In this document: piece after piece, positions 1 through 64,000 of the stretch
How positions within the stretch are numbered: the first letter of the stretch is position 1
Layout: each line of letters starts with the position of its first letter
Notes under the pieces: model-generated
Told to the model about the DNA's origin: nothing
Databases searched by the model: none
Seen by the model: the letters and a program-made list of their open reading frames with translations, nothing else
Translations under genes and position numbers: made by a program
NCBI GenBank assembly: GCA_036262055.1
Contig: DATAJP010000002.1
Span: 764,177 to 828,176 of the forward strand
Source: Ignavibacteria bacterium
GTDB taxonomy: Bacteria; Bacteroidota; Ignavibacteria; Tepidaquicellales; Tepidaquicellaceae
Direction of reading: 5' to 3'
DNA: 64,000 nt

Positions 1-684
1 CAAAACCTTTGATATTGAAAAATGTTTTGTTAATATTTTAAAGCGTTCCTTATTCGATGGGATAATATTTTCTTTTGAATACCCGCCGATTAAAAACTTA
101 GATAAAATCAAATTTGTATTCTGAATTACTTTACATTTCTTTAACGAGCGAATCATCCAGTCAAGGTCAGCGCAGTATTTATAATCAAGGTTATATTTCG
201 CGGCATATTTTTTCTTCAGAATAATCGACTGATGCGAAACAATCATGCCGTTCTTAAAATCTTCCCATGATAAGTTTTTAGGCGGCTTCTTTAAAGTCCG
301 TGTCCCGAGATTTTTTCCATTTTCATCTATATATTGCACATCTCCATAATATGCATCCGCATTTTGTCCGGTTTTAAAAACTTTATCTAAAGTATTTTTA
401 GAATAAACTTCATCACCTGCATTTATAAACCAGATGTAATCACCTGTTGCAAGCTCAATTCCTTTGTTCATTGCATCATAAAGTCCTTTATCCCGCTCGC
501 TCACCCACTTTGAAACAAACTTTTCATTTTTTTTGATAATATCAATTGTATTATCTTCGGATTTTCCATCAATAATTATATATTCGATGTTGTCATAAGC
601 CTGAGACTTAATGCTGTTTAAAGTGTTCTGCAATAACTCACCTGCGTTATATGTAACCGTTATTATGCTGACTTTCGGATTCAT
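1..684 (-). CDS. Glycosyltransferase family 2 (C-terminus beyond window)
   Basis: The frame is open from an ATG at 684-682 to the window edge, so 228 codons are visible and the 3' end is missing. The protein begins MNPKVSIITVTYNAGE, the classic GT-A nucleotide-binding start, followed by an IIIDGKSEDNT segment and an INAGDEVY segment carrying the metal-binding acidic region. This is the pattern of WcaA/WcaE-like GT2 enzymes that add a sugar from an NDP-sugar to a lipid-linked glycan at the cytoplasmic membrane. Its ATG overlaps the TAA of the upstream glycosyltransferase by one base (TAATG), so the two are translationally coupled. The sugar specificity cannot be read from the sequence. Confidence 0.9.
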   Translation of the reverse strand, partial: MNPKVSIITVTYNAGELLQNTLNSIKSQAYDNIEYIIIDGKSEDNTIDIIKKNEKFVSKWVSERDKGLYDAMNKGIELATGDYIWFINAGDEVYSKNTLDKVFKTGQNADAYYGDVQYIDENGKNLGTRTLKKPPKNLSWEDFKNGMIVSHQSIILKKKYAAKYNLDYKYCADLDWMIRSLKKCKVIQNTNLILSKFLIGGYSKENIIPSNKERFKILTKHFSISKVL

Positions 685-1784
685 TACTTGTTCAAAATTT
701 GTTTATAATATTCATAAGTCTCGTCAGCCGTTTTTTGCCAGCTGAAATTTTTTCTCCATTCCTTTGCTTTGTTTTGCAGATCATTTCTTACATCTTCTTT
801 TGTTAAACTAATTTCAAGCTTTTCTTTTAAGTCATCGGGACTATCAGGATTGAAGTACAAACACGCCGGACCTCCGATTTCGGGAATCGAACTTATATTA
901 CTTGCAACAATCGGGCAATCCATATTCATTGCCTCAAGAAGCGGTACTCCGAACCCCTCATATTTAGACGGATAAACAAAAACCGAAGCATATTTGTAAT
1001 AATCGGCAAGTTTTTCATCTGCTCCCGTATCAAATATTACTTTATCTTTAATTCCGAGCTTGTCCATGTATTCGAGTTCTTCGGCAGAAAATTTTCCACC
1101 GCCGAATGCAGCTATTTTAAAATTTGTTTTCAAATGAGTTGAACCTGCAAATACATCAAGAAGCATTCTGAAATTTTTATATACCCACCTGCCCCCCACA
1201 TACAAAATATAAGGTTCTTTTACTATGCGTTCAGACGTTACGTTTGTGTTCATTGAATTTGCGAGATGAATAATTTTTATTTTCTCTTCAGGCACGTTAT
1301 AAATCTTCATTAAATCTATTTTTGTAGCATGCGAAATTGAGATAATTCCATCGGCTTTCCGGACTGCTTCCTTTTTCCATTCCGCTGATTTGTCAAATTT
1401 ACTAAAAGCAGCAGGCATAAGTTCATGCATCATATCTAATATTGTTACGATTCTCTTTCCTTTGAAGGAAGGGACAAGATATTTATAATAAGTTGTATGG
1501 TAAATATCAGGGTTAGATTTTTTTAAAAAACTCTTGAACAAAAAATTATCAAGATGAAACATAAACATCTTGGATTTTTTTATCTCGTTGTATTTCTTAC
1601 CGTTGAAATTCGCAAAATGATTTTTAAAATTTTCCAGACCATATTCATTTATGAAATATCCCATGAAAAGCGAAACATCGACACCTTTCTTTTGCGCCAT
1701 TCGGCTTATCATTTCGACAAAATACCGCGAAGCCCCTCCGAATTTTGAAATTATGAATATTTGATGGTCATAAGTTACTTTCAT
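684..1784 (-). CDS. Glycosyltransferase family 1/GT4
   Basis: A 366-residue GT-B fold glycosyltransferase. Visible marks are the N-terminal FGGASRYFVEM segment, the YVGGRWVYKNF segment near residues 195-205 that opens the donor domain, and the retaining-enzyme E-x7-E motif as E276 and E284 in YEGFGVPLLEAM. Length is normal for the family. It likely transfers a sugar from an NDP-sugar to a growing surface polysaccharide or O-antigen unit. The start overlaps the stop of the upstream flippase by 4 bases and the stop overlaps the next GT2 start, so it is the middle of a tight operon. Acceptor and donor are unknown. Confidence 0.92.
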   Translation of the reverse strand: MKVTYDHQIFIISKFGGASRYFVEMISRMAQKKGVDVSLFMGYFINEYGLENFKNHFANFNGKKYNEIKKSKMFMFHLDNFLFKSFLKKSNPDIYHTTYYKYLVPSFKGKRIVTILDMMHELMPAAFSKFDKSAEWKKEAVRKADGIISISHATKIDLMKIYNVPEEKIKIIHLANSMNTNVTSERIVKEPYILYVGGRWVYKNFRMLLDVFAGSTHLKTNFKIAAFGGGKFSAEELEYMDKLGIKDKVIFDTGADEKLADYYKYASVFVYPSKYEGFGVPLLEAMNMDCPIVASNISSIPEIGGPACLYFNPDSPDDLKEKLEISLTKEDVRNDLQNKAKEWRKNFSWQKTADETYEYYKQILNK

Positions 1785-3268
1785 CTTGCGAAACCGAACC
1801 TTCTTAAAACTTTTATGAATTTTTCATTTACATCTTCAGAAATTTTTAACAAAAGTATAGTACCGAAATAAAATCCTCCGACCAAACAGCTCCTGTATAA
1901 AATATCTATCCATACATTACCGATTACAGGCAAATAAATACCGATTAATAGTGCTGCGCCGGCAATCAGCAAAACAATTAAATGTTTCAATCCGAATGGC
2001 TGCATCTTGAATCTTATTTTTATGTAAAGCCATTTCATCACATTGAAAATTAAATATGATAATGTTGTTGCAAGCGCTGCGCCGACCCCGCCATATATAG
2101 GTATAAAAACAAAATTTAAAATCACGTTTATTGCCAGAAAAATTATGTTGAAAACGGTATCTACACGGTATTTATCGGAAGTAGCAAGTATGTCGGAGTT
2201 TATTCCTCCTGTAGCATCAATTACAAATGATAAACCTATGACTATAAAAATTCCAAATGTTCCTGCAAACTCCGGTTTTTTAAGCAGAAGCAATAAATTA
2301 TTTTCGTTTACAATAATTCCGATATAAAGAATAACCGAAATTATTAAAAGCATCAGAGAAGTTTTTTTATACATGGTGTCAATTTTCGGCAGGTCGTTAT
2401 TCTTCCAGCTATCCGAAATTAACGGCACTGCAATTCGTCCAAGCGCACGGTATGGAAAGACAATCACAGTTCCCACAAAAATATAAATCTGATAAATACC
2501 GACTATATCAAGACCAACCATCGAACCAAGCATTATTCTGTCAAGATTAAGTGCAATATAATATGATGAAATGGAAAGAAGTGTGAAGAACCCGTAATTT
2601 ATAATTCTTCTAAGTTTTGTTCTCTCGATTTTGTTTATAAAAGAAAAGAATCTGTATTCTTTTGAAATAATTATTTGCAGATATAAAACAACAAATATGA
2701 CGGCATGAATCAAAACAAAGTAAACTACGAACTGGTCGAATGTAAGCCAGCCGAATGCAACTGCAATTATTCCCGCAGTTGTCAACAATCGGAAAACAAC
2801 ATCACGTAAAAAAGCTGAGAGAACAGTCTGATGAATTGCCCTCGCAAAGCTTTCGAAGACATTGAACAGCAATGTAAATAAAGAAAGAGGAATTATCCAA
2901 TAATAATACTCAAGAAAAATCGGTGAATTTTCGATAAACGCTTCATCAATCAGCGGTTTAAAAACAAGATAAAGCGCGGTAATCAAAACAAATCCAACTG
3001 ACATAAGCGCAATCATCCATACCGCAAATCCTTCATGTGTTTTATCTTCATTTCTAAAATGAGGGAAGAATTTTATAATCGTATTTACAAGACCGAATGC
3101 AGAAAGCTGGGAATATACAAATGAAACACTCATCAGAAGAGAAATTAATCCGAACTCAGCAAGAGAAAAATAAGTAGGATATAAAATTATTATATTTATA
3201 TATCCTATGATTAATCCTGCATAAGATATGACTGTATTTTTAACTGTTTGCTTTAGAACTATTCCCAA
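1781..3268 (-). CDS. Wzx-like polysaccharide flippase (MATE/MOP superfamily)
   Basis: A 495-residue, highly hydrophobic protein with about 12-14 predicted membrane helices, starting VLKQTVKNTVISYAGLIIGYIN, as in polysaccharide biosynthesis/oligosaccharide flippase proteins. These move undecaprenyl-linked glycan repeat units to the periplasmic face of the inner membrane. The context fits exactly: methyltransferase just upstream (9-base gap) and two glycosyltransferases downstream with overlapping ends. The substrate glycan is not known. Confidence 0.9.
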   Translation of the reverse strand: MGIVLKQTVKNTVISYAGLIIGYINIIILYPTYFSLAEFGLISLLMSVSFVYSQLSAFGLVNTIIKFFPHFRNEDKTHEGFAVWMIALMSVGFVLITALYLVFKPLIDEAFIENSPIFLEYYYWIIPLSLFTLLFNVFESFARAIHQTVLSAFLRDVVFRLLTTAGIIAVAFGWLTFDQFVVYFVLIHAVIFVVLYLQIIISKEYRFFSFINKIERTKLRRIINYGFFTLLSISSYYIALNLDRIMLGSMVGLDIVGIYQIYIFVGTVIVFPYRALGRIAVPLISDSWKNNDLPKIDTMYKKTSLMLLIISVILYIGIIVNENNLLLLLKKPEFAGTFGIFIVIGLSFVIDATGGINSDILATSDKYRVDTVFNIIFLAINVILNFVFIPIYGGVGAALATTLSYLIFNVMKWLYIKIRFKMQPFGLKHLIVLLIAGAALLIGIYLPVIGNVWIDILYRSCLVGGFYFGTILLLKISEDVNEKFIKVLRRFGFAR

Positions 3269-3277
3269 TTTATAAAA

Positions 3278-4066
3278 TTAATTCCCGGATTTAATTCTAT
3301 TTAAAACCAAATCGAAATCTTTATTCACTAATGTTTTAACCGAAGAAAAAGGTCTCAGTGAAATATAAATATAATACAAACTGATGTACTTAAAAAACAA
3401 TGAATTGATTTTTTTGGAACTTAAGAGGTGAAGATTTTTTCCGTTGGTATAAAAATTAAGGTTATATTTTTTTGCAAGATACTCAAAAGTTTCTTTTGAA
3501 TAAATCGAAACATGCTGCCCGTGTTCAAGACCGAAATACCACCATTCGTTCAGATTGGGGTTTGTCTTTGGGTATACCTCCGTGCTGATGAAAATGTTTC
3601 GGGAAAACTTTAATATTTTTTCAAAATCCTCAAGAGGATTTACAAGGTGCTCGCAAAGCTCAAACGCAGTTACAAGTTCAAATTTTTTTTCTTTTACATC
3701 CTTCAACTCAAAATCTTTAGAAAAAATATTTTCGCAGTAAGCATCATCCCAGTAAAAATCATATCCTATATCCCGCATTAAGCGGACAAACAAACCATAC
3801 CCGCCGCCATAATCCAGAAACTTTCCCGTTTTGCTGTAAAAATAGAAAATAATTTTTTTTACAACTTTTGAAAGGAGTACATTTCTGTATACGTAACCGA
3901 CATCAGTTCTGTTAATGGTGCTGTGATATGCTTCTTCAAGCCAATACGGCTCCTCGGTTTGAATAAAACCGCAATCCGGACATTTGTAATATTTTATTGA
4001 ATATTTACTTAATATTTCTGCTTGTCCGAAATAAGAGGATTTTTTAGAACATATTTTACAAATCAT
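3278..4066 (-). CDS. Class I SAM-dependent methyltransferase with N-terminal zinc ribbon
   Basis: 262 residues. The N-terminus carries two Cys pairs (C3/C6 and C29/C32), a small zinc-binding knuckle. It is followed by a Rossmann methyltransferase domain with the SAM-binding motif I FLDYGGGYG near residues 84-91 and an acidic post-motif around VTAFELCEHL. This architecture is common among methyltransferases of sugar-biosynthesis clusters. It is the first gene of the leftward glycan operon, so it probably modifies a sugar or glycan intermediate. The exact substrate cannot be deduced. Confidence 0.85.
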   Translation of the reverse strand: MICKICSKKSSYFGQAEILSKYSIKYYKCPDCGFIQTEEPYWLEEAYHSTINRTDVGYVYRNVLLSKVVKKIIFYFYSKTGKFLDYGGGYGLFVRLMRDIGYDFYWDDAYCENIFSKDFELKDVKEKKFELVTAFELCEHLVNPLEDFEKILKFSRNIFISTEVYPKTNPNLNEWWYFGLEHGQHVSIYSKETFEYLAKKYNLNFYTNGKNLHLLSSKKINSLFFKYISLYYIYISLRPFSSVKTLVNKDFDLVLNRIKSGN

Positions 4067-4080
4067 TATGACGTTTTATT

Positions 4081-4115
4081 AAAAAAAAACCGCTTTGAAT
4101 TGTTCCAAAGCGGTT
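4081..4115 (-). terminator. Intrinsic terminator of the T9SS protein gene
   Basis: A perfect 10-bp inverted repeat (4088-4097 with 4106-4115, core AACCGCTTTG) with an 8-base loop. On the minus strand it is followed by nine T residues. It lies just past the stop of the gene at 4142-5653 and just before the methyltransferase start, separating that gene from the glycan operon. Confidence 0.9.
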
Positions 4116-4141
4116 ATGGATAATAAATATATTTAATTTTC

Positions 4142-5653
4142 TTACTTAATATAAGTCATTTTTTTGATTTCGGTATATGAAGGAGTGATTATTTTGTAAA
4201 AATAAATTCCGCTTTCCAGTTTGCTGAAATCAACTGTAATTTCGTAAGAACCCGGATTATAAGCTGTGTTGTTTACGAGCGAACGCACTTCCTTTCCAAG
4301 AACATTATAAAGCTTCATTGTAACACGGGTGGCTTGTGCGATGTCAAATTTAATTTTTGTTGCAGGATTAAACGGATTCGGGTAATTTTGGTAAAGATTA
4401 AATTTATCCGGAACATTAGTTGCATTGCCCTCATTTCCGACAACTCCAACCATAACTACATTTGAATACGGGGAATTTTGATTCAGAAGGAAAGCATTCA
4501 CGCGATAAAAATATGTTGCATTGCCCACTGTTGAATCAACATAAACTACACTATTAGGAGGAAGCGTAGCTATTATCTGAAAATCAGCCATGCTTAATCC
4601 GCGTTCAACTCTATAACCCTGTTCATTAGTTGCATTATCAAACCAGGAAAGAAAAACTTTTCTTGGGGCAGATTGGAATCCTACCAAGTTTGTAGGCGCT
4701 GCAGGTGCTGAAAGTCCGCCGTCGGTAGTTTTTAAAATTGTACCTGTTGTTCCAACAATCCAACCGGTGTTTGTGTTAATAAACGAAGAAGAATTATAAG
4801 TAGCTGTTCCCTGAGTCATATTAATCCAGGTACGGCCGGTATCAATTGTTTTATAGAAATTTCCACCATCACCAAACATATATCCGGTTCCCACAGATGG
4901 GAAAGCTATAGTCCTGATTCCGCGTGTATTGCCTAAGTCCGTTATTTGCCAATTCGCGCCGCCGTTAGTTGTTGTTGCAATATTGCCTCCCGGGACAATT
5001 GGGTTTTGAATACCTGCAATCATTTTTAATGTAGTATTTAACCTTACGCAGGTAAAATTCGCATTGCTGCCTGCTGAAAAACTCAACCAATCAAAACCAC
5101 CATTTGTAGTTGTGTATATAAAACCATTTGAAGAAGTAATGGCACCAATCGTTGAATTTATAAAATATGCTGATGTAAGATTAAAAGTAGTACCTGTAGT
5201 TAAGTTAATCCAGTTAGCGCCTGAGTTTGTTGTTTTTAAAATCTTACCGCTATTTCCGACAATGTAACCTATGTCGGTGCTAACCATAAAGATATATTTA
5301 AGGGATATAGTTCCTCCTGTAGGAATTGTCGTGAAGTTTGTTCCACCGTTTGTAGTTTTTCTTAACAAACCATTTGCACCGACAATGTAACCGGTATTAG
5401 CATTAAGAAAATAAACGGAGTTAAGACTGTCTGTTGTTCCCGTTGTGATTCCGGTCCAGGTAGTTCCACCGTTTGTGGTTTTACGCAATGAACCGCCTGT
5501 TCCGCAAGCGTAACCGGTATTTGCATCAAGCATAAATATTGATTGCAAGCTTGAAGCAGTTCCACTTGGTTGATTTGTCCATCCGGCAAATGCGTTTGCT
5601 GAAAACACAAAAAATGCAATAAAAAATACTGAAAATTTTGTAATTATATTCAT
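4142..5653 (-). CDS. Secreted Ycf48/BNR-type propeller protein with T9SS sorting domain
   Basis: 503 residues with a signal peptide (about 1-23, ending NAFAG). Residues about 24-320 consist of roughly 45-residue repeats of the TGYxxGxxGxxxKTTNGG type, the Ycf48/photosystem-II-stability or BNR-like beta-propeller found in many secreted FCB proteins. A fibronectin-III-like segment follows (about 322-405). The last 85 residues start NLYQNYPNPFNPATKIKF and end KKMTYIK, a type A T9SS sorting domain, so the protein should be exported by Sec, passed through T9SS and attached at the surface or released. The 210 bp between this gene and the divergent YfhO gene must hold both promoters but no clear consensus was seen. 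Biological role unknown. Confidence 0.9.
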   Translation of the reverse strand: MNIITKFSVFFIAFFVFSANAFAGWTNQPSGTASSLQSIFMLDANTGYACGTGGSLRKTTNGGTTWTGITTGTTDSLNSVYFLNANTGYIVGANGLLRKTTNGGTNFTTIPTGGTISLKYIFMVSTDIGYIVGNSGKILKTTNSGANWINLTTGTTFNLTSAYFINSTIGAITSSNGFIYTTTNGGFDWLSFSAGSNANFTCVRLNTTLKMIAGIQNPIVPGGNIATTTNGGANWQITDLGNTRGIRTIAFPSVGTGYMFGDGGNFYKTIDTGRTWINMTQGTATYNSSSFINTNTGWIVGTTGTILKTTDGGLSAPAAPTNLVGFQSAPRKVFLSWFDNATNEQGYRVERGLSMADFQIIATLPPNSVVYVDSTVGNATYFYRVNAFLLNQNSPYSNVVMVGVVGNEGNATNVPDKFNLYQNYPNPFNPATKIKFDIAQATRVTMKLYNVLGKEVRSLVNNTAYNPGSYEITVDFSKLESGIYFYKIITPSYTEIKKMTYIK

Positions 5654-5863
5654 TCTAACCTCCCAATTAGTTTGTCAAGGTAAAACTTTAATAAATCAAA
5701 TTCAATAGCATTTTCTTTTGTATTAAACTGTTATATTTACCTATATTAAATATTGATTTAATAATATCTTAACTTTATTTCTAAATACAATTATTCTCAA
5801 ATTATTCCTTATATTCGTTATATATTTATATTATTTTGGTTTTTCTCTAAAAAATTCAAATGA

Positions 5864-8470
5864 ATGGCTAAGACTAAAAAATCAACTTCGAAAACGCAAT
5901 CTTTAACATCAACTCGAGGAAAAGACTCACCGCTTGCAGGATATAAAGAAAAACAAAGCGATTTAATCAAATATCAGAATTATATTTATATTGCTCTCAT
6001 CATTTTGTTAGTTATAATTTTTTTTAGAGAAGGAATTTTCGGGGGAAAAATTTTTGCTTCGGCAGATAATCTTTCACCGATGAGTTTTAAGACATATCTT
6101 GATGAAGCACAAAGAGACGGAATATTCCCGCTCTGGGTGCCTTATGTATTCGGGGGCATGCCTGCCCTTGCGGCGATGCTGACAGGTCTTCCTTCCGCAC
6201 ATAATTTTTTCTCATACATTTTTGATAATATTCTCAAAGGTATTGCAGGTGACAGCGCATTTTTTCTGACACTTCCTTATTATATTTTCTTTGGGATTTC
6301 TCTTTATGCATATACAAGGTACAAATTTAAAAATAATACAATAGCATTCTTCTGCGGAATGACAGGAGTGATTGCAACTCCAATCATTCAGTTGATTATA
6401 ACAGGACACCATACTAAAATGATGACGTTTGCTTTCGTTCCGCTTATACTTTTAATCATTGATTGGCTCATTGATACTGGATTCAAAAATAAATTTAAAG
6501 TTTTATTCAACTTCGCACTTCTTGCAATTATTGTTTACATACAACTGCATTTTCATCACATACAGATGTTGTTTTATTCTTATCTTATGATAGGAATTTA
6601 TTTCTTTTACATTGTAATCTATAAGCTTTTATCTAAAGAACAGGTTAAGCCGATAATTGTGGCTCTCTCTGTATTTATTGCATCAACAATCTTTGCGCTT
6701 GCAATGGACGCTGATATTATTATGTCCATCAAGGAATATAACAAATATTCAATCCGCGGAGCCGCAGGAATTACTGCACAGACCGAGAATGCAGGTGTTT
6801 CGCAACCGCTTGATTATAATTATGCAACGAACTGGTCGTTCAGTCCGGGTGAAGTGCTTACGTTTTTTATTCCATATTATTACGGTTTTGGCGGAGTTGA
6901 AATTGAAGGACAGCGTCAGAATATATATTGGGGGCAGATGCCGTTCACTGACTCGCCTGTTTATTTTGGTGTCATTGTCTTGCTGCTGGCAATAGTTGGA
7001 ATCATATTTAACTTCCGGAAAAATGCTTCTGTTCAGGCGTTCACGTTCATAATATTCATTTTTTTGTTTTTATCTTTCGGCAGGAACTGGCCCATACTAT
7101 ATGACATGTTTTATAATTACGTTCCATTCTTCAGCAGTTTCAGGGCACCCGTGATGATTCATTATTATATGGATTTAATTTTTGTTATCCTTGCGGGCTT
7201 TGGCATAAAATCAATTGTGCAAGCAGCAAAAGATAATGTGCTGAAAGCAAAAATGAAAAAATGGTCTTTTGTGTTCTGGGGGATTGCGGGGCTAATGTTC
7301 ATTATTTCGATCATTGGATTCGAGTCTTCATATAAAAATTCCGTTCTAAACGGACCGAAGGCAATTGAAGCAAAACAGCAGGGAGCATCCCCTCAGCAGA
7401 TAAATCAATACTTCACACAGGTTGCTTCGCTTGCGTATGATAATGTTGTATCCGACATGCGGCTTCATGCATTTCTTATTGCTATTGCAGTTGCCTTAAT
7501 GTATTTCTACACGCAGGGCAAAATGAAAATGTCGTATTTTTATACGGGCATTATTATCATTGCGGTATTTGACTTATGGAATATCAGCGCAAAGACACTT
7601 CACTGGGATGCTAATACCGAAAAAGACCAGTTGTTTGCGAGAAGCGATTACGTTGATATTGTTCTTAAAAAAGATCCTGACACCTATCAGTATCGAATAG
7701 CTGATATGAACCGCGGACAGCTTGCAACAAGCAACTTCCTTGCATATTATAAGTTTCATCAATTTAACGGATATCACGGAGCAAAAATCAGGATATATCA
7801 GGATGCAATAGACGTCATCGGAGGAATGAATCAAAACCTGCTCGGACTCGCAAATGTAAAATATATTTTCTCCGATCAGCCGATTTCCGAAACTCCGGAA
7901 ACCTCGAATTTTATTCTTGTCTTTGAAGGAAAAAAGCTTGTTTATGAAAATACAAAATACATGCCGAGAGCATTTTTTGTGGATGAATATAAAGTCGAAA
8001 ACGGATTGCAGATTTTGAATAACATTAAAGATGTTTCTTTTGATGCTCGAAAGATTGCTTATCTTGAACAAAACATAAATCAAAAAATAGACAAGCCTGA
8101 TTCGACTGCGTATGCAAACCTTGTGGCAGCAAATATTCATAATCTTGAGTATGACGTGAATGCAACAGGCAACAATCTTCTTGTGTTCAGTGAGATTTAT
8201 TATCCTGCCGGTTGGAAAGCGTACATAGACGGACAGGAAACTCCGATTTATAAAACTGATTATTTATTCCGTTCGATTGTCGTTCCTCCGGGAAAACATA
8301 AAGTCGAAATGAGATTTTATCCTGAAACATATTACGCAGGAAAAAGCATAAGCTTGATTGCAAATATAATTATTCTTCTTGCATTGATTACAGGTGCTTA
8401 TATGGCGTTCGTCAGGAAAGATAAAACGACTGAAAAAGAAATTGCAATCGAAAATCCGTCAACTGTATAG
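5864..8470 (+). CDS. YfhO-family membrane protein
   Basis: 868 residues with a Lys-rich cytoplasmic start, then a dozen or so hydrophobic helices spread over residues 40-580 and a long C-terminal extracytoplasmic domain (about 600-820) before a final membrane helix and charged tail. Family hallmarks are SADNLSPMSFKTYL, FGGMPALAAMLTG and the C-terminal PAGWKAYIDGQETPIYKTDY. YfhO-like proteins resemble GT-C glycosyltransferases and have been linked to glycosylation of wall or lipoteichoic polymers in Firmicutes. Here the role is inferred only from the adjacent sugar gene 8 bases downstream. Length is normal. Confidence 0.88.
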   Translation: MAKTKKSTSKTQSLTSTRGKDSPLAGYKEKQSDLIKYQNYIYIALIILLVIIFFREGIFGGKIFASADNLSPMSFKTYLDEAQRDGIFPLWVPYVFGGMPALAAMLTGLPSAHNFFSYIFDNILKGIAGDSAFFLTLPYYIFFGISLYAYTRYKFKNNTIAFFCGMTGVIATPIIQLIITGHHTKMMTFAFVPLILLIIDWLIDTGFKNKFKVLFNFALLAIIVYIQLHFHHIQMLFYSYLMIGIYFFYIVIYKLLSKEQVKPIIVALSVFIASTIFALAMDADIIMSIKEYNKYSIRGAAGITAQTENAGVSQPLDYNYATNWSFSPGEVLTFFIPYYYGFGGVEIEGQRQNIYWGQMPFTDSPVYFGVIVLLLAIVGIIFNFRKNASVQAFTFIIFIFLFLSFGRNWPILYDMFYNYVPFFSSFRAPVMIHYYMDLIFVILAGFGIKSIVQAAKDNVLKAKMKKWSFVFWGIAGLMFIISIIGFESSYKNSVLNGPKAIEAKQQGASPQQINQYFTQVASLAYDNVVSDMRLHAFLIAIAVALMYFYTQGKMKMSYFYTGIIIIAVFDLWNISAKTLHWDANTEKDQLFARSDYVDIVLKKDPDTYQYRIADMNRGQLATSNFLAYYKFHQFNGYHGAKIRIYQDAIDVIGGMNQNLLGLANVKYIFSDQPISETPETSNFILVFEGKKLVYENTKYMPRAFFVDEYKVENGLQILNNIKDVSFDARKIAYLEQNINQKIDKPDSTAYANLVAANIHNLEYDVNATGNNLLVFSEIYYPAGWKAYIDGQETPIYKTDYLFRSIVVPPGKHKVEMRFYPETYYAGKSISLIANIIILLALITGAYMAFVRKDKTTEKEIAIENPSTV

Positions 8471-8478
8471 TTATTAAA

Positions 8479-9471
8479 ATGAAAACAGCTTTAATAACAG
8501 GCATAACCGGACAGGATGGCGCGTATTTATCACAGCTCTTGCTTTCAAAAGGATATAAAGTTGTCGGCATAACAAGAGATACGTCTGAGTTTCGTTTGCG
8601 AAATTTAATGTATCTTGGAATCAGCGATAAAATTGAGCTTCACAAAGCTAACCTTCAGGATTTATCAAATATAATTCGCATTCTTGACAAAGTTAAACCT
8701 GATGAGATTTATCATCTTGCTGCTCAGAGTTCTGTTGGCTTGTCGTTTGAGCAGCCGATAGGAACGCTTGAGTTTAACATTATCAGCACCGCAAATCTCC
8801 TCGAGGCAGTTCGCATAGTAAATTCCAAAATAAGAGTTTATAATTCCTCAAGCAGTGAAATGTTCGGAAAGGTATCAAAAGAAAACCTGCCCGTAACCGA
8901 AAATTCCGTTCTGCATCCTGTTAGCCCTTACAGCATTTCAAAGGCATCTGCACATTGGATTGCAATAAATTACCGTGAAGCATATGGATTATATTCTGTA
9001 TGCGGTATTTTGTTCAATCACGAATCCTGTCTGCGCGGTGAAAATTTTGTAACGAAAAAAATTCTTAACACTGCCGTTAAAATTAAAAACGGACAGGCAA
9101 ATGAACTGAAGCTTGGTAATCTTAATGTATATCGTGATTGGGGATATGCTCCTGAGTTTGTTAAGGCAATGTGGCTGATGCTTCAACAGGATAATCCTGA
9201 CGACTATATAATCTGTTCAGGAGAATATAATTCTTTAAATGATTTTGTAAAAAAAGTTTTCAATGAGCTGGGACTTGATGAGAAAAAATATGTAAAGACA
9301 GATAAAAATTTATTGCGTCCTGTTGAGCTTGAGGTGATTTACGGCGATAACTCAAAAGCTAAGAAAAACCTGGATTGGAAATATAACATTTCTTTTGATG
9401 ATCTTATAAAACTGCTCGTCAGAGACGAGCAGCAGTTCGTTAAATGGGAATCTGAAAATAAATTTTATTAA
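8479..9471 (+). CDS. gmd: GDP-mannose 4,6-dehydratase
   Basis: 330 residues, short-chain dehydrogenase/extended SDR fold. The NAD(P) motif is TGITGQDGAYLSQ at 7-19, the catalytic region is SSSSEMFG at 123-130 and the Tyr/Lys pair is Y151 and K155 in PYSISKASAHW. The segment LFNHESCLRGENFVTKKI is diagnostic of Gmd rather than generic sugar epimerases. It converts GDP-mannose to GDP-4-keto-6-deoxymannose, precursor of GDP-fucose, rhamnose or perosamine. No GDP-fucose synthase is visible nearby, so the end product is unknown. It starts 8 bases after the YfhO gene and is probably cotranscribed with it. Confidence 0.93.
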   Translation: MKTALITGITGQDGAYLSQLLLSKGYKVVGITRDTSEFRLRNLMYLGISDKIELHKANLQDLSNIIRILDKVKPDEIYHLAAQSSVGLSFEQPIGTLEFNIISTANLLEAVRIVNSKIRVYNSSSSEMFGKVSKENLPVTENSVLHPVSPYSISKASAHWIAINYREAYGLYSVCGILFNHESCLRGENFVTKKILNTAVKIKNGQANELKLGNLNVYRDWGYAPEFVKAMWLMLQQDNPDDYIICSGEYNSLNDFVKKVFNELGLDEKKYVKTDKNLLRPVELEVIYGDNSKAKKNLDWKYNISFDDLIKLLVRDEQQFVKWESENKFY

Positions 9472-9539
9472 AAACTTTTGTATTTTTGCTATCCTTTCTA
9501 AATTGATACTCACTTATAATAGATGTAATTTGTGACTTC

Positions 9540-10151
9540 ATGAAAGACGAAAAAGCCTCCGAAATCCAGTCAAAATCCAAGCTCGAAGACATATCCCTGA
9601 TAGAAGAAGCGCTCGCCGGCAAGCAATCCGCATATGATAAGCTGATGAAAAAATATTATCAGCATATCTATAACCTTATATATAAAATGATTTTCAAAAA
9701 AGAGGATGTCGAAGACCTTACGCAGGAAGCTTTTATAAAAGCGTTTAATTCACTTCAGCATTTTGACAGACAGTTTGCTTTCTCTACATGGCTTTATAAA
9801 ATTGCAACAAACAATTCGATTGATTATCTGCGCAAGAAAAAACTTAACACATTTTCAATCGATAAGGAAATTGAATCGGAAGAAAGTGATTACAAGTTTG
9901 ACATTCCTGATACCGATTACGTGCCTGATACAAAAATAATCGAAGACCAGCGAAGAAAAGTTCTTGAAGATGCAATCGAAAGCCTGCCTGAAAAATACAG
10001 ACAGGTCATTACCATGCGTCACAAGCAGGAAAAGGAATACGAAGAAATTGCAAAAGAATTGAACCTTCCGCTTGGAACAGTAAAAGCGCACATATTCCGC
10101 GGGCGCGAACTCCTCAATAAATACCTCAAAGACAAGATTAAAAATTACTAA
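9540..10151 (+). CDS. ECF-type RNA polymerase sigma factor (solo)
   Basis: 203 residues with sigma region 2 (DVEDLTQEAFIKAF and FSTWLYKIATN, about 59-90) and region 4 (LPEKYRQVITMRHKQEKEYEEIAKELNLPLGTVK, about 148-185), joined by an acidic linker. No membrane anti-sigma gene follows; the next gene is the GxxExxY element and then mutS. An ATG at 9540 gives the usual family length. Control must therefore come from expression level or an unlinked regulator. Its target promoters are unknown. Confidence 0.9.
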   Translation: MKDEKASEIQSKSKLEDISLIEEALAGKQSAYDKLMKKYYQHIYNLIYKMIFKKEDVEDLTQEAFIKAFNSLQHFDRQFAFSTWLYKIATNNSIDYLRKKKLNTFSIDKEIESEESDYKFDIPDTDYVPDTKIIEDQRRKVLEDAIESLPEKYRQVITMRHKQEKEYEEIAKELNLPLGTVKAHIFRGRELLNKYLKDKIKNY

Positions 10152-10170
10152 ATTCCATTATTCTTTTTTC

Positions 10171-10188
10171 TACACAGAGCTCACAGAG
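10171..10188 (+). repeat. Left inverted repeat of GxxExxY cassette
   Basis: An 18-bp ACACAGAG-type sequence matching 17 of 18 positions with the reverse complement of 10577-10594. It is itself built from two CACAGAG half-units. In a transcript the two copies would pair into a long stem enclosing the gene. Confidence 0.75.
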
Positions 10189-10193
10189 AAAAA

Positions 10194-10565
10194 ATGGAGA
10201 CTAACAAAATTACCGAATTAATTATTGGAAAAAGTATTGAAATACATAGTACACTAGGACCGGGTTTGTTGGAATCAGCATATCAAAAATGCTTAGAATA
10301 TGAATTATTGAAAGCAGGATTAAAAGTTCAAAGAGAGATAATATTACCGGTTATATATAAAGAGTTGTTGATTGAATTTGGATACAAAATGGATTTATTA
10401 GTTGAAGATTCTGTTGTGATTGAATTAAAATCAGTTGAACAGATATTACCTGTGCATGAGGCACAAATATTAACTTATCTAAAACTATCCAGTAAGAAAG
10501 TCGGATTATTAATAAATTTTAACGAAACTTTATTAAAGAAAGGCATAAGAAGATTTTCAATTTAG
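10194..10565 (+). CDS. GxxExxY family protein (PD-(D/E)xK nuclease-like)
   Basis: 123 residues. It shows the naming motif as GLLESAY (about residues 24-30) and a PD-(D/E)xK-like core as MDLLVED followed by VVIELKS (about 64-80), then the conserved LPVHEAQILTYLKLS. This family (PDDEXK_3-like) has no established function; members often occur in small insertions. The gene is more AT-rich by eye than mutS next to it, and it is tightly enclosed by the inverted repeats at 10171 and 10577. Neither neighbour is functionally related to it, which supports separate acquisition. Confidence 0.9.
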   Translation: METNKITELIIGKSIEIHSTLGPGLLESAYQKCLEYELLKAGLKVQREIILPVIYKELLIEFGYKMDLLVEDSVVIELKSVEQILPVHEAQILTYLKLSSKKVGLLINFNETLLKKGIRRFSI

Positions 10566-10576
10566 ATTGGAATTTC

Positions 10577-10594
10577 CTCTGTGACCTCTGTGTA
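10577..10594 (-). repeat. Right inverted repeat of GxxExxY cassette
   Basis: Reverse complement reads TACACAGAGGTCACAGAG, one mismatch from the left copy. It begins 11 bases after the GxxExxY stop codon and ends 18 bases before the mutS ATG, so it lies in the mutS 5' region. Confidence 0.75.
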
Positions 10595-10612
10595 TAATTT
10601 TTTATCAATTCA

Positions 10613-13228
10613 ATGACGAAGAGTGAAACTCCATTAATGGCGCAGTATCGTAAAATCAAATCCCGCTATCCGGATACGATTTTGCTTTTCCGCATGGGAG
10701 ATTTTTTCGAAACATTCGAAAATGATGCAATACTTTCATCGAAGGTTTTGGGAATCACTTTAACCAAACGGTCTAATGGCGCTGCTTCTGAGGTTCCGCT
10801 TGCAGGATTTCCGCATCATGCGCTTGATAATTATCTGCCTAAGCTTGTTAAAGCAGGGCATCGCGTTGCAGTATGCGAGCAAATGGAAGACCCTAAGCAT
10901 GCCAAAGGGATTGTTAAACGTGATGTTATAGAAGTTGTAACTCCCGGAGCAAATTTTTCAGAAAAACTTCTCGACCATAAGTCAAATAATTTTCTCGCCG
11001 GAATATATATTAAAGACAGTGTTTGTGGATTTTCTTTTTGCGATGTATCGACAGGAGAGTTCGGGACATGTGAAATCCCAATTACATCTTTGCAAGAGCA
11101 ATTAAGCATTATTAATCCTGTCGAAGTTTTAATTCCAAAAAAGGAAAAAGAAAAAATATTTACTCTGCTTGGAATAGAAGACTCAGGTCTGGAAGCATCA
11201 CAGCCAAAAAACTTTACTATTTCCAAAATTGATGATTGGGTCTGTAATTTTGATTATGCGACTGAGCTTCTCACAATGCATTTCAAAACACAATCATTGA
11301 AAGGTTTCGGATTAGATAACATGCGCGAGGGGATTATTGCCGCAGGGTTGATAATGAATTATTTAAACGAAAATCAAAAGACAAATCTTGCTCACATTAA
11401 GAAAATTTTGATTTATGATTACAGTGATTATATAATTCTTGATGCATCTACAAAAAGAAATCTTGAAATTACCTCATCGATTGCAGAAGGCGGCAGGGAA
11501 GGAACACTTATTTCGATTCTTGATAAAACCCGCACTGCAATGGGCGGACGATTACTGAAGAAATGGGTTTCACGACCTCTCAAAAAACTGGAACAGATTC
11601 AGAAACGTCTTGAAGCAGTTAATGATTTATTCAAAAACAAAACCGACAGAAAAAAAATAATCGAGGATTTGAATTCAATTGCAGACACAGAACGTCTGCT
11701 TTCGAAAATCTCAACAGGCAAGGCAGTCCCGAGAGATGTTCAGCAGTTAAAAATTTCTTCCATTAAAATTTCCGAAATAAAACGAAAGTTAGACAAGTTT
11801 AATTCATCTGCAATCAAATCAATCGCAGGTAATTTAAAAGATTTACCTGAGCTTGTTGCCGAAATCGGGAAAGTGCTAAATGAAAATTATATATCAGGCG
11901 CGGATAGTTACGGAATAATAAACAAAGGATACGATGCTGAGCTTGATGAAATAAAAGATATTTTGATTAACGGTAAAACATGGATGGAAAACTTTCAGAG
12001 CCGCGAGAAAAAACGCACGGGAATTGCTTCACTGCGTGTGGATTTCAATAAAGTGTTCGGATATTTCATTATCATTTCAAAAGCAAACTTAGATAAAATC
12101 CCTTCCGATTATATTCGTAAGCAGACTCTTGTTAATGCAGAGCGGTTCATCACTCCTGAGCTTAAAGAATATGAAGATAAAATTTTAAATGCGGAAGAAA
12201 AAATTTCCGGAATTGAAAATAGGATTTTCAATGAACTGAGAAATTTTATTCTGCAATTTACTGATGACATTCAAATGAATGCCGCATTCATTGCAGCACT
12301 TGATGTGCTTACGAGCTTTGCGGAAGTATCGGAGCAGTATGATTATATTCTGCCTGAAATCAACGATTCAGAAAAAATTATTATCAAAGACGGAAGGCAT
12401 CCTGTCATCGAACAGCTTCTTGCTGCCGGAGATAAATATATTTCAAATGATACTATGCTTGATACTGCCGATAACCAGATTCTGATTATCACAGGACCAA
12501 ACATGAGCGGTAAATCAAGCTATTTGCGTCAAGTTGGTTTGATAACACTGCTTGCGCAGATTGGTTGTTTTGTTCCTGCGCGTTCCGCATCAATCGGAAT
12601 TGTAGATAAAATTTTTACTCGTGTCGGCGCATCGGATAACATTGCAAAAGGCGAGAGCACGTTTCTTGTTGAAATGCACGAAGCTGCAAATATCCTTAAC
12701 AACTGCACAGGGAAAAGCTTAATTCTTCTTGATGAAATCGGACGAGGCACCTCGACCTATGACGGCATTTCGATTGCATGGGCGATGACTGAATATCTGC
12801 ACGAAAACCCGAACGTAACTGCAAAGACATTATTTGCAACGCATTATCATGAACTCAATGCTCTTGCAGATATGTATGAGCGAATTAAAAATTATAGAAT
12901 TGAAGTCCGTGAAATTAATGATAAAATAATATTTCTCAGGAAGATAAATCCCGGAACAGCAGATCACAGCTATGGAATTCAGGTTGCACAGATGGCAGGA
13001 CTGCCAAAATCGGTTACTGACCGTGCAAAAGAAATTTTAAGAACGCTTGAAGATAAGGAATACCGCAGACAGCATAAAGATGACCTCCAAATCTCTCTCT
13101 TTGAAGTTGAAAAAGCGCTTGAACCAGAAATAGAGAAGCTTTTAAAAGAAGTTGACCTCAACAACATCACTCCTCTTGAGTCAATCAACCTGCTTAGTAA
13201 AATAAAAACGTTGATAAATAAAAACTAA
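10613..13228 (+). CDS. mutS: DNA mismatch repair ATPase MutS
   Basis: 871 residues, full length for MutS. The N-terminal mismatch-recognition loop is FRMGDFFETF, giving the Phe-x-Glu motif as F31-F32-E33. The C-terminal ABC-type ATPase has Walker A GPNMSGKSS at about 628-636, the Walker B LILLDEIGRGTSTYDG and ATHYHEL. The protein binds mismatches after replication and recruits MutL. The start MTKSETPLMAQYRKIKSRYPD is the usual N-terminus. There is no Shine-Dalgarno sequence before the ATG, and the right arm of the GxxExxY cassette ends 18 bases upstream. No mutL is seen in the window. Confidence 0.97.
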   Translation: MTKSETPLMAQYRKIKSRYPDTILLFRMGDFFETFENDAILSSKVLGITLTKRSNGAASEVPLAGFPHHALDNYLPKLVKAGHRVAVCEQMEDPKHAKGIVKRDVIEVVTPGANFSEKLLDHKSNNFLAGIYIKDSVCGFSFCDVSTGEFGTCEIPITSLQEQLSIINPVEVLIPKKEKEKIFTLLGIEDSGLEASQPKNFTISKIDDWVCNFDYATELLTMHFKTQSLKGFGLDNMREGIIAAGLIMNYLNENQKTNLAHIKKILIYDYSDYIILDASTKRNLEITSSIAEGGREGTLISILDKTRTAMGGRLLKKWVSRPLKKLEQIQKRLEAVNDLFKNKTDRKKIIEDLNSIADTERLLSKISTGKAVPRDVQQLKISSIKISEIKRKLDKFNSSAIKSIAGNLKDLPELVAEIGKVLNENYISGADSYGIINKGYDAELDEIKDILINGKTWMENFQSREKKRTGIASLRVDFNKVFGYFIIISKANLDKIPSDYIRKQTLVNAERFITPELKEYEDKILNAEEKISGIENRIFNELRNFILQFTDDIQMNAAFIAALDVLTSFAEVSEQYDYILPEINDSEKIIIKDGRHPVIEQLLAAGDKYISNDTMLDTADNQILIITGPNMSGKSSYLRQVGLITLLAQIGCFVPARSASIGIVDKIFTRVGASDNIAKGESTFLVEMHEAANILNNCTGKSLILLDEIGRGTSTYDGISIAWAMTEYLHENPNVTAKTLFATHYHELNALADMYERIKNYRIEVREINDKIIFLRKINPGTADHSYGIQVAQMAGLPKSVTDRAKEILRTLEDKEYRRQHKDDLQISLFEVEKALEPEIEKLLKEVDLNNITPLESINLLSKIKTLINKN

Positions 13229-13297
13229 ATAATTAATTTAGTTTTAACCTAATCATCAAATCAACATCCAATTTTAATAACTTTAAAAACTTCCTCT

Positions 13298-14170
13298 ATG
13301 AAACTTTACACAAAATTTTTTATCGTTGTTGCATTAACGGTGGTTTTAATTTCCTGCGGTTCAAAAACCACAATAAAAACTTCAGGCAGTAAAGATTCCG
13401 GAACAACAAATACGTCAAATACATCAAGCGGAAAAATAGACACTACTCATTCCGATGAATTTGCAATCAGTGAGGTTTATTACAGGTCAACCCCGAACAA
13501 CTGTACTAAAAATGATTCGAACTGCACATATACAGAAATTATTTTTTCAAAATTATTACAAGGTCCGGCTAAAGATAAAATTAATCAGATGATGCTCGAC
13601 AGTACTCTATTTTTTAGTTATACCAGCGATACCGTTGCAGGTAAACTTACAGTGAACGCTGTCCTTGATACATTTATGGCCGGATATAACAGTTATAAAA
13701 CAGATATGACAAGCCGGGGATACGGCGCAGATGTTATTCCATGGTCGCAGGAAGTAAATACAAGCATTCCGTTTTATAACCCGGCAGTAATTGTTTATAC
13801 AATTGGTGTATTCTCATTTTTAGGAGGTGCGCATCCGAATACTAACCTTTTTTATTACAACTTCGACTGGAATACAGGCAATCGTCTTCAGCTATCAGAC
13901 GTTCTGAAACCCGGATTTGAGAAAAAGCTTAACGAGCTTATTGTTGCAGAGTTCAGAAAAGTAAGAGGCCTGAAATCAAATGAGCCTTTAAACAGTGTGT
14001 TGTTTAACGATACATTGACATATACAAATAATTTCGGGATTTCCAGAGGCAAGTTAATATTTTATTATAATGCTTATGATATTGCAGCTTATGCATACGG
14101 TCCGACAGATTTAGAAATTCCTATCAGCGCAATTCAGGATTATATTATAAATCCTGCTATGTTCCAATAA
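13298..14170 (+). CDS. DUF3298-type lipoprotein (RsiV-like fold)
   Basis: 290 residues with a lipoprotein signal peptide (lipobox LISC, Cys20) and a Ser/Thr/Gly-rich linker to about residue 50. The mature part carries the DUF4163/DUF3298 pattern: GGAHPNTNLFYYNFDWNTG followed by LQLSDVLKPGFEKKLNELI. The same fold occurs in the sensor domain of the anti-sigma factor RsiV and in lysozyme-binding proteins, but this protein has no cytoplasmic anti-sigma part. It is probably a periplasmic lipoprotein of unknown role. The next gene starts 26 bases downstream and may be cotranscribed. Confidence 0.8.
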   Translation: MKLYTKFFIVVALTVVLISCGSKTTIKTSGSKDSGTTNTSNTSSGKIDTTHSDEFAISEVYYRSTPNNCTKNDSNCTYTEIIFSKLLQGPAKDKINQMMLDSTLFFSYTSDTVAGKLTVNAVLDTFMAGYNSYKTDMTSRGYGADVIPWSQEVNTSIPFYNPAVIVYTIGVFSFLGGAHPNTNLFYYNFDWNTGNRLQLSDVLKPGFEKKLNELIVAEFRKVRGLKSNEPLNSVLFNDTLTYTNNFGISRGKLIFYYNAYDIAAYAYGPTDLEIPISAIQDYIINPAMFQ

Positions 14171-14196
14171 AGAAAATTTAAATTAGGGAAATAAAA

Positions 14197-15633
14197 ATGA
14201 AAACGTTAATTCCAAAAATTATTTTTTCATTTTGCGTGATATTCGTCTTATGTAATAATTCTTATTCGCAGAGTTTATTAACTGTTCAAGAGCAAGCATG
14301 GATGAGTAAAGCAAGCAGAACGGACATTAACGGTTGGATGCATATAAAAATAAAAGGCGAGCCGTTTGAAAGAGGATTTCAATACGGATATCTCACAGCA
14401 CAGGATTATGCAGCTGCAATAAGAACTTATAAAGCAATGACTTTGCAGACTATGGGAATGGATTATTCGTTCTTTGTTGAAAGCGCTGCAAGAATACATA
14501 AGCCGAAAATTCCAAAAGAATATCTTGACGAAATGAGCGGTATTGCTTCCGGTTTTACAAAAGGCGGAGTGCCGACAACACTCGATGATGTAATCGGGTA
14601 TAATGCATATATGGAAATGACGGGCTATTGGTGGCCGACTGTGATGTCGATTTATGCCAGCTCGGGTCCGACAGGACGTTTTGCAAAAGCGCATTGCAGC
14701 GGATTCATAGCGACAGGTTCGGCAACAAAGGACGGAAAGATTGTAATCGGTCATACATCTTTTACTGAATTCTGGAACGGTCAGTATTTTAATGCAATAG
14801 TTGAAATTACTCCGACAAACGGAAATAAGATTGTTATGCAAACTGCGCCGGGATGGATTGCAAGTATGACAGATTTCTGGGTAACAGGCGGAGGCATCGT
14901 TGTTCTTGAAACTACAATTGTTGGCTTCCAGGGGTATGATACTACAAAAACTCCTGAATATGTCCGCGCAAGAAATGCCTGCCAGTATGCAAACAGTATC
15001 GATGAATGGATATCTCTCATGGACGCAAAAAATAACGGAGGTTATGCAAACATGTGGCTCATAGGTGACATAAAAACAGGAGAGATTGCAGATTATGAGC
15101 AAGGACTTATTTATACAAGCTTAAAAAAGAAAACCGACGGATATTTCTTTGGTGACAATGCGCCTGATGACCCTGAAATCAGAAATCTTGAATGTACCGA
15201 TGTCGGATATAATGATATCCGTCAGCAGACAGGTGCACGCCGGGTGAGATGGCCTCAGGTATTAGACAGCTTCTATGGACAAATAGATGAAAAAGTCGGA
15301 CAAACTATGCTTGCAGATACATATGATGTATATCTGCAAAAAGAGAATCCATGTTCGAGAACGATTTGTTCGCATTATGACGTTGACCCTATGTATTATG
15401 TTAGTGACCCGAACGCCGTATGGAATATCCCGTATTATCCCGCAGGTTCGGTCGAAGGCAAAGTAACAACCACAGACCTTGCAAAGAATATGGAAATGTG
15501 GGGAAGGTTCGGAAGAGCAGACGGTGTTGCATTTAACGCGGAACAATTTTTGAAAGACCATCCGCAATGGAACTGGCAGGCAGGTTATTTAATCAGCCGT
15601 CCGAGCCAGCCATGGACTTTATTTAAATATTAA
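14197..15633 (+). CDS. Secreted C45/phospholipase B-like Ntn hydrolase
   Basis: 478 residues with a signal peptide (about 1-25, cleavage near SYSQS). The segment HCSGFIATGSATKDGKIV places a candidate nucleophile Cys167 at the start of an N-terminal-nucleophile hydrolase core, as in the phospholipase B-like and C45 autoproteolytic families. In those, self-cleavage before the Cys exposes the active nucleophile. The downstream NMWLIGDIKTGEIADYEQG also fits the family. Substrate (lipid, peptide or N-acyl compound) cannot be told. There is no T9SS sorting domain, so a periplasmic location is likely. It ends 22 bases before a bidirectional terminator. Confidence 0.75.
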   Translation: MKTLIPKIIFSFCVIFVLCNNSYSQSLLTVQEQAWMSKASRTDINGWMHIKIKGEPFERGFQYGYLTAQDYAAAIRTYKAMTLQTMGMDYSFFVESAARIHKPKIPKEYLDEMSGIASGFTKGGVPTTLDDVIGYNAYMEMTGYWWPTVMSIYASSGPTGRFAKAHCSGFIATGSATKDGKIVIGHTSFTEFWNGQYFNAIVEITPTNGNKIVMQTAPGWIASMTDFWVTGGGIVVLETTIVGFQGYDTTKTPEYVRARNACQYANSIDEWISLMDAKNNGGYANMWLIGDIKTGEIADYEQGLIYTSLKKKTDGYFFGDNAPDDPEIRNLECTDVGYNDIRQQTGARRVRWPQVLDSFYGQIDEKVGQTMLADTYDVYLQKENPCSRTICSHYDVDPMYYVSDPNAVWNIPYYPAGSVEGKVTTTDLAKNMEMWGRFGRADGVAFNAEQFLKDHPQWNWQAGYLISRPSQPWTLFKY

Positions 15634-15655
15634 AAATAATTTTGTTAATGTTAAT

Positions 15656-15692
15656 AAAAAATCCGGTAACATTAAGTTGAACCGGATTTTTT
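15656..15692. terminator. Bidirectional intrinsic terminator
   Basis: A perfect 12-bp inverted repeat (15656-15667 and 15681-15692, AAAAAATCCGGT) with A/T tracts at both ends and a 13-base loop. It separates two convergent genes, the hydrolase ending at 15633 and the lipoprotein ending at 15700. Confidence 0.9.
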
Positions 15693-15699
15693 ATTTGTA

Positions 15700-16248
15700 T
15701 TAATTAAAAGTAACCGAAGTATCCTTCAAAGTAATCTCATTAAACTTTATCAGGTCGTGAGAAAAATTTTCGATGAATATCTGCCATCCTCCTCCATTGC
15801 CGTATTGAGGATTTGCAAGAGTTTTTGAGATTGCGGCATTTATGGTTTTATTAAGACGGTATCCGCCGACATATTTTCTGTATCCAAATACAGGATTCTG
15901 TTTCACCTGAAGCAGCATCCAGTATGCTACTTTCTCACCTTTGCTTGAGTCAATCGTTGCAACTATTGAATAAAACTGAGATTGCCCGGGTAATCCTCCC
16001 CAGACAGCTTCACCTGAATCAATTCTTACTGAAAACCAATTATCAACACCGGGATAACTCCCATGTCCCTGTCCGCTTTTAGCGTGATTTACTACAGCAG
16101 TATCGTCTATGAGATGGGCATTAAAATCCGAAACGCGGTTAAACTCAATTAGCTCCCAATAATAAGTATTTTCAGGACCAACACCGTTATTATTGCATGA
16201 ATAAACAAATACGACAACAAGCAAGAAAGGTAGAAGAAGTTTTTTCAT
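15700..16248 (-). CDS. Lipoprotein of unknown function
   Basis: 182 residues with a lipoprotein signal (FVYSC, Cys18) and a mature domain beginning NNNGVGPENTYYWELIEF. The rest is beta-rich and has aromatic and Gly-rich stretches (GQGHGSYPGVDNWFSVRID, GNGGGWQIFIENFSHD) but no motif I recognise. It is monocistronic: a terminator lies on its 3' side and 120 bp of non-coding sequence separates it from the protease pair upstream. Likely a periplasm-facing lipoprotein. Confidence 0.8.
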   Translation of the reverse strand: MKKLLLPFLLVVVFVYSCNNNGVGPENTYYWELIEFNRVSDFNAHLIDDTAVVNHAKSGQGHGSYPGVDNWFSVRIDSGEAVWGGLPGQSQFYSIVATIDSSKGEKVAYWMLLQVKQNPVFGYRKYVGGYRLNKTINAAISKTLANPQYGNGGGWQIFIENFSHDLIKFNEITLKDTSVTFN

Positions 16249-16368
16249 CAGGGTTACATTAATTTAGTTTCAAAACTAAATAAATTAATTTTTTAATGAA
16301 ACGGAATTGAAAGAAATTAAAAGTATGTCATTTTGAGGAGCAGATTGAAGAAATCATATGTTCCCGGC

Positions 16369-17595
16369 TTATTTCACACCTGCCTGCCATAATATATCTG
16401 CCTGGTCGATTAAAGGCTGTAAATCATCTCTCAATCCCGGATTTATGCTGATTGCAGTTTTGAAATCCACGATAGCCAGTTCCCATTGGTGGTCTTTATA
16501 ATATGCTATGCCTCGGTTTAAATATGCCGCAGTATAATGTTTATCCTTTTTGATAACAAACGTAAAATCTTCCGCAGCTTCAGAGTTATCTTCGTTTGAC
16601 ATTCTCGCAATGCCTCTTGCATAATAAGCATATATGTTGTCAGGAAACATTTTGATAATGGAACTGTAATCTTTTATAGCTTTTTCAAAATCTTCAGTCT
16701 TGAAGTATATGTCCGCGCGGTTTGTATATGCAGGTGCATACTTTGCGTTAATCTTTATCGATTTATTGAAATCTGCCAATGCCTCTTTATACATTTTCCT
16801 GCCTGTGTATGCAAGACCCCGGTAATTGTAGCCTTTGTGGTCATCGGGAAATTCTTTTAAATATTTCTCAAGAAACTCTATTGCTTCTTTATTTTTTCCC
16901 TGTTCAAGATTTTCCTGCGCTTGCAGAAAAAAGTTTAATGCCTCAAGCTTCTTTTTGTCCGTATAGGTTGTCTGGTGTATGTCGAATACTTCATTTATTG
17001 GGATTGCAAAATTAAGATTTTGTCCTTCCTTCATACCCATCGAACTGATTCCTATCAGTTCGCCTTTTGAATTTATAACAGCACCGCCGCTGCTTCCCGG
17101 TGATAGGCTTGCCGATATCTGAATGAACTTCATTTTTATGTCAGTCACGGAATCTCTTATTCCGCTTACAAGCCCCTCAGAGATTGTATTTTCCAGTCCC
17201 ATTGGATTTCCTATTGCATAAATCTTTTGTCCCGGTTTAACATCATCACTGTTGCCTACCTGTATTGCCTGATAGTCGGTATGAGGAAGTTTTAATAATA
17301 ATACATCACGGTCAATGTCCACACCAATAATCTCCGGGTCTTTTAAAGTATCTTTATGAGTGATAATTTCTATTTTCTCATTTCCTGAAAGAATATGAAA
17401 ATTAGTTACTATCAGGTTTTTGTCTTTGACAATTACGGCGCTGCCCGAACCTGATTTTGTTCCGTCGAAGCCGTATGCGTTGATTACTACGACGGCATCT
17501 TTATAAAGGTCAAAGATTTGTTCTGAAGTTAAATCCTGAGCAAAACTTTTTCCTGTAACAAGTAAAAAAATTAGAGAAAGTATGATTTTCTTCAT
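16369..17595 (-). CDS. Trypsin-like (S1C) serine protease with TPR domain, active triad
   Basis: 408 residues: signal peptide (1-19), a DegP/HtrA-like protease domain (about 30-205) and at least four tetratricopeptide repeats (about 235-400). The full triad is visible as H67 in TNFHILSG, D97 in DIDRDVLLLKL and S169 in PGSSGGAV. No PDZ domain follows; TPRs take its place, probably to bind partner or substrate proteins in the periplasm. A 408-residue paralog lies 27 bases upstream on the same strand, giving a tandem duplication. This copy is intact and the other is not. Confidence 0.9.
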   Translation of the reverse strand: MKKIILSLIFLLVTGKSFAQDLTSEQIFDLYKDAVVVINAYGFDGTKSGSGSAVIVKDKNLIVTNFHILSGNEKIEIITHKDTLKDPEIIGVDIDRDVLLLKLPHTDYQAIQVGNSDDVKPGQKIYAIGNPMGLENTISEGLVSGIRDSVTDIKMKFIQISASLSPGSSGGAVINSKGELIGISSMGMKEGQNLNFAIPINEVFDIHQTTYTDKKKLEALNFFLQAQENLEQGKNKEAIEFLEKYLKEFPDDHKGYNYRGLAYTGRKMYKEALADFNKSIKINAKYAPAYTNRADIYFKTEDFEKAIKDYSSIIKMFPDNIYAYYARGIARMSNEDNSEAAEDFTFVIKKDKHYTAAYLNRGIAYYKDHQWELAIVDFKTAISINPGLRDDLQPLIDQADILWQAGVK

Positions 17596-17622
17596 AAAAA
17601 TATATTAATTCTTAAATTTATT

Positions 17623-18849
17623 TTAATAACCCCAGACTCTGTGTCCGTCGGCGTTGTCTATAAAATAATCTAATTGACCTTTCATTCCGGGTTGTATTCT
17701 TAATGCTTCCTTCCAGTCCTCCATTGCCGAATTATATCTTTTGGCTCTATAATATGCTTTACCTCTTGTATAATATGCGTCAAAGTTATTTTTGTCATTT
17801 TCTATTACTTTGGTGCAGTCTTCTATTGCAGCCCAGACATCTGCATTTTCAAAATGCGCCATGCCCCTGGCTATATACGCGTACATGTCTTTCGGGTCTT
17901 TTTTTATAAGAATGGTATAGTCTTCTACTGCTTCTTCATAATCTCCCGATTTATAGTATGCATCACCCCTGTTTGAATATGCAGGCAAAAAATTGTTATT
18001 AAGTGATATTGCTTTATTGAAATCTTTAATTGCATTATCAAACATCTTTCTGTAAGTATAAGCAAGACCCCGGTAATTATATCCACGGAAATCATTAGGA
18101 AATTCAACCAGGTATTTTGTAAGAAACTCAATTGCTTCCTGATTTTTTCCCTGTTTTATAGATTTAAGCCCCTGAAGAAAAAGATTAAGAGCTTCCAGCT
18201 TTTTTTTGTCCTTGAATGACATTTGGGGAACACTAAATACTTCATTCACAGGTATGGCAAAATTAAGGTTTTCGCCTTTTACTGTTTCGGAAGATACAAT
18301 TCCTATTATTTCACCCTTTGTATTTATTACAGGACCGCCTTGACCTCCGAAAGAAATGGGGGTAGTTATCTGAATGAACTTTGCATGAATCTCATTTACT
18401 TTATTCCTTATACCGCTCAGAATTCCTTCAGTAATGGTTTTGTTAAAACCCAGATGATTTCCAATTGCATAAATTTTTTCACCTGTTTTTATATTATCAC
18501 TATTGCTAATGGGAACAATAGGGTAATCATTATCCGGTAGTTTGATTAACATCAAATCACGTTCTATGTCAATTCCAATAATCTCAGGTTCTTTTATAGT
18601 ATCCTTATCTGTTATAACTTCAAAACGTTCATTGCCCGAAAAAAACCTGAAATTGGTTACAATTAATCCGTGGTCTTTTAATATAACACCGGTTGCCTGT
18701 TCTGTTTTTTTCCCATCAAAACCATATGCATAAACTGTTGCAATAACGTCTTTATATTTCTGGAATATTTCTTCGGAAGTTAATTCCTGAGCAAAAAGAT
18801 TGCTTGAAATGAGTAAAACACAGACAAGGGAAAGTATCATCCGGCGCAT
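17623..18849 (-). CDS. S1C protease-TPR paralog lacking catalytic His and Ser (pseudoprotease)
   Basis: 408 residues, the same layout as its neighbour at 16369-17595 (signal peptide, protease fold, TPRs). By alignment the catalytic His is Arg68 (TNFRFFSG) and the nucleophile Ser is Gln170 (SFGGQGGPV), while the Asp is kept as D98. The oxyanion-loop glycines and the rest of the fold are preserved, and the reading frame is intact, so this is a maintained non-enzymatic copy rather than a decayed gene. It probably acts as a binding or regulatory partner of the active protease. The two genes are 27 bases apart and likely cotranscribed, this one first. Confidence 0.88.
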   Translation of the reverse strand: MRRMILSLVCVLLISSNLFAQELTSEEIFQKYKDVIATVYAYGFDGKKTEQATGVILKDHGLIVTNFRFFSGNERFEVITDKDTIKEPEIIGIDIERDLMLIKLPDNDYPIVPISNSDNIKTGEKIYAIGNHLGFNKTITEGILSGIRNKVNEIHAKFIQITTPISFGGQGGPVINTKGEIIGIVSSETVKGENLNFAIPVNEVFSVPQMSFKDKKKLEALNLFLQGLKSIKQGKNQEAIEFLTKYLVEFPNDFRGYNYRGLAYTYRKMFDNAIKDFNKAISLNNNFLPAYSNRGDAYYKSGDYEEAVEDYTILIKKDPKDMYAYIARGMAHFENADVWAAIEDCTKVIENDKNNFDAYYTRGKAYYRAKRYNSAMEDWKEALRIQPGMKGQLDYFIDNADGHRVWGY

Positions 18850-18930
18850 AGCAAGGGTAATTAAATTGAATAAAATTCAAAAAATTTCTTTGCAGAATCA
18901 ATACCACAAAAATTACCGTTATTGAAATTT

Positions 18931-19992
18931 TTACCTTTTACCTATATATAAAACATCGGCATAAAACGAACTATTTGTTGCACACAAAACTAAATATGAG
19001 TTGTTTTTATAAAATGTTGTATATGCAAGTCCGGTTTGATATAAGCGCAGCTCCACACTCATTTTATTTCCATTCCAGTTGAAAACAGAGCCGTCCCCAG
19101 CGGCAACGAAATCATTCCGCCAACCGGGAAATGTAAATTCATTTAAACCGGTTCCGGCTATTCTAAAGTTTACAATCATTTCAGGTAAAGTTAAGACCTT
19201 ATTAAGGTTTAAACCGTCAAAGTCATATATATTCCCAATTCCCCATAGACCATACATATGGTTTTCAATTGAGTTAACAAAAGGGCTAAAAAAATCTAAT
19301 TCAGTACTCGGGCTGAAAGTTTGCTCTTTTGCTATACTCCATGTTCCGCTCTGAAATTTATAGATTCTTAATATAGAAGTGTTTTTTTGTTCGGTATCTT
19401 TAGTAGTTGCAGCATAAATTACACCATTTATATTGCTTATGTTGCTGACAAGTCTTGTTGAATCAAACTCATAATGATATACATTGTTGCCTGAAACTCT
19501 TAAAGTTTTTCCGCTGGCTCCAGAAAACCATATTTCTCCGTTAGACATCGGGAAAGCAAACAATAAATCAAAATCAGTTCCATAATCAGGGACAGGGACA
19601 TTTTCTAATGCCGTTCCATTCCATCTTTGAATCATCGGTTTATCGTCTATAATATTGTAACCTCCTATATAAAGCATATTATTGACATTTCCAATACAGG
19701 TTGCATTAAAATTATTGTCAGTATATGAAATTGAGTTAAATTGCCTGTCTATGTAAGTAATAAATTGATTGTTCGATTGCCGGATAAAATAAATATGATT
19801 TGTATCGACAACACAAAAATCACGAACATTGCTATATGGTATATCTATTCTCTCCCATGTATATCTGGCGGAATCAAAAGTCACTTCAGTATTTGGTGTT
19901 ACGGGTGAATTGTTACTGCATGAAGTTAGAAACAAAGCGGATAAAAATGCAAAAATTAAAAATAATAAAACAACGGCGGAATTGTTTTTCAT
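18931..19992 (-). CDS. Lipoprotein of unknown function (propeller-like)
   Basis: The open frame begins at 20106, but the internal ATG at 19992 is chosen because it starts a textbook lipoprotein signal (MKNNSAVVLLFLIFAF followed by LTSC, Cys25) and removes an overlap with the upstream gene at 20073. The resulting 353-residue protein has repeated short beta-strand units (IYFIRQSNNQFITYID, MLYIGGYNIIDDKPMIQRWNG, IWFSGASGKTLRVSG), which look like a beta-propeller similar to secreted FCB proteins. No enzymatic motif was found. It is probably surface or periplasm anchored. Confidence 0.75.
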   Translation of the reverse strand: MKNNSAVVLLFLIFAFLSALFLTSCSNNSPVTPNTEVTFDSARYTWERIDIPYSNVRDFCVVDTNHIYFIRQSNNQFITYIDRQFNSISYTDNNFNATCIGNVNNMLYIGGYNIIDDKPMIQRWNGTALENVPVPDYGTDFDLLFAFPMSNGEIWFSGASGKTLRVSGNNVYHYEFDSTRLVSNISNINGVIYAATTKDTEQKNTSILRIYKFQSGTWSIAKEQTFSPSTELDFFSPFVNSIENHMYGLWGIGNIYDFDGLNLNKVLTLPEMIVNFRIAGTGLNEFTFPGWRNDFVAAGDGSVFNWNGNKMSVELRLYQTGLAYTTFYKNNSYLVLCATNSSFYADVLYIGKR

Positions 19993-20072
19993 GTTATTAG
20001 TATTTTGATTAATTATGGCGTAAGTTTTGAATAAACCTTGCTTAAAATAGATAAGTTTCGTTAATTTTTCAA

Positions 20073-20540
20073 TTATTTTATACTGATATGAATTTCTGTA
20101 AGCCATTTACTTGAATCCGGCTCGGTCAGCTGGCTTATGACGTAAGTTTCCCATGGCGCGCTTTGCGGCTGAAGATTATTATCTCTGATATAATCAAAAA
20201 ATGTTTTATAGGCATCTCCAAGCCCTTCATAAGGACCGTAATATGAAGCAACAAGAGTTTTTCCTCCCGGAAGCTCGTTAAGTTTTACTCTTCCGCTTAA
20301 TTTTATTTCTTTGTCTTTATTAACGGGAGTACCCCCTTCAATCTCCACATCCTTTTCAGTATAACTGTGAAAAATAGTCAGGCACGGAGCTGCTATTGTT
20401 AGATTATTTTCTTTTATGACTTCATCAATTTCATCATAAATTTTGCCAAGCGCATCACCAATGCTTTTTGTGTTTGGTTCGCAGTTTTCTCTGATTGATA
20501 AAATTGTCTGCGGCTGAAGTTCGCGTGTTTCGATGTTCAT
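20073..20540 (-). CDS. GyrI-like / AraC effector-binding domain protein
   Basis: 155 residues that consist of a single GyrI-like small-molecule-binding domain (SOUL-like duplicated fold). It shows a start MNIETRELQPQTILSIRE, a central LPGGKTLVASYYGPYEGL and a C-terminal SSKWLTEIHISIK, all typical for this family. No helix-turn-helix is attached, so it is a stand-alone binding or hydrolase-like domain rather than a regulator. The neighbour upstream is a DinB-like protein. The ligand is unknown. Confidence 0.85.
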   Translation of the reverse strand: MNIETRELQPQTILSIRENCEPNTKSIGDALGKIYDEIDEVIKENNLTIAAPCLTIFHSYTEKDVEIEGGTPVNKDKEIKLSGRVKLNELPGGKTLVASYYGPYEGLGDAYKTFFDYIRDNNLQPQSAPWETYVISQLTEPDSSKWLTEIHISIK

Positions 20541-20568
20541 ATTTGTTTATTAAAATTAATTTTTAATA

Positions 20569-20616
20569 GGTCAGACATTCCTGTCTGTCCCGACAGGCAA
20601 AACGCCTGTCGTACTA
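20569..20616 (+). repeat. R1 double-hairpin repeat, copy 1
   Basis: Two adjacent palindromes: a CAGACATTCCTGTCTG hairpin followed by a GACAGGC..GCCTGTC hairpin, ending GTACTA. It is one of four copies in the window (also 41158, 48368 and 54949). It lies in the 91-bp gap between the GyrI-like and DUF1572 genes. Confidence 0.85.
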
Positions 20617-20631
20617 ATATTATTACTCAAT

Positions 20632-21171
20632 TTATTTCTTATATTTCTCTTCCATCTTTGAATTAAACTCTGCGCTTTTGCCTCTTGGAATCGACAAGCT
20701 CCCCCAGCTATTTCTTGCCAGGTGTTTTGCCATATAGACTATTTGCCCGACGTGGTATCCATAATGAGTAAGCTGACGTGTTATTGCCTCAATGACGGTA
20801 TGCGGCTGGCTTCTTATGTAAATAGTTTTCATAAGGTCATCAGGAGTTAAGCTTCCCACAGCATCGAACACACACTTCCATCCTTTTTCCCATCTTTCGA
20901 TTATATCATCTTTATCTGTATAAAAAAGTTTTTCAAATTCTTCATCTCTTTTGCGCCATTCTTTTTCTCCGTCACTTGTTAAAAAATCTGTCCACCGCGA
21001 TAGCATGTTACCGCTTATGTGGCGAATTATTATTGCAATGCTGTTTGTCTCTTCATCCGGCTGAAAGAAAAAATCTTCATCCTTGATTTGCGAAAAAGAT
21101 TTATCGCCGAGTTTTTTTAAATCTTCAAATTCTTTTATGCTGCTCTTTAAAAAATTTTCTCCGCTTGTCAT
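20632..21171 (-). CDS. DUF1572 (DinB-superfamily) protein
   Basis: 179 residues, a four-helix bundle of the DinB/YfiT type. The DUF1572 signature is seen in SIAIIIRHISGNMLSRWTDFL and in the C-terminal HYGYHVGQIVYMAKHLA. The three His positions that bind a metal in the superfamily correspond to RHISGN and HYGYHVGQ. Such proteins are often thiol-dependent transferases in bacillithiol or mycothiol producers, but the function of this subfamily is not established. It is separated from the next gene by an R1 repeat. Confidence 0.85.
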   Translation of the reverse strand: MTSGENFLKSSIKEFEDLKKLGDKSFSQIKDEDFFFQPDEETNSIAIIIRHISGNMLSRWTDFLTSDGEKEWRKRDEEFEKLFYTDKDDIIERWEKGWKCVFDAVGSLTPDDLMKTIYIRSQPHTVIEAITRQLTHYGYHVGQIVYMAKHLARNSWGSLSIPRGKSAEFNSKMEEKYKK

Positions 21172-21397
21172 TTTTTCTTAAACTGTTTAATGAAATTAAG
21201 AATTTTTAAGTTTATTTAAACCTTAAACTTTTAGCTTTTAATGTTAAAAATTGGGCATGTTATTTTCATTTTATTTATGAATGAGTTAATGTAATTTTTT
21301 ACATACCAAACATATTGTTTTTATGCTGCCTTATATGCTCAGAACGATATAAAAACAGCGTATTTTTAAACCTAAAAACCTCAAAAAGAAAGCTAAA

Positions 21398-21814
21398 ATG
21401 GACAAAAAAGCAATTACAGTAGAAACAGTTGTAAACGCACCTGTAGATAAAGCATGGGAATCCTGGACTAAACCTGAGCATATTACAAAATGGAATTTTG
21501 CATCCGACGATTGGGAATCACCAGCGGGAGAAAATGATTTACGAACAGGCGGAAAGTTCAAAGCAAGAATGCAGGCAAAAGACGGAAGCTCAGGATTTGA
21601 TTTCGGCGGAACATATACCAATGTAAAAACAAATGAACTTATTGAATATGATATGGATGATAACAGACATGTGAAAGTTGAATTCACTCCCGTTGAAGGA
21701 GGAACAAAAGTTACTGAAACATTTGATATGGAAAATACTCACAGTGAAGAATTACAAAGAAACGGATGGCAGGCAATTTTAAATAATTACAAAAAACATA
21801 CCGAGTCGGTTTAA
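21398..21814 (+). CDS. SRPBCC/AHSA1-domain protein
   Basis: 138 residues beginning MDKKAITVETVVNAPVDKAW, the standard opening of activator-of-Hsp90-ATPase-1-like (AHSA1) SRPBCC proteins, with WTKPEHITKWNFASDDW and the C-terminal LQRNGWQAILNNYKKHTE. The fold makes a deep hydrophobic cavity for a lipid-like or small ligand. It is a single-gene unit between a divergent gene and a 503-bp non-coding region. Ligand unknown. Confidence 0.9.
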   Translation: MDKKAITVETVVNAPVDKAWESWTKPEHITKWNFASDDWESPAGENDLRTGGKFKARMQAKDGSSGFDFGGTYTNVKTNELIEYDMDDNRHVKVEFTPVEGGTKVTETFDMENTHSEELQRNGWQAILNNYKKHTESV

Positions 21815-22027
21815 ACAGACCGGTAAAAATAATTTTATAATTAATAGAGCAGTTTATAAACTTGGTTTGGTTATATTAAAATCTTAGACCTTTGTCAATA
21901 GTTGCAAATGAAAAATTTTTGGCAGGTGAAAAGAAAAATTTTACCATTTGGTGACACTCGGATAAAAATTAGTTAAAAGTCAATAGTGAAATTTTCAATT
22001 TACCCTTTGCATTTATAAAACAGTTCT

Positions 22028-22073
22028 ATTAATTTTGATATAACAACTCAACTCACAGAACATCAAAATTAAT
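22028..22073. repeat. Perfect 12-bp inverted repeat in the nrdJ upstream region
   Basis: Arms ATTAATTTTGAT (22028-22039) and its exact complement (22062-22073) enclose a 22-base loop. The stem is AT-rich. It could be an RNA hairpin or a protein-binding palindrome; the long loop favours RNA. Confidence 0.6.
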
Positions 22074-22152
22074 TGAGAGAAAAATTTAACAAGGATAACC
22101 GATACAATAATCTAAGACTGAACATAAAAATAAGTTTGTAAAAAATAATGCG

Positions 22153-22189
22153 TCCAACACGGGTTCATTGCCTTTGTTGGATTTTTTTT
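22153..22189 (+). terminator. Terminator-like hairpin ahead of nrdJ
   Basis: A 7-bp stem (TCCAACA, 22153-22159, with 22175-22181), extended by three more pairs across one mismatch, followed by eight T residues. It has the shape of an intrinsic terminator read in the + direction, although no gene ends close before it. It may therefore end a small RNA or attenuate nrdJ. Confidence 0.7.
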
Positions 22190-22317
22190 CTGTAAAAAGT
22201 TTTTAAAAGGGTTTCTGGTTTTAATGAAGGGTGAAGAAAAAAATTTTAGTGAACAAATCTTCAGAGAATTTTCTCCGCAAAAAAATTTTAATACAAATAA
22301 TTTTAACATAAGTAATA

Positions 22318-25300
22318 ATGAAAGTTAACAGGTTGCTAATACCTAATTCCGTAAAAGCTTCAGAAGCTATTGAGTATGAAAAAAGAACTTCTATCATACG
22401 CAACCCTGACGGCTCTGTTGTTTTCGAAATGAATGACATCATTATTCCGAAACACTGGTCACAGGTTGCAACTGATATTATTGCTCAAAAATATTTCCGC
22501 AAAGCGGGAGTTCCAAAATATCTAAAGACTATTAAAGAGGAAGGCATTCCTGACTGGCTTTGTCCTTCCGAACCGGATTTGGACAAATTGGGTCCTCTTT
22601 CTGAAGACGAAAGATTCACCTCAGAGGTCGATTCCAGGCAGGTTTTCCACAGATTAGCCGGATGCTGGACATATTGGGGCTGGAAATACGGTTATTTTGA
22701 TAAGGAAGAAGATGCCAAAAATTTCTATGACGAGCTTTTTTATATGCTTGCAAAACAAATGGCAGCTCCTAATTCGCCTCAATGGTTCAATACGGGTTTG
22801 AACTGGGCTTATGGAATTTCAGGTCCGTCTCAGGGACACTTTTATGTTGACCCGAGCACAAAACAATTAGTTGTATCTTCGGATGCATATACACATCCGC
22901 AGCCGCATGCATGTTTCATTCAATCAGTCAGTGATGATTTAGTGAACGAAGGCGGCATCATGGATTTGTGGGTTCGTGAAGCAAGATTGTTCAAATACGG
23001 TTCAGGAACAGGTTCTAATTTTTCTAACTTAAGAGGTTCAGGCGAGTCACTCAGCGGCGGCGGTCGTTCATCGGGATTAATGTCGTTTCTAAAAATCGGT
23101 GACAGAAGCGCAGGAGCTATTAAGTCAGGCGGAACAACAAGACGCGCTGCAAAAATGGTTACGCTCGACCTTGACCATCCTGATATTGAAGAATATGTCA
23201 ATTGGAAAGTTGTCGAAGAGCAAAAAGTTGCCGACCTTGTTGTCGGTTCAAAAGTTTTAAACATTCATCTTAATAAAGTAATCAAAGCTTGCCACAGTGT
23301 TCATCCTGAAAATGACGGCTTCGACAGAAAGAGCAATAAAGTTTTAGCAGCAGCAATTTCCGAAGCAAAGCGTGCTTTGATTCCTGCCAATTATATAGAG
23401 AGAGTTATTCAGCTTGCAAAGCTTGGTTATAAAGAGATTTTTATTCCTATTTATGACATAGACTGGAATTCGGAAGCTTACATGACTGTCTCCGGACAGA
23501 ACTCAAACAACAGCGTTCGCGCAAACAACGAGTTCATGGAAGCTGTTAAAAATGACAGCGACTGGAATTTATATTTCAGAACCGAGCTTAAAAAAGCAGC
23601 AAAAGAAGGACGTGCTCCGAAACCTTGCAAGACTTTAAAGGCAAGAGAGCTTTGGGAAGAAATTGCATATTCTGCATGGGCTTGCGCAGACCCGGGAATT
23701 CAATTCCATACCACTATTAATGAGTGGCATACCTGTCCCGAAGGCGGAGAAATCAAAGCATCAAATCCATGCTCTGAGTATATGTTCCTCGATGATACTG
23801 CTTGTAATCTTGCATCACTTAACCTTGTAACATTCTTCGATGAAAAAGAAGGCAAGTTTGAAATCGAGAAATATCGTCATGCAACAAGATTATGGACAAT
23901 CGTTCTTGAAGTCAGTGTATTAATGGCTCAGTTTCCGAGTAAAGAAATTGCCCAGTTATCATACGATTACAGAACGCTCGGTCTTGGATATGCAAATCTC
24001 GGCGCTCTATTAATGAGACAGGGAATTCCTTATGACTCAAATGAAGCTCTTGCAATCACAGGTGCTTTAACCTGTATTTTGCACATGACATCTTATGCGA
24101 CCTCAGCACAGATGGCAAAGGAACTCGGACCATTTCCGAGATATAAAGAGAACGAAGAAAACATGCTTCGCGTTATCAGAAATCACAGGCGCGCTGCATA
24201 TAACATAAACCAGCATGAGTATGAAGGTCTTACAATATATCCTGTTGGAATTGAAAAGAAATACTGTCCTGATGATTTATTGAAAGCTGCAAGAGAAGAT
24301 GCCGATAGAGCATATAACCTTGGCGAGAAATACGGCTACAGAAACGCTCAGGTAACCGTTATTGCTCCGACAGGAACAATCGGACTTCTTATGGACTGCG
24401 ATACAACGGGGGTTGAACCTGATTTTGCTTTGGTGAAATTTAAAAAACTTGCCGGCGGCGGTTACTTCAAGATTATAAACGAATCCGTACCACCAGCATT
24501 GAAAAACCTCGGTTATACCGAAAATGAAATTGAAGACATTATTAAGTACACAAAGGGGCACGGCTCGCTAATCGGATGTCCGCATATCAATCCTCAGTCT
24601 TTAATAGAAAAAGGTTTCACTAAAGAAATAATAAAGAATATAGAGAAACAATTACCGACTGCTTTTGATATTAATTTTGTGTTCAATAAACATTCATTAG
24701 GCGCAGGATTCTGCATGAACGTTCTCGGATTCTCAGAAGAACAGCTTGATGATTTTAATTTTAATATACTAAGAGCTCTTGGTTTCTCGAAAGAGCAGAT
24801 TGATGAAGCAAATGATTATGTTTGCGGAACTATGACGATTGAAGGTTCTCCTCACTTGAAAGAAGAGCATTATGCGATTTTTGACTGCGCAAATAAATGC
24901 GGTAAAAAAGGTACAAGGTACATTCACGCTAATGCGCACATAAAGATTATGGCTGCAGCTCAGCCGTTTATTTCGGGGGCGATTTCAAAGACTATTAATC
25001 TTCCGAACGAAGCGACCATCGAAGACATGAAAAGCGCATATATGATGTCATGGTCATTATGCTTAAAGGCAAATGCTCTATATAGAGACGGCTCTAAGCT
25101 GTCACAGCCGCTTAATTCCATGACTGACGATGAAGAAGGTGATGATACTGAGGAAACACTTACACCGGCAGACCTTTCAAAGGCAGCATCAGGCGGCGGA
25201 GACATTGTAAAAGTTGCTGAGAAAATCATTCACAGATACATTGCCAAACGCAGAAAGCTTCCTTACAGAAGAAAAGGATATACTCAAAAAGCAAAAATCG

Positions 25301-26010
25301 GAAACCATTCTGTTTATTTAAGAACAGGTGAGTATGACAACGGTCAGCTTGGTGAAATTTTCATCGATATGCACAGGGAAGGCGCCGCATTCAGAAGCTT
25401 AATGAACTGTTTCGCGATTGCGATTTCTCTCGGACTTCAGCATGGCGTTCCGCTGGATGAGTTCGTTGATGCGTTTGTTTATACAAGATTTGAACCGAAC
25501 GGAATTGTCATCGGTAATCCGAAAATTAAAATGACGACTTCCATCATCGATTATATTTTCAGAGAGCTTGCAGTAACGTATCTCTCAAGAACCGACCTTT
25601 CACACATCGAGGAAGAAGAATTGAGAGGACCTATTGATGCAATTGCAAAAATAGATGATGAAGATTATGATGAAGAAGAAATTTTCTTGGAAAGATTCTA
25701 TGATGCAAAGAAAGACGATACTATTTCAGATCCGTCGATAAAGATAAAGCCGGTTTCAAATGATAATGATGCACAGTCTTCATCTGCACCTCAGATGAAA
25801 AGCACTGCAGCAACAGTTACAGCCGTAAAGCCAAAGGTTGCAGTTTCTCCAATGTCATCTAACGGTGAGTCTAATGCAGATAAAATCAGACAGGCAAAGC
25901 TTAAAGGTTACACAGGTGACATTTGTACGAACTGCCAGTCAATTACGATGGTAAGAAACGGCACTTGTCTGAAATGCGAAACATGTGGCGAAACCTCGGG
26001 CTGTTCATAA
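22318..26010 (+). CDS. nrdJ: Vitamin B12-dependent (class II) ribonucleotide reductase
   Basis: 1230 residues, the long NrdJ type. Core marks are [33 protein letters not shown], the [25 protein letters not shown] segment and a C-terminal zinc-ribbon tail, [22 protein letters not shown]. It makes deoxyribonucleotides from ribonucleotides with adenosylcobalamin and needs no oxygen, which suits an organism facing low or variable oxygen. An Ala/Ser/Val-rich linker (about 1145-1195) joins the core to the tail. It is transcribed alone: a terminator follows at 26056. The upstream hairpins may regulate it. Confidence 0.96.
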
Positions 26011-26055
26011 GATTAAAGCAATAACCACCCTGATAAATTCAGGTGTTATATATTA

Positions 26056-26084
26056 AAATACCCGCTAAACGCGGGTATTTTTTT
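26056..26084 (+). terminator. Intrinsic terminator of nrdJ
   Basis: A perfect 10-bp stem (26056-26065, AAATACCCGC, with 26071-26080), loop TAAAC and a run of seven T residues. Confidence 0.95.
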
Positions 26085-26256
26085 GCCCAAAAAACTATAA
26101 AAATTGTTCAATTTCAGCATTATGGGTAAATTTATGGCTTAATTATTTAAGGTATTTAAAATTTTGTTTTTATTTTAAAAAAAGATTATTACATTATAAG
26201 TAATTAAAAACAAAGTTTTCACATCATGCGCAGATTCAAATAAAGGAAAGAAATTT

Positions 26257-26275
26257 ATTCTAACAAAATTAGAAT
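26257..26275. promoter_or_regulatory. Palindrome upstream of recA (candidate LexA/SOS operator)
   Basis: ATTCTAA-N5-TTAGAAT is a perfect 7-bp-arm palindrome ending 63 bases before the recA ATG and about 20 bases before a -7-like box. Its position, where the -33 region would lie, is what is expected of a repressor site. recA is a standard LexA target, but this motif is not one I recognise as an established SOS box, so the regulator is an inference. Confidence 0.45.
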
Positions 26276-26295
26276 AACAATTGATTTGTTTCCTG

Positions 26296-26303
26296 TATAT
26301 TTG
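26296..26303 (+). promoter_or_regulatory. Candidate -7 box of the recA promoter (TATATTTG)
   Basis: It matches the TAnnTTTG -7 consensus known from Bacteroidota sigma factors and lies 35 bases before the recA ATG. A matching -33 TTTG is not clear; that region is occupied by the palindrome at 26257-26275. Confidence 0.4.
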
Positions 26304-26338
26304 AATAAGAAAATTTTAAAACTATAACAAACAAAATT

Positions 26339-27406
26339 ATGTCAGACGAAAAAACAAACCGCCTCCGTTCATTAGATATAGCAATGGAGCAGATTGAAAA
26401 AGACCACGGACGCGGAACAATAATGCGTCTTGGTGATAAACCGATTGCAAAAATTTCTTCGATTTCAACCGGCTCTATTTCACTTGATGCTGCGCTTGGC
26501 ATCGGCGGAGTTCCGAGAGGAAGAATAATTGAAATTTACGGTCCTGAGTCTTCAGGTAAAACCACGCTTTGTCTTCACATAATTGCCGAAGCTCAAAGAC
26601 AGGGAGGACTTGCTGCGTTCATTGATACAGAGCATGCTCTTGATACTTCATACGGTCAGAAGCTTGGTGTTGACGTAAGCAATCTTCTTGTATCTCAGCC
26701 GGAATATGGTGAGCAAGCGCTTGAAATCTGCGAAACTCTTGTTAGAAGCAATGCGCTTGATGTTATTGTTGTTGATTCTGTTGCTGCTTTGACACCCCGA
26801 GCTGAAATTGAAGGCGAGATGGGTGATGCAGTTATGGGCATGCAGGCAAGATTGATGTCACAGGCGCTCAGAAAGCTAACTGCAGCGGTTGCAAAATCAA
26901 ACGTTGTTTTGATTTTTACTAACCAGCTTCGTGATAAAATCGGTGTTATGTTCGGAAGTCCCGAAACAACAACCGGCGGTAAAGCTTTGAAATTCTATGC
27001 GTCAATCAGAATGGACATAAGAAGAATAGGACAAATCAAAGACGGAACAGATGTAACAGGTAACAGAACAAAAGTAAAAATAGTTAAGAACAAAGTTGCT
27101 CCTCCGTTCAAAGAAGTTGAATTCGATATCTTATACAACGAAGGAATTTCGAAAGTCGGTGACCTTATCGATGTTGCCGTTTCAAAAGAAATCATCAAAA
27201 AAGGCGGTGCTTGGTTCACTTATGAGGATTACAGAGTTCAGGGACGTGACGGACTCAAAAAGATGTTTATTGATAATCCTGACTTAGCTGATAAGGTTCT
27301 CAACCAAATCAGAGAAAGTATGGGCTTGGTTAATGGTGCAGCTGTAAATGGAAATAGTGTTGATGAACTCGCAAAAGAAACCGTAAAAGAAAAGAAATCT
27401 AAGTAG
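26339..27406 (+). CDS. recA: Recombinase A
   Basis: 355 residues. The Walker A motif is GPESSGKTT, and [34 protein letters not shown] (L2 loop and adjacent segment) and [15 protein letters not shown] are all RecA hallmarks. It forms filaments on single-stranded DNA for strand exchange and for LexA autocleavage. Length and start ([24 protein letters not shown]) are standard. A hairpin-repeat terminator follows at 27470 and recX comes next, the usual RecA modulator. Confidence 0.98.
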
Positions 27407-27469
27407 TTTAAAAACTGAATGCAGCGAAGTCCGATTTGCCGGGATTTATAAAGCATACTAAGAATTAGT

Positions 27470-27500
27470 AGAGACGCAAGATTTTGCGTCTCTATTTTAT
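27470..27500. terminator. Hairpin after recA (terminator, repeat-like)
   Basis: Perfect 10-bp arms AGAGACGCAA (27470-27479) and its complement (27484-27493), loop GATT, followed by a T-rich tract. The GTAGAGACGCAA..TTGCGTCTCT pattern is also seen as a dispersed intergenic repeat in other bacteria, so it may be a repeat serving as terminator. Confidence 0.75.
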
Positions 27501-27581
27501 TTTATACCCCTTCCATATTAAATTTTTATTGCTTCAAATTTACCTCATTTAGCTTCTCATTTGTTTTTTATATTTTGCGGT

Positions 27582-28223
27582 ATGATAATTACTGAAATTA
27601 CAAGACAGGAGAAAGATAAGAACCGCTGCAGTATTTTTATAGAGGATAGATTTTTTATGGGAATTTATGAAGATACTTTGGTTAAATTTCGTCTTCGTAA
27701 AGGTGACGAAGTTACAGAGCAGGCGATAAAAGAAATAAAGCTTTATGATGAAATAAATTTCGGCAAGAAAACGGCATTGAAATATCTCGCATACAAACCG
27801 CGCAGTAAAAAAGAAATTGAAAAGAAATTAACTGCACTGAAGCTCTCTGAAAATTCAATTAAAGAAGTAATAAACTGGCTTGAGAACATTCGATATCTGA
27901 ACGACGACCATTATTCCAAGTTATTAATTGAGAGCAAAACTATCAGAAAACCTATAGGAAGAAGATTGCTAATACAAAAGCTCCTGCAATCAGGAATCGA
28001 AAAAGAGACTATAGAAAAAAACATTCTTGAATTATATCCCGGAGAGAAAGAACAGAAAGCAGCAGTTACGGTTCTGAAAAAATATTCCAAAAAGGTGAAA
28101 GCGAAAAATGAAACCGAAAGGAAGCGAAAATGTTTTCAATATTTATTATCCAGGGGATTCGAATATGGCGTAGTTACGGAAGCAATGAAAGAGCTTGAAA
28201 CAAAAATCCCTTCAGAAAAATAA
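27582..28223 (+). CDS. recX: RecX-family regulatory protein
   Basis: The open frame starts at 27561 (MFFIFCGMIITEITRQ), but the ATG at 27582 is preferred because RecX proteins normally begin at this point; this gives 213 residues. The three-helix RecX repeats are visible: ALKYLAYKPRSKKEIEKKL, then WLENIRYLNDDHYSKLLIES and GRRLLIQKLLQSGI. RecX binds RecA filaments and limits their activity. It follows recA after a hairpin, so it is either separately transcribed or expressed by readthrough. The last codons lie within the shared terminator at 28204. Confidence 0.88.
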   Translation: MIITEITRQEKDKNRCSIFIEDRFFMGIYEDTLVKFRLRKGDEVTEQAIKEIKLYDEINFGKKTALKYLAYKPRSKKEIEKKLTALKLSENSIKEVINWLENIRYLNDDHYSKLLIESKTIRKPIGRRLLIQKLLQSGIEKETIEKNILELYPGEKEQKAAVTVLKKYSKKVKAKNETERKRKCFQYLLSRGFEYGVVTEAMKELETKIPSEK

Positions 28224-28239
28224 ATTCCTGAAGGGATTT
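28204..28239. terminator. Bidirectional terminator between recX and T9SS gene
   Basis: Perfect 12-bp arms (28204-28215, AAATCCCTTCAG, and 28228-28239) with a 12-base loop. The left arm overlaps the last codons of recX. It serves both convergent genes. Confidence 0.85.
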
Positions 28240-28259
28240 ATAAAAAATACAGATAAATT

Positions 28260-29756
28260 TTATTTTACTAATATCATTTTTTTCGTTTCGCGGAAGTTAT
28301 TTGCAGTTAGTGTATAAAAATATATTCCGCTGTTCAAATTTGAGGCATTAAACTTAACGTTGTAGCTTCCGGGATTCATTTTCTGATTAACAAGATTTGC
28401 AACTTCTCTTCCTGTTGCGTCATAAACTTTCAATTGAACCTGCCCTGTCTCTGCAATTTTAAACTCAATATTTGTTTCAGGATTGAAGGGATTAGGATAG
28501 TTATTTCCTAATTTGTAACCATCTGCAATATTGCTTGTCTGAACAGGATTGATGCCAACCAGAATGTCTGAATTATATAATCCGAAATACTGAAAGTTTG
28601 CAGCAGCAGCAACCGTTCTTATCAAAGCTCCTGTGGTGCCGTTCATTTCGTGGACACCTGCTGCATTTGTTACCATAAAGTTTCCATTCGGGAGCTGCCA
28701 TGCACCACGGAGACCCGTAACTGTCTGAAAAGTATTGATAATATTTGCACCTGTGGAATCAGTAATTAATAAACCCGATGTCGTTGTACCGCTGAAGAAA
28801 CAGGTTGCAATGTTTCCATTACTCAATTTTATTATTTGCTGTGCAAAGCTTAAGCTTGATGTAATGAAAGTGCCCAAGGGTGCTCCGGTTAAATCATAAC
28901 GTGTTACATCGGCAGTTCCGCTTGAATTCGTTATAAGCACGTCTGAGGTTCTTTCCAAAACTGCAAACGGACTGTTCAAGCTTGCTGTTATAAAAGTAGT
29001 TACAAGATTTCCTGATGTATCAAATTCCTGAATTTTATTTCCCCCATCAGCCGATGAAACGAGAAGATTTTTGTTTGGTCTGAAAGCTGCACCTCTTACG
29101 TTGTTAAGTATTGTGGTATTAACGCCTCCTGCAGGAGCAAATACGTTCACATATGCACCTGTTGTGTCAAATAACTGAACTACGTCTGATACCTGGTCGG
29201 CTACAACAACTTTTCCGTCCCAGGGACGCTGAAGCGCATGTTTCGGACTTTGAAGCTGTGGATTGGTTACGGGTATGAACGTAGGGTCAACCAAATCTCC
29301 TGTTATGGCATCAAAAGCATAAACCTGATCAGCCCATTCGGGAACAAGCAGAAACATATTCAAACCGCTTCTGTTTGAATATTGCAAATCATAAACTCCG
29401 CCTGTGTTATCAACTACTCTTTTATCACCATAAACAAGTTTTGAAGTGCTTAAATCAAACGAACTTTCGACCTCATCAAAAAACATTACTCCGCAGTTAT
29501 CATAAATATTCACAAGATTTCTCATCACGGCATAAACTATTTTGCCGTCTTCAAATCCTTTTGCGACAATGAGTTTTTTATCTCGGGTATAAATTTCCAA
29601 AGGAATCCCATCATTTAAGCATTTTGCTCTTAAATCAAGCAATATAGACGGATTTCTTTCAAAATTGTTCATTAAATCAGTAAAACTTACTCTCGGTGCA
29701 GCGAACGAAATTTGTGAAATAAAGAGGAAAAGAAGAATTAGTTTTAAAAATTTCAT
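28260..29756 (-). CDS. Secreted NHL/propeller-like protein with T9SS sorting domain
   Basis: 498 residues with a signal peptide (about 1-19, ISFAA). The middle (about 120-400) is a chain of short repeats such as VVQLFDTTGAYVNVFAPAGG, NKIQEFDTSGNLVTTFI and VTRYDLTGAPLGTFI, an NHL-like six-bladed propeller. The C-terminal 80 residues open YKLGNNYPNPFNPETNIEF and end RETKKMILVK, a type A T9SS sorting domain. It should be exported and displayed or released by T9SS. It is the second such protein in the window, and its role is unknown. Confidence 0.9.
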   Translation of the reverse strand: MKFLKLILLFLFISQISFAAPRVSFTDLMNNFERNPSILLDLRAKCLNDGIPLEIYTRDKKLIVAKGFEDGKIVYAVMRNLVNIYDNCGVMFFDEVESSFDLSTSKLVYGDKRVVDNTGGVYDLQYSNRSGLNMFLLVPEWADQVYAFDAITGDLVDPTFIPVTNPQLQSPKHALQRPWDGKVVVADQVSDVVQLFDTTGAYVNVFAPAGGVNTTILNNVRGAAFRPNKNLLVSSADGGNKIQEFDTSGNLVTTFITASLNSPFAVLERTSDVLITNSSGTADVTRYDLTGAPLGTFITSSLSFAQQIIKLSNGNIATCFFSGTTTSGLLITDSTGANIINTFQTVTGLRGAWQLPNGNFMVTNAAGVHEMNGTTGALIRTVAAAANFQYFGLYNSDILVGINPVQTSNIADGYKLGNNYPNPFNPETNIEFKIAETGQVQLKVYDATGREVANLVNQKMNPGSYNVKFNASNLNSGIYFYTLTANNFRETKKMILVK

Positions 29757-29860
29757 AATTTTTAAGTTTAATTAATAAAAAGAAGGACAGGGTTCGTTAA
29801 TTTAATACAAATTCCATTGTTTAAAAATCCCAAATTGAGTATTTTTATAATTCAGCAATT

Positions 29861-29935
29861 CGGAGCGTAGCGTAGCCCGGTTATCGCGCATGCCTTGGGA
29901 GCATGAGGTCGCAAGTTCGAATCTTGCCGCTCCGA
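29861..29935 (+). tRNA. tRNA-Pro (anticodon TGG)
   Basis: Acceptor stem CGGAGCG pairs with CGCTCCG and the discriminator base is A29935. The D arm uses a GCG/CGC stem, the anticodon stem is CATGC/GCATG with loop CTTGGGA (anticodon 29896-29898), and the T arm is GCAAG-TTCGAAT-CTTGC. CCA is not encoded. The stems are intact and an intrinsic terminator follows two bases later. Confidence 0.95.
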
Positions 29936-29936
29936 C

Positions 29937-29967
29937 AAAGCCCTAAATGAAAATTTAGGGCTTTTTT
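29937..29967 (+). terminator. Terminator of tRNA-Pro
   Basis: Perfect 12-bp arms AAAGCCCTAAAT (29937-29948) and complement (29953-29964) with a GAAA tetraloop and following T residues. Confidence 0.92.
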
Positions 29968-30040
29968 GTTTTATTTTGTGGCTTTCGTGTTTTGTCAAAA
30001 AACAGGATATTTGTATAAACAATAATCATTTAAATTATTA

Positions 30041-31069
30041 TTGTATAAACTTCTAATCCGTCCCATCTTTTTTCTTTTCGATTCCGAAAAAATTCATAAT
30101 TTCACGCTATTTATAATTTCACGGTTTACGTTTCTCTATCCAGTTTTCAAATTAATATATTCTCCTTCTAAAAATTGTTCATTGCAAATTGCAAATTGCA
30201 CATTCAAAAGCCCTCTCGGGCTTGCGGCAGGTTTTGATAAAAACGGAGTTGCGTTGAGGTTTTGGGATGCAGTTGGCTTTTCTTATGTTGAAGTCGGAAC
30301 TGTTACACCTCTGGGGCAGCCGGGAAATCCGAAGCCGAGGATTTTCCGTCTTAAAAAAGAAAAAGCGTTGATAAATCGTCTTGGTTTTAATAATAAAGGC
30401 GCAGACGAAATCAGAAAAAATATTCTTGAAGCAAAACCAAAACTAAAAAATGGTTTGGTTGTCGGGGTGAATATCGGGAAAAATAAACATACCTCCATTA
30501 TTAATGCGGTGACTGACTACAAAATTTGTTTCGAAAAACTTTTCGATGCCGCAGATTATTTTACTGTAAACATTTCCTCACCTAATACAAAATCTCTTCG
30601 TGACCTTCACAATAAAGAATATCTCGATAATCTTTTAGCTGAAATTCAGAATTTGAATTTACAGCTTGCTGCTAAACATGGAGTTCATCCTAAAAATATT
30701 TTTTTAAAAATTTCCCCTGATTTGGAAAGCGAAGAAGTTGAGGAAGTTTATGATTTTGTTTGTAAGCATAATTTTACCGGTATAATAGCCACAAATACAA
30801 CGGTTTCACGTTCAAATCTTGGACAAAAATCTGATGAACAAGGTGGATTAAGCGGAAAACCGCTAAAACCGATAGCTGATAAAATTTTGCATATGTTAAA
30901 TGAATTAAATTTAAAAAATCAAAATAAGAAGTTAATTTTAATTGGTGTTGGAGGTGTGTTCTCAAAACAGGATTTTGAGGATAAGACCAAAAACGGTGCC
31001 TCGCTTGTTCAGGTTTATACGGGCTTCATTTACGAAGGTCCTGGTATAATAAAAAAGATTCTAAGATGA
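30041..31069 (+). CDS. pyrD: Dihydroorotate dehydrogenase (quinone), class 2
   Basis: 342 residues. The N-terminal amphipathic segment of class 2 enzymes is present, followed by FKSPLGLAAGFDKNGVAL, VEVGTVTPLGQPGNPKPRIFRL, VNISSPNTKSLR (with the catalytic Ser) and the flavin-phosphate loop GVGGVFS. It oxidises dihydroorotate to orotate at the membrane and passes electrons to quinone, the fourth step of pyrimidine synthesis. Codons near residues 46-56 (30174-30205) consist of a sequence resembling an intergenic repeat of this genome. The rhomboid gene overlaps its stop by 4 bases. Confidence 0.95.
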   Translation: MYKLLIRPIFFLFDSEKIHNFTLFIISRFTFLYPVFKLIYSPSKNCSLQIANCTFKSPLGLAAGFDKNGVALRFWDAVGFSYVEVGTVTPLGQPGNPKPRIFRLKKEKALINRLGFNNKGADEIRKNILEAKPKLKNGLVVGVNIGKNKHTSIINAVTDYKICFEKLFDAADYFTVNISSPNTKSLRDLHNKEYLDNLLAEIQNLNLQLAAKHGVHPKNIFLKISPDLESEEVEEVYDFVCKHNFTGIIATNTTVSRSNLGQKSDEQGGLSGKPLKPIADKILHMLNELNLKNQNKKLILIGVGGVFSKQDFEDKTKNGASLVQVYTGFIYEGPGIIKKILR

Positions 31070-31689
31070 CTTCAATTGCTGATTCACCTGTAACAATTAC
31101 GTTAATTTTTGCAAATGCTGCAATTTCAATGTGGGCTTTTTATTCCAATCCCATTTATTATGAGAAACTTGCAGAAAGGCCTTATGAAATTGTTTATGAG
31201 AAAAAATTCTATCAGATGTTTACGTCTGCATTTCTTCATGCAGATTACTTTCATTTGTTTTTTAATATGTATGCTTTATATATATTTGGAACAATACTTG
31301 AACCATTCTGGAATGAAGAATTTGGTTTTGCAACAGGAAGCTTAATATTTGCTGCGGTTTATTTCATCAGCTTATTGTTTAGTTCGCTTTTAACTGTTCT
31401 GCTTCATTATAAAGACAGAAACTACGCTGCAGTTGGTGCATCTGGCGCAGTTGAAGGAATAGTATTTGCTTTTGTTGTTTATGCTCCTTTTTCCACATTG
31501 GCTTTCTTTTTTATTCCTATGCCTGCCTGGCTTTTTGCATTACTGTATTTAGGTTTTACAATATATGGAGTAAGAACCCGTCTTGGAAATATAGGTCATG
31601 CGGCTCATCTTGGAGGTGCAATTGCTGGTTTTTTCTTTACACTTTTTTGTATTCCCGGGGCAATGGATTATTTTTTAAGTAATTTTTAA
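31066..31689 (+). CDS. Rhomboid-family intramembrane serine protease
   Basis: 207 residues with about six hydrophobic segments. The rhomboid residues are present: the oxyanion-type HLFFN (H63..N67), the catalytic Ser in GASGAVEG (S126) and the His of HAAHLGG (H181). It cleaves single-pass membrane proteins within the bilayer; the substrate is unknown. Its ATG overlaps the pyrD stop (ATGA), so the two are coupled, although no functional link is evident. Confidence 0.9.
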   Translation: MTSIADSPVTITLIFANAAISMWAFYSNPIYYEKLAERPYEIVYEKKFYQMFTSAFLHADYFHLFFNMYALYIFGTILEPFWNEEFGFATGSLIFAAVYFISLLFSSLLTVLLHYKDRNYAAVGASGAVEGIVFAFVVYAPFSTLAFFFIPMPAWLFALLYLGFTIYGVRTRLGNIGHAAHLGGAIAGFFFTLFCIPGAMDYFLSNF

Positions 31690-31714
31690 ATTATAAATTA
31701 ATCAATAACGATTA

Positions 31715-32809
31715 ATGATTCTTTCCGTTTTAAAAGAAGAAAACGATAACCGCGTGGCTCTTATTCCCGAGCATGTGCAGCAATTTGCAAAGCTTGGTGC
31801 GGAACTATGGATTGAAAATTCCGCAGGCGACCGCGCATTTTTCTTTGATGATGATTACAAAAACGCAGGAGCATTAATAAAATCGAAAGATGAAATTTTA
31901 AAATCTTCGGATATAATCCTGAAAGTGAATGCTCCCGTTGTTGATAATATTTCTTCAATAAAACAGAATTTAATCTTCATAGGAATTTTAAGGCCGTTTC
32001 AGAATAAATCACTTACGGAATTTTTTGCATCAAAAAACATAACATCATTTTCTCTTGAGCTAATGCCGCGCATAACCCGCGCGCAGATTATGGATGTGCT
32101 TTCATCTCAGGCAAATATTGCGGGATACAAAGCAGTGCTGATTGCTGCGGATAATCTGCCGAGATATTTCCCTATGCTCACGACTGCCGCAGGGAGCATT
32201 CCTCCGGCAAAAGTTCTTATTATCGGTGCAGGCGTCGCAGGGCTTCAGGCAATTGCAACTGCAAAGCGTTTGGGAGCAGTAGTTGAGGTGTTTGATACCC
32301 GGTCGGCTGTTGAAGAAGAAGTGAAAAGCTTGGGAGCAAAGTTCATAAAAATCGAAGGCGCAAAAGAAGATAAAGCTGCCGGTGGTTATGCAGTCGAGCA
32401 GTCAGAGGATTTTTTAAAACGCCAGAGTGAAGCAGTTCATAACAGTGCAATAAAATCGGATGCGGTAATTACAACCGCTCAGATCCCCAACAAGAAAGCA
32501 CCGATATTAATTTACAAAAACACAATCGAGAAAATGAAAAAGGGAAGCGTTATCGTTGATCTTGCTTCATCGACAGGAGGAAATACTGAACTGACTGAAA
32601 ACAATAAAACAATCAATATTAACGGTGTGACAATAATAGGAAATTCAAATCTTGCATCTCTTGTGCCGTCGGATGCGAGCAAGCTTTTAAGTAAAAACAT
32701 TTTTAATTTTATGAAGCTGTTTTTAAAAGACGGACAGATAAATCTGGATTTTAATGATGTTATAATACAGCAGACTTGCGTAACCGCAAACGGTGAAGTA
32801 AAGATTTAG
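31715..32809 (+). CDS. pntAA: NAD(P) transhydrogenase subunit alpha, part 1
   Basis: 364 residues, the soluble NAD(H)-binding domain I of the proton-translocating transhydrogenase, related to alanine dehydrogenase. Motifs are LIPEHVQQFAKLGAELWIE at the start, LEL-PRITRAQIMDVLSSQAN, and the Rossmann GAGVAGLQAIATAKRLGA with VFDTR. The alpha subunit is split into two genes here, as in Rhodospirillum-type systems. Together with the membrane parts downstream it couples hydride transfer from NADH to NADP+ with proton inflow, supplying NADPH. Confidence 0.95.
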   Translation: MILSVLKEENDNRVALIPEHVQQFAKLGAELWIENSAGDRAFFFDDDYKNAGALIKSKDEILKSSDIILKVNAPVVDNISSIKQNLIFIGILRPFQNKSLTEFFASKNITSFSLELMPRITRAQIMDVLSSQANIAGYKAVLIAADNLPRYFPMLTTAAGSIPPAKVLIIGAGVAGLQAIATAKRLGAVVEVFDTRSAVEEEVKSLGAKFIKIEGAKEDKAAGGYAVEQSEDFLKRQSEAVHNSAIKSDAVITTAQIPNKKAPILIYKNTIEKMKKGSVIVDLASSTGGNTELTENNKTININGVTIIGNSNLASLVPSDASKLLSKNIFNFMKLFLKDGQINLDFNDVIIQQTCVTANGEVKI

Positions 32810-32814
32810 TTCAA

Positions 32815-32850
32815 TTAACAATGTGCAATTTGTAATGAGCAATTAAAAAA
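32815..32850 (+). repeat. R3 low-complexity intergenic repeat (AATGTGCAATTTG type)
   Basis: Contains AATGTGCAATTTGTAATGAG, a short AT-rich unit related to sequences near 42574, 58829 and, in reverse orientation, 63561. It is located between pntAA and pntAB. A related stretch occurs inside pyrD at 30174-30205. Confidence 0.55.
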
Positions 32851-32899
32851 TTTTCAGCGTAATTCATAAAAAAATCATAATAAATCAGCGTCAAAAAAC

Positions 32900-33208
32900 A
32901 TGGAGCAGTTAATTCAATTTCTCGGCGAAAACATAAATTCAGTTTATATAATCATACTTTCTATTTTTCTCGGTATTGAAGTGATTTCAAAAGTGCCGTC
33001 AATTTTGCACACGCCGCTTATGTCGGGTGCAAATGCCATTCACGGCGTTGTAATTATCGGAGCAATAATTGTTATGGGACTTGCAGACCCGAATGATATT
33101 CTTTCGCTCACGCTGGGATTTCTTGCGGTGATTTTCGGGACGCTTAACGTTGTCGGCGGATTTGTCGTAACCGACCGCATGCTTGAGATGTTTAAGAAGA
33201 AAAAATAA
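32900..33208 (+). CDS. pntAB: NAD(P) transhydrogenase subunit alpha, part 2
   Basis: 102 residues with about three to four membrane helices, corresponding to the C-terminal membrane part of PntA. Family marks are SIFLGIEVISKVPSILHTPL and MSGANAIHGVVIIGAI. It joins PntB in the proton channel of the transhydrogenase. It lies 90 bases after pntAA and 133 bases before pntB, the latter gap holding an R2 repeat. Confidence 0.93.
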   Translation: MEQLIQFLGENINSVYIIILSIFLGIEVISKVPSILHTPLMSGANAIHGVVIIGAIIVMGLADPNDILSLTLGFLAVIFGTLNVVGGFVVTDRMLEMFKKKK

Positions 33209-33253
33209 TTTAGTTTGTAAAGTTTGAAAGTTCATCAAGTTCATAAAGTTTAA

Positions 33254-33285
33254 TGGAAGTCATTCCCGCGCAGGCGGGAATCCCA
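33254..33285 (+). repeat. R2 GTCATTCCCGCG palindromic repeat, copy 1
   Basis: TGGAAGTCATTCCCGCG and then a complementary CGGGAATCCCA arm form a hairpin. It is located in the gap between pntAB and pntB, inside an apparent operon. Other copies are at 44591, 54521, 58939, 62265 and 62337. Confidence 0.85.
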
Positions 33286-33341
33286 AGCTGTTAAAATAAA
33301 TTGTTGATTATACTCAATCATCCAATCAGCGTTGAAAAATT

Positions 33342-34742
33342 TTGAATAATATTCTTGAAATATCATACTTAATTGCCTCTGTAACTTTCATTCTCGGTTT
33401 AAAGATGCTTGGCAAGCCGGAAACTGCGCGCAAGGGCAACCTTATCGCGGCAGGCGGGATGACCCTCGCAATAATTGCAACGATATTTCTTTATGAAAAC
33501 AATGAAGGTATCAGATTAGGGAATTATCTCTGGATTTTCGGCGGCATAATTATCGGTTCCATTGCCGGGACAATTGCTGCACGTCGTGTGCAGATGACCG
33601 CAATGCCGCAGATGGTATCGCTTTTCAACGGACTCGGCGCGCTTTGCGTGGCAATCATTTCTTTCTTGGAATATTTTCATTCTTATCAATTTGCTGCACC
33701 GGTATTCAACGTAAAATTTCTCATAATTCTTGCAGGACTTGTAATCGGTTCGGTTTCGTTTTCGGGAAGCATGATTGCTTACGGAAAGCTGGAAGGAAAA
33801 ATTAAAGATTTTCATTTTCCGTTCAACCAGGTTCTGAATATTTTAATTCTTCTTGTGATTTTAGTTTTGCTTGCGATTCCCGTATTCGGAGCAAATCACT
33901 CGCTCAATATTTTATATGCCATAACAATTCTTTCGCTTTTATACGGATTAACTTTTGTTTTTCCAATCGGAGGTGCAGATATGCCGGTTGTAATTTCATT
34001 GCTTAATTCATTCACGGGCATTGCTGCCGCGCTCGGCGGATTCTTATATGATAACCAGGTGATGCTGACGGGCGGTATTCTTGTCGGCTCATCGGGAACA
34101 ATACTCACGATTTTAATGTGCAAGGCGATGAACCGCTCCCTTGCAAACGTAATTGTCGGCTCGTGGAAATCACAGGGAGGACCTTCCTCAGCTCACAAAG
34201 AGGTTAAAGGAAGCATAAAAGAAATTTCCGTTTCCGATACGGCTGTTCTGCTTGCTTATTCAAAATCGGTTGTCATCGTTCCGGGTTACGGACTTGCCGT
34301 TGCTCAGGCGCAGCACGTAACCAAAGAGCTGGAGGCACTGCTTGAAGAGAAAGGCGTTGAGGTTAAATATGCAATTCATCCGGTTGCGGGAAGAATGCCG
34401 GGACACATGAACGTTCTGCTTGCAGAAGCCGACGTGCCTTATGACAAGCTATATGAAATGGAGCAGATAAACCCCGAATTTGTAAAAACCGATGTTGTCC
34501 TGATTTTAGGCGCAAACGATGTTGTTAATCCTGCCGCTCTCACCGACCCTTCCTCGCCGATTTACGGAATGCCGATTCTCGAAGTAATAAACGCAAAAAA
34601 TATAATCGTCAATAAACGAAGCATGTCCGCAGGATATGCCGGCATTGATAACGAGCTCTTCTATAACGACAAAACCAAAATGCTCTTTGGTGATTCGAAA
34701 AAAATTTTGTCAGAGTTGGTAAGTGAAGTGAAGGGGTTGTAA
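33342..34742 (+). CDS. pntB: NAD(P) transhydrogenase subunit beta
   Basis: 466 residues. The N-terminal half has about nine membrane helices, and the C-terminal half is the NADP(H)-binding domain III with VVIVPGYGLAVAQAQH, HPVAGRMPGHMNVLLAEA and LGANDVVNPAA. The start is TTG at 33342 (TTG AAT AAT ATT CTT), the only in-frame start that keeps the conserved N-terminus. The proton-translocating enzyme balances NADH and NADPH pools. It is the last gene of the pnt set. Confidence 0.95.
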   Translation: MNNILEISYLIASVTFILGLKMLGKPETARKGNLIAAGGMTLAIIATIFLYENNEGIRLGNYLWIFGGIIIGSIAGTIAARRVQMTAMPQMVSLFNGLGALCVAIISFLEYFHSYQFAAPVFNVKFLIILAGLVIGSVSFSGSMIAYGKLEGKIKDFHFPFNQVLNILILLVILVLLAIPVFGANHSLNILYAITILSLLYGLTFVFPIGGADMPVVISLLNSFTGIAAALGGFLYDNQVMLTGGILVGSSGTILTILMCKAMNRSLANVIVGSWKSQGGPSSAHKEVKGSIKEISVSDTAVLLAYSKSVVIVPGYGLAVAQAQHVTKELEALLEEKGVEVKYAIHPVAGRMPGHMNVLLAEADVPYDKLYEMEQINPEFVKTDVVLILGANDVVNPAALTDPSSPIYGMPILEVINAKNIIVNKRSMSAGYAGIDNELFYNDKTKMLFGDSKKILSELVSEVKGL

Positions 34743-34766
34743 AAATTTTAATTGTAAAAATAATTT

Positions 34767-35945
34767 ATGAGAAAAATCATATTGTTTTTTCTTTTGGTTT
34801 TATCAAACTACGTATATTCACAATCTGATCCTAATAAAACATTGCAAGCTCTGTTTGAAGAAAATAAATTTCAAGAAGTAATATCGGAAAAAAATAAATA
34901 TAATGAAGATGAATTTGATGATAAAACATTATATGAAATAGGTCGTTCATTTTTTTATTTAGAAGATTTCAATAGTGCTATGTCATATTTTGAAAAAGCA
35001 TATTTAAAAGATCCGGAATTTGCAGCAATTACTTATTATATAGGACTTTGTTATCTTTTTATGAATAATGAAAATAAAGCACTTGAAAAATTTAACGAAG
35101 CAATTGCCATTTCTGAGAATAAACAGTTCTATATAATAGAAAAAATTGCATTACTTGATGAAACTAATAGAAAGGAAGAGGCTTTTGCTCTTGCTGATAG
35201 TATCTACAAAGCTGATACTGCGTTATACACTAAAGGATATTTTTATTTGGCAAAGTTATATTTGCTTGAAAAAAATGATTCCAAAACTGCTCTTGAAATA
35301 TTAAATGAAGGTAAAAGCAAAAAAGATACAGAGAATGATTTTTATCTTTCAATATTGGATATGATAGGAATATTGGAAGCTGAAGATAAAAATTATACTG
35401 TTTCAAACGAAAACCTGATTGAGCTTATAAAGCTTGATTCCACTATATACAAAGCATATCCATATATTATAAGAAATTATTTTGCACTTGGAAATCATGA
35501 TGATGCAAGTCCATACAGGAAAATTTTATACGATGCATATGAGAAAGGTTTGTTAACTGATATTAAGGGGTTGAGAAAGGAATATAGGTTTGATGAATTC
35601 AAATGGAAAAATTACGATGTGTTGGCTTATGAAACTTTTGCGTTTCCTGACCCTGAAAAAGAATATCCTTTTTATAAACAAACATACTATGTATATCGGG
35701 AAAATAGCGACAGCTTGGAATTTACAATTCAGACGGAATTACTTTTTGGAACCGGCGGAGATGTTGAACCCATTTATGTATTAGGTAAGAGTTTGCGAAA
35801 AGACGGCGTTTATTATCACGCAACTTACGGGACGTTAAATTTCAAAGAGCCGGTTGATTATAAAAAGCTTAAAGAAGGAGTGCTAAAAGTTTTAAATGAA
35901 GAAGTCTCACCGACATCTTCAAGCACTAAGAAGATTAATAAATAA
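34767..35945 (+). CDS. Secreted TPR-repeat protein
   Basis: 392 residues with a signal peptide (about 1-19, YVYSQ) and several tetratricopeptide-like helices between 25 and 250 (for example LYEIGRSFFYLEDFNSAMSYFEKAYLKDPE). The remaining C-terminal 120 residues are beta-rich (PEKEYPFYKQTYYVYREN onward) with no motif I recognise. It starts 24 bases after pntB but shows no link to transhydrogenase function. Probably periplasmic, a scaffold for protein contacts. Confidence 0.82.
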   Translation: MRKIILFFLLVLSNYVYSQSDPNKTLQALFEENKFQEVISEKNKYNEDEFDDKTLYEIGRSFFYLEDFNSAMSYFEKAYLKDPEFAAITYYIGLCYLFMNNENKALEKFNEAIAISENKQFYIIEKIALLDETNRKEEAFALADSIYKADTALYTKGYFYLAKLYLLEKNDSKTALEILNEGKSKKDTENDFYLSILDMIGILEAEDKNYTVSNENLIELIKLDSTIYKAYPYIIRNYFALGNHDDASPYRKILYDAYEKGLLTDIKGLRKEYRFDEFKWKNYDVLAYETFAFPDPEKEYPFYKQTYYVYRENSDSLEFTIQTELLFGTGGDVEPIYVLGKSLRKDGVYYHATYGTLNFKEPVDYKKLKEGVLKVLNEEVSPTSSSTKKINK

Positions 35946-35947
35946 CA

Positions 35948-35979
35948 AACCCCCAAGCCGCTTGCGCGGCTCGGGGGTT
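35948..35979. terminator. GC-rich hairpin after TPR gene
   Basis: AACCCCC..AGCCGC pairs with GCGGCT..GGGGGTT: 13 pairs with one mismatch and a TTGC loop. It begins 2 bases after the stop codon. There is no T tract on either side, so it may be a repeat-like or transcript-stabilising hairpin rather than a classical terminator. Confidence 0.5.
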
Positions 35980-36027
35980 CGGGAGGACTGAAGGAAGGAA
36001 ATGAGATTTGTAAGTAAGATTAAAATT

Positions 36028-36759
36028 TTAATTATCGTCAGGTGAGCCGTTGCGGTCGTCATCTCTGAAAGCTTTTGCAAAGCTTCTTTTGATGTTGTCA
36101 TCAATGGTATCGTCGTTGCCGGAGTTTCGCGGGTCAAGCTCGATGCCGTTGCTGAGGAACCACAAATTTTTCTGAAGAAGGACAGTAATGTTTTTTGCTT
36201 CGCTTCTTATGTCAACAGGTCTGTTGAAGTCAATCACAATGTTAATTGTTTTTCTTGATTTGAAAACGAATGCGCTTCCGTTATAAGTGCCTTTTATGAT
36301 TACGGAAAATCTTTGATGACCGCTTGTGCCAAGTTTGAATTCAGGATCAGAAACGGTTTCGTTGTCTTCAGGTTTGTGAAGCTGAAACTTTATTTTGCTA
36401 TAAGTGCCTTCAGGAATGCTTGCCGAAACAAGGTCTTTAACGTTCCCGCTTAAATCAAAATTTATGACAATCGGATTAAGACGGATTTCTTTGCTTCCGG
36501 CAGAGTTTTCTACTTCGATTTTGCTGAGCAATGCTTTTGCTTCTGTAATCTGAATGTTGCCGGTCGGGTTATCTGTGTTTTCAGTCGAAGCCAAGTTTAG
36601 TTTGATGTTTTCACTTCCGGTTCCGGTGCCATTTCCACCGCCATTGTTGTTTGTGCTGTTGTTTGTCAGGGGGTTTGTATTGCATCCTGCAAAACCAAGA
36701 GAAATCGTAAATAATGCTGCGAAAATAAGATTTATTTTGCTTTTTAATGATGTTTTCAT
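36028..36759 (-). CDS. DUF4382 lipoprotein
   Basis: 243 residues with a lipoprotein signal (GFAGC, Cys26), an Asn/Gly/Thr-rich linker and a DUF4382-type domain: ITEAKALLSKIEVEN, FDLSGNVKDLVSASIPEGTYSKIKFQL and the closing FNRPVDIRSEAKNITVLLQ. The C-terminal tail is rich in Asp and Asn (DDTIDDNIKRSF, DDDRNGSPDDN), which could bind calcium. DUF4382 proteins are thought to be carbohydrate-binding-like outer-membrane lipoproteins in this group; the function is unproven. Confidence 0.85.
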   Translation of the reverse strand: MKTSLKSKINLIFAALFTISLGFAGCNTNPLTNNSTNNNGGGNGTGTGSENIKLNLASTENTDNPTGNIQITEAKALLSKIEVENSAGSKEIRLNPIVINFDLSGNVKDLVSASIPEGTYSKIKFQLHKPEDNETVSDPEFKLGTSGHQRFSVIIKGTYNGSAFVFKSRKTINIVIDFNRPVDIRSEAKNITVLLQKNLWFLSNGIELDPRNSGNDDTIDDNIKRSFAKAFRDDDRNGSPDDN

Positions 36760-36942
36760 TGTTTTTCCTTTTTTGTTCCGATTGCCGTTTTAGTTATTTA
36801 AAATGTCGTAGCAATCACTACGACAAAATAATAATCTATAAACTTAAATGTCAAGAGGGAAATTTAAGTTTCTTAAAAATTTTTTCTTTGGTTTGTTTTA
36901 ATCTCTAATTTGCATAACTTGTAAATAAAAAATTTTAAAATT

Positions 36943-37326
36943 ATGGATTTGAAATGCCAGCATATAAGCTTTAATGTTTCGGATATCGAAGCAATGAAAA
37001 ATTTTTACGTGAACACACTCGGAATGGAATTACTCGATGATAAACCGAATTTTTTTGCGGCACGCGCAGGTGATGTGAGGTTTTCATTCTTTGGCGGCGC
37101 AAACAAAAGAAATAATTTTGATGATAATGAAGTCGGAACGGGATTTGTTCTAAGAACAGATAATATTCAAAAAGTCAGAGATGAACTTGTGAGTAAAAAT
37201 GTTAAAATGCTGAATGATATTGTTACTGCACCGGGATTTATGAAATTCATTACAATCGAAGATCCGGATAATAACATTATTCATATTGGTGAGTATCTGG
37301 CAGACCCGTTGGAAAAGAAGATATAG
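36943..37326 (+). CDS. VOC-family (glyoxalase/bleomycin-resistance fold) protein
   Basis: 127 residues made of the paired beta-alpha-beta-beta-beta modules of the vicinal-oxygen-chelate family. H7 in CQHISFNVSDIEAMKNFYVN, the central RFSFFGG and the final GPDNNIIHIGEYL (E near residue 117) are at the usual metal-ligand positions. The particular chemistry (isomerase, dioxygenase or resistance protein) cannot be told. It is a single-gene unit. Confidence 0.85.
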   Translation: MDLKCQHISFNVSDIEAMKNFYVNTLGMELLDDKPNFFAARAGDVRFSFFGGANKRNNFDDNEVGTGFVLRTDNIQKVRDELVSKNVKMLNDIVTAPGFMKFITIEDPDNNIIHIGEYLADPLEKKI

Positions 37327-37375
37327 CTTTTAGATTTTTTAGGAGGGGATTCTTCGCTTCGCTCAAAATGACACT

Positions 37376-39979
37376 TTAGGATTTTTGTTTAAGTAACTCA
37401 TCAATAACCTTAGCACCGAACTTTGCTGATGCCATTGCCTTCACAACGCTTCCTGAAAATGCGGAATTTGAATCGCCATAAATCGAAATGAATTTCCCGT
37501 CTTTGTTGTATGAAGTTAAAACCGCCTTCTCACCTTTTTCGCACGGCACAAGATTCATTTTTCCGTTTTGTTCGGGTTTAAACAAAACATAGTATCCTGT
37601 CTTTGGATCGATTTCAAATGTCGCCGGATGTTCATCGTTGTATATATCGTTGCAGTTTGTGCCTGCTGCAATAACGATTGTCCCCGCAGGCAGCATTTCA
37701 AACTTTCCTGAGTTTTTGAAAATTAATTTATCTTTTTCTTTGTTAAAGCTGATTTTTTCAAATTCTGCGGCAACAGGCTGCTTGCTTTCATTAACAATGA
37801 ACTTGACTGGTGAAAACAGCTCGACTATATCAACACCCTGCTCAAGCGCTTCAATTATCTCTTCATGATTTTCTCTGTACGACGGCGCATCATTGAGACG
37901 TTTTCTGTAAATCATTTTCACGCCACCCCAGCTTCGCACAAGTTCAACAAGCTTCGGCATGCGGTTCTCTGATTTCGCAAGCTCTTTTTCTCTCCGGACT
38001 TGCTCGTAATGTTCCTTATACAACAGCATTTCAGAATCTGAAATTTCTAAATCCTTACCTTTACCAGCAAATAATTTTTCAAGAAATACCGGATAATAAT
38101 TCAAAAGTTCAGTCGAGCAGTCAATTGCAGTTAACCCACCTCCTATTATAATTCCCGGCAGCTTAACCTTAAATATATAATCATTATCAGGATTAATGGC
38201 ATCTCTTATTTGCAGATTGCTTAAAAACTCTGTCGAGTAAAAAACCCCTTCGGCATTTGCATTTTCGACTTTCACTATGTTCGGTTTTGCTGCGCCGACA
38301 CACATCGCAATGTGCTTATATCCTTCGTTCCATGCATCCTCAATTGTATAATCACTGCCGAGCTGTTTTCCGCTTTCGATTCGGAAGTTTTTATGCCGCA
38401 TCAGGTTAATATAAATAACATTCAGGAAATTTTTATCCCACCTGACTGTGATGCCATATTCACTGGCACCGCCGAATCCGAGACTGTCGCGTGTATTCAA
38501 ATCATTATAAATATCTTCATAATAATTTTTTACCGGTTTTGGATTTGAGCTGTCTGAATACTCAGGATAAATTTTTCTCACAGAAAGTTCATCAATCATT
38601 GTAATGCCATATCCTAAATTCAATAAATAATGTGCCATTGTATATCCCGCAGGTCCCGCACCTACAACAAGAACCTTCTCGCTATTATACTCCTGCATAA
38701 TTGGGTTTTCAATATTCAGAGGATTCCATCTTGAAAGCAATGAATAAATCTCAAAGCCATAAGGAAGAGCTAAAATTTCTTTTAAGATGCTGGTCTCCAC
38801 AAGCGGAATATTCACCGGCTCCTGTTTCTGAAACACACAGCCTTTCATGCAGTCGTTGCAAATGCGGTGTCCCGTTCCCGGGCACATCGGATTATCAATC
38901 ATTATAATTGAAAACGATGCAAGAGGAAAGCCTTCTTTTCTTAATAAATGGGATTCAGAAATTTTTTCGTTAAGCGGACATCCGTAAAGCGTAACACCAA
39001 GAGGATTTTTTTGTATTGCACCGAATCGGTCTTTATATCCTGTCGAACAAGAATCTTTCTCGCGTTCGTGGCAATACATGCAGTAATCAACCTGGTTCAA
39101 TATCTGGCGTGTTGTTCTCGGATGGTCGTTTAAGCTGAAACCGTCGCGCTCTCTGAAATGGTCGTGAGGATTTTCAATCAGCTCTGCAAAATTTTCGTCA
39201 GGTCTTTCAAAATGAACAAGATGGTCAAAATCTACTTTATGAGGTTCAAAATATGAAACCCAATTCTTTGTGTTTTTATCGAAATAATATTTTACAAAGC
39301 TCCATTTTTCAAGATTGCTCTGAATTTCTTTTATATTCTCATATTCCTCTTTATCACCGAGTAAGCCCTGTGACTTTAAATCGGTAATTAATTTGTTTGC
39401 ATATTGCCTTACTTTATCCGAGATTACAAAATTTTCCGGAGCAAATTTGTCTCCTTCATAAAACCACTTAAACTCTTTTGCAATTTCCAGAATTTCAAGA
39501 ATCATTTTTGCAGTTGCGTATTCTTCATCAATTTGAAAATCGTTCACATTGCAGAAAACTTTTTTAATCTTATTTACAAAATCATCCAGCTCATTCCAGT
39601 TTAAATCTTTTAAACTTTCTGGCTTATATTTCTTAAAAACAATTCTTTGAATGAACTCTTTCTTGAAGGAAAAAATGATTCTTTCACGTTCAGTATTGAA
39701 ACGGATTTTTTCAAGCTCACCGGTGAGATTAAATAATTCACCGATAAAACGGGATTGAATTCTTGCCGCGTCAATAAGTATTTGAGAAATTTCCGGTTCT
39801 TTTAGACCTTCACCCTTTGAATCCCGATATGAAATGAATTTACCATAGGCGGCTTCATCCGAATTTTTAAAATAATTCAGAAAATCGTTATATAAAATTT
39901 TAAGCTTTGAGGGATTATTAAAGTCCTGGAATGTTATGTTGAAGCTTGGGTTTAAGAAGCTTGCTTCATCTTCTCTCAT
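37376..39979 (-). CDS. Large Fe-S/FAD-dependent oxidoreductase (GltD-like)
   Basis: 867 residues. The N-terminal 290 residues are charged, helical and unassigned. A Cys-rich segment (about 300-380) with CMYCHEREKDSC, a later single Cys in GCPLNEK and CPGTGHRICNDCMKGC looks like one or two 4Fe-4S clusters, as in glutamate-synthase small-subunit-like proteins. Two Rossmann dinucleotide sites follow: VVGAGPAGYTMAHYLLNLG (about 432-450) for FAD and GIIIGGGLTAIDCSTE (about 610) for NAD(P)H. The end, GSVVKAMASAKFGAKVIDELL, is the usual FAD-binding tail. It is about twice the size of GltD. The electron acceptor is unknown and no partner subunit is adjacent. Confidence 0.8.
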   Translation of the reverse strand: MREDEASFLNPSFNITFQDFNNPSKLKILYNDFLNYFKNSDEAAYGKFISYRDSKGEGLKEPEISQILIDAARIQSRFIGELFNLTGELEKIRFNTERERIIFSFKKEFIQRIVFKKYKPESLKDLNWNELDDFVNKIKKVFCNVNDFQIDEEYATAKMILEILEIAKEFKWFYEGDKFAPENFVISDKVRQYANKLITDLKSQGLLGDKEEYENIKEIQSNLEKWSFVKYYFDKNTKNWVSYFEPHKVDFDHLVHFERPDENFAELIENPHDHFRERDGFSLNDHPRTTRQILNQVDYCMYCHEREKDSCSTGYKDRFGAIQKNPLGVTLYGCPLNEKISESHLLRKEGFPLASFSIIMIDNPMCPGTGHRICNDCMKGCVFQKQEPVNIPLVETSILKEILALPYGFEIYSLLSRWNPLNIENPIMQEYNSEKVLVVGAGPAGYTMAHYLLNLGYGITMIDELSVRKIYPEYSDSSNPKPVKNYYEDIYNDLNTRDSLGFGGASEYGITVRWDKNFLNVIYINLMRHKNFRIESGKQLGSDYTIEDAWNEGYKHIAMCVGAAKPNIVKVENANAEGVFYSTEFLSNLQIRDAINPDNDYIFKVKLPGIIIGGGLTAIDCSTELLNYYPVFLEKLFAGKGKDLEISDSEMLLYKEHYEQVRREKELAKSENRMPKLVELVRSWGGVKMIYRKRLNDAPSYRENHEEIIEALEQGVDIVELFSPVKFIVNESKQPVAAEFEKISFNKEKDKLIFKNSGKFEMLPAGTIVIAAGTNCNDIYNDEHPATFEIDPKTGYYVLFKPEQNGKMNLVPCEKGEKAVLTSYNKDGKFISIYGDSNSAFSGSVVKAMASAKFGAKVIDELLKQKS

Positions 39980-40029
39980 TAAAGGTTATTTAATTCGGAA
40001 ATAACTTTATTAGATAACCCTAAAATATC

Positions 40030-40449
40030 TTATCGTTTTCTTAAAATCAATTTATCCATAAATGAACTTATGAGGGCAAGTCCGAGAATGGCAATAAATA
40101 ATAAAAGATATCCTGAGGAAAATCCGATTGAGTTTGAGATGCTGTAACTCCATTGCTGCACCAGATTTGAAAAATCCTGAACAAGATTGTCGCTTCTTTG
40201 CGCGGCAGGCGAGGTTGACGTTGACATTAAATATCCAACGGCAACAATGGCAGAAACAAAAATTAAGGATATAAAAGCAGTTACATATTTCAATACCTTT
40301 GCTTCTTTTTTATCTTCGATGGCGAATTGTTTTGAGAGCTCAATTTCTTTAAGCAGACGGTCTGTGAAATCATAAGGCGCATCCACCATTAAAGAGGTTT
40401 TTATTTTATCATCTAAAAAGTTATCCATTTTCCCTTTTCTTGTTTCCAT
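40030..40449 (-). CDS. Small membrane protein, candidate anti-sigma factor
   Basis: 139 residues with a cytoplasmic N-terminus (METRKGKMDNFLDDKIKTSLM) and two membrane segments (about 62-85 and 108-130). It lacks the HxxxCxxC zinc motif of classical anti-sigma factors. It begins 44 bases after the ECF sigma gene and is the last gene of that unit, the normal place for an anti-sigma partner, which is the only ground for the suggestion. ATG at 40449 is used; an ATG seven codons later is also possible. Confidence 0.75.
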   Translation of the reverse strand: METRKGKMDNFLDDKIKTSLMVDAPYDFTDRLLKEIELSKQFAIEDKKEAKVLKYVTAFISLIFVSAIVAVGYLMSTSTSPAAQRSDNLVQDFSNLVQQWSYSISNSIGFSSGYLLLFIAILGLALISSFMDKLILRKR

Positions 40450-40493
40450 AATTAGAAATTAAAAATTTTTTTAATTTAAAAGCATTCATTTTA

Positions 40494-41138
40494 TTATACA
40501 TAATCAAAAATTTCTTCTTCGGAGTAATTTTCCAAAATAATTTCGCGAAGCTTTTCTTTTGCACGAAACAGGCGGTTTTTTACCGTTCCGACGGGCAATT
40601 TTAAGGTTTGTGTAATTTCTTCATAGCTCATATCATTCAGATAAAACATGTTAAGTATGATTGAATACTGCTCAGGCAAATTTTTTATGTATCTGTCAAC
40701 CAGATCTTTAACTTCTTTTTCCGAAAAGTGCTTGTCCTGTATTGCTGTTCTTATGTCAGTTTCTTTTTCTGAAGTTAGGTTTTCTTTAAATCTTGAAGTC
40801 AGCTCATCGCCTTCCGAAAAATCCGAATCTTCAACATCAATCGAAATCATACTGAAATTAATTTTCTTTATTTTCTTGTAATTATCCACAGCAGTATTAT
40901 AAACAATAGTATAAAAATAAGTTGAAAGCTTTGACTTTCCTTCAAACTGACCATCAAGGATTGCCCTGTATAGCTTTAAAAAAGATTCCTGAAGCGCATC
41001 TTCTGCATCCTCAGGATTCTTCAGGATTTTAATGCACAGGGAATATGCCTTATCCTTGTATTCATCGACAAAGAGCCGGAAGGAGTTTGAATCTCCTTCC
41101 TTAATTTGTTTTACAATGTTGTCCTTGTATTCTTTCAA
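40494..41138 (-). CDS. ECF-type RNA polymerase sigma factor
   Basis: 214 residues. Region 2 has NPEDAEDALQESFLKLYRAI and STYFYTIVYNTAVDNYKK; region 4 has LPEQYSIILNMFYLNDMSYEEITQTLKLPVGTVK followed by RLFRAKEKLRE. It sits between a DUF4097 lipoprotein gene and a small two-helix membrane protein. Together with the DUF6249 gene the set looks like a cell-envelope regulatory unit. An R1 repeat separates it from the DUF4097 gene, so it may also have its own promoter. Confidence 0.92.
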   Translation of the reverse strand: MKEYKDNIVKQIKEGDSNSFRLFVDEYKDKAYSLCIKILKNPEDAEDALQESFLKLYRAILDGQFEGKSKLSTYFYTIVYNTAVDNYKKIKKINFSMISIDVEDSDFSEGDELTSRFKENLTSEKETDIRTAIQDKHFSEKEVKDLVDRYIKNLPEQYSIILNMFYLNDMSYEEITQTLKLPVGTVKNRLFRAKEKLREIILENYSEEEIFDYV

Positions 41139-41157
41139 TCTTATTCAAATCTTGTTT

Positions 41158-41222
41158 GGTAAGACAGACATGACCCAAAGGGTGCCCCTGTCTGTCTCGA
41201 CAGGCAAGAATGCCTGTCGTCC
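41158..41222 (+). repeat. R1 double-hairpin repeat, copy 2
   Basis: Variant whose first hairpin is enlarged (GACAGACATGACCCAAAGGG, then CCCCTGTCTGTC), followed by the standard GACAGGCAAGAATGCCTGTC hairpin. It is located in the 94-bp gap between the ECF sigma and DUF4097 genes. Confidence 0.8.
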
Positions 41223-41232
41223 CCACTTCCTC

Positions 41233-42054
41233 TTATAAAGTTGTTGATGTTCCGTTTCCGAAAAATCTTATCTTGCCGTTGGTCATGTCTATTCTTATAT
41301 CATATAAACCGCTGCCTAACGTACCTTTGAAACTTTCATTATCTCTGCTTCCATCTCTGTTATCATATCTGTCGACATTCATAAAAGTAAGACCATCATA
41401 TTCTAATTTTCCATGAATCCAGTCAGCTCTGACTTTTGCATTTACGTTTGGTCCCAATGTTAAACGAACATCTCCATTAATAATATCGAATATCATTCCT
41501 TTTGTGGAATCAATCGTTCCGGTAACATCACCGCTATTAATATCGGCTTTAATATTTCCTGATACATGCTCAAGACTAACTTCGCCATAAATAAGTCCCA
41601 ACACAATATCATTTTCAAGATTATTTAAGATTATATTGCCGCTGTTGTTATCTATTTTCAAACTAAGAAACGAAGGAACTGCTATTGTATAGTTTACTTC
41701 GGGACGTCTCATTTTTGAGAAAGGTCCGTCATCGTAATCTCGTGTGTCATAATCAATTCTGATGTTGTCCGTAAGGGTATCTATGACAATTTTAACTTCA
41801 TCAAACGGCTTATCCAAATCTTTTTTCCTGACCAGAACTTCTTTTACCGCGGTTATCTTCACGGTGCTGTCCTGGCTTTTGATTATGGTTATATTTCCGC
41901 TGACGTTATCGAGCGTTAATGCTCTTTTGCTTGCTGCATTGATTGTGAATTTTTCAGTTTCAGTCTTTGTGAACTTTCTGAAACTTCCGCATCCTGTCAT
42001 GTAAACTGCCAGGATGCAGAGTATGATGAATAAAAATTTATTTTGCCTGCTCAT
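41233..42054 (-). CDS. DUF4097-type adhesin-like lipoprotein
   Basis: The frame is open from 42168, but the ATG at 42054 (MSRQNKFLFIILCIL, lipobox YMTGC with Cys22) is chosen because it gives a lipoprotein signal and avoids running into the upstream gene. The 273-residue product has the repetitive beta-helix pattern of DUF4097/DUF2807: LTLDNVSGNITIIKSQDS, LKIDNNSGNIILNNLEND, LEHVSGNIKADINSGDV. These are periplasmic or surface proteins of unknown role that often accompany ECF sigma genes. Unusually, this copy precedes the sigma gene. Confidence 0.82.
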   Translation of the reverse strand: MSRQNKFLFIILCILAVYMTGCGSFRKFTKTETEKFTINAASKRALTLDNVSGNITIIKSQDSTVKITAVKEVLVRKKDLDKPFDEVKIVIDTLTDNIRIDYDTRDYDDGPFSKMRRPEVNYTIAVPSFLSLKIDNNSGNIILNNLENDIVLGLIYGEVSLEHVSGNIKADINSGDVTGTIDSTKGMIFDIINGDVRLTLGPNVNAKVRADWIHGKLEYDGLTFMNVDRYDNRDGSRDNESFKGTLGSGLYDIRIDMTNGKIRFFGNGTSTTL

Positions 42055-42070
42055 TTTATTTTTTGCGCAA

Positions 42071-42481
42071 TTAGTTTGAAAAAGTTTTAGAAGATATAGC
42101 CGCTGCGGATTTTTCTTCCTTCTTCGTTTTTGAGGTAATGATAGCATAATATAAAAGCAACCCCGCACCGCCGAATATTAAGACTATTCCAAATCCAAGA
42201 CCTTCATCGAAATCATACATGTTATATAAAATTTGTGAGACAAAAATACCAAGTCCCACAAACAGGAATAATATTCCCCACTTAAGTGCCGCATAAGGAT
42301 TTTTTGGTTTTTTTGCTTCGGCAAAATATGACTTTACTTCTTCGGGTGTTAACCCTTTTTCAATTAAGCGCATTCTTTCACGGTGACGTGAGTATAAATA
42401 CCACAGTATTATCACACCCGGTATTCCGAATGTCCCGAGTATTGCCACCATTGGGACAAAAACTTCTGCTACATCATTCAT
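42071..42481 (-). CDS. DUF6249-type membrane protein
   Basis: 136 residues with three membrane segments (about 8-28, 66-86, 94-114). The conserved cytoplasmic segment RHRERMRLIEKGLTPEEVKSYF after the first helix is the family signature. It is the first gene of the DUF6249-DUF4097-ECF sigma-membrane protein set; the DUF4097 ATG is 16 bases after its stop. The function is unknown; co-occurrence with envelope-stress-type sigma genes suggests membrane sensing, which is inference. Confidence 0.8.
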   Translation of the reverse strand: MNDVAEVFVPMVAILGTFGIPGVIILWYLYSRHRERMRLIEKGLTPEEVKSYFAEAKKPKNPYAALKWGILFLFVGLGIFVSQILYNMYDFDEGLGFGIVLIFGGAGLLLYYAIITSKTKKEEKSAAAISSKTFSN

Positions 42482-42610
42482 TGTTAAATCTCCTTTAGAG
42501 TTTTGTTTAATTATTTACTTAATTGTTATGACTGAAACAGCAGGCAAAGGTTTCAATCAATTAGCAATTAATAAAGTGCAATTTGTAATAAAATTAGCAT
42601 ATTATAATGA

Positions 42611-42635
42611 AAAAAGGGGCTTAATGCCCCTTTTT
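42611..42635. terminator. Terminator downstream of kamA
   Basis: Perfect 10-bp arms AAAAAGGGGC (42611-42620) and complement (42626-42635) with loop TTAAT. On the minus strand a TTTTTT tract follows the stem. It ends the kamA transcription unit, and its symmetry would allow use in both directions. Confidence 0.88.
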
Positions 42636-42699
42636 GAATATTTAACGTATAATGCTTTGAATTTTCATATTCACGTTTGACGTTTGACGTCTCACGTTT

Positions 42700-43896
42700 T
42701 TACTGCAAGACAGGTATCTTTACGTCTTTCACTTTTGTGCCGTTAGTATTTCCGTTCGTACCGTTTCTGCTTCCGTTTCGCTTTTTATAAATTGTCTTTC
42801 TTACTTTATTCTTGCGCATAAATAATTCTGTCTGTGCTGTGTAAGCATTGTTTTCATCCTGAACGTCAGGATATTCATATATATTATACTTAAAATTCCT
42901 GAGAATGATTTTGTCTTTATCGCGTGCAAGTACATATTCAGGAAGAAGCGGAATCTTTCCGCCGCCACCGGGAGCATCGATTACGAAATGCGGAACTGCA
43001 AGTCCTGAAATATGTCCGCGAAGCGCATCGATGATTTCAAGTCCTTTGCTGATTGGAGTTCTGAAATGATTAGCACCTTTAGTTAAGTCTGCCTGATAAA
43101 TGTAATAAGGCCTCACTCTCATTGCAAGCAAACCTTTCATTAAGTCTTTCATAACCTGCGGGTCATCGTTTACGCCTTTCATCAATACGCATTGATTTCC
43201 GACAGGTATTCCTGCATCTGCAAGCATTCCCGTTGCGCGTTTTGATTCTTCAGTGATTTCCCACGGATGATTGAAGTGAGTATTAACATAAATCGGGTGA
43301 TACTTCTTCAGCATCGTGCAAAGCTTTTCAGTGATTCTGTGAGGAAGCACGCAAGGCATCTTTGTGCCGAGGCGTATTACCTGAATGTGCTTGATTTCTC
43401 TTAATCTCATTAAGATTTTTTCAAGCATTGTATCGGTTAACATAAGCGGGTCACCGCCTGATAAAATCACGTCGCTGATTTCTGTATGCTGTTCAAGATA
43501 TTGGAAAGCGGATTCAAGACCTTTCATTGAAATCTTGCTTGAGTCACCGACTTTTCTTTTTCTTGTGCAGAAGCGGCAGTAAAGCCCGCATTGTGAAGTA
43601 ACAAGGAACAAAGCTCTATCAGGATAGCGGTGAGTGATATTCGGCACCGGGCTCATGTCATCCTCGTGAAGAGGGTCCTCAGGTGCATCGATATCATTCA
43701 GCTCGACTTCATCGGGAACGCACTGCTTCCAGATAGGGTCGCCCGGATACTTTATTAGTGATAAGTAGTAAGGATTAATTCGTGCCTGAAAGAATTCATC
43801 GAGCCGCTCGGCTGTTTCTTTCTTAATTCCGAATTTATCCATAAGCTGCTCTGGACTGCTAACGCTTTCTCTAATCATTTCTTGCCAGAGTTCCAT
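42700..43896 (-). CDS. kamA: Lysine 2,3-aminomutase (radical SAM, PLP)
   Basis: 398 residues. The radical-SAM cluster ligands are C103, C107 and C110 (CGLYCRFC). The PLP Lys is K314 in DAPGGGGKIPL. Aligned with the Clostridium enzyme, the two lysine-binding Asp residues are kept as D270 (YYIYQAD) and D307, which argues for L-lysine rather than glutamate as substrate and for beta-lysine as product. A basic, Asn/Gly-rich tail of 40 residues ends the protein. An AGGAG sits 9 bases before the ATG, unusual in this genome. It is in line with a GNAT gene and two ATP-grasp genes on the same strand. Confidence 0.94.
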   Translation of the reverse strand: MELWQEMIRESVSSPEQLMDKFGIKKETAERLDEFFQARINPYYLSLIKYPGDPIWKQCVPDEVELNDIDAPEDPLHEDDMSPVPNITHRYPDRALFLVTSQCGLYCRFCTRKRKVGDSSKISMKGLESAFQYLEQHTEISDVILSGGDPLMLTDTMLEKILMRLREIKHIQVIRLGTKMPCVLPHRITEKLCTMLKKYHPIYVNTHFNHPWEITEESKRATGMLADAGIPVGNQCVLMKGVNDDPQVMKDLMKGLLAMRVRPYYIYQADLTKGANHFRTPISKGLEIIDALRGHISGLAVPHFVIDAPGGGGKIPLLPEYVLARDKDKIILRNFKYNIYEYPDVQDENNAYTAQTELFMRKNKVRKTIYKKRNGSRNGTNGNTNGTKVKDVKIPVLQ

Positions 43897-43921
43897 AAAG
43901 TTTTGCTCCTTTTTAATTCAA

Positions 43922-43996
43922 GGGTGTCAGAAAATTATTTTTATCTTACACCCAAAACTTTTATTCTATATACTCACCTCTTTTATTTCAGGTGAG
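43922..43996 (-). other. Two hairpins in the kamA upstream leader
   Basis: On the minus strand a CTCACCT/AGGTGAG stem (43973-43996) precedes a GGGTGT/ACACCC stem (43922-43953), both within the 157 bases between the GNAT stop and the kamA ATG. They do not match the lysine-riboswitch core I know. They may be mRNA-processing or regulatory hairpins. Confidence 0.4.
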
Positions 43997-44053
43997 AAAC
44001 TTTATTGTTAAATAAATCCCGCCAAGGCGGGACATCGCTTCGCTCTGCTTTCG

Positions 44054-44527
44054 TCAGAGATACTTGCCATAAATTACCAAGTCGTCTCCCGGTCGGTAAA
44101 AATCTTTTATCTGGTAAAGCAGACCATAACCGTTTTTTTCATAGAACTTTCTTTCTTTTTCATATCCCGGCTTCCCGCTTGTCTCAATCAAAATCAATCT
44201 TCCGTTTTTATTCTTTATATGGTCTTCAATATGCTTTACTAATCCGCTTCCTACACCTTTTGACTGAATCGTGGGGTTAACCGCTATCCAGTATAAGTCA
44301 TAAGTACCTTCAGTCAGCGGTCTCGGTCCTATGCAGACATATCCCCGAATATCTTTTGTCTCATCATCTTCATCGGTAAATATCTCGTAATCTTTCTGCT
44401 CTTTGTTATTGATATAAACATCAATCAGTTCCATTGCTATCTTTACTTCATCATCGTTAAAACTTCCCGTATCAAAAAGTATCTTCTCAATTTTATTTCT
44501 ATCCTCAGATATTAAGTTTCGTATCAA
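44054..44527 (-). CDS. GNAT-family N-acetyltransferase
   Basis: 157 residues with the GNAT core: DLYWIAVNPTIQSKGVGSGL (acetyl-CoA pyrophosphate loop Q-x-x-G-V-G at the VNPTIQSKGVG strand) and the C-terminal RKFYEKNGYGLLYQIKDFY. It lies between the two ATP-grasp genes and kamA on the same strand. It is shorter than the AblB acetyltransferase that makes N-epsilon-acetyl-beta-lysine, so acetylation of beta-lysine or of a peptide product is possible but unproven. An R2 repeat lies upstream and a short TCCCGCC/GGCGGGA palindrome (44017-44032) downstream. Confidence 0.88.
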   Translation of the reverse strand: MIRNLISEDRNKIEKILFDTGSFNDDEVKIAMELIDVYINNKEQKDYEIFTDEDDETKDIRGYVCIGPRPLTEGTYDLYWIAVNPTIQSKGVGSGLVKHIEDHIKNKNGRLILIETSGKPGYEKERKFYEKNGYGLLYQIKDFYRPGDDLVIYGKYL

Positions 44528-44590
44528 TTCTTTTCATATTCCCCCTTAGTAAAGGGGGTTAGGGGGTTGTAAAAATAATTTATCCCCTCA

Positions 44591-44620
44591 TGGGATTCCC
44601 GCCTGCGCGGGAATGACTTC
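44591..44620 (-). repeat. R2 palindromic repeat, copy 2
   Basis: TGGGATTCCCGCC..GGCGGGAATGACTTC-type unit in the gap between the ATP-grasp and GNAT genes. It abuts the ATP-grasp stop codon: the TGA at 44621-44619 overlaps the end of the repeat by two bases. Confidence 0.85.
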
Positions 44621-45710
44621 AAATTTTAACTCCCCAGCGTTCGGCTGCGAAGTTGATTATGTTGTTAATCAGCTCTTCATAAGTCCAGCCGTATGCTTTT
44701 CCGCTGCGTGTAAAACCTGTATCGCTGTCAACGTCAGATGCAATGTCAGGATTCGGATTAAGTTCCAACACATAAGGAACACCGTCCTTAACTCTGAAAT
44801 CAACACGAGCATAATCGGAAGCTCCGATTATCTTATAAACTCTTTTTGCTGTATCCTGAATTTTCTTTTCAAGTTCAGGTGAAATATTTTTTGCGGGACA
44901 AACTGCTTTCGTTCCTGCAAACTCAACTGTTTTATACATCCATTTACTGTTGTAGCTGACAATCTTCGGATAATCCGCAGGAAGCTCAACAAAATCAATT
45001 TCCGAAATCGGAAAAACGATTAAATCATTTTCATCATTCTTAACGTTTCCGACAACGCTGACATTTATTTCCCGTCCATCGATAAACTCTTCTATTAATG
45101 CCGGCTGTTTATGCTCAGCTAAGATAAACTCTACTCTTTCTTTAAGCTCTTTATCGTTATATACAACTGATTTGTTTTCAATACCAATGCTGGCATCTTC
45201 ACGTGACGGTTTTACTATTAAAGGATACTTGTCTTTAACTCTTGAGTAGCCGTTTAAAAATAATTTATCGGTATCACCGCAGACAAAATGCGATGAAGTC
45301 GGAATATTATAATAGTTAAGGATTTCTTTTACGCGAGGTTTATTAAGCGCAATGCCCAGAGTCAAAGCGCGAGAACCGGTATAAGGATATTTTAAAATTT
45401 CGAATAAAGCAGCGATGTTCATTTCCTGAGTCGGGTCGCCGTCGAGGGATTCGCATAAATTGAAAATCATATCAGGCGGGTCAGCTTTAAGTTCATCGAT
45501 TAACTTATATATATCAAGCGCAACAGGAACAATTTTGACTTCGTGACCTGATGGTGCAAGAGCTCGCTGTACAGCTTTCATTTCATCAAGCACGCCGTAT
45601 TCGCTCATGTCAATTGATTCCTCGACAGCATCAATATCGGTTACGCCGTCGTCATAGATTTTGCCGGTCGCATACTGCAAAGGGTCGTTGTAGATGATAT
45701 GTATCTTCAT
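44619..45710 (-). CDS. D-Ala-D-Ala-ligase-like ATP-grasp enzyme 2
   Basis: 363 residues. Features are KPSREDASIGIENKSVV (glycine-rich ATP loop), LIEEFIDGREINVSVVGN, ARVDFRVKDGVPYVLELNPNPD (metal-binding Glu and Asn) and the ligase-type DLCESLDGDPTQEMNIAAL, here FNLCESLDGDPTQE. It is therefore a C-N ligase joining a carboxylate to an amine with ATP, probably not the peptidoglycan Ddl because two such copies sit with kamA and a GNAT. Its start is 17 bases downstream of the first ATP-grasp stop, so they are cotranscribed. Confidence 0.88.
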   Translation of the reverse strand: MKIHIIYNDPLQYATGKIYDDGVTDIDAVEESIDMSEYGVLDEMKAVQRALAPSGHEVKIVPVALDIYKLIDELKADPPDMIFNLCESLDGDPTQEMNIAALFEILKYPYTGSRALTLGIALNKPRVKEILNYYNIPTSSHFVCGDTDKLFLNGYSRVKDKYPLIVKPSREDASIGIENKSVVYNDKELKERVEFILAEHKQPALIEEFIDGREINVSVVGNVKNDENDLIVFPISEIDFVELPADYPKIVSYNSKWMYKTVEFAGTKAVCPAKNISPELEKKIQDTAKRVYKIIGASDYARVDFRVKDGVPYVLELNPNPDIASDVDSDTGFTRSGKAYGWTYEELINNIINFAAERWGVKI

Positions 45711-45727
45711 TCCGTTCTTTTAGCTGC

Positions 45728-46813
45728 TTATTTCTTGTAACGCTCGGTTGCGTAATCAAGAACTTTGTTAATCATCGTGTCGTAATCCATTCCTGCAACT
45801 CTCGCAGCTTTCGGAAAGCAGGAATTATCTTCAGGGTTAGGTAAAATACCCGGTAAAGGATTTATCTCTATTATGTTAGGAACACCTTTTGAATCAAGAC
45901 GGACATCCATTCTTGCCCAGTCGCGAAGACGCAATACATTGAACGCATCTCTGCATGTCAATTCAATTGCTCTGTTTGTTTCAGGGTCGATGTGCGCAGG
46001 ACATTTAAAAATGTCGAGCTGGTTTTCTCTCGTATCAAAAAACCACTTTACTTCATAAGAATAAATTTTGTTGAAACCTTCAGGCACTTCATCGAGATTG
46101 ATTTCAACAACGGGAAGAACACGAACGGTTTTTCCGTTGCCGAGCAATGCAACGGTAAATTCTTTTCCTGTTAAATAATCTTCAACGATTGACTGCTGAT
46201 TGTAACAATCCTTTATTCTTAAGATTTCATTTTTAAGTTCATCTATATTATGAACTACACTTGTATTATAAATTCCCTTTGAAGAGCCCTCGTGGAGAGG
46301 CTTTACGAATTGCGGATATGTGATTCCGGCAGGAATTTCGTTTATGTTATCGGTAATGAAGAATTTGGAATTCGGTATATTATAGTAGGAAAGTATTTCT
46401 TTACAGCGTGATTTGTCGTGACAAATGCCAATGCTTACGGGGTCGCTGCCTGTATAGGGAATATCAAGCATTTCAAGCATTGCGGGGATTTGCGACTCGC
46501 GTGATGCTCCGCCAAAACCCTCGGCAACGTTAAAAACAAACTCAGGTCTTATAGCGCGAAGCTTGTCAAATGCTTCTTCATCTGCCTCTATTAATATAAC
46601 ATCGTGACCGTTTTTTTCGAGAGCATTTTTAATTGCTTCGATTGTATCGATGCTGTCCCATTCCGCGTAAGTGTCATCCACTCTCTCGGAATATTTTTCC
46701 AAAATATTTTCGTTGAGATATTTTGACGCAGCGCTGTTTTTGTTTTCAACCTGCTCTAAAGAATTTTCGAGCTCGGTTTCTTTTTTAACGTTGTATGTTA
46801 TTGCTACTTTCAC
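45728..46813 (-). CDS. D-Ala-D-Ala-ligase-like ATP-grasp enzyme 1
   Basis: The frame is open from an ATG at 46837, but the GTG at 46813 is preferred because it gives MKVAITYN, matching the start of the neighbour (MKIHIIYN). The product is about 361 residues with KPLHEGSSKGIYNTSVV, IVEDYLTGKEFTVALLGN, ARMDVRLDSKGVPNIIEINPLPG, again an ATP-grasp ligase of the Ddl superfamily. It is the first gene of the kamA-associated cluster. A long insert (residues about 18-55) that is charged and poorly ordered separates the first strand from the rest. Confidence 0.87.
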   Translation of the reverse strand: MKVAITYNVKKETELENSLEQVENKNSAASKYLNENILEKYSERVDDTYAEWDSIDTIEAIKNALEKNGHDVILIEADEEAFDKLRAIRPEFVFNVAEGFGGASRESQIPAMLEMLDIPYTGSDPVSIGICHDKSRCKEILSYYNIPNSKFFITDNINEIPAGITYPQFVKPLHEGSSKGIYNTSVVHNIDELKNEILRIKDCYNQQSIVEDYLTGKEFTVALLGNGKTVRVLPVVEINLDEVPEGFNKIYSYEVKWFFDTRENQLDIFKCPAHIDPETNRAIELTCRDAFNVLRLRDWARMDVRLDSKGVPNIIEINPLPGILPNPEDNSCFPKAARVAGMDYDTMINKVLDYATERYKK

Positions 46814-47022
46814 TTTATAAAAATTTTTTTGAAGCACGTAACAATTGCTTTATGCAAATATAACATTATAAATATATTTGTCAATAAGTTTCTTGTTTTT
46901 TCAGGTGTTTAGATGAATTTTTTTTTTGAGGCGTTATAAGTTAAGAAAAAATATTTTTATAAAAAAACTTTTTTGAGAAGTAAGAAAAAATATTTTTCGC
47001 AGGTGAGCTTTAATTTTTTGAA

Positions 47023-47736
47023 TTAAAAAATTTCCGTATATGCAATGACAAGACAAACATAAATTATTTTTGAAAGCATAACAGCAAGGAGTGATTTTAA
47101 AATTCCTGAAACAAAATTTTCTTTGAAGAGTAAAGTATAAATAATTATGAAATAAACTACACCGCTCCAGAAGAAAATTTCATCAGTCACTTCAACAAAT
47201 GCGGGTGAATGAAATAACCATTGGACCAAAGTAACTAAAATATTTACAAGGAATAAATTGCCGAATAAAAAACAATTTGCAACCAAATTTTCAGGATAAT
47301 TCAGCTTTCTTTTTCTGAAAAGAAGGAAGGTAAATAAAGAAATAACAGGAATTTCAAGCATGTCAATAATTGACATGTTGCTTAAATAAAGCTTTATGAA
47401 TTTTTCAACCAATGGGTCATCAGGTGCTGCCGGTATCGATGTGAGATGTATTGACTTAATCAGCAAAAAAGAGTTTAAAACGGATATAAAAAACACATAT
47501 CTTAACGGATTATAAAATTCAATGCGTTTCCCTATGAAGTAATTGTTTATGCTTTGGACAGGATGGGTATAGTTTAACTTTATTGAATGGAAAATGCTGC
47601 TTTTGAATTTATAAAAGACATCAAAGAAGTCTTTTATTATAAGCTTAAAATCATAACGGTGCGTATCTGCGGATTGTCCGCAATTGGCGCAGTATTTTCC
47701 CGTTAGTTCTTGTCCACAATTTATGCAGTTTGCCAT
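47023..47736 (-). CDS. DUF3667 zinc-ribbon membrane protein
   Basis: 237 residues. The N-terminal zinc ribbon has C4, C7, C16 and C19 (CINCGQELTGKYCANCGQ), followed by FKSSIFHSIKLNYTHPVQSINNYFIGKRIEFYNPLRYVFF, the DUF3667 signature, and about five membrane helices. The function is unknown; it is widespread in Bacteroidota. A short R3-like or CAAACGTGAGAC-type repeat lies just upstream of its start (47752-47770). Confidence 0.85.
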   Translation of the reverse strand: MANCINCGQELTGKYCANCGQSADTHRYDFKLIIKDFFDVFYKFKSSIFHSIKLNYTHPVQSINNYFIGKRIEFYNPLRYVFFISVLNSFLLIKSIHLTSIPAAPDDPLVEKFIKLYLSNMSIIDMLEIPVISLFTFLLFRKRKLNYPENLVANCFLFGNLFLVNILVTLVQWLFHSPAFVEVTDEIFFWSGVVYFIIIYTLLFKENFVSGILKSLLAVMLSKIIYVCLVIAYTEIF

Positions 47737-47890
47737 TATTAATTATCAAAGGTGAAACGTCAAACGTGAGACAAAGTAATTATTTTAAAATTATAGAGAA
47801 GTGAAAAAAGAATAGTTAATTGGGAAAGCTCAAAATAAAATATTGGTTAAGAATAAAAAATTTAATTATTCATTATTAATTATTCGTTAC

Positions 47891-48346
47891 TCATTTATTT
47901 TCGTTTATTTCAGAATGTTTTATTTGTCCGCCGAGGTGAGCTGTCTGCACCATGATTCCAAGAACTCCAAGCATAAGCAGCATGTATATTAATCCGATAA
48001 TCCAGCGTTTTGATTCCGCACCTCTGAATAAAAATAATCCCACAATTGCCAGACCTCCCAGAACTTCCATTGCAATGAAAGCAAACTCCGCTGCTTCTTC
48101 ATGTTCTTCAATCATTTCTTCATTAACGCCTTCCTGTCCTTCGATTAGTTGTTCCGCTTTTTCTCCCGAAGTATATGTCAATATAGTAATCAGCGCAATA
48201 ATTACGGTAAGAACCATTGAAAGCCGTATAATCTCATTATTCTTTCGAAATACACCGTAAAGTAAAACAAGAAAAATTATAATGAGTCCTATTACAGGAA
48301 AGTGATTGGTAAGTAAATGAAGATGGGCTGAATTAGGCATAAACAA
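47891..48346 (-). CDS. Small membrane protein (DUF2231-like) next to Rieske gene
   Basis: 151 residues with four membrane helices. Conserved-looking His residues stand at the membrane edges: LHLLTNHFPVIGLI near the start and AHLGGQIKHSE at the end, candidates for heme ligands as proposed for DUF2231-type proteins. The HFPVIG motif is the basis for the comparison. It lies downstream of a Tat-exported Rieske protein on the same strand, so an electron-transfer role is plausible. A conserved acidic loop (EGQEGVNEEMIEEHEEAAE) faces one side of the membrane. Confidence 0.7.
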   Translation of the reverse strand: MFMPNSAHLHLLTNHFPVIGLIIIFLVLLYGVFRKNNEIIRLSMVLTVIIALITILTYTSGEKAEQLIEGQEGVNEEMIEEHEEAAEFAFIAMEVLGGLAIVGLFLFRGAESKRWIIGLIYMLLMLGVLGIMVQTAHLGGQIKHSEINENK

Positions 48347-48367
48347 GATTTTATTTTGAGAAAAACG

Positions 48368-48417
48368 GGTAGGACAGATATTTTGTCTGTCCGACAGGCA
48401 GGAATGCCTGTCGTATC
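48368..48417 (+). repeat. R1 double-hairpin repeat, copy 3
   Basis: GACAGATATTTTGTCTGTC hairpin followed by GACAGGCAGGAATGCCTGTC, ending TCGTATC. It is located in the 81-bp gap between the DUF2231-like and Rieske genes. Confidence 0.85.
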
Positions 48418-48427
48418 AATTTTTAAA

Positions 48428-48907
48428 TTACATATTTATTGTCAGCGTATTTGTTGCTGAATCAAAAGTCGTTTTGTAACTTTTCAAACTTTTTGTTGCA
48501 GGACCTTCAAGAACTTTTCCGGTCTTATCAAATCTTGAACCATGGCATTCGCATTGAAACTCCGTTCCGTTAAATGCAGTCGCGCACTTTTTATGAGTGC
48601 AAGTTGTATTTATTGCTCTGAACGAACTTCCGCCTGTTCTGAAAACAATTACTTTGTTTGTTACCATTGCATAGCCACCCGTGCTCCCAAGCTCTGGATA
48701 ATCAGAAATGTTAATAACTTTTGCCATTCCGGTAGTTTCTGCTTCCTGAACGTTTGCAAAAAGCTTATCGAAATTTAAACCGGTAACTGCAATACCTCCG
48801 ATGATTAAACCTTTCGCTGATGTTTTCAGAAAATCCCTGCGGCTGCAGTTGCTTTGTATATTATCTGTTAAACTGTTATTTATCTTTTTTAATTTATCCT
48901 GTTCCAT
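48428..48907 (-). CDS. Tat-exported Rieske 2Fe-2S protein
   Basis: 159 residues. A twin-arginine signal (SRRDFLKTS, R23-R24) and hydrophobic stretch lead into a Rieske domain with ligands C103 and H105 in CTHKKC and C119 and H122 in CECHGS; C108 and C121 should form the stabilising disulfide. This set indicates a high-potential Rieske of the bc1/b6f or oxidase type rather than a soluble dioxygenase ferredoxin. It is located on the outer face of the inner membrane. The only partner visible is the small membrane protein downstream. Confidence 0.92.
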   Translation of the reverse strand: MEQDKLKKINNSLTDNIQSNCSRRDFLKTSAKGLIIGGIAVTGLNFDKLFANVQEAETTGMAKVINISDYPELGSTGGYAMVTNKVIVFRTGGSSFRAINTTCTHKKCATAFNGTEFQCECHGSRFDKTGKVLEGPATKSLKSYKTTFDSATNTLTINM

Positions 48908-49107
48908 TATTTCAGATTTTTTGATTAAATTAGAATATTATATTTTATAATGCAAGAATAAAAATTTGTCGTAGTTCAACCTACCACACTTTTTATAACT
49001 TTTAATTATTTATTATAGTTTCCGACATACCAAATTTAGATATATAATATTAAATATTAGTTTAATAGTATTTCAGGCATAAATTTTGCAAGTAAATAAA
49101 CGGACAA

Positions 49108-49962
49108 ATGGACGAATTTTTAGAGACCAATAAGAAATATTGGAATGAAAGTGTTGAAATACACAAAAAATCAACACTTTATAATGTAGAAGCCTTTAAA
49201 AAAGGTAAAAATAAACTTAATTCAATAGAATTAAGTGAAATTGGAGACATTTCAGGAAAATCACTTTTGCATCTTCAATGTCATTTCGGAATGGATACAC
49301 TTGCTCTGGCAAGACTCGGAGCAAATGCAACCGGAATAGATTTTTCTGAAGTTGCTATCAAAGAAGCAAAAAATTTATCAAAGGAATTGAATATTTCAGC
49401 TAAGTTTATCCACACCGATATAAATTCATTGATTGATAATTTAGACAATTCTCAGTATAAATCCGGTGAGCTTTTAAAACTGCGTGAGGAAAAATTCGAT
49501 ATAGTTTTCACTTCTTCAGGAGTATTAGGATGGCTGCCTGACATAAATAAATGGGCTGAGGTTATAAATCATTATTTGAAACCAGGCGGATTCTTTTATA
49601 TAGCAGAAATTCATCCGGCATCACAATTATATGAATATTCAAAAGAAACAAATCAGTTGATTTTAAAGTATCCATATTTTTATTCTGATAATCCTTTAGA
49701 ATTTAATGACTGCGGAGATTATGCAGACAGAAATGCCAAATTAAATAACAGCAGAACATTTGAATGGGTACATAATATTTCGGAAGTTATAATGGCGTTA
49801 TTGAATCAAGGATTAAATCTAGAATTTTTTCATGAGTTTCCATTCACTTGTTACCAGCAATACCCGAATATGAAAGAAGATGAAGAAGGACATTTTCGCT
49901 TCACCGACAAAAACATAAGCTTGCCGCTTATGTTTTCTTTGAAAGCAAGAAAACCGGCTTAA
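49108..49962 (+). CDS. Class I SAM-dependent methyltransferase
   Basis: 284 residues. Motif I reads LLHLQCHFGMDTLALARLGA, followed by ATGIDFSEVAIKEAKNLS and a FDIVFTSSGVLGWLPD segment, typical of the Methyltransf_11/25 group. The C-terminal PGGFFYIAEIHPASQL and closing LMFSLKARK complete the domain. It is a single-gene unit, and nothing nearby points to a substrate. Confidence 0.88.
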   Translation: MDEFLETNKKYWNESVEIHKKSTLYNVEAFKKGKNKLNSIELSEIGDISGKSLLHLQCHFGMDTLALARLGANATGIDFSEVAIKEAKNLSKELNISAKFIHTDINSLIDNLDNSQYKSGELLKLREEKFDIVFTSSGVLGWLPDINKWAEVINHYLKPGGFFYIAEIHPASQLYEYSKETNQLILKYPYFYSDNPLEFNDCGDYADRNAKLNNSRTFEWVHNISEVIMALLNQGLNLEFFHEFPFTCYQQYPNMKEDEEGHFRFTDKNISLPLMFSLKARKPA

Positions 49963-50028
49963 ATAAAAAATACATTTATGAATTTAATGTGAAGACAATA
50001 CTGATTAAATTGAACAAAAAATAAAATA

Positions 50029-50382
50029 ATGACCATACAAGGAAAAATACACGAGATTTACCCGTCAAAACAAATAAAAGATAATTTCAAAAAGAGAGAT
50101 TTTGTAGTTGAGTATTCAGAGAATACTCAATATCCGCAACATTTAAAGTTTGAGCTTATACAGGACAACTGTGATTTGCTCGATAGTTTTAAGGTAGGCG
50201 ATGAAGTTGAAATTAATTTCAATTTACGGGGACGCGCCTGGACAAACAAACAGGGAGAAACAACTTATTTCAATTCATTTGTTGCATGGAAAATTGAACC
50301 GTCTTCAGGCGCGGGTCAAAGCCAGAGCAGCAAATCAGAAAATTCAAATCAGGAGTTCTCACCGGATGACCTACCGTTCTAA
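50029..50382 (+). CDS. DUF3127 protein (OB-fold-like)
   Basis: 117 residues: a compact beta-barrel domain (GKIHEIYPSKQIKDNFKKRDFVVEY, LKFELIQDNCDLLDSF, VGDEVEINFNLRGRAWTNK) followed by a Ser-rich tail ending SPDDLPF. The tail resembles the acidic DDLPF tips of single-stranded DNA-binding proteins, and the family is suspected to be SSB-like. The last 17 bases overlap the start of the glycoside hydrolase gene. Confidence 0.87.
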   Translation: MTIQGKIHEIYPSKQIKDNFKKRDFVVEYSENTQYPQHLKFELIQDNCDLLDSFKVGDEVEINFNLRGRAWTNKQGETTYFNSFVAWKIEPSSGAGQSQSSKSENSNQEFSPDDLPF

Positions 50383-51445
50383 AATTTCAACATTAATTTT
50401 AAGTTTTTTTTGTATGTGTATATTATTTTTATACACTGGTTTTGTTTTTTCACAACATAAAAAAGTCCTGCCTCCCGAGTACGGCATTTATCATTCAGCA
50501 TTTCCTGAAATGGGACCAACCGAAGACGTTGTTACTCTCGAAAAAATAAAATCATTCGAAGAAATGACGGGGAAAAATCTTGTCTGGGTTTATTTCTCAA
50601 ACAACTGGTTCAAAGGAATCAGGTTTCCAAAAGAAGACTGCGAAACTATCATGCAGGCTGGAAGAATTCCATATATAAGAATGATGCCGCGCAGTGATTT
50701 TTATGATGGAGTGGAAGATCCGGTTTATTCACTTCAAAAGATTCTGAGCGGAAGTCTTGATGAACAATTAATCCGATGGGCAAAAGATGCAAAAGAATTT
50801 GGTCAACCGATAATGGTTGAGTTCGGAACGGAAGTCAACGGTAACTGGTTTTCATGGAGCGGCGCGCTTAATGGCGGCGGAAGCAATGACTTATATGGTA
50901 ATCCTGCGTATCCTGACGGACCCGAACTTTTCAAGGATACTTATAAATACATAATAGATTTATTCCGTGAGTATGAAGTTGATAATATCACGTGGACATT
51001 TCACGTCAATGCGGGCTCTGCACCGGATGAACCATGGAATAATTTTAATGCATACTATCCCGGCGATGATTATATAGACTGGATTGGTCTCAGCATTTAT
51101 GGAACGCAGGTTCACAATAATCCTCCCTCAAAATTTGTCGATGTGCTGCGTGATAGTTATTTCAAGCTCAGCATGATTTCAATTACAAAGCCGATTGCGA
51201 TTTTTGAATTTGGGACAATCGAAGACGCATCATACAAAAAATCTGAATGGTTTAAAGATGTTTTTACTACTTTAAAATCAGGCGAATTTCCCCGCATTAA
51301 GGCAATCAGCTACTGGCATTCAAAATGGGAAGATGAAAATGGAAAAGTTTACAACATGAAAATAGATTCTTCTCCTGAAGCATTGAAAGCTTACAAAGAA
51401 TTCATTTCAAACAGATTATTCATTTCAACACCGAGACTGAAATAA
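50366..51445 (+). CDS. Secreted glycoside hydrolase, GH26-like
   Basis: The frame is open from 50201, but the ATG at 50366 begins a signal sequence (STLILSFFCMCILFLYTGFVFSQ) and keeps the overlap with the upstream gene to 17 bases. The 359-residue product has the GH26 (beta-mannanase) layout: an acid/base candidate E156 in FGTEVNGNWFSWSG and a nucleophile candidate E281 in IAIFEFGTIED, with WIGLSIYG between. It would hydrolyse a beta-linked glycan outside the cytoplasm. The substrate is not certain. Confidence 0.82.
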   Translation: MTYRSKISTLILSFFCMCILFLYTGFVFSQHKKVLPPEYGIYHSAFPEMGPTEDVVTLEKIKSFEEMTGKNLVWVYFSNNWFKGIRFPKEDCETIMQAGRIPYIRMMPRSDFYDGVEDPVYSLQKILSGSLDEQLIRWAKDAKEFGQPIMVEFGTEVNGNWFSWSGALNGGGSNDLYGNPAYPDGPELFKDTYKYIIDLFREYEVDNITWTFHVNAGSAPDEPWNNFNAYYPGDDYIDWIGLSIYGTQVHNNPPSKFVDVLRDSYFKLSMISITKPIAIFEFGTIEDASYKKSEWFKDVFTTLKSGEFPRIKAISYWHSKWEDENGKVYNMKIDSSPEALKAYKEFISNRLFISTPRLK

Positions 51446-51469
51446 GTTTTGCTGTCCATGAAATTCACA

Positions 51470-51503
51470 AAGCACAAAACAATCAAATTTGTTTGTGCTT
51501 TTT
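51470..51503 (+). terminator. Likely terminator after GH26-like gene
   Basis: AAGCACAAA (51470-51478) pairs with TTTGTGCTT (51492-51500), followed by T residues. The wider context (CACAAAGCACAAA..) is repeat-like. Confidence 0.65.
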
Positions 51504-51596
51504 GTGTTTTTAGTGTGATTTGTGCTTAATTTTTTATTATTTATATGAAAATTTATTTCGTTATTTTATAAGATTAATCATCTAAATTTTACAAAA

Positions 51597-52163
51597 ATGG
51601 ATAAAGAAAAAGCAGAAAAAGAGCTTATGGGGATTTATCAGGACCTTGAGAAGCTCCGAAAGAAAGCTATTGAGATAAATAGCGAACTTGCAAAAATGGA
51701 TGTCGAACAGGATTATGTATTTCATACTCCTGACGGAAAAGAAGTAAAGCTTTCTGAAATGTTCGGTGACCAGAAATATTTATACACTGTTCATAACATG
51801 GGCAAGGGATGTTCATACTGCACAATGTGGGCGGATGGATTTAATGACACATATAAAGACATTGCAAAGAAGGGCGCATTTGTTTTGGTATCGCCTGACT
51901 CACCTCAGACACATAAAGACTTCAAAGAATCACGCGGTTGGAAATTTAATTCAGTTTCAAGCCAGGGAAATACTTTTACAAAAGATGTGGGATATTATGT
52001 TGATGGTCAGGGTTACTGGCCTGGAGTTTCTGTTTTTGAAAAATCCGATGACGGAAAAATAAAAAGAATAGCAAAAGATATTTTCGGACCGGGAGATTTT
52101 TATTGCAACGTCTGGCATTTTTATGATTTGCTCCCGACAGAAGACATAACAATGAACTCATAA
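51597..52163 (+). CDS. DUF899 thioredoxin-fold protein
   Basis: 188 residues. A helical start (MDKEKAEKELMGIYQDLEKL) is followed by a thioredoxin-like domain with the CxxC pair C72/C75 in GKGCSYCTMWADGF, and LVSPDSPQTHKDFKESRGWKF. The end, FGPGDFYCNVWHFYDLLP, is typical of DUF899. Redox function is suggested by fold but not proved. The next gene (DinB-like) starts directly after its stop, so the two are coupled. Confidence 0.87.
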   Translation: MDKEKAEKELMGIYQDLEKLRKKAIEINSELAKMDVEQDYVFHTPDGKEVKLSEMFGDQKYLYTVHNMGKGCSYCTMWADGFNDTYKDIAKKGAFVLVSPDSPQTHKDFKESRGWKFNSVSSQGNTFTKDVGYYVDGQGYWPGVSVFEKSDDGKIKRIAKDIFGPGDFYCNVWHFYDLLPTEDITMNS

Positions 52164-52679
52164 TTGGAAAATCCTAAATCTAATTTTGCATATAACCAGT
52201 GGAAAATGCTGGTTAATGATTGGATAAACTTAACCATAGCAAGAATCCCTGAAGAAGCTTTTAATCTTGAAGTATCTCCGGGAAAAAATAACGGTGTGTA
52301 TATTCTCGGACATCTTGTTGTAAGCGATGATGATTTTTCTGTTTATATGGGTAAAGGAGATTTTCTTTTCCCTGAATACCGAGATTTGTTTGCGAACGGA
52401 ACAAAATGTTTGTCTCCTGAAAATTATCCGTCTGTAAAAGAAATTCTTGAAAAGTGGAAAGCTGTTTGCGACAAGAATGAAAAAATTTATCAAGAACTAA
52501 AAGACATTGAATTTGATGAGCTTCATGCTTTGTGTGAAGACCCCGAGAATGATTGGTTCAAAACCAAAGAACGGATTATCCAGGCGTGGCAGCTGCATCA
52601 GGCATATCACGCAGGACAGCTCGGAATAATTGAATCAATTGCAAAATCAAATATAAAATTAAAGGAACAAAAGAAGTAA
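52164..52679 (+). CDS. DinB-family protein
   Basis: 171 residues, a four-helix DinB bundle with LGHLVVSDDDFSVYMG near the start and IIQAWQLHQAYHAGQLGII at the end, giving the three His positions of the metal site. The start codon is a TTG at 52164 placed immediately after the TAA of the DUF899 gene; an ATG at 52206 is possible but would cut into the first helix. Probably a thiol- or metal-dependent enzyme of unknown substrate. Confidence 0.82.
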   Translation: MENPKSNFAYNQWKMLVNDWINLTIARIPEEAFNLEVSPGKNNGVYILGHLVVSDDDFSVYMGKGDFLFPEYRDLFANGTKCLSPENYPSVKEILEKWKAVCDKNEKIYQELKDIEFDELHALCEDPENDWFKTKERIIQAWQLHQAYHAGQLGIIESIAKSNIKLKEQKK

Positions 52680-52725
52680 TATTTTCCTTTAAATTATAGA
52701 ATTAAAAGTTAATTAATAAATATTA

Positions 52726-54510
52726 ATGAGAAAAATTACATATATAATTGCTTTATTTGTGTTAATATGCGGAACTACACAGGCGCAGACATCTTATGGC
52801 GAGATGGATATCACAACCAAACTGAAAGAAAAGTTTTATGACAAAGATGGAAATTTGTTGACAGGAAAAGGAGTGGTGGTTGCAGATATGGATTCGGGTA
52901 TTGATGTATTTCATCCTTATTTCTTTTTTGCCGATGGCGGTGAGTTCGACTGGATTGATGTTGATGGAAATAAAAAATTTACTCCGTGGGTTGATGCAGT
53001 TGATTTAAATAAAAACGGTCAGGCAGATGCAAATGAAAAGATTGGTGTTTTGTTTATTGCTGACGGAACATATGGATTGCTCGGAGCTAAGTCACCGAGC
53101 TATCAGGCAGACTGGGATTTTTTATATGTAGATGCTAACAATGATAAGAACAGAAACTATGGCTTGAAAGAGGGATTCACAGAGCAAGACCCGACTTATG
53201 GTGAGCAGCTTTTAATAACAATCGATGCAGATAAAAATAATACGTTATCCATAGGTGAAAAGATTGTAGCGCTAAAGACTTCCAAAGTTCGTTCAGTCCG
53301 TGAGAAAAACGGAACAGTGCGAAGACGCGGAGTTGATTTGATTCATACCGAACCCGATACAATTCAACACGGGACCGGAGTTATGGGATTGGTTCTCGGC
53401 GGACATTATGGTGTCCAGAGAATTCACGGGATTGCTCCCGATGCAGAACTCGTAATGGCGAACATTGATTATAAATATACACCTCCTTATGTTACGGAAT
53501 TTCCCGAGTATCTCGAGTTCATCAAAGGAGAAAATCCGAACATATTATTAATAGAAGACGGTGAGTGGCAATGGCAGTTTATGGACGGCTCAACCGAAGA
53601 AGAATTGATGATGGATGAAATGGCGCGAAACGGAATAACGGTAATCGGCGGCGGCGGAAACCTTGCAGGCGCAAAAGAACTAATGAAGGATACGCTTTCA
53701 GCAGGAGAATCAGAAACTTATGAAATTTCAGCCCCGAGAAAATCAGAAGGAAAAATTAACGACGGAATATTTACTTCATTTTTATGGACTGAACCTTCAA
53801 ATAAAATTTCTTTTGTGATTGAAACTCCGGAGAAAATGAAGACACAGGTTATCTCAGACGGTTCGGGATTTTTTACATTAGGGAAATATAATATTTTTTA
53901 TTCGAGAGATGTTTCTTCGAGAAACACGGTGATGATGCGGTTCGGTTTTTCAGAGAAAGATTCGGGAAACGTCGGCGGCGACTGGAACATAACCGCAACA
54001 TCTCAGCAAAATGTTGTGCTGTGGGGATTCACGGGCGACGTTTCACAGTCATGGTCGGGAACAACCCACTGGAAATCTCACGTCACTGATGAAGGAACGG
54101 TTACATTTCCCTGCACAGGTGACAGTGTGATTGCAGTTGCGGCATATACAGTGAACTATCCTTTTTATCCGCAGGATGTTATTGGTGACTTGTGTTATTA
54201 TGGCGGACGCGGTTATAATATAACGGGAAAGATGGGCGAAGACATAACCGCTCCGGGTCATACGACATTCTCAACTGCTCCCGATTTTGCAACGCAGATT
54301 TTCAGCGGAACGAGCTCTGCTGCTCCGCATGTTGTAGGCGCAGCTGTGCTTATGCTTCAATATGACCCTACATTGACACACTCGCAGATAAGACAGATGC
54401 TTCTTTCGTCGGCATCAAGCGATAAGTTTACGGGAACAGTTCCGAACTCAGACTGGGGCTACGGCAAGCTCAACATCGAAGCCGCAATCAGAAAAGCGAT
54501 GGGAAAATAA
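52726..54510 (+). CDS. Secreted S8 subtilisin-like serine protease
   Basis: 594 residues with a signal peptide (about 1-20, GTTQAQ). The triad is D56 in VADMDSGID, H215 in IQHGTGVMG and S530 in FSGTSSAAPH. Between D and H is an unusually long insertion of about 155 residues (about 62-208) rich in Asp/Asn (DVDGNKKFTPW, DLNKNGQADANE, YVDANNDKNRNYG), which suggests calcium-binding or EF-hand-like loops. There is no T9SS sorting domain, so the enzyme is likely periplasmic or released by another route. A strong terminator follows at 54597. Confidence 0.92.
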   Translation: MRKITYIIALFVLICGTTQAQTSYGEMDITTKLKEKFYDKDGNLLTGKGVVVADMDSGIDVFHPYFFFADGGEFDWIDVDGNKKFTPWVDAVDLNKNGQADANEKIGVLFIADGTYGLLGAKSPSYQADWDFLYVDANNDKNRNYGLKEGFTEQDPTYGEQLLITIDADKNNTLSIGEKIVALKTSKVRSVREKNGTVRRRGVDLIHTEPDTIQHGTGVMGLVLGGHYGVQRIHGIAPDAELVMANIDYKYTPPYVTEFPEYLEFIKGENPNILLIEDGEWQWQFMDGSTEEELMMDEMARNGITVIGGGGNLAGAKELMKDTLSAGESETYEISAPRKSEGKINDGIFTSFLWTEPSNKISFVIETPEKMKTQVISDGSGFFTLGKYNIFYSRDVSSRNTVMMRFGFSEKDSGNVGGDWNITATSQQNVVLWGFTGDVSQSWSGTTHWKSHVTDEGTVTFPCTGDSVIAVAAYTVNYPFYPQDVIGDLCYYGGRGYNITGKMGEDITAPGHTTFSTAPDFATQIFSGTSSAAPHVVGAAVLMLQYDPTLTHSQIRQMLLSSASSDKFTGTVPNSDWGYGKLNIEAAIRKAMGK

Positions 54511-54520
54511 ATTAGAAAAA

Positions 54521-54550
54521 GAAGTCATTCCCGCGAAGGCGGGAATCCCA
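54521..54550 (+). repeat. R2 palindromic repeat, copy 3
   Basis: GAAGTCATTCCCGCG followed by the complementary CGGGAATCCCA arm, 11 bases after the subtilase stop codon. Confidence 0.85.
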
Positions 54551-54596
54551 GTCTAAATTTTTTTCTTTCAATTCCTGTTAGAAATCAAAACTTAAT

Positions 54597-54632
54597 AAAA
54601 AAATGTCAATCAAACGATTGACATTTTTTTTT
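54597..54632 (+). terminator. Intrinsic terminator of the subtilase gene
   Basis: Perfect 15-bp arms (54597-54611, ending GTCAATC, with 54616-54630) and an AAAC loop; the right arm runs into a tract of nine T residues. Confidence 0.92.
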
Positions 54633-54717
54633 AGAATGACTATTTTTGTTAATCTTTAAACCATATACTAAATAATGTTTCAAAGTCTTAAATAACTAGA
54701 CTCGTCGTAAACAATAG

Positions 54718-54846
54718 ATGATAAAATTAAGAACACATATCGCAGCATATGATATATGCTTTATGGGACAAGCCATCGAATCTCCGGTGGTGGGAAATCC
54801 GTGGTTTAAAGAAACCTCACATTACTTCCGAATGCTAAAGACGTAA
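54718..54846 (+). CDS. Putative 42-residue leader peptide of the ABC exporter unit
   Basis: ATG at 54718 to TAA at 54844, encoding 42 residues from MIKLRTHIAAYDIC to HYFRMLKT. There is no Shine-Dalgarno sequence, which is normal here. The ORF spans the hairpins that compete with the terminator at 54875. Leader peptides control BmrC/BmrD exporters in Bacillus by ribosome stalling, and the downstream genes are of that type. The ORF could still be a chance product; its sequence matches nothing I know. Confidence 0.45.
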   Translation: MIKLRTHIAAYDICFMGQAIESPVVGNPWFKETSHYFRMLKT

Positions 54847-54911
54847 AAGCAATCAAATAAAAGAGTTTTCAAGAAACCGCGGATACCAAAAGTGTTCGCG
54901 GTTTTTTTTTG
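54744..54911 (+). promoter_or_regulatory. Candidate transcription attenuator / riboswitch-like leader
   Basis: Elements in order: hairpin AGCATAT-GAT-ATATGCT (54744-54760); stem CCATCG/CGGTGG (54773-54790); hairpin GGTTT-AAAG-AAACC (54803-54816); terminator (54875-54911). The segment 54797-54807 (ATCCGTGGTTT) can form 11 pairs with 54874-54884, the left arm of the terminator. That pairing excludes both the terminator and the 54803 hairpin. This is the antiterminator logic of attenuators and riboswitches. It ends 161 bases before the exporter ATG. Confidence 0.6.
54875..54911 (+). terminator. Terminator arm of the exporter leader
   Basis: AACCGCGGATAC (54875-54886) pairs with 54892-54903 over 12 positions, including two G-U pairs, loop CAAAA, then a T tract of ten from 54902. 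It lies before the exporter genes, not after a coding gene. Confidence 0.88.
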
Positions 54912-54948
54912 CAGTAATACGTTTTTATAATGAATAGCAATTTTGTTG

Positions 54949-55000
54949 GGTACGACAGGCATTCTTGCCTGTCGGGACAGACAGGAATGTCTGTCCTACC
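54949..55000 (-). repeat. R1 double-hairpin repeat, copy 4
   Basis: Opposite orientation to the other copies: GACAGGCATTCTTGCCTGTC and then GACAGACAGGAATGTCTGTC. It lies in the 5' untranslated region of the exporter genes. Confidence 0.88.
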
Positions 55001-55057
55001 AAATTTTTCTAATTAAATAATTTTATTCTTTGAATTTGATTGCAGCTCAATCAGTTC

Positions 55058-55062
55058 GGAGG
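55058..55062 (+). promoter_or_regulatory. Shine-Dalgarno sequence (GGAGG) of ABC exporter gene 1
   Basis: GGAGG 10 bases before the ATG at 55073. Most genes in the window lack such a site; this one fixes the start of the exporter subunit at 55073 rather than the TTG at 55040. Confidence 0.8.
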
Positions 55063-55072
55063 TTTAAATCAT

Positions 55073-56968
55073 ATGAATAATCTAAAAAAACTTTTCAGGA
55101 TTTTAGATAAGTGGAAATACTATTATGTAATAGCAGGTATTTTTCTTATCTGTGCAATGACGGTGAGAATGCTTGAGCCGAAAGTTCTGCAGATAACGGT
55201 TGATAAAATCGTTGCATATACTCAGGACACTTCGGTGAAGCAAATGGAAAACAACGATGCAATCGCTCAGGAATTTTATAGCTGGCTGCCTGAGCTGAAC
55301 AACGATAACGTCGGAACAGTTCTGATTTATCTCGGAGCAATGTTTCTTGTTATTTCACTGTTCAGAGGTTTGTTTTCGGTATCCGCAAGCTCGCTTTCGA
55401 CTTACTCGACCGAGAAGGCGATAAAGAAGCTCCGCGACAGGCTGTTCTCCCACCTGCAGGCGGTTCCGCTCGCGTACCACTCGAAGACACCGACGGGCGA
55501 GCTGATTCAGCGATGCACGGGAGACGTTGAGACGATTAGAAAATTTTCGACTCATCAGGTGATTGAAACTTTGAGGATGACTGCAATTTTCTTCGGAGCG
55601 TTTACGATGATGTTGACGATTGATGTTACTTATGCGTTCATAACAATCTCTCTTGTTCCGGTAATTTTAATCGGATGTATTTTCTTTTATAAGAAAGAAA
55701 GTGAGATATGGACAAAGCATGAAGCTGAACAGGATAAGCTTTCGATTATGGTTCAGGAAAATTTGTCGGGCATCAGAGTTGTAAAAGCATTTGCGAAGGA
55801 AGATTACGAGATAAAAAAGTTCACGGCGCAAAATGAAGTTAAACGCGCATGGGGATTGAAGCTGTTGAAGCTTCATGCTTATTTCTGGCCGTTCTCTGAT
55901 TTCATTGTTTATACTCAGATGGCAATTGCATTGCTTGCAGGCGGATATTTTGTATTGAACAACCAGATAACAGTCGGAGAATATGTTGCATTTTATTCTT
56001 ATGCGACTTTCGTTATCTGGCCTTTGAGAAGAATTGGACAAATCGTGAGTGAGATGGGTATGACAACGGTTGCGATCAACAGAATTTTTTCGATACTCGA
56101 TACTGAGACCGAGGATTACTCAGGTTCAGAGCATGAAAAAACAAAGCTTGAAGGAGAGATTGAATTTAAAAACGTTACGTTCAAGTATGATGATGAGCAT
56201 GACCAGCATATTTTAAATGATGTCAGCTTTAAGATTAAGCCGGGCGAAAAAATTGCTCTGCTTGGTCCGACAGGAGCAGGAAAATCGACAATCATTTCTT
56301 TGCTGATGAGATTTTTTGAACCGCAAAAAGGTGAAATCCTCCTTGACGGCAAGAAACTGAACTCGTTCTCAAAAGAATTTTTGAGAAGTCATATCGGTGT
56401 AGTTCTGCAAAAATCTTTTTTGTTTTCAACAACTATAAAAGATAATATTGCTTACGGAAATCAGAACTCTCACATAGATGAGGTTATTGATGCGGCAAAA
56501 GCGGCGCAGATACACGATATAATCACTGAGGTGTTTCCGCATTCTTATGAAACGATTGTCGGTGAGAAAGGTGTGACACTTTCGGGCGGACAAAAGCAAA
56601 GGGTTTCCATTGCAAGAACGTTGTTGATGAATCCCGATATTCTTGTTCTCGATGACTCGACTTCTGCGGTTGATACAGAAACTGAATTTGAGATTCAGAA
56701 AGCATTGAGAACTCTTGCAAAAGGAAAAACAACTTTTGTAATTGCTCACAGAATTGCTTCGGTTCAGGATTGCGACAGAATTATAGTTCTTGATAAGGGA
56801 AAAATTGTTGAGTCAGGAACTCACAATGATTTGATTAAGAACGAAGGATTTTATAAAAAGATTTATGACATACAGGTATCGATTGAAGAAGAAATTGAAA
56901 AAGAAACACAGGAACTTGAACCGAATAAAGATGAAAAAGATAAATCATTAACTTCTTTATTAAACTAA
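55073..56968 (+). CDS. ABC exporter half-transporter 1 (BmrC/YheI-like, degenerate Walker B)
   Basis: 631 residues from the ATG at 55073, chosen over the TTG at 55040 because a GGAGG precedes it and the protein then starts MNNLKKLFRILDKWKYYYV. Six membrane helices precede a nucleotide-binding domain with Walker A GPTGAGKST, signature LSGGQKQR and Walker B ILVLDDSTSAVD, where the catalytic Glu is Asp. With its partner this makes a heterodimeric exporter with one degenerate ATP site, like BmrC/BmrD or TM287/288. The substrate could be a drug or lipid. The downstream partner starts 30 bases later. Confidence 0.92.
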   Translation: MNNLKKLFRILDKWKYYYVIAGIFLICAMTVRMLEPKVLQITVDKIVAYTQDTSVKQMENNDAIAQEFYSWLPELNNDNVGTVLIYLGAMFLVISLFRGLFSVSASSLSTYSTEKAIKKLRDRLFSHLQAVPLAYHSKTPTGELIQRCTGDVETIRKFSTHQVIETLRMTAIFFGAFTMMLTIDVTYAFITISLVPVILIGCIFFYKKESEIWTKHEAEQDKLSIMVQENLSGIRVVKAFAKEDYEIKKFTAQNEVKRAWGLKLLKLHAYFWPFSDFIVYTQMAIALLAGGYFVLNNQITVGEYVAFYSYATFVIWPLRRIGQIVSEMGMTTVAINRIFSILDTETEDYSGSEHEKTKLEGEIEFKNVTFKYDDEHDQHILNDVSFKIKPGEKIALLGPTGAGKSTIISLLMRFFEPQKGEILLDGKKLNSFSKEFLRSHIGVVLQKSFLFSTTIKDNIAYGNQNSHIDEVIDAAKAAQIHDIITEVFPHSYETIVGEKGVTLSGGQKQRVSIARTLLMNPDILVLDDSTSAVDTETEFEIQKALRTLAKGKTTFVIAHRIASVQDCDRIIVLDKGKIVESGTHNDLIKNEGFYKKIYDIQVSIEEEIEKETQELEPNKDEKDKSLTSLLN

Positions 56969-56998
56969 TATTTCTGATAAAGAAAAAATTTTAAAATT

Positions 56999-58825
56999 AT
57001 GACAAACTTAAGAGAAGAACATTTTCAGGCGAAAGGGTCAATCTTTCCTTTCTTAAAAAGATTGTTCTCTTACACCAGAAAATATAAAAAATTTCTGACG
57101 TTGTTTATAGTTTTTGTTCTCACGACCGCGGCAGCCGAAGCGCTGCTGCCGGTTGTCTGGATGAATCTGATAGATAATGCGATAGTTCCGCTTGTAACAC
57201 AGCAGACAAACGATTATTCTCCTTTATGGAAATACGTATGGATTTATTTCGCACTCGGATGTTTTGTTGCATGCAGTGTTTATGTTTTTATTTTTTGCGC
57301 AGGAAGAATACAGGAGTTTGTTATGTTCGACATTCGGCAGGATTTGTTTAAAAAACTTCAGCAGCTATCGTTTTCCTTTTATGATACTTCTGCTGTCGGC
57401 TGGCTGATGTCACGAATTACTTCGGACTCGCATAAAGTAACGGAGCTTATTTCATGGAACTTCATTGAAGCAGTTTGGGGATTCGGCATGATTGTATTCT
57501 GTTCGATTGTGATGTTCATTTACAACTGGAAGCTTGCGTTGATTGTAATTGCAGTTATTCCTGTTTTGTTCTTGCTTTCGGGAAGAATAAGAAAATTAAT
57601 TCTGAAATATTCCCGTGAGTCAAGAAAGTATAATTCGGAAATTACTGCAAGCTTTAACGAAAACATTAACGGGATAGAAGTCAATAAATCGATGGTTCAG
57701 GAAGACCGCGCGAGCGGAAAATTTGAAACACTGAGCGAAAAAATGCGTTTATCTTCATTTAGGTCCGAGTATTACACGGCGCTTTATACTCCGCTCATCA
57801 TTTTCGGCGGTTCTATAGGTGCAGCAATTGTGATTTATGTTGGCGGTCAGATGACTATTGGTCTGCCTCCTGAAATCACGCTTGGAACACTTGCAGCATT
57901 TTTCGGATATGCGACTTTGATTTTCGAGCCGGTACTTGACATATCGAGATTCTATGCACATGCGCAGGGATGTATGTCAGCAGGTGAAAGAATTTTTTCA
58001 CTTGTTGATATGGACGTGAAAGTAAAAGACCTTGATAAATCTGACAGCTTTGAAAGAATCAGGGGTGAAATCGAATTTGAAAACGTTTCGTTCAGCTATG
58101 AAGAAGACAAGCCGGTTATTGCTGATATGAATTTAAAAATCAAAGCGGGACAATCGATTGCACTTGTTGGTGAAACGGGTGGCGGTAAATCGACAATCAT
58201 AAATCTTATCTCGAGATTTTATGAACCTGTCGGCGGGAAAGTAAAAATTGATGGTCAGGATTATATGAATAAGACGATTCAGTCTCTCAGAAGCCAGCTT
58301 GGTATTGTTTTGCAAACTCCGCATTTGTTTTCGGGGACAATCCGTGAGAATATACGCTATGGCAATGAAAATGCGACTGACCAGGATATAATAGATGCAC
58401 TTAAATTTATCGGAATAGATGAATATATTGAGAGACTTGACGAAGAGGTCGGCGAAGGCGGCGAAAAGCTTTCAATGGGGGAAAAGCAATTAATATCTTT
58501 CGCAAGAGCGGTACTTGCTAACCCTGCAATTTTCATTATGGATGAAGCAACTTCTTCGATTGATACACTGACCGAAGCCAAAATCCAGCAGGGAATTAAC
58601 GAGATAATTCGCGGAAGAACTTCCGTTATAATTGCACACCGTCTTTCTACCATTAAGAATTGTGACAGAATTATGGTTGTCCGCAAAGGAAAAATTATCG
58701 AAGACGGAAGCCACCGTGAGCTTATGATTAAGAAAGGACAGTATTACTCGCTTTACACAAGACAGCTTCGCGAGCAAAGAGAAAAAGAAATGCTCGACAA
58801 TGAGCAGTTAGTGATGAGTAATTAA
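56999..58825 (+). CDS. ABC exporter half-transporter 2 (BmrD/YheH-like, catalytic Walker B)
   Basis: 608 residues: six membrane helices, then an ATP-binding domain with Walker A GETGGGKST, a divergent signature LSMGEKQL and a normal Walker B IFIMDEATSSID with catalytic Glu. Its Walker sites pair with the LSGGQ signature of subunit 1 to form the active ATP site; the other site is degenerate. The pattern is the reciprocal of subunit 1. The start MTNLREEHFQAKGSIFPFLKRLFSYTRKYKK is usual for this family. Confidence 0.92.
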   Translation: MTNLREEHFQAKGSIFPFLKRLFSYTRKYKKFLTLFIVFVLTTAAAEALLPVVWMNLIDNAIVPLVTQQTNDYSPLWKYVWIYFALGCFVACSVYVFIFCAGRIQEFVMFDIRQDLFKKLQQLSFSFYDTSAVGWLMSRITSDSHKVTELISWNFIEAVWGFGMIVFCSIVMFIYNWKLALIVIAVIPVLFLLSGRIRKLILKYSRESRKYNSEITASFNENINGIEVNKSMVQEDRASGKFETLSEKMRLSSFRSEYYTALYTPLIIFGGSIGAAIVIYVGGQMTIGLPPEITLGTLAAFFGYATLIFEPVLDISRFYAHAQGCMSAGERIFSLVDMDVKVKDLDKSDSFERIRGEIEFENVSFSYEEDKPVIADMNLKIKAGQSIALVGETGGGKSTIINLISRFYEPVGGKVKIDGQDYMNKTIQSLRSQLGIVLQTPHLFSGTIRENIRYGNENATDQDIIDALKFIGIDEYIERLDEEVGEGGEKLSMGEKQLISFARAVLANPAIFIMDEATSSIDTLTEAKIQQGINEIIRGRTSVIIAHRLSTIKNCDRIMVVRKGKIIEDGSHRELMIKKGQYYSLYTRQLREQREKEMLDNEQLVMSN

Positions 58826-58828
58826 CAA

Positions 58829-58866
58829 TGTACAATGTGCAATTAGTAATGTGTAATGAATAATGT
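58829..58866 (+). repeat. R3 low-complexity intergenic repeat
   Basis: AACAATGTACAATGTGCAAT and following AT-rich units, similar to those at 32815 and 63561. It lies 3 bases after the exporter stop. Confidence 0.5.
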
Positions 58867-58875
58867 TGTGAAATA

Positions 58876-58969
58876 ATAAAATCCCCTCTTGAGAGGGGTG
58901 GCTCCAACGAAGTTGGAGACGGGGTGTGTTCTCGGAAGGGGATTCCCGCTTTCGCGGGAATGACTTCCA
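58876..58969. repeat. Composite repeat: CCCCTCTTGAGAGGGG hairpin plus R2 copy 4
   Basis: CCCCTCTTGAGAGGGG is a palindrome, followed by CTCCAACGAAGTTGGAG (a second palindrome), the ACGGGGTGTGTT linker and then an R2 unit (58939-58969, GGGATTCCCGC..GCGGGAATGACTTCCA). This block fills most of the 198-bp gap before the tricorn gene. Confidence 0.8.
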
Positions 58970-59023
58970 TTTGAAGAAATGTTAAAAAATTAAAAATATA
59001 AAAAACCAAACTCTAATAATGTA

Positions 59024-62000
59024 ATGGCAAATTCAAAAGGGTATTTCAGATTTCCTACGGTTAACAAAAACAAGATTGCATTTGTAGCTGATGATGACTT
59101 ATGGCTGTTAGAAGATGAAAAATCAATTCCGAGAAGATTAACATCTAATCTTAGCAATGTTGCGCATCCGAAATTTTCACAAGATGGAAAGTGGATTGCA
59201 TTCACTGCCAAGGAAGAAGGGCAGATGGAAGTTTATCTCGTTAGCGCTGAAGGCGGAGAGATTGAAAGATTAACATATCTTGGCGGCAATACAGCAACAG
59301 TGAAATGGAGAGGTGATGAAATAATTTTCAGAACCGATGCGCAGTCTCCTCACGGCGGTTATTATTTTTTGTATTCGTTAAACGTTAAGACGAAAGCTTT
59401 AACTAAATTAATTAAATATGGAGTTGCAACCGACATAAGTTTTGGAAACGGGTTTACAGTTCTCGGCAGAAATACTCTCGATCCTGCAAGATGGAAGAGA
59501 TACCGCGGCGGAACAGCAGGCGAACTATGGATTGACAAAAACAATCGCGGCAACTACGAAAAATTTTTGGATTTGAAAGGAAACTTTGCTTGTCCGATGG
59601 TTGTGGGAAAGAGAATTTATTTTATTTCTGACCACGAAAGAATAGCAAATATTTATTCAGCAGATGTATCAGGCAGCGACATAAAAAAACATACACGCCA
59701 TAATTTTTTCTATGCAAGAAATGCCTTCACTGATGGAAACAGAATTGTTTATCACTGCGGCGCAGATTTGTATGAGCTGAATCTAAAAACAAACAGAAGC
59801 AGAAAGCTGAATTTTGAATACAGAAGCGCTTCTACGCAGACAATGAGAAAATTCATTGATGCCGAAAGATACTTGGAAGATTATGATATTTCAAAAGATG
59901 CAAGCAGAATGACAATCACGACACGCGGAAAAGTTTTTGCGTTCGGAAATTGGGAAGGTCCTGCAGTACAATTGCCAAATGCTAACGGATGCAGATTCCG
60001 TCTTGCAAGATGGATTGATAAGGACAATACCATTGCATTGATGAGTGATGAAACAGGTGAATACAGAGTTAATGTTTTTAATCTGAACAATCCTGAAAAA
60101 GTTACACGCTTGAACAATGTTGAGATTGGTTTTCCTTATGATATGAAAGTCTCTCCTGATGGAAATAAAATCGCTGTTATTAATCATCGCAATGAAATTT
60201 TCATTGTTGATTTGCAAAACAAATCAAAGACTGCGGTCGATAGAGACACGTTCGGCAACGTAACCGGGTTTAACTGGTCGCCTGACAGCAGATATCTTGC
60301 TTATTCGGTAAGGATTGATTTGCGAACAAAGATTATAAAAATATTTTCTGTTCCTGAAGGTAAATCATACAACGCAACTTCACCGTTGCTGAATGATTTT
60401 GAACCGTCTTTTGACCCGACAGGAAAATATATGTATCTGCTTTCAGCAAGAATCTTGAATCCGATTTATGACATGATTCATTTTGATTTGGGATTTCCGA
60501 AAGCAACAAAACCTTTCTGTGTTGTATTGCAGAGAGATAATACATCGCCGTTCAGTCCTGCTCCAAAAGGATTTGACGATGACATGCATAAAAAACCTGT
60601 TGATAATAAAGACAACAAAGACGAAAAAGCTAAACCAAAATCAAATGAAATCAGAATTGATTTCAATGGCATTGCAGACAGAATGATTCCTGTTCCGAGT
60701 GAGGAAGCAATTTATAAAAATATCGGTTCGACAAGTGATAAAATATTTTATACAAAATTTGAACCTGAAGGTGCGAGATTTTCAAACAACAATCATGGTT
60801 TGAATCCTCCTGCAGACGGTGAATTAAAATATTATGATTTAGTCGATCAGGCAGAGAAAAAACTTCTCGGCGGAGTTTCGGAATTTAAAATTTCATCTGA
60901 TAATACTGCAATAATTATCCGTGTCGGTAATAAGCTTCGAGTTTTAAAAACTGCAAGCGAAGAGCTTGAGCATATAAAAGAAAACGGAAAACCCGCACGT
61001 AAGAACGGATGGCTTGATTTATCGAGAGTCCGTGTGCAGATAAACCAGCGTGATGAATGGCGTCAGATGTTCAGAGAGGGTTGGAGACTGCAGCGTGAGT
61101 TTTATTGGGTTGAGTCAATGTCGAACATAGATTGGCAAAAAGTTTTTGATGAGTATTATCCGCTTGTTGACAGAGTTTCATCAAGAGCAGAATTCTCAGA
61201 CTTGATGTGGGAAATGCAGGGTGAGCTTGGAACTTCTCATGCTTATGAGATGGGCGGTGATTACAGACCTTGGCCTGTTTATAACATCGGCAAGCTTGGA
61301 GTTGATTATGAATATGATAAAAATACAGATGCATATAAAATCACGAATATATATTCGGGTGATACTTGGGATGACCAGGTTGTTTCTCCGTTGAAAGCTC
61401 CGGGAGTGAACGTGAAAGTTGGTGATTTGATTCGCGAAGTGAACGGGTTTAAAGTAACAAAAAATAACGAGCCGAATAAATTGTTATTGCATTATAACGG
61501 CAAGGAAGTTCGTTTGAAAGTTTCTGACGGAAGCGGACGAAACGGAAGATATGTGAATGTTAAAACCATTTCGAGCGATTTGTATTTACGTTATCGTGAT
61601 TGGGTTGCATTCAATAAGGAATACGTTCACAAACAAACAAAAGGCAAAGTCGGATATATACATATTCCCGACATGGGTGCCAATGGTTTTGCAGAGTTCC
61701 ACAGACACTTTTTGACCGAGCTTGATTACGATGGATTGGTTGTTGACGTTCGTCACAACGGCGGCGGTCACGTTTCTCAATTGCTTCTTGAGAAACTTGC
61801 ACGTAAAAGAATCGGTGCGGATGTTGCAAGATGGTTTGGAAGCTATCCTTATCCCATTGAATCAGTTAAAGGTTCTATGGTGATGTTGACGGATGAATAT
61901 GCCGGCTCCGACGGTGATATTGTTTCGCATGCGTTTAAGCTTATGGGACTTGGAAAGCTTATCGGAAAAAGAACATGGGGCGGCGTAATCGGTATCTGGC

Positions 62001-62248
62001 CTCGTTTTGCGCTTGCAGATGGAACACTGACAACCCAGCCGGAATTTTCAACCTGGTTTAAAGATGCTAAATGGGGAGTCGAGAATTACGGAACAGACCC
62101 TGATATTCCTGTTGATAATAAACCGCAGGATTTTGTGAAAGGAATCGATGCACAGCTTGATAAAGCAATTGAAGTAGTACTTGAAGAAATAAAAATGAAT
62201 CCACCTTTCAATCCTGATTTTACAGTGAAGCCGGATTTATCGAAATAA
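59024..62248 (+). CDS. Tricorn-type S41 protease
   Basis: 1074 residues with the tricorn layout: an N-terminal beta-propeller (about 1-310, LRFPTVNKNKIAFVADDDLWLLE and repeats), a second propeller (about 320-520), a PDZ-like domain (about 760-860), and an S41 catalytic core with VVDVRHNGGGHVSQLLLEKLAR. The catalytic residues are H739 in LGTSHAYEMG and S962 in DEYAGSDGD. There is no signal peptide, so it may act in the cytoplasm on peptides made by other proteases, as in Thermoplasma. It is a single gene between repeat blocks. Confidence 0.9.
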   Translation: MANSKGYFRFPTVNKNKIAFVADDDLWLLEDEKSIPRRLTSNLSNVAHPKFSQDGKWIAFTAKEEGQMEVYLVSAEGGEIERLTYLGGNTATVKWRGDEIIFRTDAQSPHGGYYFLYSLNVKTKALTKLIKYGVATDISFGNGFTVLGRNTLDPARWKRYRGGTAGELWIDKNNRGNYEKFLDLKGNFACPMVVGKRIYFISDHERIANIYSADVSGSDIKKHTRHNFFYARNAFTDGNRIVYHCGADLYELNLKTNRSRKLNFEYRSASTQTMRKFIDAERYLEDYDISKDASRMTITTRGKVFAFGNWEGPAVQLPNANGCRFRLARWIDKDNTIALMSDETGEYRVNVFNLNNPEKVTRLNNVEIGFPYDMKVSPDGNKIAVINHRNEIFIVDLQNKSKTAVDRDTFGNVTGFNWSPDSRYLAYSVRIDLRTKIIKIFSVPEGKSYNATSPLLNDFEPSFDPTGKYMYLLSARILNPIYDMIHFDLGFPKATKPFCVVLQRDNTSPFSPAPKGFDDDMHKKPVDNKDNKDEKAKPKSNEIRIDFNGIADRMIPVPSEEAIYKNIGSTSDKIFYTKFEPEGARFSNNNHGLNPPADGELKYYDLVDQAEKKLLGGVSEFKISSDNTAIIIRVGNKLRVLKTASEELEHIKENGKPARKNGWLDLSRVRVQINQRDEWRQMFREGWRLQREFYWVESMSNIDWQKVFDEYYPLVDRVSSRAEFSDLMWEMQGELGTSHAYEMGGDYRPWPVYNIGKLGVDYEYDKNTDAYKITNIYSGDTWDDQVVSPLKAPGVNVKVGDLIREVNGFKVTKNNEPNKLLLHYNGKEVRLKVSDGSGRNGRYVNVKTISSDLYLRYRDWVAFNKEYVHKQTKGKVGYIHIPDMGANGFAEFHRHFLTELDYDGLVVDVRHNGGGHVSQLLLEKLARKRIGADVARWFGSYPYPIESVKGSMVMLTDEYAGSDGDIVSHAFKLMGLGKLIGKRTWGGVIGIWPRFALADGTLTTQPEFSTWFKDAKWGVENYGTDPDIPVDNKPQDFVKGIDAQLDKAIEVVLEEIKMNPPFNPDFTVKPDLSK

Positions 62249-62264
62249 AAAAAAAGATAAAAAA

Positions 62265-62296
62265 TGGAAGTCATCCCCGTGAAAACGGGGATCCCA
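62265..62296 (+). repeat. R2 palindromic repeat, copy 5 (divergent)
   Basis: TGGAAGTCATCCCCG..CGGGGATCCCA, a variant with compensating changes in both arms (ATTCCC to ATCCCC and GGGAAT to GGGGAT). Selection or copying of the hairpin as a unit is suggested. Confidence 0.8.
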
Positions 62297-62336
62297 GTAC
62301 GCGAAGCATAGTAAGATATCCCAATTTTTACCAGAA

Positions 62337-62367
62337 TGGGATTCCCGCCTGCGCGGGAATGACTTCA
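62337..62367 (-). repeat. R2 palindromic repeat, copy 6, containing the rsgA ATG
   Basis: TGGGATTCCCGCCTGCGCG GGAATGACTTCA in reverse orientation to copy 5, 40 bases away, so copies 5 and 6 make a long imperfect palindrome. The GGAATGACTTC part includes the ATG at 62359 that opens the rsgA reading frame. Confidence 0.85.
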
Positions 62368-63507
62368 GATTTAAAACAAATATTATTGATTAAAAAAATC
62401 ACATTACAACAACTTGGCTGGAATGATTATTTTCAGGCACAGTTAAATTCGTTAGACATTAATAATAAAGAAGAACTTCTGCTTGTGCGTATTGCGATAC
62501 AGCATAAGAATCAGTACGTCCTTTTTTCAGAGGCAGGTGAGCTTACCGGTGAGATGTCGGGCAAACTTCGATTCCGTATAGAATCAACAGCCGTACAATC
62601 GGCTGATGATACGATAAGCTTTCCTGTTGTGGGCGACTGGGTGCTGGTAAAACCTTATGCTGAAGGTAAAGCGATAATTGAAGAAATTGTCCCGCGCAAA
62701 TCGAAGTTTTCGCGACTTACTCCCGGCGAAAGAACCGACGAGCAGATTATTGCATCGAACATAGATTATGTTTTTATTGTCTCATCGATGAATAAAGATT
62801 TTAACAAGCGAAGAATCGAACGTTACTTAACGATGGCTTGGGAAAATGATTTGAAGCCGGTTATTATATTGAGCAAATCCGATTTAGCAACCGATGAAGA
62901 AAAAGAATATTACGTAAATGAAGCTAATGCTCTTGCAGGTGGAACGCCTGTGCATGCTGTAAGCTGTTTTACAAGAGAAAACATCGACGAGCTTTATAAA
63001 TATTTCGAAGGCAATCAAACAATTTCACTTGCAGGCTCATCAGGTGTTGGAAAATCTTCTTTGATAAATGCTTTGCTTGGTGAAGATAAGATGAAAGTAA
63101 CCGAAATCACTGATTATAAAGACAAAGGTCAGCACACAACAACTCACCGCGAGCTTTCGCTTTTGCCTAACGGCGGAATCATTATGGATACTCCGGGAAT
63201 GAGAACAATGCTGATGTGGAGCGGAGCCGAAGGACTTGAGTCTTCATTCGAAGACATTGACCAATTAATCCTGAACTGTAAATTTTCAAACTGTACTCAT
63301 ACTAACGAACCGGGGTGTGCTATTATTGAAGCACTCGAGAATGAAACACTAACTCCTGAGCGTTTCAAAAGCTACAAAAAGCTTCTCAATGAAATTCGTT
63401 ACAATGAAATGAAACAAGACACAAAACTTCGTCTCGCACAGAAGAAGCAGTGGAAAAAACTCACCGAAGAAGGACGCAACCGCTCATATCAAAAAAGAAG
63501 TTTTTAG
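62359..63507 (+). CDS. rsgA: Ribosome small-subunit-dependent GTPase A
   Basis: 382 residues. A short OB-fold start is followed by a circularly permuted GTPase (G4 LSKSDLA, then G1 GSSGVGKSSL and G3 MDTPGMRT) and a zinc-binding tail CKFSNCTHTNEPGC. It acts late in 30S ribosome maturation. The ATG at 62359 lies within an R2 repeat; a TTG at 62386 would give MIKKITLQQLGWNDYF, closer to homologues, so the first nine residues may be repeat-derived or untranslated. Confidence 0.92.
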   Translation: MTSDLKQILLIKKITLQQLGWNDYFQAQLNSLDINNKEELLLVRIAIQHKNQYVLFSEAGELTGEMSGKLRFRIESTAVQSADDTISFPVVGDWVLVKPYAEGKAIIEEIVPRKSKFSRLTPGERTDEQIIASNIDYVFIVSSMNKDFNKRRIERYLTMAWENDLKPVIILSKSDLATDEEKEYYVNEANALAGGTPVHAVSCFTRENIDELYKYFEGNQTISLAGSSGVGKSSLINALLGEDKMKVTEITDYKDKGQHTTTHRELSLLPNGGIIMDTPGMRTMLMWSGAEGLESSFEDIDQLILNCKFSNCTHTNEPGCAIIEALENETLTPERFKSYKKLLNEIRYNEMKQDTKLRLAQKKQWKKLTEEGRNRSYQKRSF

Positions 63508-63560
63508 CTCAAAATCTCCCACTGATTTCACGAATTTATACAAATTCAGCGGAGTTTTTA

Positions 63561-63600
63561 TTATTAATTACACATTATTAATTGTTAATTGTATATCCTT
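63561..63600 (-). repeat. R3 low-complexity intergenic repeat
   Basis: TTAATTACACATTATTAATT followed by GTTAATTGTATATCC; its complement resembles the AACAATTAATAATGTGTAAT units elsewhere. It is located before the M3 peptidase gene. Confidence 0.5.
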
Positions 63601-63670
63601 TCCCCTTTAAAAACAGCTAAAAAATCGGTATTTTATAGTTTGTCTTTTTAAACCCATTTACCTAAACCAA

Positions 63671-63675
63671 AGGAG
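63671..63675 (+). promoter_or_regulatory. Shine-Dalgarno sequence (AGGAG) of M3 peptidase gene
   Basis: AGGAG five bases before the ATG at 63681, one of few such sites in the window. Confidence 0.75.
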
Positions 63676-63680
63676 TTTTA

Positions 63681-64000
63681 ATGAAATTTTCTGAAATGAC
63701 CTATTCCCGCATTGACATGCCGGAATTTGAATCATCATTTAATAAAGTCCTCGATGAATTTCTTAATGCAGAAGCCGCCGATGTTCAGTTGAAAGCAATC
63801 AATAAAATTAATGAACTAAGAACTGAATTTGATTCCAACAAAGTTCTTGCATTCATTAATTACTCAATTGATACCAACAACAAAAAATTTGAAGAAGAAC
63901 AGGAATACTTTGATAATAATACACCGTTGTATCAAAATCTTGTGAGCAAATACTATGATGCTCTTGTAAATTCCAAGTTCAGAACAGCTCTTGAAAATCA
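63681..64000 (+). CDS. M3-family oligoendopeptidase (N-terminal part)
   Basis: The frame is open from ATG 63681 to the window end, 106 complete codons. It starts MKFSEMTYSRIDMPEFESS and continues EEQEYFDNNTPLYQNLVSKYYDALV and NSKFRTALEN, the N-terminal helical domain of M3 metallopeptidases such as PepF/oligoendopeptidase F. The HExxH active site lies beyond the window. An AGGAG precedes the start. Confidence 0.85.
   Translation, partial: MKFSEMTYSRIDMPEFESSFNKVLDEFLNAEAADVQLKAINKINELRTEFDSNKVLAFINYSIDTNNKKFEEEQEYFDNNTPLYQNLVSKYYDALVNSKFRTALEN

Follow-up and report, generated by a model that had tools for sequence, protein, structure and literature searches.

Our analysis indicates that the 64,000-nucleotide stretch of Ignavibacteria DNA examined here (the window) probably contains a transcription attenuator of the ribosome-mediated kind, which governs a heterodimeric multidrug-type ABC exporter. 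The parts of this leader (Table 1), their conservation, the co-evolution of its three alternative pairings (1:2, 2:3 and 3:4, named after the segments involved) and the amino-acid selection on its ORF were shown by computation. An earlier note on the same DNA had proposed a 42-codon ORF, an intrinsic terminator and an 11-bp antiterminator pairing upstream of the exporter genes, together with a small hairpin, GGTTT-AAAG-AAACC. On direct reading of the sequence each of these was found where the note had placed it.

Table 1. Features of the leader and of the exporter genes in the window
Feature	Coordinates	Strand	Sequence, features or basis
Bacteroidota-type promoter	54618..54648	+	TTG at 54618-54620, 20 nt, TATTTTTG at 54641-54648
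Segment 1 (putative anti-antiterminator strand)	54654..54663	+	CTTTAAACCA, at the predicted transcript start
Leader-peptide ORF	54718..54846	+	42 codons, MIKLRTHIAAYDICFMGQAIESPVVGNPWFKETSHYFRMLKT and stop; conservation and selection
Segment 2 (antiterminator arm)	54797..54811	+	ATCCGTGGTTTAAAG, within the leader ORF; pairs with 54874-54884
Hairpin GGTTT-AAAG-AAACC	54803..54816	+	Exists in the window; conservation absent
Segment 3 (terminator left arm)	54874..54886	+	AAACCGCGGATAC; arm covariation
Segment 4 (terminator right arm and U run)	54892..54910	+	Sequence and folding
ABC exporter subunit 1	55073..56968	+	Degenerate Walker B LDDST, intact signature LSGGQ; ATG at 55073
ABC exporter subunit 2	56999..58825	+	Intact Walker B MDEAT, degenerate signature LSMGE

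In the window, ATCCGTGGTTT (54797-54807) can pair with AAACCGCGGAT (54874-54884) along 11 positions, one of them a G-U pair. The terminator extends from about 54872 to 54910, with a hairpin of about -21 kcal/mol and nine T. The fold of the whole leader is better than 200 of 200 dinucleotide shuffles (z -3.2), and so is the duplex between the 3' part of the ORF and the left arm of the terminator (200 of 200, z -4.5). It was found that the promoter pattern TTG-N20-TAnnTTTG keeps an identical 20-nt spacing in the leaders of nearly all relatives. The TTGACA of this promoter is overlapped by a strong palindrome (54597-54630) that has a T run on both strands and probably terminates the gene upstream. 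The leader matches no Rfam family: a search of the whole window gave a tRNA as its single match above cut-off, and 54500-55100 gave sub-threshold matches only.

The leader is widely conserved along with the exporter. A DNA search of 59 relatives recovered its 3' part in about 20 genomes, each time directly 5' of an ortholog of the gene that starts at 55073. A covariance model based on 22 leaders, in which the terminator was the sole structure, was then scanned over 391 genomes of the class; every strong match lay upstream of an exporter ortholog, and genomes of the same family that lack the exporter gave no strong match. Seventeen weaker matches in non-exporter contexts (L061-L077) were judged on inspection to be chance terminators. 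By protein search (E <1e-150) the exporter is present in 31 of the 391 genomes in 34 copies, and all 34 are preceded by a leader, in which an ORF is followed by a terminator with a U run; from there it is 13-238 nt to the gene. Thus an intrinsic terminator stands between leader and regulated gene in every case. In G042, a genome with 6% contamination, there are four exporter copies (L036, L078, L079, L080), each with a leader of its own. In many relatives the exporter starts only 13-40 nt behind the terminator, which leaves no space for a second promoter, so that the gene can be expressed only by read-through.

The two proteins encoded downstream appear from their sequences to be a heterodimeric multidrug-type ABC exporter. 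The reciprocal pattern of degenerate sites that had been claimed for them is present (Table 1): of the two sites one is degenerate and the other intact, as is the case in BmrCD and TM287/288. Sequence comparison brought up solved chains of TM287/288 and BmrCD for both subunits; within the solved-structure set the closest kin were not BmrC (YheI) and BmrD (YheH), as TM_0288 matches both subunits better. In each of the eight class genomes that were checked, subunit 2 comes after subunit 1.

The distance between terminator and exporter varies, and it may be explained by palindromes in the gap. In the window a pair of copies of the palindrome GACAGGCATTCTTGCCTGTC lies there, and other palindromic sequence fills the gap of relatives. 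This palindrome occurs four times in the window (41199-41218, 48393-48412, 54954-54973 and 54976-54995) with zero copies expected by chance. Another one, ATTCCCGCGNAGGCGGGAAT, occurs five times (33262-33281, 44595-44614, 54527-54546, 58942-58961 and 62341-62360), again with zero expected, and represents a dispersed repeat family.

More distant relatives have the same architecture in a less regular form, upstream of orthologs in a separate genome set that includes a Bacteroidia MAG. A scan of genome contigs returned mostly unrelated ABC proteins besides the ortholog of this MAG (L093, genome G688), which shows 54% identity and whose leader is the top covariance-model match in its 7.6-Mb genome. 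G688 and its relatives have 16 orthologs, ten of which stand behind an ORF and a terminator. In about eight of the ten the antiterminator arm matches, sometimes weakly, and in two the antiterminator is unconvincing. No leader was detectable at the other six. A sample of the phylum, searched at E 1e-150, added no ortholog from outside the order.

The pairing arms change together. In the alignment, 98.5% of the terminator-arm cells are paired with 12 compensatory cells (0 of 500 shuffles), as against 31-55% paired in slid controls. For the antiterminator, counted on an alignment that had not been fitted to it, 97.3% of the cells are paired with nine compensatory ones, and slid controls remain at or below 60%. 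In a swap test, run on all 44 leaders and on 28 representatives with permutations that keep relatedness in, a leader's own antiterminator and terminator arms pair about 3.2 kcal/mol better than the row and column expectation (0 of 20,000 permutations). Individual leaders illustrate this. In L093 the terminator is CCGCAAGCAT/ATGCTTGCGG and the antiterminator arm ATGCTTGTGG, all three altered together; in genome G040 a triple change has given the terminator CCGCAGAC/GTCTGCGG and the arm GTCTGtCGGC. The antiterminator and the terminator are thus mutually exclusive, as they are in ribosome-mediated transcription attenuators, and the compensatory changes would be enough to define a new RNA family. 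The check among relatives that the earlier note had suggested, whether the short ORF is kept and whether the arms covary, gave a positive answer to both questions class-wide in 31 genomes.

The earlier note had also described the antiterminator pairing as excluding the two other hairpins, one of them at 54803-54816. The switch between antiterminator and terminator holds, with arms that co-evolve, but a role of the hairpin at 54803-54816 as anti-antiterminator is not supported. This hairpin is not kept even in the nearest relatives, and its local fold in the window has a z of +0.3. In many relatives it is replaced by a different hairpin that spans the stop of the leader ORF. This one was considered as a conserved pause hairpin and was rejected, being absent from the window's branch and having a median z of just -0.9.

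Instead, the conserved anti-antiterminator appears to be a long-range helix between segment 1, an element absent from the earlier note, and the antiterminator arm. In the window CTTTAAACCA pairs at 10 of 10 positions with TGGTTTAAAG (54802-54811); other branches pair TCACGGA with TCCGTGG, or CTAACCAG with CTGGTTAG. When the 5'UTR was swapped against the antiterminator arm, 0 of 20,000 permutations matched the observed pairing (z -5.3 for the class, z -6.3 for all leaders). The N-terminal part of the ORF against the antiterminator arm (z +1.2) and the 5'UTR against the terminator arm (z -1.0) served as negative controls, both of which carry the same relatedness as the 1:2 test. Since the 1:2 test is positive and the controls are negative, the leader has the full set of 1:2, 2:3 and 3:4 pairings. 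In the G040 leader (L081), the 5'UTR of which is only about 23 nt long, neither segment 1 nor the 1:2 pairing was detectable.

The ORF itself is also conserved. It stands at the same place with 33-48 codons in all 34 class leaders, and an ORF of at least 26 codons that reaches the antiterminator arm is present in 28 of 29 representatives, compared with 4.0 expected from shuffles. In one family a 36-codon ORF is kept in 15 leaders with zero indels. Among related leaders dN/dS is about 0.45 for codons 2-22, which lie mostly outside the RNA stems, while the other two frames have pN/pS >1. This pattern argues for purifying selection on the amino acids in the relatives. As in ribosome-mediated attenuators, the predicted ORF overlaps the antiterminator arm and its peptide appears to be under selection.

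Early in the peptide, T-Y/H-I/M/L is often seen at positions 6-10, with A/S-P a few residues further. A block search of the leader peptides found the early residues to be non-random (179.9 against a shuffle maximum of 163.3), with a mixed block and relatedness still in the statistic, and MAFFT alignment of the peptides between groups was poor; the pattern of early residues is suggestive only. It could be possible, and we put it forward tentatively as the less probable case, that the peptide is a lineage-native arrest peptide whose early residues halt the ribosome only when a particular antibiotic is bound. The exporter would then respond to a specific drug, and the ribosomes concerned may belong to a group that largely ignores Shine-Dalgarno sequences. 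About three quarters of the class leaders contain GGAGG near the ORF stop, usually as CGGAGG in Arg-Arg codons. It lies just 5' of the stop in L011, L014, L007, L016 and others, is present despite differing local hairpins, and is missing near the stop in the window's branch. GGAGG resembles a Shine-Dalgarno sequence, and the host group is said to ignore these.

The pairings 1:2, 2:3 and 3:4 form a complete switch even in a ribosome-free state, and a small molecule or a protein acting on the 5' part of the leader could select between 1:2 and 2:3, the ORF being incidental. We consider such a ligand-sensing attenuator unlikely, as the ORF is retained in 34 of 34 leaders and constrained outside the stems (dN/dS about 0.45), a match to an Rfam riboswitch is absent, and besides the pairing arms there is no highly conserved aptamer-like core. 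Most first-family leaders have a Trp codon inside the antiterminator arm, which recalls a trp-type attenuator that senses amino-acid starvation through an uncharged tRNA, for example tRNA-Trp via the conserved TGG. This is very improbable: the TGG is accounted for by its pairing with the terminator arm and is missing from the second-family leaders and from several of the G688 set, there is no codon run of any kind, and the regulated genes encode an exporter and not biosynthesis. Least credible of all is that a small RNA or the gene of a small protein, equipped with a terminator of its own, lies upstream of the exporter by chance. This would suit the strong terminator and a 3' end that is the best-conserved part of the leader, but the neighbour is always the same exporter, an antiterminator co-evolving with the terminator would be purposeless, and an exporter that often begins 13-40 nt past the terminator has no room for a promoter of its own.

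For the ribosome-mediated attenuator we propose the following course of events. RNA polymerase would start at about 54654 and make segment 1, the leader ORF containing segment 2, and then segments 3 and 4. When the ORF is translated freely or is untranslated, segment 2 would be masked by ribosomes or taken by segment 1; with segment 2 unavailable, the 3:4 terminator would form and transcription would end near 54910. A ribosome that slows down or halts within the first two thirds of the ORF would leave segment 2 free as segments 3 and 4 emerge, so that 2:3 could form before segment 4 exists and the exporter genes would be read. The likeliest signal would be a ribosome-targeting antibiotic that the exporter removes. 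We infer from the computed parts the stalled ribosome as the switch, the manner in which 1:2 gets blocked and the inducing drug. Segment 1 lies about 50 nt upstream of the start codon, and because of this distance a ribosome stalled at codon 9 leaves it uncovered; steric cover does not account for the block of 1:2 by a stalled ribosome.

Folding is in line with such a sequence of events. Most leaders form 1:2 as long as segment 3 has yet to be transcribed. Once segment 3 is out but segment 4 is not, 2:3 is favoured, with a mean of 0.67 in the free leader; a ribosome placed at codon 9 or 15 raises the mean to 0.79, and one that sits on segment 2 brings it down to 0. When the terminator is complete, it prevails at equilibrium for almost any ribosome position, and the states were separated by the staged fold but not by the equilibrium fold. 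As the terminator is nearly always the most stable structure at equilibrium, the switch must be kinetic and set by the location of the ribosome.

The leader is conserved across genera, compensatory changes are ample and the peptide appears to be under selection. Together these make it possible to ask directly, with a reporter, whether drug export is under the control of stalled ribosomes. Such a test, in mostly uncultivated Bacteroidota-type bacteria, would also bear on the substrate of the exporter.

Antibiotic-responsive attenuators are known chiefly from the Bacillota and a few other groups, and tetQ in Bacteroides is controlled by a translational leader, which is another mechanism. The E. 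coli trp attenuator has four segments with 1:2, 2:3 and 3:4 alternatives like the leader described here; in the latter, however, segment 1 lies upstream of the ORF and not inside it, and a regulatory codon run is absent. Our literature search did not find an antibiotic attenuator described in this lineage. For Bacteroides, one paper points out, without test, short ORFs in long 5'UTRs that are 'reminiscent of leader peptides' (PMC7366714). In MsrDL, an intrinsic terminator is controlled by a leader peptide on which ribosomes stall when a drug is present, as is proposed here, but that peptide has six residues and the stall occurs at its stop codon (PMC10314930). In the present leader the ORF is long, and its conserved residues lie near the beginning. 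Attenuation of bmrBCD in B. subtilis has been proposed with reporter evidence, lincomycin and other ribosome drugs being the inducers (PMC4191407). It shares with the present leader an ORF of tens of codons, a terminator and antiterminator, and a heterodimeric ABC exporter downstream. The bmrB terminator is inside the ORF and its anti-antiterminator has no known role (PMC4191407); here the terminator begins 27 nt past the stop, which separates the leader from the bmrB type, and the anti-antiterminator co-evolves with the antiterminator. For vmlR of Bacillus subtilis it has been shown experimentally that a ribosome stalled on the uORF prevents the anti-antiterminator, and the antiterminator then replaces the intrinsic terminator (PMC9226507). 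Both leaders have a uORF, an exchange of antiterminator and terminator and a resistance gene downstream. In vmlR a tripeptide uORF with a Shine-Dalgarno site lies inside the anti-antiterminator hairpin, and the regulated gene codes for an ABC-F factor (PMC9226507). The ORF here is 33-48 codons long, most of it is enclosed by the two strands of the anti-antiterminator, and the regulated gene would be that of a membrane exporter. By analogy, the leader may work like vmlR and bmrBCD, the likeness being one of logic.
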